Source of the DNA: Nitratiruptor sp. | GTDB lineage: Bacteria; Campylobacterota; Campylobacteria; Campylobacterales; Nitratiruptoraceae | Reading direction: 5' to 3' | Assembly (NCBI GenBank): GCA_027036935.1 | Contig: JALWCE010000154.1 | Coordinates: 1-41,149, forward strand | Length of the DNA: 41,149 nucleotides | Shown here: positions 1 through 41,149 of the stretch, piece by piece | Layout: every line of letters starts with the position of its first letter | How positions within the stretch are numbered: the first letter of the stretch is position 1 | Program-made: the position numbers and the translations under genes | The notes under the pieces: model-generated | Told to the model about the DNA's origin: nothing | Databases searched by the model: none | The model's input: only the letters and a program-made list of their open reading frames with translations

Positions 1-416
1 ATGTTTGGATTGACCCGCACGCTGATCCTGGCCACCTTGCCAAGCTCCTTGGCGATCTGCTCCACTCTGTGCCCCTCGGCTTCGCTCTCGATATTGATAT
101 ACAATATATCTTTTTCCAATGCCTCGGCGATCTCCTCGTCACGCTTGCCAACACCGCTAAAGATGATCTTGTATGCTGGTATGCCGGCTAGCAAAGCTCG
201 CTTGATCTCGCCGATACTTACGCAATCGGCTCCACTGCCAAGATTGGCCAAAAGTTTGAGCAGACTTAAGTTGGAGTTGGCCTTGATAGCATAAGCAATA
301 AGGGATTTTCTGGCTTTAAAAGCCTTTTTGATGGCTTCATAATTTGTGGTCACTTCGCCAAAATCGTACAGATACAAAGGAGTATCATACTTTTGGGCCA
401 GCTTGCGGTAATCCAA
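1..416 (-). CDS. lysA: Diaminopimelate decarboxylase, N-terminal part (runs off window start); probable TTG start at 416 behind GGAG
   Basis: Minus-strand translation LDYRKLAQKYDTPLYLYDFGEVTTNYEAIKKAFKA...IAYAIKANSNLSLLKLLANLGSGADCVSIGEI...KIIFSGVGKRDEEI is typical of LysA (PLP lysine motif YAIKANSN). Missing from the ORF track because of the TTG start. Confidence 0.9.
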   Translation of the reverse strand, partial: MDYRKLAQKYDTPLYLYDFGEVTTNYEAIKKAFKARKSLIAYAIKANSNLSLLKLLANLGSGADCVSIGEIKRALLAGIPAYKIIFSGVGKRDEEIAEALEKDILYINIESEAEGHRVEQIAKELGKVARISVRVNPN

Positions 417-454
417 GGGGACTCCTTTTTTGCCCCAATATTATCAAAAAAGTG

Positions 455-1498
455 CTAAAACTTTTTATAAAACCAAAGAGCAATCCCAAAAAGCAAAATT
501 TGGGGCAGTACGATAGCTATAAACGGATCTATCGACTCTGTGAAGGCCAGCTTGGCCAAGGCGTAGAGCAAACCCCACGTAATGAGTGCGGCCAGCATCG
601 CCCCAAAACTAAAAAGTCCAAGATTGCCAAGGCGTGCGGTAACAGGGACGAAATAGAAGATTATTACCATCAAAAACGGAGCGAAAAAAGGGAAGAAGAG
701 CTGATAAAGTATCACCGCCTCAATCTTTTTTGTACGGATATGCTGCTTTTTAAAGAGCCTAAAGGCATAAATAGCATCTAACAGCGAAATGGCGGTTTTG
801 CCCTCATAGACACTATCAAGTATCGTAGGCCTATAACCTTGGAGTGTATCGATATCTTTGGATAAAATAGCTATTTTATGGGGCAGTTTTTTCACGACGG
901 TGGCGTTGGGAAGATGCCAACTCTCTTGATGAAATGCAGCTTTTTTTGCCAAAATCAAGGAGGAGAGCTCGCTGCCGCCACTGCTGTTTAACTCAAATAT
1001 TCGCACTCTTTTCGCACTCTTTTGCAAGGGGATAAGCTCGTCGAAATAGACATAACTCTCTTTATATTTAAAAAAAAGATTTTTGGTGGAGCTCACAAAG
1101 GTATGAAATTTTCTGATATTTTTGGCATATTCGTCCGCATAACTAAAGGAGGTCATATGAAGAACCAAATAGAAAAAAGTAAGCACTATAGCTATCAAAA
1201 AAAGTGGACGAATGAGAGCCTTTTTACTATATCCGGCTGCATAAAATGCTACAAGTTCATTTGAGCGTATAAGATGAAGCTTAAGAGAGATCATGGCAAA
1301 GACGAGACTGATGGGAAAAAGCACATCCACGCCGTGAAAAAAGCGGTACACAGCGTACAGAATCTGTAAACTAGCCGATGAGGGTAAGGATTTAAGAGCT
1401 TGTACGAAATCAAGTCCTACAAAAAAGAGCACCAGCGAAAAAAGTATCAAAAAGATATATTTTAGATATAAACTCCCCAAATATCTGCGTACCATCAC
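455..1498 (-). CDS. LptF/LptG (YjgP/YjgQ) family permease
   Basis: 347 aa membrane protein, MMVRRYLGSLYLKYIFLILFSLVLFFVGLDF...; typical YjgP/Q start and topology. Confidence 0.85.
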   Translation of the reverse strand: MMVRRYLGSLYLKYIFLILFSLVLFFVGLDFVQALKSLPSSASLQILYAVYRFFHGVDVLFPISLVFAMISLKLHLIRSNELVAFYAAGYSKKALIRPLFLIAIVLTFFYLVLHMTSFSYADEYAKNIRKFHTFVSSTKNLFFKYKESYVYFDELIPLQKSAKRVRIFELNSSGGSELSSLILAKKAAFHQESWHLPNATVVKKLPHKIAILSKDIDTLQGYRPTILDSVYEGKTAISLLDAIYAFRLFKKQHIRTKKIEAVILYQLFFPFFAPFLMVIIFYFVPVTARLGNLGLFSFGAMLAALITWGLLYALAKLAFTESIDPFIAIVLPQILLFGIALWFYKKF

Positions 1499-2067
1499 AT
1501 CTCTTTACACTCGCTCCCTTTTTGGGAGTAGCGAGCCCGCACTTTCTCTAAACTCTCACGGCTCAAAGCAAGCGCAGCTTCGGCTGCTTTTTGGAGTGTG
1601 GGCTCGATGCACTCTAGCTCTTTAGTGCTAAAATCACTAAGCACATATGATACTACCTGCTCTTTGCGTTCAGGTCTACCAATACCAAAACGTACCCTCA
1701 CATACTCTGACCCCACTAAAGAGTCGATAGATTTTAGGCCGTTATGTCCGCCGCTGCTACCACCTCTTTTGAAACGAAGAGCACCCAAAGCCAGATCCAA
1801 ATCATCATGGACGACAACAATATGCTCCAAAGGAATTTTATAAAAATTTTTGACAGCTTGTACACTTTGGCCGCTTAGATTCATAAAAGTTAAAGGCTTA
1901 AGAAGAAGAAGATCTTGCGATTTATAAAGCTCGCCTTTGAACTCTTTTTTAGAGATTGGAGTCGGTTTTAGGTTTTCGATCAAGCGATCGAGTACCATAA
2001 AACCGACGTTGTGACGATTTTTTTCATATTTCGCTCCGGGATTGCCCAGACCGACAAGAAGATACAT
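1495..2067 (-). CDS. pth: Peptidyl-tRNA hydrolase
   Basis: LLVGLGNPGAKYEKNRHNVGFMVLD, VHDDLDLALG, GGSSGGHNGLKSI motifs. Confidence 0.97.
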   Translation of the reverse strand: MYLLVGLGNPGAKYEKNRHNVGFMVLDRLIENLKPTPISKKEFKGELYKSQDLLLLKPLTFMNLSGQSVQAVKNFYKIPLEHIVVVHDDLDLALGALRFKRGGSSGGHNGLKSIDSLVGSEYVRVRFGIGRPERKEQVVSYVLSDFSTKELECIEPTLQKAAEAALALSRESLEKVRARYSQKGSECKEM

Positions 2068-2603
2068 TACTTGGCTTTAACCACACCGACAACAGCCACA
2101 TGTTCAGGTGTCATATGCTCTACACCCTCTGGTAGCTCAATATCTCTAATCAAAATCGCATCGCCCACATCAAGATTACTTACATCCAAAGTGATGCTGT
2201 CTGGAATATTTTCAATAGCCCCTTTGACTTTGATTCGTCGTTTAGATGTGACGAGCACCCCTTTGTTTTTAAGACCTATCGGCGTACCTACGATTTTGAT
2301 AGGAACCATATAATAGGTCACCACACCGGGCTGTGCCACCATCAAATCCACATGCAGTAGATCATACGTTACCGGATCTTTTTGGTACTCTTGGACAACT
2401 ACTTTGAGCTCTTTATCACCCACTTTTACCGGAAAGGCCAAAGAATCTTTATGACGGACAGCTCGAATGAACTCACCCTTTTTAAACGCCGCGTGGATGT
2501 TGTCAAACTCTTTTCCATAGATGTTGGCAACTAGATAACCATCCCGTCGCAAGGCTTTGGTCGCCTTTTTACCGGTACTCTCTCTAACGATGCCTTCTAA
2601 CAT
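2067..2603 (-). CDS. rplY: 50S ribosomal protein L25/Ctc
   Basis: [29 protein letters not shown]; Ctc-type C-terminal domain. Confidence 0.95.
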
Positions 2604-2661
2604 ATCGCTCCCTTTTGTCTAAAATAGGCGCTAATTATATCCAAAAAAGTTTTATACGATC

Positions 2662-3825
2662 TTAAATCTTTAAGCCAATAACTCCATCTTGATCTCCTAC
2701 AATACTCGCTTGTTTCTCATCTTTTGACTTTTTGATCTTAAGAGCCATATCGGCACGAGAAGAGGCATTCGATAGAGCCTCTTCCTCATCGATCACACCC
2801 TCTTCATAGAGTTTTAAGAGTGCTTGGTCAAAAGTTTGCATCCCATAGACCTCTCCCGCCTCGATCGCTTCTGGTATCTCGTTTTCTTGCTGATGGGCTA
2901 TGAGTTCTGCTATTCTTTGGGTTTTAAACATAATCTCCAAAGCGGCCCTTCTGCCTCCTTCTTTGGTCTTGACAAGCCGCTGAGAGACGATCGCTTCCAA
3001 AACCGAGGCAAGTACTAAACGGATGCGGTTTTGTTCCTCAATCGGAAAGACGGAGATAATGCGGTTGATAGTCTCTTTGGCATCGAGGGTATGGAGTGTG
3101 GAGAGGACCAAGTGGCCGGTCTCAGCTGCGTGCAGCGCCATCTCGATGGTCTCAAGATCCCTCATCTCACCTACAATGATAATATCGGGGTCTTCTCGGA
3201 GTGCCGCTCGCAAGGCTCTAGCATACGAGGGGGTATCTTGACCAAGGCTTCGCTGGTTAACGATACAGTTGATATTTTTATGGACAAACTCCACCGGATC
3301 TTCTATGGTGATGATATGCTCGGCTCTTTGGGTATTGATAGCGTGGACAAGCGCCGCCATTGTTGTGGACTTTCCGCTTCCCGTAATCCCGGTTACTAAG
3401 ACTAGACCCCTTTTAAACTGAGCGATCTTTTTGATTTGGGGGGGGAGTTTGAGCTCCTCTATGCTCTTTACTCTAGTGGGAATAACGCGAAAAACAGCAG
3501 AAACTCCATCTATTTGAAAAAAGATGTTCACCCTAAAGCGGTGATCTTCATTCAAAATGAATATCAAATCCACATCTTTTTGTTCCACTAGCTCATGAAA
3601 ACGGCTTTTGAGCAGCTCCTTGGCCAAGAGCAAAGCGTTCTCTTTGGAAATTTGCTCCTTAGATAAAGGTACGATATCCCCGCTTACCCGAGCATAGATT
3701 GGCGAATTGGCCTTAATATGTAAGTCACTTCCTCCATACTCAATAAGCTGCTCCAAATAGCGGCGTACCAACTTTGTCATTCGGTAATCGTGAGTTTTTG
3801 GATCAAAATCTAGTGGCTGCTTCAT
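2662..3825 (-). CDS. PilT-type twitching motility / secretion ATPase
   Basis: Walker A GITGSGKSTTMAALV, ITIEDPVEFVH, QRSLGQDTPSYARALRAALREDPDIIIVGEMRD. Confidence 0.92.
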   Translation of the reverse strand: MKQPLDFDPKTHDYRMTKLVRRYLEQLIEYGGSDLHIKANSPIYARVSGDIVPLSKEQISKENALLLAKELLKSRFHELVEQKDVDLIFILNEDHRFRVNIFFQIDGVSAVFRVIPTRVKSIEELKLPPQIKKIAQFKRGLVLVTGITGSGKSTTMAALVHAINTQRAEHIITIEDPVEFVHKNINCIVNQRSLGQDTPSYARALRAALREDPDIIIVGEMRDLETIEMALHAAETGHLVLSTLHTLDAKETINRIISVFPIEEQNRIRLVLASVLEAIVSQRLVKTKEGGRRAALEIMFKTQRIAELIAHQQENEIPEAIEAGEVYGMQTFDQALLKLYEEGVIDEEEALSNASSRADMALKIKKSKDEKQASIVGDQDGVIGLKI

Positions 3826-4802
3826 CCCAACTCTTTCAAAATCTCCTCAAAAGCTTTGACAAACGCCTCAAGCCCTTCGTGCAAAAGCTCATAATAGATC
3901 TGTTTCATATCAATCCCGTTGGCTTTGAGCATAGCAAAAAATCGTTCGATCTCCTCATTGGGAATGGGTAATTTTGGCTCTGTGTCGCCGCTTTGGACAA
4001 AAGCTTCGATAGTATGGATGGGAGCTGTATTGATAGTATGAGGAGCCAAAAGCTCGCTGATGTAGTAGTGGGGTGGATAGTCTCCCCCTTTAACCCCCGT
4101 ACTGGCAAAAAGGCTCTTCGTATGGGGCAAATCTCGCTTTCTTACCATATTGTAGATCTTGGCAGCATTCATAATACCTACTCTTCCAGTAGGCAACCCT
4201 TTGGCTTTGAGCAAAGGATCGAGTTTTCGATCAAAACGGCTTACAAAAACACTAAGAACGCAATGGCCCTTGTCATTTTTTTTAAAGCCTCTCTCCATTG
4301 CATCTAAACACTCATCGGCTTGATTGGGAGAGAAGATAAGCGTAGCGTTGACATGCACGCCATCTCCCACCAACTCCTCTATTGCCGCACATCCAGCGGG
4401 AGTTACGGGGATTTTGATCATCACGTTGGGTCTATTGATGGCTTGCAAGAGCCGCTTTGCCTCGGCTACCGTGCCTTTGGCGTCATCGGCGAGCCTTGGA
4501 TCAACCTCCAAGCTTACAAATCCTTCATCGCCTCTTTCATATAAAGGCCGCAAAATATCGGCAGCCTTTTGAATATCGGCGATAGCCAACGCTTCGTACT
4601 TGGCTTTTGGTTCCAATCCATTCAACTTCTTTACCTGCTCTTGATAGGCGGGGGAGGAGAGAATAGCCTCTTTAAATAGAGCCGGATTGCTCGTAGCACC
4701 GTTGATAATATTTTGGGATATGAGCTCTTTAAATTTAGTATCTAAAAATTCTCTCTCAATAAAATCGGCCCATAAAGAGAAGTCTATATTCTTAAGATAC
4801 AT
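3822..4802 (-). CDS. tal: Transaldolase
   Basis: NGATSNPALFKEAI, VSLEVDPRLADD, NVMIKIPVTPAG, SVFVSRFDRKLD. Confidence 0.95.
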   Translation of the reverse strand: MYLKNIDFSLWADFIEREFLDTKFKELISQNIINGATSNPALFKEAILSSPAYQEQVKKLNGLEPKAKYEALAIADIQKAADILRPLYERGDEGFVSLEVDPRLADDAKGTVAEAKRLLQAINRPNVMIKIPVTPAGCAAIEELVGDGVHVNATLIFSPNQADECLDAMERGFKKNDKGHCVLSVFVSRFDRKLDPLLKAKGLPTGRVGIMNAAKIYNMVRKRDLPHTKSLFASTGVKGGDYPPHYYISELLAPHTINTAPIHTIEAFVQSGDTEPKLPIPNEEIERFFAMLKANGIDMKQIYYELLHEGLEAFVKAFEEILKELG

Positions 4803-4860
4803 AATACTACCTTTTGTCTTTTTAGAGTGGTTATCAAAATATGACCTAAAATGCCCATCA

Positions 4861-4919
4861 GCAACCTAAGGTCACTTAGGGGAGCGGGAATCCACACCGT
4901 TTACGGGGTGGAGTATCAA
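4861..4919 (+). mobile_element. IS200/IS605 (IS608-like) right-end / omegaRNA 3'-scaffold remnant (copy A)
   Basis: CCTAAG-GTCA-CTTAGG stem (4865-4880), GGGAAT, hairpin CCAC.A.CCG-TTTA-CGG.G.GTGG (4892-4911), then AGTATCAA. GAAT guide tetranucleotide plus terminal TCAA match the IS608 right-end architecture. Confidence 0.6.
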
Positions 4920-5589
4920 CCTGTAGTTTCCATTTTCCGTAGCGTCCGGGCTTTTGCAAAGCGATATCGAGCTCTTCTAAAAACCTCGCTCTGCTGATCT
5001 CCACCGCCCCCATTCGTTTGAGATGGGCGCTGGGAATTTGACAATCGATAAAATCAAAACTAAACTCTTGTGCAATCTGGGCTAGATGCACCAAAGCTAC
5101 TTTTGAGGCGTCACTGACGCGACTAAACATACTCTCGCCAAAAAAAGCGCCCCCTAAACTTAATCCATAGAGTCCTCCCACAAGCTCACCATCTTGATAG
5201 GTTTCGATGCTGTGGGCAAAACCCATCTCATGCAACTCGCAAAAGAGCTCTATAATCTCAGGGAGTATCCATGTCTTGCTTCTGATATTTTTACAACTTT
5301 GGATCACTTGGCGAAAATCATTATCGACTCGTACCTCAAACTTTTTAAGACTCTTTTTGAGCGATCTTGAGATTTTGATATCTTGAGGATAGAGCACAAG
5401 TCTAGGATCTGGTGACCACCAAAGGATAGGATCACCCTCATTGTACCAAGGAAAAATCCCTCGTTTATAAGCCGCCAGCACTCTTTGAGGATGCAAATCG
5501 CCCCCGTAAGCCACCAGCCCTTCGGGACTGGCCTCCTTGGGGTCTGGGAAGATATGGTCATAGGGCGAGAGTAGAGTTATCCAACTCAT
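4876..5589 (-). CDS. aat: Leucyl/phenylalanyl-tRNA--protein transferase
   Basis: FPDPKEASPEGLVAYGGDL, YKRGIFPWYNEGDPILWWSPDPRLVL, GLYGLSLGGAFFGESMFSR. Confidence 0.96.
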   Translation of the reverse strand: MSWITLLSPYDHIFPDPKEASPEGLVAYGGDLHPQRVLAAYKRGIFPWYNEGDPILWWSPDPRLVLYPQDIKISRSLKKSLKKFEVRVDNDFRQVIQSCKNIRSKTWILPEIIELFCELHEMGFAHSIETYQDGELVGGLYGLSLGGAFFGESMFSRVSDASKVALVHLAQIAQEFSFDFIDCQIPSAHLKRMGAVEISRARFLEELDIALQKPGRYGKWKLQVDTPPRKRCGFPLP

Positions 5590-7790
5590 TGGATCGTAAA
5601 ATTTAATGCCTCTTCTTTGACATCAACGATCACTTTACCACCATGTTTGAGTTTGCCAAAGAGTATCTCATTCGTCAGCGGTGTCTTGATCTCTTCGCTG
5701 ATCACCCGTGCCAAAGGTCTAGCTCCTAGCTCCTCGCTATACCCTTTTTTGGCCAGATACTTCTTGGCTGCGGGGGTGAGCTCCAGCCAGATTCCTTTGT
5801 TGTCCAGCTGCTGATTGAGCTCTTCGATGAACTTGTCTACTATTCCCTCCACAATCTCAAGGCTTAAAGGCTTAAAGCGTATAATTGCATCGAGGCGGTT
5901 GCGAAATTCTGGCGTAAAGTACTGCTTCAAAGCTTCGTCAAACTTGCTGACCGACTCTTTTTTAAATCCCATAATATTGGCTTCAGTAGCCCCTACGTTG
6001 GAGGTCATGATCAGTATCACGTGCTTAAAGTCGGCTATATTACCGTTGTTATCAGTAAGTGTGGCGTTGTCCATCACTTGCAGCAAGATATTGATCAGAT
6101 CTGGATGTGCCTTTTCTATTTCATCGAGCAAGAGCACGGTATAGGGGTGCTTTCGTATCGTCTCAGTCAGCAGTCCCCCCTCTTCGTAGCCCACATACCC
6201 CGGAGGCGCGCCAATAAGGCGTGAGACGGCATGCTTTTCCATATATTCACTCATATCAAAGCGCTCAAAATGTACTCCCATCGTTCTTGCCAGCTCTTTG
6301 GCCAACTCCGTCTTACCCACGCCGGTGGGGCCAACGAACAAGAAAGAGCCAATCGGCTTGTTGGGTGGATTGAGGCCGGCACGGCTTCGCTTGATCGCCA
6401 TAGCGATGTGATCCACCGCCTCCTCTTGGCCAAGAACCCGCTCTTTGAGCCGCTCTTCCAGATTGGCCAAGATGCTCAGATCATCGCTGGTAACCCTTTG
6501 GGGCGGCAGGCCAACCATTTTGGCAATGGTATCTTCGATATCGTTGACAGTTACCACGCTTCGGCGCTTTTTGAGCAGATGAAAACTTGCCCCCACCTCA
6601 TCGATCAGATCGATCGCTTTATCTGGCAGCTGACGATCATTGATATATTTGTCGCTAAGCTCCACGGCGCTTCTTAAAGCGTTTACTTGATATTTGACTT
6701 TGTGGTGGCGCTCATATTTCTCTTTGAGCCCTTTGAGGATCTTAAATGTCGTCTCAAGGTCGGGCTCTTTAACATCCACTTTGGCAAATCGGCGACTAAG
6801 GGCTCTATCTTTTTCCAAAAAGTTGCGAAATTCATTGTACGTGGTCGCCCCAATACATTTGATCGCACCGCTAGCAAGTGCGGGCTTGAGCATATTTGAA
6901 GCGTCCATACTCCCTCCTTGGGTAGCGCCCGCTCCTACGATGGTGTGGATCTCGTCGATAAACAATACGGCATTGGGGATCTTCTTGAGCTCCTCGATCA
7001 CCCCTTTGAGCCGTTTTTCAAAATCTCCTCTATATTTGGTGCCCGCCAGCAGTGCTCCCATATCCAAAGAGTAGAGACTCGCCCCCTCCAACACATCTGG
7101 GATCTGGCCAGAGGCAATCTTGAGGGCCAGCCCCTCGGCGATAGCGGTCTTTCCGACTCCTGGCTCACCTACGAGCAGCGGATTGTTCTTTTTTCTTCGA
7201 CAAAGAATCTGCATCACCCGCTCAATCTCTTTATCCCGTCCAATCACCGGATCTATCTTACCTTTCTTAGCCTCTTTGAGCAGATCGATTGTAAATTTGG
7301 CCAAATAGGAATCTTCTGCAATGCCCTCTTTCTCCTCTTTTTGCTGCTCTTCGGATAAGGACTCTGGCTGATGAGAAATAATCTCTAAAATATCGAGTTT
7401 GCTAATACCTTGCTCCTTGAGCAAATAGACGCTATAGGAGTGCTCCTCATCAAATAGAGCTGCCAACAAGTCCCCAACCGTCGCCTCTTTTTTCTCCGCA
7501 CTTTGGATGTGGCGGATCATATTCTCTATTACCCGCGAGAGCGCTACGGTTTCAAAAGGCTCTCGAACAAGATTTTCAGGCAGCGGCTTGAGGGTGTTTT
7601 CTAGATGCTGGACCAGTTTTTTTCGCATCAAGATGGTGTCAGCTCCAGCCTTTTTGAGAATACGCACACCCTCTTGGCTACCCAGTAGCGCCAAAAAAAC
7701 GTGCTCTACGGTTAAATATTCGTGTCGGTGCTGTTTGGCAAAACGTACCGCTTCTTTAAAAATTGAATTTAGTTGATTGCTTATCATCAC
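5586..7790 (-). CDS. clpA: ATP-dependent Clp protease ATP-binding subunit ClpA
   Basis: 734 aa; two Walker A motifs ([30 protein letters not shown]); ClpA N-domain; clpS directly upstream. Confidence 0.97.
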
Positions 7791-8080
7791 TCTTCCTCCA
7801 TTGTCGCTTTGAGCGGAAACTCGTGGGCACGGGCTAGGCGGTGTACCTGATCCACTTTGGTCTCAGCAATTTCATAGGTATAAACGCCACAAAGCCCCTT
7901 ACCCTTTTTATGGACCGTGAGCATAATCTCCACAGCCTCTTCATAGCTTTTATGAAAGACCTCTTGCAACACGTCGATGACAAAATCCATCGTGGTATAG
8001 TCATCGTTGAGCAAAAAGACCTTGTATCTTTTTGGCTCTTCGAGTTTTGTCGTCTCTTTGGTCTTTACTTTTGTGGCCAA
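7787..8080 (-). CDS. clpS: ATP-dependent Clp protease adaptor ClpS
   Basis: [58 protein letters not shown]. Confidence 0.97.
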
Positions 8081-8139
8081 TTTGTCCCCTCGTTTTTCAT
8101 TTATTGTAATATAAATTTTTAAAAACCCAAAGGAGTTGG

Positions 8140-8778
8140 ATGCGTATTTTCATAACAGCCACCAATACGGGCGTAGGCAAAACCTATACCACGCTGCGGC
8201 TACTCGATATCGCCAAAAAAGCCGGCTTAAAACCTGGGGTGATCAAACCTATAGAGACGGGAGTACTCGGCAGTCCCGACGATGGTAGCAAACTTTTTAC
8301 TAAATGTCAAGAGCTTAATCCAAACTTAAAAAGCCTCGCCCTAGAGGATATCGTCCCTTATCAATTCAAGCTCCCGGCAGCCCCTTATATAGCCAAGGGC
8401 AAAAGCAATATCGACATAAAAAGGATCAAACAAAAAATAGATAGGATCGAGGCACTTTGTGACATTCTTTTTATTGAAGGGGCTGGTGGCTTGATGGTAC
8501 CGATAGAAAAAGATTTTTTTATGATAGATCTTATCAAAACGCTTCAAGCCAAAGCCTTGCTAGTGGCTCCTTCTAAACTTGGTTGCATCAACGATACGCT
8601 GCTCAGCCTCCAAGCCCTCGAAAATAAAAAAATCCCCCATCGCTGGTATCTTAATCTGTACGAGGACAAAGAGGAGTTTTTCAAAATCAGCTACCCTTTT
8701 TTTGCAGACTATTTTGGCAAAGTCCCTCTTGATTTGCCATCAATATTCAAGAGTTACATCCACTTTGATGAAATCTAG
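8140..8778 (+). CDS. bioD: Dethiobiotin synthetase
   Basis: [52 protein letters not shown]. Confidence 0.93.
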
Positions 8779-9237
8779 AGGTCTATCGCTATATTTGACG
8801 ATACGCCGCCCCATCACTTTGGCGATATTTTTATACTCGACTATGGTATCTTCGCTCTCTTTGTAGCGGGTGCGGCAGCGTCGCACTCTTTTGTATCCGG
8901 GGCGCTCATGGCTGCGTTCGGCTAAATTTTTACCCACCAGCGTACCGATGATGGCTCCTCCTACCGTGGCCGCTGTTTTACCACTACCGCCGCCTACTTG
9001 ATGCCCCAAGATCCCTCCGGCGGCTCCTCCTATGATAGCACCCAAGGTATCACTCCCCTCATCATACTCCTCTACGGGAATCTCCTCTTCCCAACACTCC
9101 TCATAGGGGACTTTTTTCGTAACGATATGACGAACTTCTACGCTTTTATAAACTGGAACCCGCTTTACAAAGTGCACTACTTCGCCAAAAAGATGAGATG
9201 CTAGACATAAAGAGACAAAAAGAGCCATCCTTTTCAT
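8740..9237 (-). CDS. Glycine-zipper 2TM-domain exported protein
   Basis: Signal peptide; LGAIIGGAAGGILGHQVGGGSGKTAATVGGAIIGTLVG glycine zipper. Confidence 0.85.
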   Translation of the reverse strand: MKRMALFVSLCLASHLFGEVVHFVKRVPVYKSVEVRHIVTKKVPYEECWEEEIPVEEYDEGSDTLGAIIGGAAGGILGHQVGGGSGKTAATVGGAIIGTLVGKNLAERSHERPGYKRVRRCRTRYKESEDTIVEYKNIAKVMGRRIVKYSDRPLDFIKVDVTLEY

Positions 9238-9255
9238 AGGAACTCCTTTTTTTTG

Positions 9256-9261
9256 TATAAT
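9256..9261 (+). promoter_or_regulatory. Putative -10 box (TATAAT) for pyrB
   Basis: TTTTTTTTGTATAATATATC, 30 bp upstream of pyrB; T-rich upstream tract. Confidence 0.5.
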
Positions 9262-9290
9262 ATATCAAATAAATGTGAGGCGAATGTGAA

Positions 9291-10172
9291 ATGGCACACC
9301 ATCTTATAACCACTAAAGATCTCAGTGATCAAGAGATTTTGCGCATATTCAAAGAGGCAAGCGAGTATTTAGCGGCACCTCCACCCCAACTGCTCAAAAA
9401 CAGACTTATCATCACTATCTTTTTTGAAAACTCTACAAGAACTAGAAGCAGCTTTGAAATAGCAGCCAAGAGATTGGGAGCTGAGGTAGTCCATCTGGAT
9501 GTGGCCAAAAGCTCTACCAACAAAGGCGAAACCCTCTTTGACACCGCCGCCAATCTTGATGCCATGGGACCCAACGCTATCATCGTACGCCATCAGCACT
9601 CAGGCGTACCCCAAATTCTCTCCCAATATGTAAGCTGCTCTTTGATCAATGGAGGCGATGGCGCTCACGCCCATCCCACGCAAGCTCTTTTGGATCTTTT
9701 TACCATACAACGCCATTTTGGCGAGATACGGGGAAAAAAGGTGGCGATCGTAGGCGATATCAAAAATTCCCGTGTAGCTAACTCCAACATCGAGCTGCTA
9801 AGACGCTTTGGTATGAAAGTGATTTTAGTAGCCCCGCCTCATTTCCTGCCACAAAGCGATCTACCCACGGCCACTTATCTTAAAGAGGTGATCGACGAGG
9901 TAGATGTGGTGATGAGTCTACGTACTCAAATCGAACGCCATACCTATCCTATTTATGCCAGCCTCAAAGATTATGGAAGCGATTACTGCATCACAAAAGA
10001 GCTTATCGGCGATAAAGATATCCTCATCCTCCATCCGGGCCCAGTACACCGCAATATCGATATTAGCGACGAAGTGCTCTTAGATCCCAGATGCAAAGTC
10101 TTAGAGCAGGTCAAAAACGGGGTGGCGGTGCGTATGGCGGTGCTGCGTCATCTTATTATGAAAGATGGATAG
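9291..10172 (+). CDS. pyrB: Aspartate carbamoyltransferase catalytic subunit
   Basis: [51 protein letters not shown]. Confidence 0.97.
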
Positions 10173-11103
10173 ACTCTCCTTTTACGCTACGCGCCAGATC
10201 CCCTTTTTCTTTCTTATTGACTACAAAAAACGCCATATTTTCGTAGAGCCTATCCAGAATTTACATAATGTGTTTTTTCAAGTCCCCGGGTTTGCCAATT
10301 ACACACCCCAAAGAGCTTACGCAAAAATTTTGGCCAAAGACCCGATCCCTTTTGAGCGCTACGAGGAAGCTTTCAAAGAGGTCCAGCGACAAATCCACCA
10401 AGGCAACACCTACTTGCTCAATCTCACCTTTCCTACCCCTATTTGGTGCGAGGGCTCTTTGCGTGATATATTTTTTGCTACCAATGCCCCTTTTAAGCTC
10501 TATTTCCAAGATCGCTTCGTCTGCTTCTCCCCCGAGCGCTTCGTGCGCATAGCAGGTGATCGGATCCACACATTTCCAATGAAAGGGACTATCGACGCTT
10601 CGCTGCCAGATGCCAAAGAGCATATACTAAGCGATCCAAAGGAGATGGCGGAGCATACGATGGTTGTGGACTTGCTGCGAAACGATCTTAATATGGTTGC
10701 ATCAAAAGTACGGGTACGAAAGTTTCGCTATATCGATCATATTCACTCACAGGACAAAGAGCTTTTACAAGTCTCTAGCCATATTGAGGGTATCCTCCCC
10801 GCCGACTGGCCCAATCGTTTGGGAGAGATTTTTGATCTGCTCCTACCCGCAGGTAGCGTTACGGGCACCCCAAAAAGATCCACGTGCTCCATTATAGAAA
10901 AAGTAGAGGGGTATGAGCGAGGATACTATACCGGAGTATTTGGCTATTTTGACGGGCACAATCTAGAAAGCGGGGTGATAATCCGATTTATACAAAGACA
11001 AGGAGGGGGGCTCGTATACAAAAGCGGCGGCGGAATAACCGCCCAAAGCGATGTGCAAAAGGAGTATCAAGAGCTCATAGATAAAATCTATCTCCCTTTT
11101 TAA
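10165..11103 (+). CDS. pabB: Aminodeoxychorismate synthase component I-like (chorismate-binding enzyme)
   Basis: [66 protein letters not shown]. Confidence 0.85.
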
Positions 11104-11609
11104 GAGCACTCTCGTGCGAGCATTTGGGCCGCTTTTTGAAAAACTTTTTTCCACAATTCATCCATAGCTTGGCGCAGATCCTCTCCAGATTGGACGAGCA
11201 CAAAACTCTTTTTTTTATCTGCTATCTCTACTTCTATCTTTCCTTGTAAGGTGGCACTTTTTTCGTCCCAGACAAGATGCGAGACAATAAGCTTTACGAT
11301 ACATTTAGGTTTTGTCGCAAACTCCCAAGGATACACTCTAACCCGTTCATCTCCCAAAGCGGCGCGAAGATACTCTACAAAAGCCTTTTGAATCTGCCAC
11401 TCAGGCTCACCTGCAAAAGTAAAATCGTGATACTCTCCACTCTTTAGCAAGACTTTGTCCATCAAAAGATATTGGGGCAGAGTCACGGGCGCCACCCCTA
11501 TTGGCGTATTGATACGCACAAGCGGCTGTGTCTGATGTATGGATGGGATATAGAACCTTTTTTGGCTACATCCAACAAAGATCAAGACCACAAAGAGTAC
11601 CCACCTCAT
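11100..11609 (-). CDS. ABC-type transport auxiliary lipoprotein (PqiC/DUF330-like)
   Basis: Lipobox MRWVLFVVLIFVGCSQK; VAPVTLPQYLLMDKVLLKSG...; located downstream of a PqiB-like gene. Confidence 0.75.
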   Translation of the reverse strand: MRWVLFVVLIFVGCSQKRFYIPSIHQTQPLVRINTPIGVAPVTLPQYLLMDKVLLKSGEYHDFTFAGEPEWQIQKAFVEYLRAALGDERVRVYPWEFATKPKCIVKLIVSHLVWDEKSATLQGKIEVEIADKKKSFVLVQSGEDLRQAMDELWKKVFQKAAQMLARECS

Positions 11610-13220
11610 CTAATCCCCAAAAATCAAGGCGTTGGGTTTTTTGTCCAGCTTCAAAAGCACCTTATGTAAACTCTTGGCACTTTTATCGATATCATACAAA
11701 GTTTGGGTGAGCTGCGCTTTAAAAGTGGAGTTGGCATCATACCCCTTAGCCAAAAGAGTAAACTCTTTTAAAGCTTTTTGCAGTTGTCTCAAAGTAGTGT
11801 GTAGATCTTTTGGCAATGCCTTTGTCTCGTTGCTCTCTAAGAGCTTGTGCAAGCTGCTTAGAGTCCTATGCAAAGAGAGCAGGCTCTGGCGCAAGGGCTT
11901 TTGATTTTTCTCCAACAAAGCAGAAAAAGCCTCAAGAGCACGTTCGATGGGCAGGTTTTCTAGCTTGGTCAATATCTTATCTAGATGTTCTAGCAGTTTG
12001 CTCTTGCGATAAGGCAGAGTGGGCAAAGCGTACACACCATTGCCCAAAGACTTGAGCTCTCCTCCTTCTTTTTCAAACACGAGATTAACAAAGAGAGATT
12101 TTGTTAAAAAATTGCTCTGTTGAAGTTTCGCCTTGAGCCCTTTTTGGACCGCTTTGCGCAAAGCATCCATTCCAGAGATTTTAGGAGAGTTTTGAAAAGC
12201 TGAGACATCCAAACGGATCAGCACCTTTGAGTTCACCCGTCTATGTTCAAGATCAAAAAAGCTTGCTACATCCTCCACCTCTCCTACTTTATACCCTTCA
12301 AACCGCACGGGCGAGCCGATGCCAAGATATCCCGTCCCCGCATCAAAATCGAGTAAAAACCGAACAAATTGTTCTCTTGGTAGACCCAGCTTCTTTTGCA
12401 ACGCCTCGCTTTTGCTAGGATAAAGAATAAAAGGCTTTTGCAAGGAGATACGGCTCTTTTGTCCCAAATTTTTGGTAGCAAATCCAACACCACCCATGAG
12501 CATCTGAGAGAGTGAACCCATACGCACCTCCAACCCTTCATCCGTCAACTCCAGCCGTACGCTTTTTATATTCCAAAATCGGCTGGTATCGTTGATGAAG
12601 CGGTCATATGGATGTCTAATAAAAAGATAGATATTTACCCTTTGGCCATCGGAAGCTAGGTCTATCTTTTTTACGGCTCCTACCCGAAGCTGTCTATAGT
12701 AGACTGGCATACCCGGTTCAAGGGCAAAAGAGCTAGAAGCTTGCAGCCGCACGGTAGAGCCCCTCTTATCCTCGATCAAAGGAGGCTCCTCCAACCCTTG
12801 AAAAACAAGTTTGCTCCTCTTGCCAAGCTTTGCGCTCATCTGAATGTAAGCCCCGCTCATCAATGCGTCCAATCCCCGCACTTTTCCCAGTCCAATTTCA
12901 GGTTTTACTATCCAAAACTTAGTTGTTTCATTTAAAAAAGGCAAAATATCTTTATTGACCCTCGCATAGACCCGCACCCCCTTTTTCAAAATCTCGATAC
13001 GCTCTACTCTTCCTACTTTGACTTCACGAAATTTGACATAAGAGTGTTTGGGTTCGAGTCCGCCGCTGCTTTGGAAAGTAATTTGGATCTGAGGACCCAA
13101 ATTGGAGTAGTAGCGATAGAGCATCCACCCCCCTATGATCAAAGCGATCAGGGGTACGAGCCATACGATGAGGTGGATACTTCTTTTTTGAATTTTTACT
13201 TCAACTATCTCGTCTTGCAC
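11610..13220 (-). CDS. pqiB: PqiB-like MCE-domain lipid transport protein
   Basis: Single N-terminal TM and repeated MCE-like modules (ITFQSSGGLEPKHSYVKFREVKVGRVERIEI; GSPVRFEGYKVGEVEDV). Confidence 0.85.
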   Translation of the reverse strand: MQDEIVEVKIQKRSIHLIVWLVPLIALIIGGWMLYRYYSNLGPQIQITFQSSGGLEPKHSYVKFREVKVGRVERIEILKKGVRVYARVNKDILPFLNETTKFWIVKPEIGLGKVRGLDALMSGAYIQMSAKLGKRSKLVFQGLEEPPLIEDKRGSTVRLQASSSFALEPGMPVYYRQLRVGAVKKIDLASDGQRVNIYLFIRHPYDRFINDTSRFWNIKSVRLELTDEGLEVRMGSLSQMLMGGVGFATKNLGQKSRISLQKPFILYPSKSEALQKKLGLPREQFVRFLLDFDAGTGYLGIGSPVRFEGYKVGEVEDVASFFDLEHRRVNSKVLIRLDVSAFQNSPKISGMDALRKAVQKGLKAKLQQSNFLTKSLFVNLVFEKEGGELKSLGNGVYALPTLPYRKSKLLEHLDKILTKLENLPIERALEAFSALLEKNQKPLRQSLLSLHRTLSSLHKLLESNETKALPKDLHTTLRQLQKALKEFTLLAKGYDANSTFKAQLTQTLYDIDKSAKSLHKVLLKLDKKPNALIFGD

Positions 13221-13788
13221 AAATCTCTCCTAATATTCGCTCATCCAAAGCGTATGAGGCCATAAGAGTAAAAAAGACCATCAAGGCAAAGGAACTTGCT
13301 CCAATACCCGGTATTATAGCGATACTTTGAAAGTGGATCAGCGCCACAAGTAGCACTACGACAAACACATCAATCAAAGACCAAGGACCGGTCAGCTCTA
13401 TAAGGTGATACAACCACATCTCTTGTTGTAAACTTTTGCATCTTTTGCGCCAAATGGTAAAGAGCAGATAAAAAAGCACCAGAATTTTAAGGAATGGGAT
13501 GAGTACGGAAGCTACGAAGATAATGATCGCAACCGGATAATCCCCCTCGCCCCAAAGCTCTACCACGCCGCCAATGATCGTACTTCCCTCAACATTGGAA
13601 AATTTGGAAGTTTGCAAAATGGGGTAAACATTGGCCGGAATATAAAAGATAACGGCAGCTAAAAGATAGGCAAAGCTCTTATAAAGCGAGCCTTTAATAT
13701 CTAAAGTGATCTGCAATCCGCATCGTCCGCACCATCTATCCTCACGATCGTTGGTAGCTCCGCAGTACGGACATCTAAGCCATCTCAT
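13201..13788 (-). CDS. Paraquat-inducible protein A family (PqiA domain)
   Basis: CPYCGATNDREDRWCGRC zinc ribbon; YIPANVYPIL motif. Confidence 0.85.
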   Translation of the reverse strand: MRWLRCPYCGATNDREDRWCGRCGLQITLDIKGSLYKSFAYLLAAVIFYIPANVYPILQTSKFSNVEGSTIIGGVVELWGEGDYPVAIIIFVASVLIPFLKILVLFYLLFTIWRKRCKSLQQEMWLYHLIELTGPWSLIDVFVVVLLVALIHFQSIAIIPGIGASSFALMVFFTLMASYALDERILGEICARRDS

Positions 13789-14392
13789 AGCGTCGCTCCC
13801 ACAACTCCCACAGCTCTTCGATGCGAATACTTTTTACCACATAAATCTCTAAGAGCACAAATATCCCTAAAGCCCAAAACGCCACGCCAAAATGGATCTG
13901 AGCATACTGATACACCTTGATCATCGCCACTAAAATGGCGATAAAAAAGATATCGAGCATACTCCAGCGTCTAAAGATCTCCACCAAGATCAGTGAGCCC
14001 TTGGCTATAACTTTGCCTCTTCGTAGCAGCACCAAAATAGAAAAAAGGCTCAACGTTCCCATCAACAACCACGGAAAAACCTCCAAAACAAGTAAAGAAA
14101 AGAAACTAATAAAGACAAACCCTTTATCAAAGAGGCTGAGTATCGCCTCAAGCAAGAGAGTGCGTGCGCTCAGTTCTCCAAAATTTATACGAAGCAAAGG
14201 CGAAACATTGGCTATGAGCAAACAAAGCAAAGAGAGTGTCGAAAGAGTCAAAAGCAAATACTCAAGACCCGAGCGGTAACGATATAGCAGTGCTTGACAG
14301 CGTACGCATCGAGCCTCCTCTTTAGGTGCGAGTGGCAACTTTTTGTGTGGGGTAAAACATCTCGGACACAAAATTATATTTTTATGCAACAT
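13775..14392 (-). CDS. Paraquat-inducible protein A family (PqiA domain, first half)
   Basis: CPRCFTPHKK...RCVRC zinc ribbon; LLIANVSPLLRI; overlaps the next PqiA ORF by 14 bp. Confidence 0.8.
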   Translation of the reverse strand: MLHKNIILCPRCFTPHKKLPLAPKEEARCVRCQALLYRYRSGLEYLLLTLSTLSLLCLLIANVSPLLRINFGELSARTLLLEAILSLFDKGFVFISFFSLLVLEVFPWLLMGTLSLFSILVLLRRGKVIAKGSLILVEIFRRWSMLDIFFIAILVAMIKVYQYAQIHFGVAFWALGIFVLLEIYVVKSIRIEELWELWERRYEMA

Positions 14393-14510
14393 CGGTTGTA
14401 CTCTATTTTATTCTCTATTCTATCATAAATTTCTATCATAAATTAAAATTAAGGGAGCAATAAGTAAGTCAAAAGTACAATAAGATACAATCCAATATAA
14501 AGGAGCCGTT

Positions 14511-14852
14511 ATGAGCAAATTGGACGAAAAGATTGCGTTGTACAAAGAGAAACTCAAAGAGATAGAGCCAGATTTCGACGAAGCACTGCTCGAAAAAATT
14601 ACTAAAAGTCTAGGACCCTCCATCTATAGAAAAGATTCCGAGATGGTATCGTGTACAAGTCCTGAGGAGCTGGCGCGAGTGCGCAATAACTTTTTGAAAA
14701 TGAAGCTGGGTCTTGATAAGAGCGACGAAGAGCTTGATGCTGCCATCAAAGAGGTATGCCAAAAGATGGGTAGCTCCAATCGCAATAAGTACCGAGCCCT
14801 TTTTTACTATTTCCTAGTAAAAAAATTTAATAAAGAGTCCTTATATAAGTGA
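14511..14852 (+). CDS. DUF2853 family small protein
   Basis: 113 aa helical protein, MSKLDEKIALYKEKLKEIEPDFDEALLEKITKSLGPSIYRKDSEMVSC...; RBS AAAGGAG. Confidence 0.75.
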   Translation: MSKLDEKIALYKEKLKEIEPDFDEALLEKITKSLGPSIYRKDSEMVSCTSPEELARVRNNFLKMKLGLDKSDEELDAAIKEVCQKMGSSNRNKYRALFYYFLVKKFNKESLYK

Positions 14853-14876
14853 GCAAGCTTTACGGCGATATTTGGT

Positions 14877-14906
14877 AAGAGCGAGATCGAAATGGATTTC
14901 GCTCTT
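14877..14906. terminator. Putative bidirectional intrinsic terminator between the DUF2853 gene and the serpin gene
   Basis: AAGAGCGA...TCGCTCTT stem followed by TTTT, between convergent genes. Confidence 0.6.
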
Positions 14907-14920
14907 TTGTGGTATCAGAT

Positions 14921-17053
14921 TTAGGGTCTGCGCACTACTCCCATAAAAAGCGGCGTTTGGGTGCCGTCGTGGAAAATCATAAAGATAAAGGGGCGATCTA
15001 AAACGAAGCGATAGGGCTGTGGCGCAGCCGTTACCGAAATCACCCCCGCCGTTGCGGCTGCCGCTTCGCTCCCTTTTTCGTCCACTTTAATGTAGCTTTT
15101 GTGAAAAAGGCCACTAAGAAAAAGGCGACGTTGGCTTGGGCCAATCAATGTAAGATCGGCTCTATTGGGATCAAAAAGAGCCTCTATCCCCATTTGCCTC
15201 AGTGCACGGGAAAGCTCTTTAGTACCCCAAATAATCTTGAATTTTGGCATCTTAAGTTCTACATTGTACTTGAGTACCCTTTTATCGTAAAGTGCCGCAG
15301 GCTCTAAAGTGATCAGTGTGGTGAGCAGATCCTCTACCCTCTTGCCCTCTTTTGGCGCTACAAGCCACATGCTAAAATCTTGTTTATAAGGCAGCTGCAA
15401 AGCGGTAAACATAGAAAATTCGCTCACATTATATTCAGAGGTTCGATTCATCATATCCACAAGTACGCTATCACCATTTTGTGGATAGAACCTCTCTTTT
15501 TTTGTCAAAGAGGCGTTAAACTCCTCTCTCCACTGGCCATAAAAATAGACCGCATCTACCAGCACCGCCTTGGTGGCCGAAGATATGGAGCCCGGTGGCA
15601 AGAGATTTTTTATCTTTTGATGCGTTTTTTGGGCTACCCAATCATTGATCTGGCCTCGCGATCCCTCAGGATCATCTCCAAAATCAACTCTAAAAAGCTC
15701 AGCACCCAACACATCGTTTATCAAATATCGGTAGCTTCGGTATGGATGAAAAGCTTTGTCAAACCAAGCACTATTGGCAATTTCAAGCTCTACTGCATCG
15801 CTGTGAAGCTGGGAGCGAAAGGCCGCAAGAGAAGCGAGGGGATCAAAATCTTTGGGATAACCAAGAGCTAAACGAAGCTCCTTTTTAGTCTCACCTTTGG
15901 CTCCCACATAAAGCATCACTAACGCATCTTCGATACTCAAAGGCGAGCAAAACAGATTATTGCGCTTGGTATCTAGCTCTTTAACCAAGTTGATACCCAG
16001 ATGATAAAATGAGGAGGCAAGTATCCTTGTATCGGTACTTACATTTTTTTCGCAACTTCCCATATGGACAAAACGCGCTTGTGTATCGGCTTTAAGAGCG
16101 CAGTAATTGGGATAAGTGGTAAAAAGAGGCTCACAAGGAGCTACCACGCACTGCACCTGTTTAAGACCGCATACGGGAGCTTGAGGCTCGTTATCACATG
16201 GTATTTGCATCTGTGTCGAAACAATATCTTCTTGGCCTTCCCCCTCAAAAATAACTCGCTGGATATTTTTGCTAGCTAACACCCCTGTAAGATAGTAAGC
16301 CATATCGGCCGTCCCCATCTGGGGAACAGAGCGAGCGATAGGGATCTTGACTACCTCATCGCTCACAAAGATCGGCTCTTGGAGCTTCACCTGAATCGAT
16401 CCGCTTGGCTCCGTGATGCGATAGAGGATGAGATTGTACAGATCAAAATCGCTTCCTTCTATTTTGGCTTGAAGCTTTTGGCTTGGATGTGCCGCCAAAA
16501 ACTCTTGGGCCTCTTGCCAATCATGCAACACCACGCTTTTGGGAAAAGTGGAGAATTCATAAGATCTCAGCAAGGGCAAGTAGCGAAGAAAACCTCGCTC
16601 AAAAGTGATTTGTAAAGGATAGCGTCTAAAATGCATAAATCCTAGATTTTGATACTCAAAAAAAGATCCCACGGGTGTGGGTAGAAGCTTAAAAACCTCC
16701 TTAGAGTCCTTTTGAGCTCGAATCGTAATAAAATCAAATCTCGTATCCCCATCTGCATCTAGATCCCCAATGAAATAAAATCGCCATAGCGGCTGGGTAT
16801 TTAGATGCACATCTACCCGTTTCCAGCCAAAAACATTATCGGGCGTAGGCTCGGTGCCGTGCATTTGATAGATATGGTCCAAAGGAGTTTTAAAAGCCCA
16901 GTTGTAGGCACTAAGAGGCGAAGAGGGGGGATGAAAAGGGTAAGGATAGAAATCTCCGGCTAACTTGAAACTCTTGTCTTGTAAAAGTGCGGGAGAGAAG
17001 CCAGCAAAAGCAAAAAGTGCTCCCCAAAATAGTGATAAACAAAATCGCAACAT
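14921..17053 (-). CDS. Secreted Kazal-like + serpin fusion (predicted protease inhibitor)
   Basis: 710 aa; signal peptide; Kazal-like 6-Cys segment CDNEPQAPVCGLKQVQCVVAPCEPLFTTYPNYCALKADTQARFVHMGSC; serpin motifs NNLFCSPLSIEDALVMLYVGAKGETKKEL, hinge EKGSEAAAATAG, DRPFIFMIFHDGTQTPLFMGVV. Confidence 0.9.
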   Translation of the reverse strand: MLRFCLSLFWGALFAFAGFSPALLQDKSFKLAGDFYPYPFHPPSSPLSAYNWAFKTPLDHIYQMHGTEPTPDNVFGWKRVDVHLNTQPLWRFYFIGDLDADGDTRFDFITIRAQKDSKEVFKLLPTPVGSFFEYQNLGFMHFRRYPLQITFERGFLRYLPLLRSYEFSTFPKSVVLHDWQEAQEFLAAHPSQKLQAKIEGSDFDLYNLILYRITEPSGSIQVKLQEPIFVSDEVVKIPIARSVPQMGTADMAYYLTGVLASKNIQRVIFEGEGQEDIVSTQMQIPCDNEPQAPVCGLKQVQCVVAPCEPLFTTYPNYCALKADTQARFVHMGSCEKNVSTDTRILASSFYHLGINLVKELDTKRNNLFCSPLSIEDALVMLYVGAKGETKKELRLALGYPKDFDPLASLAAFRSQLHSDAVELEIANSAWFDKAFHPYRSYRYLINDVLGAELFRVDFGDDPEGSRGQINDWVAQKTHQKIKNLLPPGSISSATKAVLVDAVYFYGQWREEFNASLTKKERFYPQNGDSVLVDMMNRTSEYNVSEFSMFTALQLPYKQDFSMWLVAPKEGKRVEDLLTTLITLEPAALYDKRVLKYNVELKMPKFKIIWGTKELSRALRQMGIEALFDPNRADLTLIGPSQRRLFLSGLFHKSYIKVDEKGSEAAAATAGVISVTAAPQPYRFVLDRPFIFMIFHDGTQTPLFMGVVRRP

Positions 17054-17070
17054 AAAAAATCCTTTAGAGG

Positions 17071-17097
17071 GTACTTTTTTAGTATAGTAGAAAGTAC
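17071..17097 (-). promoter_or_regulatory. Putative serpin promoter (-10 TATACT, 17081-17086) inside a GTACTTT/AAAGTAC inverted repeat
   Basis: + strand GTACTTTTTTAGTATAGTAGAAAGTAC in the 49-bp gap between flippase stop and serpin start. Confidence 0.4.
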
Positions 17098-17102
17098 GTA
17101 AG

Positions 17103-18281
17103 TTAAATGTTACCCAAAACTCCTTTGATCTCTTTCCAAGCCAGCAGCGCTACGACCCCTTCACAAACGATAGTAGCTACGATCGCCCCTTTGGCACCCA
17201 AAAAGGGTATAAAAGCAAAATTGAGCCCCACGTTGAGCGAAGCGGAAAAGAGCGTGATCCAAAACCAGGCTTTGGGTTTATCTAAAAGAGGCAAAGGAGA
17301 GCTCAAAGCAAAACTCAAAGCCAATACTACGCCGCTAAGAGCAAAATAGGCCATTAGCTCCTTGGTAGGAGAAAAATGGTCGGAGTAGAGCAAAGGAATA
17401 AACCAATCTCTAAAAAGATAAAAAACCGCTCCTCCCGCTATCCCCAACAAAAGAATAGTCCAAAAATAGGGACGAAACACACTTTTTTCTCTAGCCACTT
17501 TTGGAGCGTACACCGTCCAAACTAGCCCAAAAATCACGGCTAAAAGAGCGTAGAGCTTGTATCCGGCCTCGTAGTAGCCGGTATATTCGATCCCAAGGAG
17601 CTTTGTGATCATGATCTTGTCGGTGTTGGTGTAGATCTGATTGAGAAAAAGGGCTCCTCCTAGATAAAAGGCCACCCTTAGCACCCTACCCCACTGCTTG
17701 GGATGGACTAGCGAGGGATCGAACTCCTTAAAAATTTTGGGAAAATAGAACAAGAGGGCTATCAAAAAACTGCCAAGATAGGCCAGCGCCAAAAAGTAGA
17801 TCGTAGTTTTGAAAAAAAATAAAATCCCGATCAGCACCCCATAGCTTATAGCTTGGATCAGCTTCACTTTAGCGATGGCTTCAAAATCCTCCTCTACCTG
17901 GAAAAACCAGCGTGGCGTCAATGAAGCCACATAGTCCCCCATCAAAAGAAGCAAAAGCAGTGTAAAGGCTTTAGGATCAAAAAGAGAGTGAAAAAAGATC
18001 AGTAGTAGCAGTACAAAGCTAAAGAGTAGCAGACGAAGGGCAAAGACCTGGCTTAGCACCTGTGGGCGTTTGGAGAGATCCTTGGCGCACTCCACCATTG
18101 CATAGGTTTCCAATCCCAAACTACTGGCGATAATCAAAAAGGCGTTGATCGCCAAAGCGTAGGACCAGTAGCCAAGCTCCTGAGGACCCAAGACCTTTGC
18201 CACATAGACGATTACCACAAAGCTTAAGACCCTGCCTACTATCTCGGCCAAAAAAAGCGTGGAGAGGGCTTTGCGTATCAT
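17103..18281 (-). CDS. Polysaccharide/O-antigen flippase (Wzx-like, MATE/MVF superfamily)
   Basis: 392 aa multi-[39 protein letters not shown]. Confidence 0.85.
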
Positions 18282-19414
18282 AGAAGAGTGTGGATCAACT
18301 CATCGAATTTGGCTACAGCCTTGCTCCAGCTAAAGTTTTGGCTCCGAGCCAACCCCTTTTTGGCCAAAATCAGACGCAGCGCCTCATCTTCATCCAGTCT
18401 GGTAAGAGCTCTTGTTATCTCGTCGCTATCCAAAGGATCGACCAGCATCCCGGCATCCCCCACTACTTCTGGAATCGAGGAGGCGTTGGAGGCAAGCACC
18501 GGCGTCCCACAGGCCATCGCCTCCAGCGGCGGCAACCCAAACCCCTCGTAGATCGATGGAAATACAAAAGCTTTGGCCCCTCCGTACAAGGCTATCAACT
18601 CCTCTTCGCTTACATAGCCCAAACGCCGCACATAGCCCGTATCTAGAGCTTTTTGTAATATTTTGTCAAAATGTTCACTCCGCCACCCTACTCCGCCTGC
18701 TAGTAGCAAGGGGGTAGGATGGGAAGTTTTGGCCAAATAGCCTAGATATGCCTCCAGTAAAGTCTTGAGATTTTTCCTTGGCTCCAGTGTCCCTACGAAT
18801 AAAAAATAGCCTCGATACTTTACGCCATACTTCTTGGCCGTGGCGGCAAACTCCTCTTTAGAGACAGGATGAAATTTTTCCTCCACGCCGTTATAGATCA
18901 CTTCGATCTTTTGAGGCTCGCATAGACCCAGATCCACCAGCTCCTTTTTTGTAAACTCCGATATCGTGACGATCTTGGCACTCTTTTGTATACTTCGTGG
19001 CAAAAATCTCTCGAAATACTCCACCCGCTCTTTAGGATGGTACTCCTTGAAGCGAATGTGCGAGAGATCGTGAACGAAAGTGATAGTAGGGATATCAAAA
19101 GGGGTGGGAAAGGAGATGTAGTTTGGCTGGATGAAGATATCTGGTCGCTCTTTGGCCAAAGTGTAGTTAAAGATGGCAGTTTTTAACGAATGGGTCACAA
19201 GATAGGGTCTTGGAAGATACTTTTTGGCCAAATTGACAGCTTTTTCATACTCTCCAAGAGGTCTTTGGCGAAGTGTAGAGCCATAAAACCAAGCATAGTA
19301 AAAGAGTATGTTTTGATGGAGTTTTTGCAGTCCTTTGGCATATTGATAGGTAACGTATCCTACTCCACTGAGGTCTTTGAGCAAAGGAGTGGTATCTATC
19401 AAGATTTTTGGCAT
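18278..19414 (-). CDS. Glycosyltransferase family 4 (group 1)
   Basis: [29 protein letters not shown]...[21 protein letters not shown]...[44 protein letters not shown]; start set to the internal ATG at 19414. Confidence 0.92.
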
Positions 19415-19743
19415 GAAGTATCCATCGTTGTGGTGATTGTTTGATTGTATTGTAACATATTGGAAGATTTTTGATGGAGGTGTGGAAATTTGCGCACCAC
19501 ATCTTTGGGATCGATATTTTGCCCCAAATCTACCGCGTAAAAAAGCCCCCACATCCCATAGATGATCGAAAGAATCACGGCAAGCAGCTCAATAGCCGTA
19601 CCTGTGATACCATTCAAGGCCCCCAGAGCGATCTCGATCAAAAAGATTGCTACGCCGATGGCTTCGAGTATGGACAAAATCATCACAATGGCGATAGAGA
19701 CCACCGGCTTACCAAAAGTGGAGTTGGGCAAAAGCCCAATCAC
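19399..19743 (-). CDS. Small hypothetical membrane protein (possible)
   Basis: 114 aa with hydrophobic segments; GTG start immediately after the porin stop (TAGAGTG); overlaps glycosyltransferase start. Confidence 0.4.
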   Translation of the reverse strand: MIGLLPNSTFGKPVVSIAIVMILSILEAIGVAIFLIEIALGALNGITGTAIELLAVILSIIYGMWGLFYAVDLGQNIDPKDVVRKFPHLHQKSSNMLQYNQTITTTMDTSCQKS

Positions 19744-19744
19744 T

Positions 19745-20920
19745 CTACCAGTGCACTTCGGTAGTGAGAAGATAATCGATTTTATCGTTGTTTTTGTTGG
19801 GGATGTCGTCGCTGTATTTGTCTATATTGGCGATGAATTTGACATTTTTATTGTATGTATAGGCGACCCCTGCGATGAGGTTTTTCTTGGTATAGTCACT
19901 AGCCGCCGCTGGGGTAACTTTCCAATGATCATATCTAGCAAGGAGGCTCCATTGGGGTATCGGACGAACTTCGCCATTGAGGCTCCATCCATGCCCGTCG
20001 TGCGGACCCCCGTTGTTGTCGTCTCTCATCCAGTGGCCTGCTATGAGAAAAAGAGGCTGATTGTATACCGCATGCAAGCCGGTCATCGTATCTTTGTTGG
20101 TGCCATTGTCGGTACCGGTAAGGAGTCTGCCGTAAAAGGAGAGGTTGAGCCACTCATCACTCGTAGCGTGGAGATGTTTGTTGCCGTTGCCTAGTGCGTG
20201 ATAGGTCAAACGCCACTCGAAGCTCTGCCCAGACCCGCTCTTTTTGCTATGATAGCCGCCATTGTTGAAGAGCCCCATCTCACTGCTAAAGTATGGCCTT
20301 TTGGTTTTGAAATTGACTCCAGGAGCCGCTGAATTGATCACATGAGCCGCATTATGGGTCTCTACAAAAGTTTCGGAGATACTGCGATAAAGCCATCCAT
20401 GGTGCTCGGCATAATCGATCCAAGGTCTATGCACTTGGCCAAACTCCACTCCCGTATAGGGCAAAACATTGCTTAAATACAAATAGGCGTATTTGAGGCG
20501 ATAGACCCAGTCCCCAGAAGCGTTTTGATGCGTATCCATCGTTACTCTAGCATAATCTTTATCGTTCCAGTAAGCTTTGACCTGAAAATAGTTTCTTCGT
20601 GTCTCAAATCGGCTCACATCCGATTTGGCTTGATCATCGTAGTGTGTATAGCGATAGCCTAGATAGTGGGTGCCGTTGATTTTGAGCTTTGGCACTTTTG
20701 AAAAAATTCTCGTACTACCCAGCTCTTTGCTCATCTTTTTTTGGATATCTTTTGTGGTAGTCACTACCTCATCTTTACTGATAAACTCTCCTAGCTTTAC
20801 CCGATTGGGTCCGGGTTTGGTGTACAAAGCTCCTGTATTGGTATCTTGATAAAGTACCACCGTTGTAGCAAACATGTTGGTAGCTAGTAGTGCCGCAAGA
20901 GAGAGTGCGATTTTTTTCAT
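19745..20920 (-). CDS. Outer-membrane beta-barrel porin
   Basis: Signal peptide MKKIALSLAALLATNMFA; alternating aromatic/polar strands; C-terminal TTEVHW aromatic residue. Confidence 0.8.
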   Translation of the reverse strand: MKKIALSLAALLATNMFATTVVLYQDTNTGALYTKPGPNRVKLGEFISKDEVVTTTKDIQKKMSKELGSTRIFSKVPKLKINGTHYLGYRYTHYDDQAKSDVSRFETRRNYFQVKAYWNDKDYARVTMDTHQNASGDWVYRLKYAYLYLSNVLPYTGVEFGQVHRPWIDYAEHHGWLYRSISETFVETHNAAHVINSAAPGVNFKTKRPYFSSEMGLFNNGGYHSKKSGSGQSFEWRLTYHALGNGNKHLHATSDEWLNLSFYGRLLTGTDNGTNKDTMTGLHAVYNQPLFLIAGHWMRDDNNGGPHDGHGWSLNGEVRPIPQWSLLARYDHWKVTPAAASDYTKKNLIAGVAYTYNKNVKFIANIDKYSDDIPNKNNDKIDYLLTTEVHW

Positions 20921-20942
20921 AACCTTTCCTTTAAATTTTTTC

Positions 20943-21077
20943 TAAAGTCAGGAATATCAGGGCATCGACTCTTGGCATAGGGGAAGTAAGACCCGACCAT
21001 TGTTTGTTTAGAGCAATGGTCGGGCATCCCTGCTTAAAGCCAAAATCCCCCATATTTATGCGTGGGGAGTATGTGAG
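20943..21077 (+). mobile_element. Degenerate IS200/IS605 tnpB 3' end with omegaRNA-like right-end scaffold (copy B)
   Basis: + frame reads FSKVRNIRASTLGIGEVRPDHCLFRAMVGHPCLKPKSPIFMRGEYV, a TnpB C-terminus-like tail (ASTLGxGExRP). Stem CCCGACCATTG/CAATGGTCGGG; right-end hairpin CCCCCATATTTATGCGTGGGG (21047-21067). Confidence 0.7.
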
Positions 21078-21081
21078 GCCC

Positions 21082-23025
21082 TCAACCCAAAAGCTCTTGT
21101 GCTTTTTGGACTACATTTTGGACGCTAAATCCATACTCTTTAAAAAGTACGTCCGCAGGGCCGCTGGCACCAAAGCGATTTTCCATGCTGATCGTCGCGT
21201 CGGCAAAACGATAGAGCTCCAATCCTGCAGCCGCTTCTATGGCAAGAACTTTAGTTGCAGGATCGATAACCTCTTGGATGTACTCTAGATCTTGCTCCAA
21301 AAAAAGCTCCATACACGGCATACTTACCACATTGGCGTTGATCCCTTTTTCTTCCAAGTGACATCCCGCTTGAAGCGCCAACATCACCTCGCTTCCACTT
21401 GCTAAGAGCGTAAGTACCGCGTTCTCCCTTTTTTTGATGATATAAGCTCCTCTGCTAGGCTCTCCAAAATCTCGCTTGGGCTTGAGGGTTTTGAGCTTTT
21501 GGCGTGAGAGTACAAAACCGCTTGGGCGATCGAGCCTAATCGCTATTTTCCAGCACTCCACGTTCTCCGTCGCATCGGCCGGTCGAAATGTATAAAAATT
21601 TGGAAGTGCCCTAAAGGTCGTGAGCTGCTCTACTGGTTGATGAGTAGGACCATCTTCACCGACTCCTATGCTGTCATGGGTCCATATGAAGTAGTTTTTG
21701 AGGCTTGAAAGAGCCGCTATTCGCACAGCCGCTTTTTGATAGTCGCTAAAGACAAAAAATGTAGCGTTGAATGGAATGAGCAGTCCATAGGCCGCCATCC
21801 CATTAGCGATCGCTCCCATAGCGTGCTCTCGTACGCCAAAATGGATATTTTTTCCTTGAGGGAACTCTCCCATTCCTTGTAGATAGGTCTTGTTGGATGG
21901 AGCCAAATCGGCGCTTCCGCCCAAAAATCCCGGCAAGGCTTTGGCGATAGCATTGAGGATTTTGCCGTTGCTCTCTCTCGTAGCGATCATACTGCCGGGC
22001 TCAAACTGGGGCCACTCGATCGCATCATAATCTGGATGCTGCAGTTTTTCTAGCAGTTCCGTCTGCTCTTTGTATGGAGATTCGATGATAAGCTTTTTCC
22101 ATTCTCTTTCTGCCAACTCTCCTTTTTCGACGGCACACCGAAAGCGTACCAATACATCTTCTGGTACATAAAAGTGTTTATCCGGCGGGAAGCCCGCTTT
22201 TTCTTTGGCGCATCTAATATCATCCTCTCCTAGTGGTGCCCCGTGGGCGTGTGGATCTCCTTCATACTTGCAACTTCCTTTGGCTATAACGGTATTGGCT
22301 TTGATGAGTACCGGTTTGCTCCGCTTTTTGGCCCATGTCAAAGCTGCATCTATCTGATCGTAATCATGCCCGTCAATCTCGATCACATCCCAGTTTTGTG
22401 CCCGAAAACGCTCCATCACATCTTCGTTCCATGCTAAAGAGGTATCCCCCTCGATAGTAATGTGATTGCTATCGTAAATAAGGATAAGATTATCAAGCTC
22501 ATACCGGCCCGCCAGTGCTCCAGCTTCGTAACTGATCCCCTCTTCCAAATCCCCATCGCCACAGAGACAATAAACCTTGTGGTCGATGATTTTGGTTGTT
22601 TCTGTGTTGAGTAAATGGCCAAGATATTTACTTGCCATCGCCATACCCACAGCATTGGCTATCCCTTGTCCTAAAGGTCCAGTAGTGATCTCCACTCCCG
22701 GAGTGTGTCCATACTCTGGATGGCCAGGCGTTTTGGAGCCATACTGACGGAACTCTTTGAGATCCTCCAGAGTCAAGTCATATCCCCATAAATACAAAAG
22801 CGAATAGATCAATCCCGTAGCATGCCCACCACTAAAGACCAAGCGATCTCGATTGAGCCATTTGGGATTTTTGGGATTGTGCCTAAGATGTTTGGAGAGC
22901 ACCACCGCCACATCAGCCAATCCCAAAACCACACCCGGATGGCCGCTATTGGCTTTTTGGATCATATCTAGACCCAAAAATCGGATGGTATCAGCCATCT
23001 TTTTGAGCATCTTCTTCTCTTGCAT
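21082..23025 (-). CDS. tkt: Transketolase
   Basis: ANSGHPGVVLGLADVAVVLSKHLRHNP, GHATGLIYSLLYLWGY, CGDGDLEEGISYEAGALAG; start chosen at 23025 behind AGGAGAG. Confidence 0.96.
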   Translation of the reverse strand: MQEKKMLKKMADTIRFLGLDMIQKANSGHPGVVLGLADVAVVLSKHLRHNPKNPKWLNRDRLVFSGGHATGLIYSLLYLWGYDLTLEDLKEFRQYGSKTPGHPEYGHTPGVEITTGPLGQGIANAVGMAMASKYLGHLLNTETTKIIDHKVYCLCGDGDLEEGISYEAGALAGRYELDNLILIYDSNHITIEGDTSLAWNEDVMERFRAQNWDVIEIDGHDYDQIDAALTWAKKRSKPVLIKANTVIAKGSCKYEGDPHAHGAPLGEDDIRCAKEKAGFPPDKHFYVPEDVLVRFRCAVEKGELAEREWKKLIIESPYKEQTELLEKLQHPDYDAIEWPQFEPGSMIATRESNGKILNAIAKALPGFLGGSADLAPSNKTYLQGMGEFPQGKNIHFGVREHAMGAIANGMAAYGLLIPFNATFFVFSDYQKAAVRIAALSSLKNYFIWTHDSIGVGEDGPTHQPVEQLTTFRALPNFYTFRPADATENVECWKIAIRLDRPSGFVLSRQKLKTLKPKRDFGEPSRGAYIIKKRENAVLTLLASGSEVMLALQAGCHLEEKGINANVVSMPCMELFLEQDLEYIQEVIDPATKVLAIEAAAGLELYRFADATISMENRFGASGPADVLFKEYGFSVQNVVQKAQELLG

Positions 23026-23902
23026 TACTCTCCTTTGTGAAATGTTGATGTCGATAAAGGTAATTTTGTAGCGCCTCTTGCAAACTTTTTTGTATCCTCG
23101 GTTCAAAAAATGCAAGCTCTTCTTCTAAATTTTTGGCTAATTCTTGCGCTTTTGCATAAGCTCCATCCAAACCCAAAAGATTGACAAAAGAGTTTTTATA
23201 CTCATCTTTTTGCGTACTTTTGCCCGCCTCTTCTTGCGTGCATACCGCATCGATGATGTCATCTTGAATCTGAAAAAGCAGGCCAAGGCCCAAACCAAAA
23301 TCATAAAGTCTTTGGAGTATCATCTCCTCCAACCCTACAATCACTCCGCCCATCTGCAAAGAAGCAGCAATGAGCTTTGCTGTCTTGTTGCGATGCAAAA
23401 TAGTAAGCTGTTTGAGCGTAAGAGGATGGTTCTCAAAATGACAATCAAGGATCTGGCCATGCACCATTCCCTCTACTCCACCATTTTTGGCCAAAATAGT
23501 TGTAAGTCCATTTTTTATATCAGAGCTCAAAGGAGCACTACCAATAAGATAAAAAGCATGCGTATTAAGAGCATCGCCCACCAAGACGGCGGTTACTTCA
23601 TCATAACGGGTATGAAGTGTAGGCTTGCCCCTGCGAAGAGCTGCATCATCCATTACTGGAAGATCGTCGTGAATGAGGGAGTAAGTGTGAAATATCTCCA
23701 CTGCCAAAGCTATGGGCATAGAAGAGGGGAGAAGCAACGGATCGACAGCGTGGACTATGCTCAGCAGCAAAAGGGGACGAAAACGTTTTCCACCTGCTTG
23801 CAGCATTGCGTTTAAAGCTTCTTGATAGTGAGGATGAAAGCTATCGATTTGGATAGGGTGGGTGCGTAAATACTCCTCAAAGTGTTCGAGCAGATCCATC
23901 AC
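22991..23902 (-). CDS. ispA: Farnesyl/geranyl diphosphate synthase (polyprenyl synthetase)
   Basis: [44 protein letters not shown]. Confidence 0.93.
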
Positions 23903-24204
23903 TCTTTTCCAAACATAGACGGATCAAAAAGATTCATCGCATTTTTTTGTCGATTTTCCTCCACCATTTTTAGTACGTCGTTGAGTGCACTCATAAGTAA
24001 AATCTGCAAGGATTCCTTATCCTCTAGCAAGGAATCGTCTATTTTGATATCGATAATCTCCCCCTTGCCGTTAGCGCTTACTTGCACCATACCTCCACCA
24101 CTTTTGGCGGTTAAAATTTGTCGCTCCTGCTCCTCTTGGAGTTTTTTTGCCTTTTCTTGCATTTGCTCAAAAAGCTTACCAATATCGCCCAACTTATCAA
24201 ACAT
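23899..24204 (-). CDS. ebfC: Nucleoid-associated protein, YbaB/EbfC family
   Basis: [25 protein letters not shown]...[25 protein letters not shown]; start set to MFDK at 24204. Confidence 0.9.
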
Positions 24205-24221
24205 TTCCATCCTCAATTTAC

Positions 24222-24428
24222 AAAATATCGCCGTAAAACCCCTTGATGTATCAATGGGGATATAAGGCGACAAAAGAGTTGAGAGGGGATTTGTCCCCTC
24301 TCAACTCTTTTGCTATAAAAATAGAGAGCCGGGGCATCGACTCTTGGCATAGGGGAAGAGACCCGCAATTGCAAGCATCCCCACTTAAAGCCGCAATCCC
24401 CCGCATTTATGCGTGGGAAGTATGTCAA
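24222..24428 (+). mobile_element. Non-autonomous IS200/IS605 (IS608-like) mini-element (copy C) with left-end hairpin, internal perfect palindrome and omegaRNA-like right end
   Basis: TTAC at 24218-24221; left hairpin CCCC-TTGA-TGTA-TCAA-T-GGGG (24239-24259) with one extruded T; internal 18-bp palindrome (24272-24311); tnpB tail RAGASTLGIGEETR; right-end hairpin 24398-24417; terminal TCAA 24425-24428. Confidence 0.7.
24272..24311. repeat. Perfect 18-bp inverted repeat, 4-nt loop
   Basis: AAAAGAGTTGAGAGGGGA-TTTG-TCCCCTCTCAACTCTTTT. Confidence 0.95.
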
Positions 24429-24468
24429 AATATAGTACACTCATACCCTACGAAATAGCTCCCAAGAG

Positions 24469-24834
24469 CTACATCGAGTGAAGAATCTCTTGGATATCGT
24501 TTTTTTCATCTACCAAAACGATAGTGGGCTCATACGATTGAAGCTCTAAAGGATCGTATTGGGCGTAAGCTACGATAATGATCTTGTCTCCAGGATGGAC
24601 TTTTCTCGCTGCCGCCCCGTTAAGGCAGATTTCTCGTTTGCCTTTCTCGCCTTTAATCACATAGGTTTGAAAACGCTCGCCGTTATTGATATTAAGAATA
24701 TCGACTTTTTGACCAACAACAAGTTTTGCTGCTTCCATAAGCTCTTCATCGATGGTAATGGAACCAACATAATTAAGATTGGCATCCGTTACCGTAGCTC
24801 GATGAATTTTGCTATAGAGCATTTCGATTTGCAT
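24469..24834 (-). CDS. panD: Aspartate 1-decarboxylase
   Basis: [34 protein letters not shown]...[13 protein letters not shown]. Confidence 0.96.
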
Positions 24835-25221
24835 TTACGCTCCACCTGCCATTTTGATTACATCTGCAATGCTAAGAGGCTCATCCCAATACTCTTTTGG
24901 TATCAGATACTCCTCCACCACTTTGCCGCCGATTATGTGCTCTTGTATAATTCTATCAATTTTTTCCTTGTTTAGTCCAACATACATATGATGACCCGGC
25001 TCCACAAGCATAACGGGGCCTAATTGACAGCGGTTAAGGCATCCAGTGCGCACCGGCTGAACTGCTGCGATAATCCCTTTTTCCATAAGTTTTTGTGCCA
25101 TATATTGAAAAAGCTGCTGGGTTTCGGGGTCATTGGCATTGACACAGCTTGGTTTTGGAAAGCCCGGAGGTGCGGACTGCTCACACTTAAAAAGATAAAA
25201 TGTAGGTTGTGGAATGCCCAT
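24835..25221 (-). CDS. (2Fe-2S) ferredoxin, thioredoxin-like fold
   Basis: FYLFKCEQSAPPGFPKPSC...VQPVRTGCLNRCQLGPVMLVEP. Confidence 0.85.
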   Translation of the reverse strand: MGIPQPTFYLFKCEQSAPPGFPKPSCVNANDPETQQLFQYMAQKLMEKGIIAAVQPVRTGCLNRCQLGPVMLVEPGHHMYVGLNKEKIDRIIQEHIIGGKVVEEYLIPKEYWDEPLSIADVIKMAGGA

Positions 25222-25290
25222 AATCGCTCCTTAAATCATACAAATTTTGTCTTAATTTTATCGATTATTTTTTAATTTTAGATCAAAAAA

Positions 25291-26574
25291 TTACGATTTT
25301 TTATTTTTTAAGATTTTATCAATCTCTGCTACGTCGGAAAAGGGAATTTTTTGACCATTTTGCTCCATATACTCCTCATCCCCTTTACCAAGTACTAAAA
25401 GTATCTCATCCTTTTTGAGCTCCTCTAGAGCCTGCCGCAAAGCCTTTTGGCGGTCTGGCTCCACCACAACCGGTATATCCGTTTTGATACCCGATTGGAT
25501 CTGATCTATTATGGCATTTGGCTCTTCGCTGCGAGGATTGTCGCTTGTTAAATAGACTCTTGTACAAAACCTGCTAGCTACATTGCCCATTAATGGACGT
25601 TTCTTGTTATCCCTATCTCCGCCAGCTCCAAAAAGAGCTACGATCTTTTTGCCGGGAAAACTCTCAAAAACTTTTTGCATCCCATCGGGCGTATGGGCAA
25701 AATCGACAATAATAAGAGGATTGTAAGAGACAATTTGCATCCGTCCCCGTACTCCACCAAAATTTTCGCAAGCTTTACATATTTTGGCCAAATCCTCATT
25801 GGTGAGCATATGCACCGCTCCAATGGCAGCTGTGAGGTTATAAAGATTAAAAAGCCCCATCAAAGGTGAATGAAAGTCAACCATTTCGCTGCCAAATCGC
25901 AGTACTGCGCTGATCCCCTCTTCTAAAGAGTATGCAAGTATTTGATAGGTTGCAAGCTCCTCTAGAGCATAGGTCCTGGCCCCCTTTGGATTAAATTGGA
26001 TACGTGGCTCTTCCTTATTGATGAGTTTAGGAGTTTCATCTTGAAAAAAGGAGCTTTTCGTAGCGGCGTAATTTTGCATCGTTTTGTGATAATCAAGATG
26101 ATCTTGAGAGATATTGGTAAGAACTTTGAGGGCAAAAGGCAGATCCTCAATACGATTTTGAGCGATTGCGTGGGAGCTCACCTCCATCACAAAATGAGAA
26201 GCTCCTCGCTGTTTAGCCAAATGAAGATGGTAAAGAGTAGTGAGGATAGAAGGTGTCGTCAAACTTTTTGGCTCGATCGTTTCATCGGCTATGAAAAATC
26301 CTCTGGTACCTTGCAAAGCCGTTTTATGGCCTAAATCGTTAAGCATCGAATAAATAGCCGCCGCTGTGGTAGTCTTGCCATTGGTACCAGTAATTCCTAC
26401 GATCTGTATATCATCCAAAGCAAAACGCTCTATAAGCTCTTTGGGTGTGACCAAAGAGATATCTTGCATGTTTTTACAATATTTTTTATTTTGATCAGTT
26501 AGTAAAAAAAGATCGGCTTCTTCTTTCAAACGGGTATCATCTGTAATACGTAAAGAGTCAAAAGAGTAGATCAT
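25291..26574 (-). CDS. murE: UDP-N-acetylmuramoyl-tripeptide synthetase MurE
   Basis: VGITGTNGKTTTAAAIYSML, TNISQDHLDYHKTMQNY, DFAHTPDGMQ, SDNPRSEEPNAII. Confidence 0.95.
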   Translation of the reverse strand: MIYSFDSLRITDDTRLKEEADLFLLTDQNKKYCKNMQDISLVTPKELIERFALDDIQIVGITGTNGKTTTAAAIYSMLNDLGHKTALQGTRGFFIADETIEPKSLTTPSILTTLYHLHLAKQRGASHFVMEVSSHAIAQNRIEDLPFALKVLTNISQDHLDYHKTMQNYAATKSSFFQDETPKLINKEEPRIQFNPKGARTYALEELATYQILAYSLEEGISAVLRFGSEMVDFHSPLMGLFNLYNLTAAIGAVHMLTNEDLAKICKACENFGGVRGRMQIVSYNPLIIVDFAHTPDGMQKVFESFPGKKIVALFGAGGDRDNKKRPLMGNVASRFCTRVYLTSDNPRSEEPNAIIDQIQSGIKTDIPVVVEPDRQKALRQALEELKKDEILLVLGKGDEEYMEQNGQKIPFSDVAEIDKILKNKKS

Positions 26575-27137
26575 GCTTTCCCACTATGTAATCGCTCAAC
26601 AAACTCTTGGAGTCTCTTATCAGCGGGGTAGAGTTTAGAAGCATCCTCTAAATAGCTATAAACCATATCGATAAAACCACTTTTAATTAAGTTGTCGATA
26701 AAATCAAAAAAATCATTTTTTTGCGTAATCACCACTTTGGTACTAAACATCACATCCTCAAAGGCCTGCTTAAAGCCACCGCGCTCTTCAATAACTTTTT
26801 TGAAATCCTCATAACTGATACCCTCTTGGAGTATAGGCATTTCTTGCTGGACGACTCGCTCAAACTCCTCTTGTTCTTCATCCAGCGATCGGATAATTTG
26901 CATAATCTCCTCTTCGGGCTCTTTAACCCCTTCTTCTTTGAGCACGATATAGTAATCGTACAGCGCTATGGCCTCTTCTTCATCCTCACTCAAAAGATCA
27001 CACAAAATCGCTCCAAGTTTTGCCTCTTTGTTTTGGGGATCTTCACGCAAAACGGCTAAAAACCCATCCAAGGACTTTTGATAGCGTTTTTTCATAAAGT
27101 CTTCACCCGCTTTTTTAAGTACTCTTTTTTTACGCAT
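26571..27137 (-). CDS. Conserved hypothetical protein (TPR-like)
   Basis: MRKKRVLKKAGEDFMKKRYQKSLDGFLAVLREDPQNKEAKLGAILCDLL...; between nifU-like and murE; start trimmed to 27137. Confidence 0.8.
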   Translation of the reverse strand: MRKKRVLKKAGEDFMKKRYQKSLDGFLAVLREDPQNKEAKLGAILCDLLSEDEEEAIALYDYYIVLKEEGVKEPEEEIMQIIRSLDEEQEEFERVVQQEMPILQEGISYEDFKKVIEERGGFKQAFEDVMFSTKVVITQKNDFFDFIDNLIKSGFIDMVYSYLEDASKLYPADKRLQEFVERLHSGKA

Positions 27138-27447
27138 CGCTCTCCTTATTGGTATCGTACTGCATTGCGATATCCTCCCACTGATCTTCATAACCCGGAG
27201 GGATGTTGACTACCTCGATATCTGGATGGATATCGATTTTAAGCTGGCGCTCCACACCATATTTAAGAGTGTTGCCACTAGCGCTACATCCTACGCACGC
27301 ACCCCCTAACTGTACAAATACTTTGCCGTTTTTTACGCCTAAAAGTTTAATATCTCCGCCATCCAAAGCTAACATTGGCTTGAGCTTTTCTATTGTTTTG
27401 GAGACGGCTGGATAGAGATCCTCATCAGAAAATGGAAATGTCATCAA
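27130..27447 (-). CDS. NifU C-terminal-domain (Nfu-like) protein
   Basis: KLKPMLALDGGDIKLLGVKNGKVFVQLGGACVGCSASGNTLKYGVERQL. Confidence 0.93.
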   Translation of the reverse strand: MMTFPFSDEDLYPAVSKTIEKLKPMLALDGGDIKLLGVKNGKVFVQLGGACVGCSASGNTLKYGVERQLKIDIHPDIEVVNIPPGYEDQWEDIAMQYDTNKESDA

Positions 27448-27540
27448 TACCCTTTGCTTAATTTTCTATAAGGAATATAGTCGAAATTATATTAAAAAAA
27501 GATTAAAAATAAAAAGTATTTAAAGAGGAAATAAGGAAGA

Positions 27541-27557
27541 AGAGGCAAAAAGCCTCT
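27541..27557 (-). terminator. Putative terminator downstream of rplQ
   Basis: AGAGGC-(A5)-GCCTCT stem 8 bp from the rplQ stop; weak U-tract. Confidence 0.45.
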
Positions 27558-27564
27558 AAAAAGA

Positions 27565-27915
27565 TTAAACGAATTCGATAAATGCCATGGGAGCGGCATC
27601 CCCTCGTCGCACTCTTGTCTTTATTACTCTTGTATAACCGCCCTTTCTCTCTTTATACCGTGGAGCGATCTCATTTACCAGTTTTTTGGTAGCCTCTTTA
27701 TCTTGAAGATAAGCAAAAACCTCTCTGTGGGCATTGTAATCGCCCCGTCTTGCTTTAGTGACCAATTTTTCTATATAGCTTCTTAGGGTCTTGGCTTTGG
27801 CTTCTGTGGTCTCGATTTTCTCGCTTACAATAAGCGCAATAGCCAAGTTTTTCAAAAGCGCTTTTCTATGAGAGCTCGTTCTATTGAGCTTTCTATATCC
27901 GTGCTTATGTCTCAT
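27565..27915 (-). CDS. rplQ: 50S ribosomal protein L17
   Basis: [29 protein letters not shown]. Confidence 0.98.
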
Positions 27916-27918
27916 TCT

Positions 27919-28914
27919 CTATCCTTTTAGAGTTTCTAATTTTTCTTTGATGGCCTGCTTTTGCTCTTCGGAGAGCTTTTCTACCGCAGGACGCAACTCC
28001 GCCAACCTCTCGTTGATCTCGTCTACAGATTTTTTACCAAGATTTTTGATCTCTTTGAGCTCGTTCTCTCCCATAAGCAAGAGCTCGCCCACATATTCAA
28101 TACCAGCTTTGTTCAAGCAGTTGTAACTTCTTGCACTCAGTCCTAAACTATCGATAGGCTGGATAAAAAGATCCTCCCCATGAGCATCACTGCTTTTTGG
28201 ACTCTCTGGAATCAAAAGCTCTTTATCAAAAATTTCCATTTGGGATTTAAATACATCCAAAGCCATTCGCAGCGCTTCAGAGGGTGAAATTTGACCGTCG
28301 GTCTCGATATCAAATACAATTTTTTCGTAGTTAGGATTATCCTCGACCAATACTCTTTCTATTTCATAGACCGCCTTTTTCACAGGCGTAAAAAAAGCAT
28401 CTAAAGGGATATAGCCCTCCGGGATTTCTGGTCGCAGCTCTTCACTCGGAACATATCCGATACCTTTTTTGATAATGAGCGAGAGTTTAAGTTCCGCATC
28501 CTCGTTGAGCGTGGCCAAAAAATTATCAGGAGTTACTACGTCCACTTCATCCGTAACAAAATCTTTGCCATATATCTCTTTTGGACCTTTAAATTCATAA
28601 GAGAGCTCGATACTATCCACTTCTGGATCTTTGATCTTAAAACGAACATTTTTAAGATTGATGATAAATTCAGCCACATCTTCAAGCATCCCCCGCACGC
28701 TGTCAAACTCATGCTGAACGCCCTCAATCTTTAGAGCTACGGGTGCATATCCGGCAGTACTACTCAATAACAGCCGTCGTAGAGGATGGGCAACAGAGAT
28801 GGCATATCCACTCTCGTATGGATAGACGTTCAGTCGGATATGATTGTCTTTTATCTTCTCAACTTCCATTTTCGTTGGAACGGATGGAGTCACTTTAATT
28901 TTATTCATTGCCAA
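27919..28914 (-). CDS. rpoA: DNA-directed RNA polymerase alpha subunit
   Basis: YAISVAHPLRRLLLSSTAGYAPVALKIEGVQHEF; alpha-CTD LSARSYNCLNKAGIEYVGELL. Confidence 0.98.
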   Translation of the reverse strand: MAMNKIKVTPSVPTKMEVEKIKDNHIRLNVYPYESGYAISVAHPLRRLLLSSTAGYAPVALKIEGVQHEFDSVRGMLEDVAEFIINLKNVRFKIKDPEVDSIELSYEFKGPKEIYGKDFVTDEVDVVTPDNFLATLNEDAELKLSLIIKKGIGYVPSEELRPEIPEGYIPLDAFFTPVKKAVYEIERVLVEDNPNYEKIVFDIETDGQISPSEALRMALDVFKSQMEIFDKELLIPESPKSSDAHGEDLFIQPIDSLGLSARSYNCLNKAGIEYVGELLLMGENELKEIKNLGKKSVDEINERLAELRPAVEKLSEEQKQAIKEKLETLKG

Positions 28915-28959
28915 CTCTTTTACTAGATTTTTATTCCGGGAAGATCCCGGATGAATGGA

Positions 28960-29586
28960 TTATTTGGAGTAGAGCTCGACGATCAATCGCTCTTCTACAG
29001 GAATTTCTACCTCTTCTCGCTCGGGTATACGGGTAAAGATACCAAAAAGCTTCTCCTTATCCACATCGACCCAAGGTACGATTCCAGTTTGATTAGTCAA
29101 TTCGATTGATCGTTGGATTTGGGGATTATTTTTACTTTTTTCCTTGATTTCAATCTTTTGACCGGGTTTAACTCGGTATGAGGGAATATTGACCCGTTTG
29201 CCATCTACAAGTACATGTCCATGATTGACAAGCTGTCTAGCAAAACGTCTTGTAGTGGCAAATCCCATTCTATATACCACGTTGTCAAGCCGCTGCTCCA
29301 AAAGCTTCACCAAGTTCTCCCCTGTGTTTCCTTCCATTCTGTTGGCCTCTTTGAAAAGGTTTCTAAACTGCTTTTCAAGAATACCATACATATATTTGGC
29401 TTTTTGTTTCTCACGAAGTTGAAGACCATATTCACTGATTTTTGTTCTTCTTTGACCATGCTGTCCGGGAGGATATGGTCTTCTTTCAAGGGCGCTCTTG
29501 CCCGCCAGTCTTCTCTCGCCTTTTAGGGCAAGGCTTACGCCAAGTCGCCTTTCAATTCTTTCTACTGGACCTCTATATCTTGCCAT
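28960..29586 (-). CDS. rpsD: 30S ribosomal protein S4
   Basis: [26 protein letters not shown]...[27 protein letters not shown]. Confidence 0.98.
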
Positions 29587-29642
29587 CTGTCTCTCCTACT
29601 CTCCAAATATTTCGCTCGTTTTAGGTGTACCGTCGTAAAAAA

Positions 29643-30035
29643 TTATACTCGTCGTCGTTTTGGAGGTCTACATCCATTGTGTGGTAAAGGTGTAATATCT
29701 TTAAAAAAGATTACGCGAATTCCCTCGATCGCACCAACACTTTTTACAGCCGTATCTCGACCACTTCCAGGACCTTGGACTTTGATACCTACTTCTTTGA
29801 TGCCGTGCTCTTTGGCTTTGGTCATGGCATCCTCTACGGCTTGCTGGGCAGCAAAAGGAGTAGATTTTTTACTTCCTTTAAATCCTAAACTTCCCGCACT
29901 GCTCCAAGCAATTACATTACCCATTTCATCTGTTACCGTTACCACAGTATTGTTAAAAGTCGCATTGATATAAACTATACCTTTTGCGATATTCTTTTTT
30001 ACAACCTTTTTTCTAGAACCTTTTCTTTTTGCCAT
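29643..30035 (-). CDS. rpsK: 30S ribosomal protein S11
   Basis: [46 protein letters not shown]. Confidence 0.98.
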
Positions 30036-30046
30036 CTATCGATCCT

Positions 30047-30412
30047 TTACTTCGCCGCACCTACGGTTTTTTTCTTGCCTTTTCTTGTTCTAGCGTTCGT
30101 TTTGGTCTTTTGTCCACGTACAGGCAAACCACGTCTGTGTCTCAGCCCTCGATAGCAGCCAATATCCATCAACGCTTTAATATCCATAGCCACTTTTCGT
30201 CTCAAATCCCCCTCGACCATATAGTTGTCCCGGATATGGCGGTTGATGAGGGCCACTTCTTCTTCACTCAATTCATAAACCCGTTTATCGTAGCTAATAC
30301 CTACTGCATCAAGAATCTTTCGAGAAGTAGTCAACCCTATACCATAGACGTAAGGGAGTGCATACTCAATTCTTTTATTTTTTGGCAAATCTACCCCTGC
30401 GATCCTAGCCAT
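30047..30412 (-). CDS. rpsM: 30S ribosomal protein S13
   Basis: [26 protein letters not shown]...[21 protein letters not shown]. Confidence 0.98.
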
Positions 30413-30415
30413 CTG

Positions 30416-30529
30416 CTATCCTTGTCTTTGTTTATGTTTTGGATTTACACAAATTACTCTAATAACGCCTTTGCGTTTAATGATTTTACATTTGTCGCAC
30501 ATCTTTTTGACTGATGCTCGTACTTTCAT
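30416..30529 (-). CDS. rpmJ: 50S ribosomal protein L36
   Basis: [37 protein letters not shown], read directly; too short for the ORF track; RBS AAGGAGAG. Confidence 0.98.
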
Positions 30530-30549
30530 TCTCTCTCCTTAGAAATTTT

Positions 30550-30625
30550 GGCACTTTCGACGGTACACACAGGCTAAGTGAGCCGGCTTAGCCAATCCTT
30601 GTAAGAATAGTGCCCTTTCTTACAA
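30550..30625 (-). promoter_or_regulatory. Structured leader RNA upstream of rpmJ-rpsM-rpsK-rpsD-rpoA-rplQ, possible pseudoknot
   Basis: Stem TTGTAAGAA/TTCTTACAA (30599-30607/30617-30625), stem GGCTAAG/CTTAGCC (30572-30578/30587-30593), loop 30609-30614 complementary to 30550-30555 (AGTGCC/GGCACT). Confidence 0.55.
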
Positions 30626-30658
30626 AGATTCTTCCCATAGTTCACAAAAAGGGACAAA

Positions 30659-30664
30659 ATTATA
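30659..30664 (-). promoter_or_regulatory. Putative internal -10 box (TATAAT) for rpmJ and the alpha-operon genes
   Basis: Minus strand ATATCAAGTATAATTTTGTCCC in the 158-bp infA-rpmJ gap. Confidence 0.5.
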
Positions 30665-30687
30665 CTTGATATCCACTTAATTTAACC

Positions 30688-30906
30688 TTATTTATATCGG
30701 AAAGTGATGCGTCCTTTGTCTAAGCTGTAGGGGGTCAACTCAACTTTTACCTTATCTCCGGGTAAAATTTTGATATAGTGCATCCGCATCTTTCCAGCAA
30801 TATGACACAAAACTACATGGCCATTTTCCAATTCCACTCTAAAAGTGGCATTTGGCAACGCCTCCTTAACAATACCGTCTACTTCTATAACATCATCTTT
30901 TGCCAT
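30688..30906 (-). CDS. infA: Translation initiation factor IF-1
   Basis: [72 protein letters not shown]. Confidence 0.98.
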
Positions 30907-30908
30907 TT

Positions 30909-31667
30909 TTACTCCTTGCTTAAAATTTGCGCCGTACCATCTATGATGGCTACCGTATGTTCATAGTGAGAACCTCGTAAGCCATCCTCGCTTACTACCG
31001 ACCACTTATCTTCCAAAATTTTTGGAGTCCCCAGTTTTTGACAAATCATAGGCTCAAGACAAAAAACCATCCCGTTTTTGATTTTAGGACCGCTTTTGGG
31101 TGAACCATGCTCAAGATAGTTTGGAATTTCGGGCTCTTCATGAGGCTTTTTGCCAATACCATGCCCGCAAAATCCATGAAGCGGTACATAGCCACGAGCC
31201 CTGATATACTTTTCTATCTCATAGCTGAGCTCTTTAAAACGCATACCCACACGGATTATTCCTATGGCATAGTCCAAAGTATCTTTGGCTACTGCGATAA
31301 GCTCCTTATCCTTTGCAGAGATTTGGCCAACGCCTACGGTGATTGCTCCATCACCATACCACCCATTAAGCTCCGTCCCAATATCAAGGCCTACAATATC
31401 TCCTTCTCGGAGTCTGTACTCAGTAGGAATACCATGGATAATCACCTCATTAACTGAAGTACATACTGAAGCTGGAAAGCCGTATAATCCTTTAAAAGAT
31501 GGTCGAGCGCCAAGGCTTTGGATATACTCCTCGCCTAATTGGTCAAGTTCTTTGAGCGAAGTGCCGGGTTGACACTTCGTTTTGAGGAAGTTAAGGGTTT
31601 TTGCAACGATTTGGTTGGCCTGGCGAAGCTTTTCTATCTCGGCCGGTTTGCGAATAGCAATCGCCAT
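30909..31667 (-). CDS. map: Methionine aminopeptidase
   Basis: [49 protein letters not shown]. Confidence 0.97.
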
Positions 31668-32929
31668 TAAAGACCTACCGCACTAAGGGTCTGATACTTG
31701 CTCATATAGATTTGGGCCTCAATCTTTCGCATCGTATCAAGGGCTACTTGCACTACAATCAAAACCGCCGTTCCACCAAAATAAAAAGGCACGCCCATCG
31801 CTTTGACAAGTATCCAAGGTAAAGTGGCAATAATACCAAGATAAAGGGCTCCCCACAGGGTCAGTCTGCTAGCTACTTGGTTCAAGTACTCGGCAGTAGG
31901 CTCACCTGGACGAACACCGGGGATAAATCCGCCTTGACGTTTGAGATTTTCGGCGATCTCCTTGGCGTTAAAGACAATGGAAGCGTAAAAATAGGCAAAA
32001 AATATTACGAGAAAAAACATTAAGACATTAAATATAAAACCATTGGGATTAAGGATATCGGCAATCTTTTGGACAATTGGATTGGTACTTGATTGTAAAA
32101 TGGTAGAGGGAAACATCAGTATAGCTGAAGCGAAAATTGGTGGAATTACCCCACTTAAATTAAGCTTGATAGGAATATAGTTCATAATTCGTTTTTTTTG
32201 ATTTTGCATCAAGACTTTTCTAGAATATGAGACCGGAATACGCCGCTCCGCTAGTTCTACATAGATGATAAATCCCACCGTTACCAAAATAATGGCCACA
32301 ATTGCGATTAAAACCAAGAAATTGAGCTCACCAGTATTGACTAAATTGATAGTCCCCGCAATGGCTGTTGGAATACCCGAAACGATACCGGCAAAAATGA
32401 TCAAAGATATCCCGTTACCAATACCTCGCTGAGTAATTTGCTCACCAATCCATACCAATATCATAGTACCCGCAAGCATCGAGATAGCCGCTATGACTAC
32501 AAAAGTTTGCATATCAATCATAATGGCACTCTCACCGCCTTTACCCGTAAGCGAATGCAAACCTATGGAGACCCCAATCGCTTGAATAAGCGTAATAGCT
32601 ACGGTAGCGTACCGGATAATTTGCATATATTTGACCATTCCATCACGCTCTTTTTTGAGCTGTCCTAATGATGGAAAAGTAGCCGCAAGAAGTTCCATAA
32701 TAATCGAAGCGGTGATGTAGGGCATAATACCTAAGGAGATGATGCTCAGTCGTCGTACGGCGTTGCCGCTAAACATATTGAGCATTCCCAAAGCATTGCC
32801 GCTTTGGGAGTCGAAAAACTCTTTTACCACATCGATATTAACGCCAGGGACAGGCACATAGGCCAAAACTCTATACAAGAATAGAAATCCCAGTGTAATA
32901 AGGATTTTGTTTACAAGTGCTTTGCTCAT
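31667..32929 (-). CDS. secY: Preprotein translocase subunit SecY
   Basis: LGIMPYITASIIMELL, RRIPVSYSRKV, GGFIPGVRPGEPTAEYLN. Confidence 0.98.
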   Translation of the reverse strand: MSKALVNKILITLGFLFLYRVLAYVPVPGVNIDVVKEFFDSQSGNALGMLNMFSGNAVRRLSIISLGIMPYITASIIMELLAATFPSLGQLKKERDGMVKYMQIIRYATVAITLIQAIGVSIGLHSLTGKGGESAIMIDMQTFVVIAAISMLAGTMILVWIGEQITQRGIGNGISLIIFAGIVSGIPTAIAGTINLVNTGELNFLVLIAIVAIILVTVGFIIYVELAERRIPVSYSRKVLMQNQKKRIMNYIPIKLNLSGVIPPIFASAILMFPSTILQSSTNPIVQKIADILNPNGFIFNVLMFFLVIFFAYFYASIVFNAKEIAENLKRQGGFIPGVRPGEPTAEYLNQVASRLTLWGALYLGIIATLPWILVKAMGVPFYFGGTAVLIVVQVALDTMRKIEAQIYMSKYQTLSAVGL

Positions 32930-33330
32930 TACTTTTGTCCGCTGTAAGAGATATTTTCATCTTTTATCTTTGCGATGATCTCTTTGACACTACTCCCGAT
33001 AAGTTTAATTTTTGTGACATATTTTGGAAGTTTATAAACACTTTTGATACTTTCGATAGTAATCTCTTCTAGTGCCGCTACAGATTTTACCTTATCTACA
33101 TTAATAGCGTGCGGCTTTTGGACGCGTGAGCGAAATCCAACTTTTGGCAATCGTCTTTGCAGTGGCTGTTGACCACCCTCAAAGCCTCTTTTTTGAGAAT
33201 ATCCCGTTCTACTTTTTTGACCTTTTTGTCCTCTTGTGGCAGTCTTTCCCTTACCGCTTCCTTGTCCTCGTCCGACCCGTTTGGTTTTATGGGTACTTCC
33301 GGGAGCTGGTTGAAGATTATGCAATGCCAT
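32929..33330 (-). CDS. rplO: 50S ribosomal protein L15
   Basis: [38 protein letters not shown]. Confidence 0.98.
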
Positions 33331-33333
33331 ACT

Positions 33334-33777
33334 TTATCCTTTTATTCTCTCTAGTGCTTCGATAGTCGCTCTAACCAAAGTAGCTGGGTTGTTTGAACCC
33401 AAAGATTTGGTCAAGATATCTTTAATACCCGCAAGCTCCAATACCGGTCGGGCAGCACCACCGGCGATAACCCCCGTACCTTGACTAGCGGGTTTGAGTA
33501 AAATTTTACTCGCATTATATTTATGCTCAATATCGTGGGCAATCGTAGTCCCTTTGATATTAACAGTGGTAATATTTTTAAAAGCGTTGTCAATCGCTTT
33601 TTTAATAGCGTCAGGTACCTCTTTGGCTTTACCGATGCCGTATCCCACATGGCCCTTTTTATCGCCTACCACTACAAGAGCGCTAAAACGAAATCTTCGT
33701 CCACCTTTGACCACTTTCGTCACACGGCTGATATTGACAACAACCTCTTCGAACTCTTCTCTGTTCCAATTTTCCAT
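33334..33777 (-). CDS. rpsE: 30S ribosomal protein S5
   Basis: [49 protein letters not shown]. Confidence 0.98.
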
Positions 33778-33786
33778 CGACTACCC

Positions 33787-34143
33787 CTAAAACTTGATTC
33801 CGTTTTCTCTAAGCGCATCCGCAAAAGATGCAACAACGCCATGATAGAGATAACCGTTTCTATCAAAAACGATTGTCTCAATATTGATACTTTTAAGCTT
33901 TTGAGCCATATCCTCGGCTATTTTTTTCACATCCTCTTGATTTACTTTTAAGCCAAGCTTTGCACCATCGCTATACGCGAGGGTATGACCTTGTGTATCG
34001 TCAATCGCTTGAGCGTAAAAATGGCGATTGGATTTAAAGACCGATACTCGAGGACGATCGGCTGTACCTCGTACTTTTCCTCGAACTCTTCTTTTTCTTT
34101 TTATTCGAAGTCTATTTTTTTTTCTTTGAATACTCTGTCTCAT
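33787..34143 (-). CDS. rplR: 50S ribosomal protein L18
   Basis: [31 protein letters not shown]. Confidence 0.98.
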
Positions 34144-34153
34144 TCCCTACCCC

Positions 34154-34690
34154 TTACTTCTTAGCTGTCTTACCAGCTTTTCTAATAATCACTTCATCAA
34201 CATATTTGACACCTTTGCCTTTATAGGGCTCAGGTGGTCTAAAGCTTCTAATCTCTGCAGCTACTTGGCCTACTTTTTGTTTGTCATGTCCCTTGATAGT
34301 GATAATATTTTTATCCACGCTTATCTCAATCCCCTCAGGAATTTGATAAATAACCGGATGGGAAAAGCCTAGTTGAAGTTCGAGTGTTTTACCCTTAATA
34401 GCCGCTCTGTATCCAACCCCATTGATCTCGAGTTTCTTTTCGAAACCCTTGACCAACCCTTCGATAGCGTTGGCTGTCAAAGAGCGATAGGTCCCCCAAA
34501 AAGCTTTGCTCTGCTTATCTTCGCCTACGGGGGAAAAAACGATCTTATTATCTTCAATTTTTACATTGACGCGATTGCCAAAATCTACCTCTTGGACAAG
34601 ATTACCCTTTTTAGCAATGAGTTTTCCTTCTTCAAGCTTTACCTCTACACCACTAGGTATCGCAACTGGTTGTTTACCTATTCTACTCAT
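34154..34690 (-). CDS. rplF: 50S ribosomal protein L6
   Basis: [17 protein letters not shown]...[26 protein letters not shown]. Confidence 0.98.
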
Positions 34691-34739
34691 ACTTTTCCTT
34701 TATACGATATTTCTACGATTGACTCGAATGGATATCGTC

Positions 34740-35147
34740 TTACCAAACACTACACAAAACTTCGCCGCCAACACCGAGGCGGTAGGCTTCATCGTTGGGT
34801 AACACACCTTTACTTGTACTAACGATTATAGTCCCATATCCGTTTTTAAATCGTTTAATCTCATCTTTGCCTTTATAGACTCTTCGTCCGGGCTTAGAAA
34901 TTCTCTTGATCTCATTGATAACAGGCTTTTTCTTTTTGCCCTGTTCTTCATATTTTAAAACTACATTGATATATTTTTTATTACCATCTTCTACAACTTT
35001 ATAGCTTTCGATGTAGCCTTTATCCTGCAAAATTTTAACGATAGCTTCTACAATTTTTGAATAGAGTAGTTGGGTGACTTCTTGGCCTCTCATCTGAGCG
35101 TTTCTGATTCTTGTAATTGAATCTGCGATCATATCATTAATCATCAT
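34740..35147 (-). CDS. rpsH: 30S ribosomal protein S8
   Basis: [20 protein letters not shown]...[27 protein letters not shown]. Confidence 0.97.
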
Positions 35148-35164
35148 TTCTCCTTCATGAATAT

Positions 35165-35199
35165 CTAATAGGGTTCGTGCTTGGCACGCTACCTATTAG
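35165..35199 (-). promoter_or_regulatory. Two-helix hairpin in the rpsN-rpsH intergenic region
   Basis: CTAATAGG...CCTATTAG outer stem (35165-35172/35192-35199), CGTGC-TTG-GCACG inner stem (35176-35180/35184-35188). Confidence 0.55.
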
Positions 35200-35203
35200 T
35201 GAA

Positions 35204-35389
35204 TTACCAGCTTGACTTTTTCACACCGGGTAAAAGTCCCTCGCTCGCCATTTTTCTTAGACAAATTCTACAAATCCCAAAATCTCTATATACAGAGCGG
35301 GGTCTTCCACAAATTCGACATCTAGTATAGGCGCGTACCTTAAATTTTGGCTTTCTTTGCGCCTTTGCGATCATACTTTTTTTAGCCAT
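35204..35389 (-). CDS. rpsN: 30S ribosomal protein S14 (zinc-binding type Z)
   Basis: 61 aa; [38 protein letters not shown]. Confidence 0.97.
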
Positions 35390-35940
35390 TATTTACCACC
35401 TTTTGCAAATGGAAATCCAAGAAGCTCTAGCATTTTATACGCTTCTTTGTCATTTTCGGTCGTTGTGACCATGGTAATGTTCATCCCGTGCGTTTTAATG
35501 ATATTATCATAATCGACTTCGGGAAACATCAACTGTTCATCCAAACCAAAGTTATAGTTACCCCGTCCGTCAAATCCGTTTTTTGGAAGACCACGAAAAT
35601 CTTTTACTCTTGGTAATGCGATGTAGATAAGCTTTTGTAAAAAGTTCCACATACGCTCACCCCGTAAAGTAACCATTACACCCACAGGCATCCCCTCACG
35701 GATCTTAAAACCGGCCTCAGACTTTTTGGCTCTAGTAACGACAGCGTGCTGTCCGGCAATAAGACTAATAGTATCTTGAATATTTTGCAGCAGTTTACTA
35801 TCTCTGCTTCCCTCACCTGCTCCTACACTGATTACGATCTTTTCAAGATTTGGGATGAGCATAGGATTTTGGATCCCTAGCTCCTCTTTGAGAGCTGGAA
35901 CTACTTTTTCTTTATAGGTCTGTTTCAACTCCAATGTCAT
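35389..35940 (-). CDS. rplE: 50S ribosomal protein L5
   Basis: [23 protein letters not shown]...[15 protein letters not shown]. Confidence 0.98.
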
Positions 35941-36179
35941 GACGCGCCACCTTCTACTTTTCGAACGTTAGAGATATGAATTGGCATCTCTTTTTTTATG
36001 AATCCGCCCTCAGGATTCTCTTCACTGGGCTTGACCGCCTTTTTAGCCACTTTGCATCCAGCCACAATTACCGCATCTTTTTTAGTCAAAACCTTTAATA
36101 CCTCGCCGGTCTTACCTTTATCATCTCCAGCGATAACTTCGACGATATCACCCTTTTTAATTTTAAATTTTTTTGCCAT
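35937..36179 (-). CDS. rplX: 50S ribosomal protein L24
   Basis: [26 protein letters not shown]. Confidence 0.97.
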
Positions 36180-36550
36180 TAGAGCACCTCCGGTGCGAGT
36201 GAAACGATTTTCATAAAATTTTTATATCGAACCTCTCGAGCTACCGGTCCAAAAATCCGTGTACCAATAGGTTCATTTTTATTATCCAAAATAACTGCGG
36301 CATTGTCATCAAATCGGATCAAAGAGCCATTTTCTCTTTGGATCTCTTTTTTTGTACGTACTACCACCGCTTTGACCACTTGGCCTTTTTTTACCTTGCC
36401 GTTTGGCAAAGCTTTTTTAACAGATGCGACAATCACATCGCCCACGGAGGCGTATCGTCTTTTGGAGCCTCCAAGGACCTTGATCGCCATAATCTCTTTC
36501 GCGCCGCTGTTATCGGCGACGTTGAGTCTTGTAAAACTTTGAATCATCAC
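36179..36550 (-). CDS. rplN: 50S ribosomal protein L14
   Basis: [28 protein letters not shown]...[13 protein letters not shown]. Confidence 0.98.
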
Positions 36551-36798
36551 TGCACTCCTGACTGAACGATCTCTTTAAGCCGAAAAGATTTTCTTTTAGA
36601 AATGGGGCGACACTCTATAGCCGTAACTATATCGCCCACATTGGCTTGATTTTTTTCATCATGCACGAGATACTTTTTAAATCGTTTCACGATTTTATGG
36701 TATCTTGGATGCATCATCTTCCTCTCTACCAACAAAGAGATGGTCTTATCACCACTCTTTTTAATCACTTTTCCTTGAATAACTCTTTTATAAGCCAT
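36547..36798 (-). CDS. rpsQ: 30S ribosomal protein S17
   Basis: [45 protein letters not shown]. Confidence 0.97.
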
Positions 36799-36998
36799 TA
36801 TCCAGCCCTTCTTTTCTCAGATATCGCCGTTTTGATTCTAGCGATATCTTTTCTTGTTTTTCTAATTTGACTCGTATCTTGGAGCTGCATGGTTTTAAGC
36901 TTCATACGAAGCGTAAAAAGCTCCAACTTTTTCTCTTTTAACAACCCTTCTAACTCTTTTAAACTTTTCTCTTTAATCTCAGTATAGTTCATTTTCAC
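36798..36998 (-). CDS. rpmC: 50S ribosomal protein L29
   Basis: [51 protein letters not shown]. Confidence 0.97.
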
Positions 36999-37404
36999 TC
37001 TCTTGTGTCACGATTTTTGTTTTGAATGGAAGTTTATATCGTGCAAGATCAAGAGCCTCTCTTGCCAAGCTCTCCTCAACACCGGCCATCTCATAGATGA
37101 TCCGACCGGGTTTGATATTCATCACCCATTTTTCCACTGAACCTTTCCCTTTACCCATCCGGGTTTCAAGAGGTTTTTTAGTCAATGGTTTATCAGGGAA
37201 TACCCGAATCCAAATTTTACCTGTTCTTTTTACTTTTCTCGTCATCGCAACCCGAGCCGCCTCAATCTGTCGCGAATCGATACGGCCGTGTTCAAGCGCT
37301 TTGATTCCAATATTACCAAAAGCTAGGCTGTTGCCTCGATAGGCCTTGCCTCGGTTTCGTCCCTTTTGCTGTTTTCTATATTTTGTCTTTTTTGGCATCA
37401 ACAT
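36979..37404 (-). CDS. rplP: 50S ribosomal protein L16
   Basis: [54 protein letters not shown]. Confidence 0.98.
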
Positions 37405-37406
37405 GG

Positions 37407-38096
37407 TTAGCTTCTCCTTCTTGGAGCTCTACGTTTTGGCTTTTCGGTAGGCTCTGGTCGGATCCCTTTTTGCAAAACTTCACCTTTGAAGATCCAAACT
37501 TTCACCCCGATTACGCCGTATGTAGTATGAGCTTCGGCATAGCCGTAATCGATTTTGGCTCGAAGCGTATGCAAAGGTACGCGACCCTCCAAATACCACT
37601 CCGTTCGTGCCATCTCTGCACCGCCAAGTCGTCCCGCTACTTGGACTTTGATCCCCTTTACGCCTGCTTTTTGGGCAGCTTGGATCGCTTTTTTCATCGC
37701 TCGTCTAAAAGCGACCCGTCTCTCAAGCTGAGTCGCAACGTTTTCAGCGGCAAGCTGTGCGGAGGCTTGGGGACGTTTTTCTTCTTTGATATTAATATAG
37801 ACCTCTTTACCTACAAGCTTTTGAAGTTTTTGCTTAAGCTTTTCGATATCGGCGCCTTTCTTACCAATAATGACACCGGGTCGCGCCGCTACGATGGTAA
37901 CTCGAAGTTTTTTAGCCGTACGCTCGATAATGATATTGCTCACGCCTGCGTAGTAGAGCTCTTTTTTTAAAAAATTTCTAATTTTATAATCTTCGGCCAC
38001 TCGATCAGGCATCTTATTGTAATCGGGAAACCAGCGAGACTCCCAGTTTCTATTGATCCCAAGTCTCAAACCGATAGGATTGACTTTTTGACCCAT
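37407..38096 (-). CDS. rpsC: 30S ribosomal protein S3
   Basis: [23 protein letters not shown]...[27 protein letters not shown]. Confidence 0.98.
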
Positions 38097-38425
38097 TAGC
38101 TATCCTTCTTTTGTGCTACTTCTACATAGATATGAGAAGTTGGCTTCATAATTCTGCTCGCTCGCCCTCGAGCTCTTGGTCGAAATCGTTTCAGATATGG
38201 ACCCCGATCGACTCTACAAGAGACGATCTCCACCTCTTCTGGCTCATATCCTCCATTGGCTACTGCACTCGTAATCACTTTAGAGATCACTTTTGCCGCT
38301 TTATTTGGCATAAACTCCAATGCCGCCAACGCCTCCTCGGCATTCATACCCTGCACCTCGCGAGCGATCAATCTCGCTTTTGTAGGTGAGAGCCGGATAA
38401 ATCTCAAAACTGCTTTACTCATCAC
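38096..38425 (-). CDS. rplV: 50S ribosomal protein L22
   Basis: [29 protein letters not shown]...[19 protein letters not shown]. Confidence 0.97.
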
Positions 38426-38431
38426 CTATCC

Positions 38432-38713
38432 TTACTTACCTATTTTCTTCTGTACGGAGCCCTTATGGCCTCGAAAAGTCCGTGTCGGTGCAAATTCACC
38501 GAGTTTAAATCCCACATGGTTTTCTGTGATATAGACCGGTACAAACTGCCGGCCGTTGTGGACGGTAATTGTCAATCCGATCATTTCGGGTACGATAGTG
38601 CTTCTTCTTGACCATGTTTTGATCGGTTTTTTATCACCACTCTCTTTTGCTTTGAGCACTTTTTTCATCAAATGCTCATCTACAAATGGACCCTTTTTAA
38701 TACTTCTTGCCAT
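38432..38713 (-). CDS. rpsS: 30S ribosomal protein S19
   Basis: [19 protein letters not shown]...[17 protein letters not shown]. Confidence 0.98.
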
Positions 38714-38724
38714 CGTTTACCCTC

Positions 38725-39555
38725 TTATTTTTTCTTTCTTCTAGAGATTATAAGCTTATCGCTTGGCTTTTTGCGTCGCGTCTTATACCCTTTGGTCGGT
38801 TTACCCCATGGCGTTACCGGATGTCCGCTTGGTCCAGTTTTCCCCTCACCACCGCCGTGTGGGTGATCGACCGGGTTCATCGCACTACCTCGTGTTTGTG
38901 GTCTAATGCCTAGATGTCGGCTTCGTCCAGCTTTTCCGATGACAATGTTGATATACTCTTCGTTACCTACCACACCGATAGTAGCCATACACTCGCCAAG
39001 AATCTTCCTCATCTCTCCACTAGGGAGTCGAAGAATGACATATTTACCCTCTCGACCCATAATCTGAGCATATGCTCCAGCACTTCTGGCCAACTGCCCG
39101 CCGTGTCCGGGTTTCATCTCGATATTATGTACCAAAGTACCCACGGGAATGTTTTTAAGCTTCATAGCATTACCGGGCAGTACATCGAGTCCTGACTCCG
39201 CCGCTTCGACAATATCACCGATTTTAAGACCGCTTGGTTGGAGGATATATCGCTTATCGCCATCTTTGTATACGATTAAAGAGATGCGGCAGTTTCTGTA
39301 TGGATCATACTCAATAGTTGCCACTCGACCCGGAACGCCAAATTTATTTCGTTTAAAATCGATGATTCTATAGAGTTTTTTCGCTCCACCCTCTCGGTGT
39401 CTTGAGGTGATGCGCCCTTGATTGTTTCTACCCGCTCTTGTTGGCAGTTTGACCAATAGCTTTCGCACACTTGGACGAGCGGTGATGTCACTGCTCTCCA
39501 CCACGCTCATAAATCTACGACTAGGCGTATATGGTTTATATTTTTTAATTGCCAT
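38725..39555 (-). CDS. rplB: 50S ribosomal protein L2
   Basis: [22 protein letters not shown]...[39 protein letters not shown]. Confidence 0.98.
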
Positions 39556-39564
39556 GCTCTATCC

Positions 39565-39846
39565 TTACACCGCTAAGCTCTCTATGCTCGCACCCTCTGG
39601 GAGCTTAACATAGAATTTTTTATAGTTATCTCGTTTACCCTCAATCCCTCGAAATCGCTTGGTTTTGCCTTTCATCCGAAGAGAGTTGATCTTAACGGGA
39701 GTGACGCCAAAATACTCTTTGAGTACCGCTTTGAGCTGATTTTTTGTCATTTTGTCACTCGTTTGAATAACGATGTATCCCTCTTCTTGAAGGCCTAAAC
39801 TCTTTTCTGTGTAGATGATTGATTTGATATCTGTTATATCTGCCAT
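39565..39846 (-). CDS. rplW: 50S ribosomal protein L23
   Basis: [42 protein letters not shown]. Confidence 0.96.
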
Positions 39847-39847
39847 A

Positions 39848-40462
39848 TTAGCCCTCTTTTACTATTTTTTCCCAAACCGGTTTTTCAATAACTACAGCTC
39901 TAAAAGCAGCCGCAAGATATGCATTGAGTTCATTTGGTTCGATGAGATACGCATTTGGTAAATTTCTAAATGCTAAGGATGTCTTCTCGTCAATGTTTTC
40001 TTTGACAATCAAAGCGTCTCGTACTCCAAGTTTTTTAAGGAGTGCGGCCGCATCTTTGGTCTTGCCAGACTCTACAGCCACACTCTCTACGACAAACAGA
40101 GCTCCTTGCTCACCTTTTTCGTTTAAAGCAAACTCAAGAGCTTTTCGTTTCTGCTTTTTGTTTACTTTTTGGGTGTAATTTTTGGTATTTTTAGGACCAA
40201 AAGCCACGCCACCGCCCACAAAAATAGGTGATCGTATGGAGCCGGCTCTCGCTCCTCCTCGCCCTTTTTGCTGCCAAGGTTTCTTACCCCCGCCGCTCAC
40301 TTCGCCTCTTGTTTTGGTATGGGCGTTATTAGCGCGAAGATTTGCCAAATAGGCCTTGACATAAAGATAAAGGTTGTGGGGATTGATCCCTTGAAAATTT
40401 TCTGGCAGCGCCAACTCCCCAGAGCGCTCGAAATTTTCGTTTAGTACTACCGCTTTACTCAT
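39848..40462 (-). CDS. rplD: 50S ribosomal protein L4
   Basis: [39 protein letters not shown]. Confidence 0.98.
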
Positions 40463-41037
40463 TTTACAATCCTTATCTTACCGATTGCTCCATTTGGCCC
40501 CGGAATGGAACCTTTGACAACCAAAATTTTATTTTCAGGGTCAAAACTGACCACTTCGTTTTGGACGGTTACTTTTTTATTGCCGTATTGTCCTGGCATC
40601 TTTTGACCCGGCATGATGCGTCCGGGCCATTCACACATACCCACAGACCCCGGAGCTCTGTGAAAACGAGACCCGTGGCTATCAGGGCCGCCGGCAAAGT
40701 TCCATCGTTTGACAACTCCTGTAAATCCTCGTCCTTTGGAGTTGAGGCTTACTTTGACCCTTTTGGCTTCACTCAAAGGCGAATAGTCCAAATCGCCCGC
40801 CTCTTCATTGGCCACTTTGAGTGTGACAAAGCGATTAAACTGAGGCTCTAGGCCATATTTTTTTTGCTGACCCTCAATTGCTTTATTTTTTCTTTTTCCT
40901 TGAGGATAGGCTACGATCGCCTTGCCGCCCTCTAAAATCTCGCAAACTTTTGCATCTTTGACTTTGAGTAGCGTTACCGGTATACTTGGTACTCCGATCG
41001 TTCTACTCATCCCAATTTTTTCAATGATAAATTCCAT
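40459..41037 (-). CDS. rplC: 50S ribosomal protein L3
   Basis: [59 protein letters not shown]. Confidence 0.98.
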
Positions 41038-41046
41038 CTGTTCCCC

Positions 41047-41149
41047 TTACTCGCCCATTGATCTGACTTCGACATCCACTTCAGGTGCCAAGTCGAGCTT
41101 CATCAGTGAATCTACGGTATCTGGTGTGGCGGATACGATATCGATGAGC
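41047..41149 (-). CDS. rpsJ: 30S ribosomal protein S10, C-terminal part (runs off window end)
   Basis: Minus-strand translation [33 protein letters not shown]. Confidence 0.95.

Follow-up and report, generated by a model that had tools for sequence, protein, structure and literature searches.

Why should a bacterium of the genus Nitratiruptor carry a serpin that is preceded, in the same protein, by a Cys-rich segment resembling a second protease inhibitor, and what might the rest of this protein contribute? The question arises from a gene in the window (the whole stretch of DNA analysed, 41,149 nucleotides of contig JALWCE010000154.1), and it was approached by profile searches, structure prediction and comparison with the genomes of the genus and the phylum.

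Gene structure and domain organisation

The gene occupies positions 14921..17053 on the complementary strand (-), on which all its features described below are also located, and forms an open frame of 710 aa belonging to a family present in 11/16 genomes of the genus. A likely ribosome-binding site, AAAGG (17061..17065), could be read upstream of the ATG at 17053. The genome of origin (1.69 Mb in 156 contigs, 96.9% complete) had this single serpin, and the GC content of the gene was close to that of the window (0.45 vs 0.44). Comparison of the protein with NCBIfam gave zero matches, and no RNA families were found near the serpin gene.

Residues 1-17 (17003..17053) were read by eye as a Sec-type signal peptide, with a likely cut between AFA and G and without a lipobox Cys. 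The export-type start of the original prediction thus stood, and the N-terminal sequence suggests that the protein is exported. It is followed by a domain that we called D1 (residues 18-165, 16559..17002), a domain D2 (residues 166-283, 16205..16558), a Kazal-like module (Cys286-Cys334, 16052..16198) and a serpin domain (residues 351-710, 14924..16003). The stretch of about 270 aa first taken for a unique N-terminal region turned out, therefore, to consist of two domains, and related genomes encode 30 other proteins with the first of them.

The serpin domain

The serpin domain matched PF00079 with 328.8 bits (cut-off 27) and an E of 6.3e-98 over positions 5-370 of the 370 of the model, showing that it was complete, as had been proposed. 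The AlphaFold model of the full-length protein (mean pLDDT 80.2, pTM 0.62) superposed on cleaved antithrombin with a VIA Z of 49.0 and an rmsd of 2.0 over 369 aligned residues, so that sequence and model agreed on the fold. Conserpin and serpins B3/B4 were the closest solved sequences. A small-residue hinge of the inhibitory type, GSEAAAATA or a close variant, was found in 11/11 members of the family; hinge and reactive-centre loop cover residues 661-682 (15008..15073) in the window protein. In having a complete domain, an inhibitory hinge and a reactive loop, the protein resembles the inhibitory serpins (PF00079, MEROPS I4) conserpin, tengpin, chloropin and miropin.

P1 was assigned at a count of 15 from the hinge Gly, which falls on Met in conserpin-AATRCL; because the loop has two more residues in the window protein than in conserpin-AATRCL, the predicted position (Thr675, with Ala676 as P1') may be off by 1-2 residues. 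The predicted P1 was Thr in 9/11 members, the exceptions being L003 with Ile and L011 with Val, and P1' was A, S, T or E. A small P1 would point to elastase- or subtilisin-like targets.

The Kazal-like module

Six Cys (286, 295, 302, 307, 318 and 334) were invariant in the 11 aligned members, which argues that the pattern is not due to chance; V294, P306, P309, T313, N316, Y317 and L320 were also invariant in 11/11. Pfam Kazal_2 aligned at 285-334 with an E of 0.78 and 10.3 bits, below its gathering cut-off of 22.8, and at E up to 10 a trace of Kazal_2 was detected in 4/11 members (best E 0.4). When a profile of the module was searched against 177,635 PDB sequences, the top two matches were the Kazal inhibitors SPINK7 and silk protease inhibitor 2. 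Since their E values were only 0.34 and 0.97, the module was compared directly by hhalign with seven PDB Kazal domains, giving a score of 28.5, which none of the controls reached (the highest scores were 17.9 for column shuffling and 18.9 with the Cys kept fixed, 300 shuffles each). Both AlphaFold models predicted the secondary structure order strand-strand-helix-strand, with the elements at 294-298, 310-314, 317-322 and 326-331 in the full model.

The classical Kazal order of Cys (pairs 1-5, 2-4 and 3-6) was not found, as counterparts of C1 and C5 were missing and an extra pair, 302/307, was located inside a 12-residue insert between two strands. A better comparison was offered by GmSPI-2, a non-classical Kazal inhibitor described as having only two disulfides, 5-24 and 13-39, together with its order of beta-strands and helix (PMC4169406). 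Cys 286, 295, 318 and 334, conserved in 11/11, correspond to Cys 5, 13, 24 and 39 of GmSPI-2, with near spacing and the same beta2-alpha-beta order, and by this correspondence the predicted disulfides of the module would be 286-318 (5-24) and 295-334 (13-39), with 302-307 predicted as a third. Unlike GmSPI-2, the module has the 12-residue insert with Cys 302 and 307 and a different presumed P1, and sits in a large protein. With four Cys of the GmSPI-2 type and an insert of its own, the module can be described as Kazal-like and non-classical, failing the classical definition. Of the six-Cys Kazal-like segment in the original prediction, the Cys pattern and the profile kinship were upheld, whereas a match above the Pfam cut-off and the C1/C5 positions were not; together, the sequence comparisons support a Cys-rich segment probably akin to Kazal domains and distinct from the classical Kazal domain (PF07648/I1).

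Among 397 genomes of the phylum the module gave five matches, exclusively in Nitratiruptor and all within the serpin gene. Searching plasmids with the module of the window protein yielded none, and with the module of another member, four chance-level matches. With Kazal_2 as the query, neither 200 genomes of the phylum nor the control gave a match, so that this search carries no weight.

The N-terminal domains D1 and D2

The two halves of D1 proved to be copies of one beta repeat of about 50 aa (hhalign 55.0 vs 20.5 for the best of 200 shuffles). D1 had no Pfam match and no meaningful match among the PHROGs, the search of solved structures returned nothing below E 0.5, and Foldseek with the N-terminal model found no match at E 0.001 or better. 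Weak EF-hand traces were detected within D1 of two proteins (E 0.007-0.009).

A profile derived from the serpin proteins detected D1 in 12/16 genomes of the genus, each with between 3 and 12 matches. With a broader profile, built from 30 rows, it was detected in 7/397 phylum genomes, of which six were Nitratiruptor and the seventh belonged to another family, the counts per genome in this search being lower bounds. The genome of the other family (G385), which is of the same order and was the sole one outside the genus among the 397, had at least four copies of D1 (L083). Excluding the serpin fragments L056 and L060, we counted 30 distinct non-serpin D1 proteins in 31 rows (L043 and L048 being one gene). 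D1 was placed near the start of the frame in 27/31 rows (26 of the 30 proteins) and at the C-terminus in four rows, and by a crude rule a signal-peptide-like start was recognised in 28/31 rows, L020 and L075 being frames cut at their start. Scanning of 18 D1 proteins revealed, above the Pfam cut-offs, partners that included LVIVD repeats, RCC1 repeats, staphylococcal nuclease and multihaem cytochrome, as well as DUF2202, Cytochrom_D1 and ZU5; six further proteins covered by these scans lie outside the set of 30. Judged from these profiles, D1 is an apparently undescribed, internally duplicated module common to many exported-looking proteins, and it is a more surprising part of the protein than the serpin variant itself.

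Within the genus, each of the 11 genomes with a serpin also encoded other D1 proteins, and of the five genomes without one only a single genome had any (Fisher p 0.0027, uncorrected for relatedness and therefore too small, because the species are related). The completeness of the genus genomes was 71-100%, with five of the 16 under 90%. The co-occurrence of serpin and D1 may simply follow the tree of the genus.

Subtilases of the genus, that of the window genome among them, had weaker D1-like repeats at their C-terminus. The subtilases L095:1030-2850 and L094:1033-2850 end in two such weak repeats, and the Ser-rich frame adjoining each of them (L095:2-931 and L094:2-1021) contained two more.

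D2, of mixed alpha/beta structure, was found among 200 genomes only together with the Nitratiruptor serpin. It had no family match, and its profile found nothing below E 0.5 among solved structures. Its model showed a weak resemblance to NigD-like proteins (Z 4.3, rmsd 3.4-4.0, 83-85 residues aligned), and none of the matches listed had a Z of 5 or higher. A PrcB-like identity, suspected from the appearance of its sequence, was dropped, as Pfam did not support it even at E values up to 10.

Distribution and genomic context

Serpins were detected in 12/60 genomes (that of the window included), namely 11/16 of the genus and a single genome from another family. When 397 genomes were drawn evenly from the phylum, eight gave a serpin match, five of them Nitratiruptor; the three others were frames of 444 and 454 aa and one remnant of 36 aa. 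Serpins, which are patchy in bacteria, are rare in this phylum. The remnant (L025), in a genome of another family, corresponds to a serpin C-terminus with a stop. Compared with the two intact serpins of 444 and 454 aa, the Nitratiruptor protein has some 330 more N-terminal residues, comprising three further domains. The search for the same architecture that had been recommended did find it, in 11 of the 16 genus genomes: ten Nitratiruptor relatives share it with the window, eight of them with a complete frame (L007 ends at a contig edge near its first residues and L009 within the N-terminal part). Identity to the window protein was 36-86% in the 11-member alignment.

The gene order in L016 was glycosyltransferase, flippase, serpin, an ATPase-like gene, DUF2853, PqiA and PqiB, and the window has the same order minus the ATPase-like gene; positions 14853-14920 of the window mark the site where the relatives have this gene, between serpin and DUF2853. 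The neighbour in the relatives had no Pfam match above cut-off, 'ATPase-like' being a reading by eye. The ATPase-like gene, DUF2853 and PqiA adjoined the serpin in five of the seven serpin contigs compared (L013, L014, L016, L017 and L019), and no match to this arrangement was found in the other two (L015 and L018). At 11610-14392 of the window, the PqiA-type protein is split over two adjacent genes (13201-13788 and 13775-14392), followed by a PqiB/MlaD-type gene.

Alternative interpretations

The window genome is in 156 contigs, and a fusion of this kind could be suspected to be an assembly chimera or a frame artefact of a metagenome bin. This can be practically dismissed, because the architecture recurs in 11/16 genomes of the genus: the ten other genomes in which it is identical include two assemblies of just two contigs, and the neighbours of the serpin are conserved among relatives. 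It is also very improbable that the serpin is a non-inhibitory one serving as a structural or ligand-binding domain; non-inhibitory serpins exist, but the small-residue hinge is conserved in 11/11 members. The bacterium's own exported subtilase could be what the serpin restrains, since the single subtilase (607 aa) of the window genome carries two weak D1-like repeats at its C-terminus and the small P1 Thr would fit subtilisin-like enzymes. Peptidase_S8, however, was found in only 6/16 genomes of the genus (5/11 with the serpin and 1/5 without it), and for that reason this reading, which we regard as unlikely, is weaker than one in which the serpin guards the D1 proteins.

The protein had also been suggested as one that may act on two protease classes. 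Kazal inhibitors and serpins both target mainly serine proteases, so two classes do not follow from the presence of the two folds. The protein could still be a true double inhibitor, with the loop Cys286-Cys295 of the Kazal-like module working as a canonical inhibitor beside the serpin trap, as its profile kinship with Kazal domains and the predicted strand-strand-helix-strand order, as in Kazal, would allow. In Kazal inhibitors such as OMTKY3 the P1 residue is at Cys+2, and strong inhibitors of this family are not known to show D, G, N, Q or E there. The presumed P1 of the module was D in five members, G in three, and N, Q and E in one each (n=11), which makes inhibition by the module doubtful on its sequence; moreover, Glu followed the presumed P1 in 10/11 members and then Pro in 8/11, and eight residues separated the first two Cys in 9/11 members instead of the seven of the GmSPI-2 type, seen in 2/11. 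On the other side, GmSPI-2, with its P1 also at Cys+2 (Thr7 after Cys5), is described as inhibiting subtilisin and proteinase K (PMC4169406), and a two-disulfide domain of Phytophthora as inhibiting proteases of the subtilisin family (PMC1236909). A working second inhibitor seems to us possible but rather improbable.

Proposed role

On balance, and with some reserve, we favour an exported inhibitory serpin that would be held by D1, together with the other D1 proteins, in a compartment of the envelope or the surface, where it would shield them from serine proteases. From the complete fold and the hinge we infer protease inhibition: a protease would attack the reactive loop at about Thr675-Ala676, the cleaved loop would insert into beta-sheet A and the protease would remain trapped. 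That D1 is shared by exported-looking proteins suggests that the serpin is held at a common place outside the cell; it is this sharing from which a holding role of D1 at the surface may be read. D1 would thereby keep the serpin in the same compartment as the other D1 proteins, which would be shielded there from serine proteases. The Kazal-like module would sit beside the serpin, clamped by its disulfides, as a spacer or an aid to it, and may itself be a second inhibitor. The function of the fusion protein as a whole is likewise one that we infer.

A comparable arrangement has been described for the dockerin-serpins, PinA of Clostridium thermocellum and Doc-Serpin of Ruminococcus flavefaciens, in which a serpin is joined to a module shared among exported proteins, as here, and for which protection of the cellulosome from proteolysis has been proposed (PMC5301203). 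D1 differs in being no dockerin by any library match, and no Pfam match to a dockerin domain was found at E up to 10 in any of the 11 members. The D1 proteins comprise up to a dozen different ones per genome, with changing partners and, in some, EF-hand-like and DxDxDG loops. We tentatively offer the further idea that D1 might act as the recognition module in an as yet undescribed system for export or display in Nitratiruptor-type vent bacteria and that the serpin might be, like the dockerin-serpins, the protease guard of the assembly.

Relation to known inhibitors and significance

According to the original prediction the fusion is not known as a described architecture, and we came across no description of it in the searchable open literature, taking titles and the beginnings of abstracts for the most part. 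No serpin-Kazal-like fusion was seen in the searched parts of the open full-text literature on bacterial serpins, compound inhibitors, vent Epsilonproteobacteria and the secreted proteins or protease inhibitors of Nitratiruptor, nor any paper in the open full-text literature combining Nitratiruptor and serpin, and the terms Kazal, dockerin and Epsilonproteobacteria gave no hit in the main text of a serpin phylogeny (PMC8233489). The compound or mixed-type inhibitors of insects are alike in having several inhibitor-type folds per chain, but the examples presented in these reports join small Cys-rich units and none is a serpin (PMC3278429, PMC5309989).

The genus Nitratiruptor has thus kept a four-domain serpin, in a form not found in the portions of the literature searched, within a phylum that is otherwise poor in serpins. 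D1 may offer a handle on where such bacteria place their exported proteins, and the serpin would predict that serine proteases attack at the site of the D1 proteins.

Follow-up and report, generated by a model that had tools for sequence, protein, structure and literature searches.

The window analysed here is a 41,149-nt stretch of a draft Nitratiruptor genome (contig JALWCE010000154.1), and the spacer between its panD and ebfC genes carries a 207-bp unit that has the ends of an IS608-type insertion sequence and codes for no transposase (Table 1). Subterminal hairpins with a single extruded T are present at both ends of the element; the left one is separated from the upstream TTAC by 17 nt, and the right one is followed by AAGTATG and the terminal TCAA. 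As single-stranded DNA, the left hairpin (24218-24270) folds with a z-score of -3.8, the right hairpin with -2.1 and the central palindrome with -12. In IS608 itself, TTAC and TCAA are the cleavage sites, AAAG and GAAT the guides, and insertion takes place 3' of TTAC (PMC5934647). By analogy with ISDra2, TTAC is presumed to serve also as the target-adjacent motif (TAM) of the cognate TnpB. All of the motifs singled out by a first-pass annotation of this DNA (TTAC, both hairpins, CAAT, AAGTATG, TCAA and the short frame RAGASTLGIGEETR) were recovered in place.

Table 1. Features of the panD-ebfC element and its immediate flanks (positions in the window)
Feature	Position	Strand	Basis
Complete non-autonomous IS608-type mini-element, PATE-like, 207 bp	24222-24428	+	Dispersed copies; empty sites in sister species
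TTAC, target and left cleavage tetranucleotide	24218-24221	+	Precedes nearly all copies
Left guide position, AAAA in the window copy	24235-24238	+	AAAG in most copies and in IS608
Left-end hairpin CCCC-TTGA-TGTA-TCAA-T-GGGG, single extruded T	24239-24259	+	Fold; architecture common to other copies
Palindrome, 19 bp, perfect	24271-24312		Terminator-like on both strands; imperfect in other copies
Candidate promoter, TTGTCC, 17 nt, extended -10 TGC-TATAAA	24291-24319	+	Motif kept in nearly all mini-elements
Remnant of tnpB 3' coding end, frame RAGASTLGIGEETR	24325-24366	+	Matches C-terminus of the C59 and C17 TnpB frames
OmegaRNA-like scaffold	24325-24428	+	Consensus fold of 26 sequences with compensatory changes
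Right guide CAAT	24394-24397	+	GAAT in many copies and in IS608 (PMC5934647)
Right-end hairpin, 4 bp + extruded T + 4 bp + 4-nt loop	24398-24417	+	Same plan as left hairpin
TCAA, right cleavage tetranucleotide, terminal 4 nt	24425-24428	+	Common to copies; PMC5934647
Right flank, would-be omegaRNA guide	24429-24448	+	Position by analogy with ISDra2 reRNA (PMC8612924)

The palindrome is perfect, as first described, and its arms (24271-24289 and 24294-24312) are 19 bp each rather than 18. This perfection is private to the window copy; in the other copies the palindrome is imperfect, with a right arm reading TCCCCTTGAAACTC, and the clustered changes in the window look like the template-switch correction of a quasi-palindrome. 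Isolated palindromes derived from the right-end hairpin occur elsewhere in the same genome (G000) at two loci, L023 (C77, near 5008) and L019 (C23, near 15226), with TTGACATAC/GTATGTCAA on both sides and without the remaining parts of the element. The window itself also holds a second, decayed right end of the family beside the 3' end of tkt (20960-21077, + strand), which has TGTGAG instead of TGTCAA and a long inner hairpin as in the copies of a relative, G008; no left end was found for it.

Dispersed copies, full-length relatives and empty sites

When positions 24200-24450 were searched against the window's own genome (a draft assembly of 1.69 Mb in 156 contigs), about ten more copies were found at unrelated sites, 78-91% identical to the query. 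Near-complete copies lie on contigs C2, C120, C59, C143, C130 (two), C71, C104 and C42 (E values from 1e-79 to 1e-41, with ends as in the window unit), a shorter one of 154 bp lies on C52, and there are single-end fragments besides; the other copies that were measured are 194-219 bp long. Nearly all complete copies sit between TTAC and TCAA, the departures being C120, which has no TTAC, C42, whose right end is degenerate, and a few copies at TTAT. The left guide is AAAG in most copies and the right guide either GAAT or CAAT. Two further combinations of guide and target were seen: TTAT in place of TTAC with the left guide still AAAG (L010 and L012, on C42 and C17 of this genome, and L052, on C66 of G008), and the reverse, AAAA at TTAC, in the window copy and C2.

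Two larger relatives share the ends of the window element. The parent-like element on C59 (1443 bp) has an intact tnpA, and its tnpB is interrupted by an internal deletion and by a 10-N gap in the assembly; the element on C17 (1427 bp) encodes an intact TnpB of 381 residues and has no intact tnpA. Each enzyme is therefore intact on only one copy of this draft assembly, and no copy has both. The C59 product is a Y1 TnpA of IS608 type, identical to the TnpA of ISHp608 at 106 of 143 residues (74%, E 2e-73). The C17 protein has OrfB and TNB domains, matches the TnpB of ISDra2 (E 1e-55) and keeps the RuvC triad (D192, E277 and D352), and from its sequence we predict that it is the cognate, nuclease-competent TnpB.

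Among 60 genomes searched (this one included), the element occurs in four, all of one genus: G000, G008, G015 and G004. Several mini-elements are present in both G008 and G015 together with tnpA and tnpB of the family; G004 has a single decayed copy and neither gene; in G009 and G003 no copy, no tnpA and no tnpB of the family were found. The element and both genes thus co-occur in three genomes, and among the three without the genes only G004 has a copy. The mini-elements L043 (G015, C163) and L042 (G008, C34) are 97% identical across two species, above the host genes that were compared, which reflects either recent transfer or mixing of draft assemblies.

The two flanks of twelve insertions were joined and searched in eight genomes of the genus. 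For seven of the twelve, the window's insertion and six others, a single match runs across the joint in G008, and several give one again in G009. In G008 the joint falls directly after TTAC for both C130 copies and the C59 mini-element; for the copies on C52, C154 (the window) and C143 and for the full-length C59 copy, the tetranucleotide before it differs from TTAC by one base. In G009 it follows TTAC for the full-length C59 copy, for C52 and for one C130 copy (C130a). The empty sites show no target duplication, and several pairs have small gaps near the joint. The sister allele of the window's insertion reads TCTAC joined to AAAATATTATG; its exact joint is blurred by a 7-bp length difference and an 8-bp repeat, CAAAATAT, at the two ends; judging by the other copies, it should lie after TTAC. 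Because these empty sites exist in sister species, past mobility of the elements is shown.

Taken together, these results bear out the first-pass reading of the unit as a complete, IS608-like non-autonomous element: it shares its TTAC and TCAA ends with dispersed copies, an ISHp608-like TnpA is encoded in the genome, and sister species carry the sites without it. None of the three outcomes named as counting against the reading (neither other copies nor a related full-length IS in related genomes, no empty alleles, or a panD-ebfC spacer conserved across genera) occurred. The unit is very probably a member of a non-autonomous IS608-type family mobilised in trans.

The omegaRNA-like scaffold and its candidate promoter

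The guide RNA of ISDra2 derives from the right end of that element (PMC8612924), and the right 104 nt of the window unit correspond to the last tnpB codons and the right end of the full-length copies. This identity, together with a conserved fold, upholds the earlier suggestion that the right part is omegaRNA-like; the frame RAGASTLGIGEETR is indeed a tnpB tail, as had been proposed, matching the C-terminus of both full-length TnpB frames. In the consensus fold of 26 sequences, stem 1 and the right-end hairpin are accompanied by an inner hairpin and by a long-range helix, TGGC/GCCA. Pairing holds in 92.2% of cells. In 53 cells both sides have changed; shuffles give 20.3 such cells and slid controls no more than 4. 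These both-side changes follow relatedness, and the number of events is therefore smaller than 53. Stem 1 reads GAGTC/GACTC in every tnpB-linked right end seen (in G000, G008 and G015) and AAGGTT/AACCTT in most mini-elements of G008 and G015. The simplest reading is that three stem 1 pairs changed together after the loss of tnpB, and the swap may instead be a single event inherited from an unsampled full-length parent. A role for stem 1 as a minus-strand terminator was considered and rejected, because the copies of G008 lack the T-run.

Of the 26 scaffold pairs, 23 remain in the window copy, which also lacks 2 nt present in the other copies; its RNA, folded alone, is no more stable than shuffled sequence. 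Assignment to a described RNA family was rejected, as the Rfam 15 covariance models gave no match up to E 1 across positions 20500-25000. With three broken scaffold pairs, the 2-nt loss and a left guide of AAAA instead of AAAG, the window copy appears to have been mobile once and to be partly decayed now.

An extended -10 motif, TTTTGNTATAAT, or a near variant of it stands just before stem 1 in nearly all of the mini-elements, with C42 departing most. In the window copy, TGC-TATAAA (24311-24319) follows TTGTCC at a distance of 17 nt, and transcription is predicted from the sequence to start near 24326, where the scaffold and its stem 1 begin. A generic sigma-70 scan returned no promoter, this candidate included, so the argument for a promoter is one of conservation and position. 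In the full-length C59 copy, TTTGCTATAAT lies just before tnpA; the deletion has thus apparently brought a left-end promoter up to the guide RNA. Short homology is shared by GCTATAAT, located upstream of tnpA, and GCTATTAAT, within the tnpB tail, which suggests that this was a microhomology deletion.

Passive leftover or possible guide-RNA-only transposon

We propose that the family is PATE-like (PATEs are palindrome-associated transposable elements), that a deletion probably set a left-end promoter before the omegaRNA, and that TnpA and a TnpB loaded with these guides probably act on it in trans. An internal deletion in a tnpA-tnpB parent would have joined the left end (hairpin, quasi-palindrome and extended -10 promoter) to the last tnpB codons and the right end. 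TnpA supplied in trans would peel and paste the resulting mini-element as single-stranded DNA. Transcription from the retained promoter would begin at the foot of stem 1, and the short RNA produced, an omegaRNA ending in 16-20 nt of the right flank, would load TnpB in trans. Since each guide is the copy's own right flank, its target by construction is the empty site; TnpB could then cut re-sealed donor alleles (TTAC plus right flank) after excision, and repair of the cut empty allele would restore the copy and favour its retention. We regard the guide-RNA steps of this scheme as about evenly poised. That the window element would supply a guide RNA is a well-motivated hypothesis, against which stand the lesions of this particular copy and the poor stability of its own fold. 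The fullest form of the proposal, a guide-RNA-only transposon family whose copies would be stand-alone guide genes that use TnpA to move and TnpB for retention, with selection on the RNA fold in the mini-elements, is put forward tentatively, at a little under an even chance.

Its main rival holds that only the two TnpA-recognised ends matter and that the omegaRNA-like middle is a passive deletion leftover in fairly recent copies. PATEs with no known RNA role are common, down to ends-only forms of 52 bp (PMC3119063), and scaffold pairs are broken in the window copy and in some others, all of which suits a leftover. A leftover does not readily account, however, for helices that TnpA does not need (stem 1 and the long-range helix) being kept with compensatory changes in mini-elements that no longer code for TnpB, nor for the promoter that nearly all copies carry close upstream of stem 1, at a distance of a few bases. 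We consider this a substantial possibility that nevertheless falls short of even. The guide RNA might also have been domesticated, with the host using it to direct a regulator derived from TnpB to particular genes; such regulators exist, and with a promoter immediately ahead of the scaffold, stand-alone expression is plausible. The guide is simply the right flank of each copy, however, different at every site, the encoded TnpB keeps its nuclease triad and the insertions are not common to the species, which makes domestication very unlikely. That IS608-like motifs came together here by chance, or that the locus is a regulatory element fixed in the panD-ebfC spacer, has a negligible probability: each motif is short when taken singly, but the presence of about ten dispersed copies with the same ends is the decisive evidence against chance, and a fixed element is rejected by the empty sites, the panD-ebfC spacer of the two closest relatives being without the unit.

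The known kind to which these elements belong is the PATE, whose traits they share: they are short, have no transposase gene, carry near-terminal palindromes, are kin to IS605-type elements and leave no target duplication. The present family goes beyond this in being amplified in several genomes, in having empty sites and a candidate promoter before the scaffold, and in showing compensatory changes in the mini-elements. TnpB and IscB work of 2021-2023 reportedly mentions PATEs and trans-acting omegaRNAs, which lowers the novelty of the idea. Our literature search for guide-RNA-only elements returned only two precedents (PMC3119063; PMC7290912). The PATEs of Haloquadratum walsbyi are likewise IS605-derived, too short for a transposase, bounded by near-terminal palindromes, present in many copies and free of target duplication, and some were formed by core deletion; they were described without a guide-RNA reading (PMC3119063). 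Unlike them, the elements described here are bacterial and of IS608 type, and retain in their core, downstream of a candidate promoter, the 3' end of tnpB together with the omegaRNA scaffold. The PATE-like element of Halanaerobium hydrogeniformans comes close in layout: it measures about 271 nt, has no tnpA, and consists of a left-end hairpin fused to the final 58 nt of tnpB and the complete right end (PMC7290912). It is a single copy, whereas the present family is spread over three genomes in many copies and shows empty sites, scaffold covariation and a retained promoter.

With IS608 (ISHp608) of Helicobacter pylori the family shares TTAC and TCAA, subterminal hairpins preceded in most copies by AAAG on the left and by GAAT or CAAT on the right and, in the parent-like copy, the closely related TnpA described above (PMC5934647); the mini-element differs in coding for neither TnpA nor TnpB, and the window copy in its guides AAAA and CAAT. 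The reRNA/omegaRNA of the ISDra2 TnpB offers a parallel for the right end, its scaffold being drawn from the tnpB 3' end and the right end and its guide from the flank, with a TAM equal to the insertion target and a homologous TnpB (PMC8612924). Here, by contrast, the putative scaffold lies in a tnpB-less element behind its own candidate promoter. The layout of a stand-alone omegaRNA is unusually explicit for a PATE; the guide function is proposed.

TnpB is thought to prevent the loss of its own insertion sequence after excision and to drive the spread of insertion sequences (for plasmids, PMC11870625). With guide-only copies, empty sites in sister species and enzymes encoded elsewhere, TnpB-driven retention in trans becomes directly testable in this element family, as does the question of whether gene-less elements exploit it.
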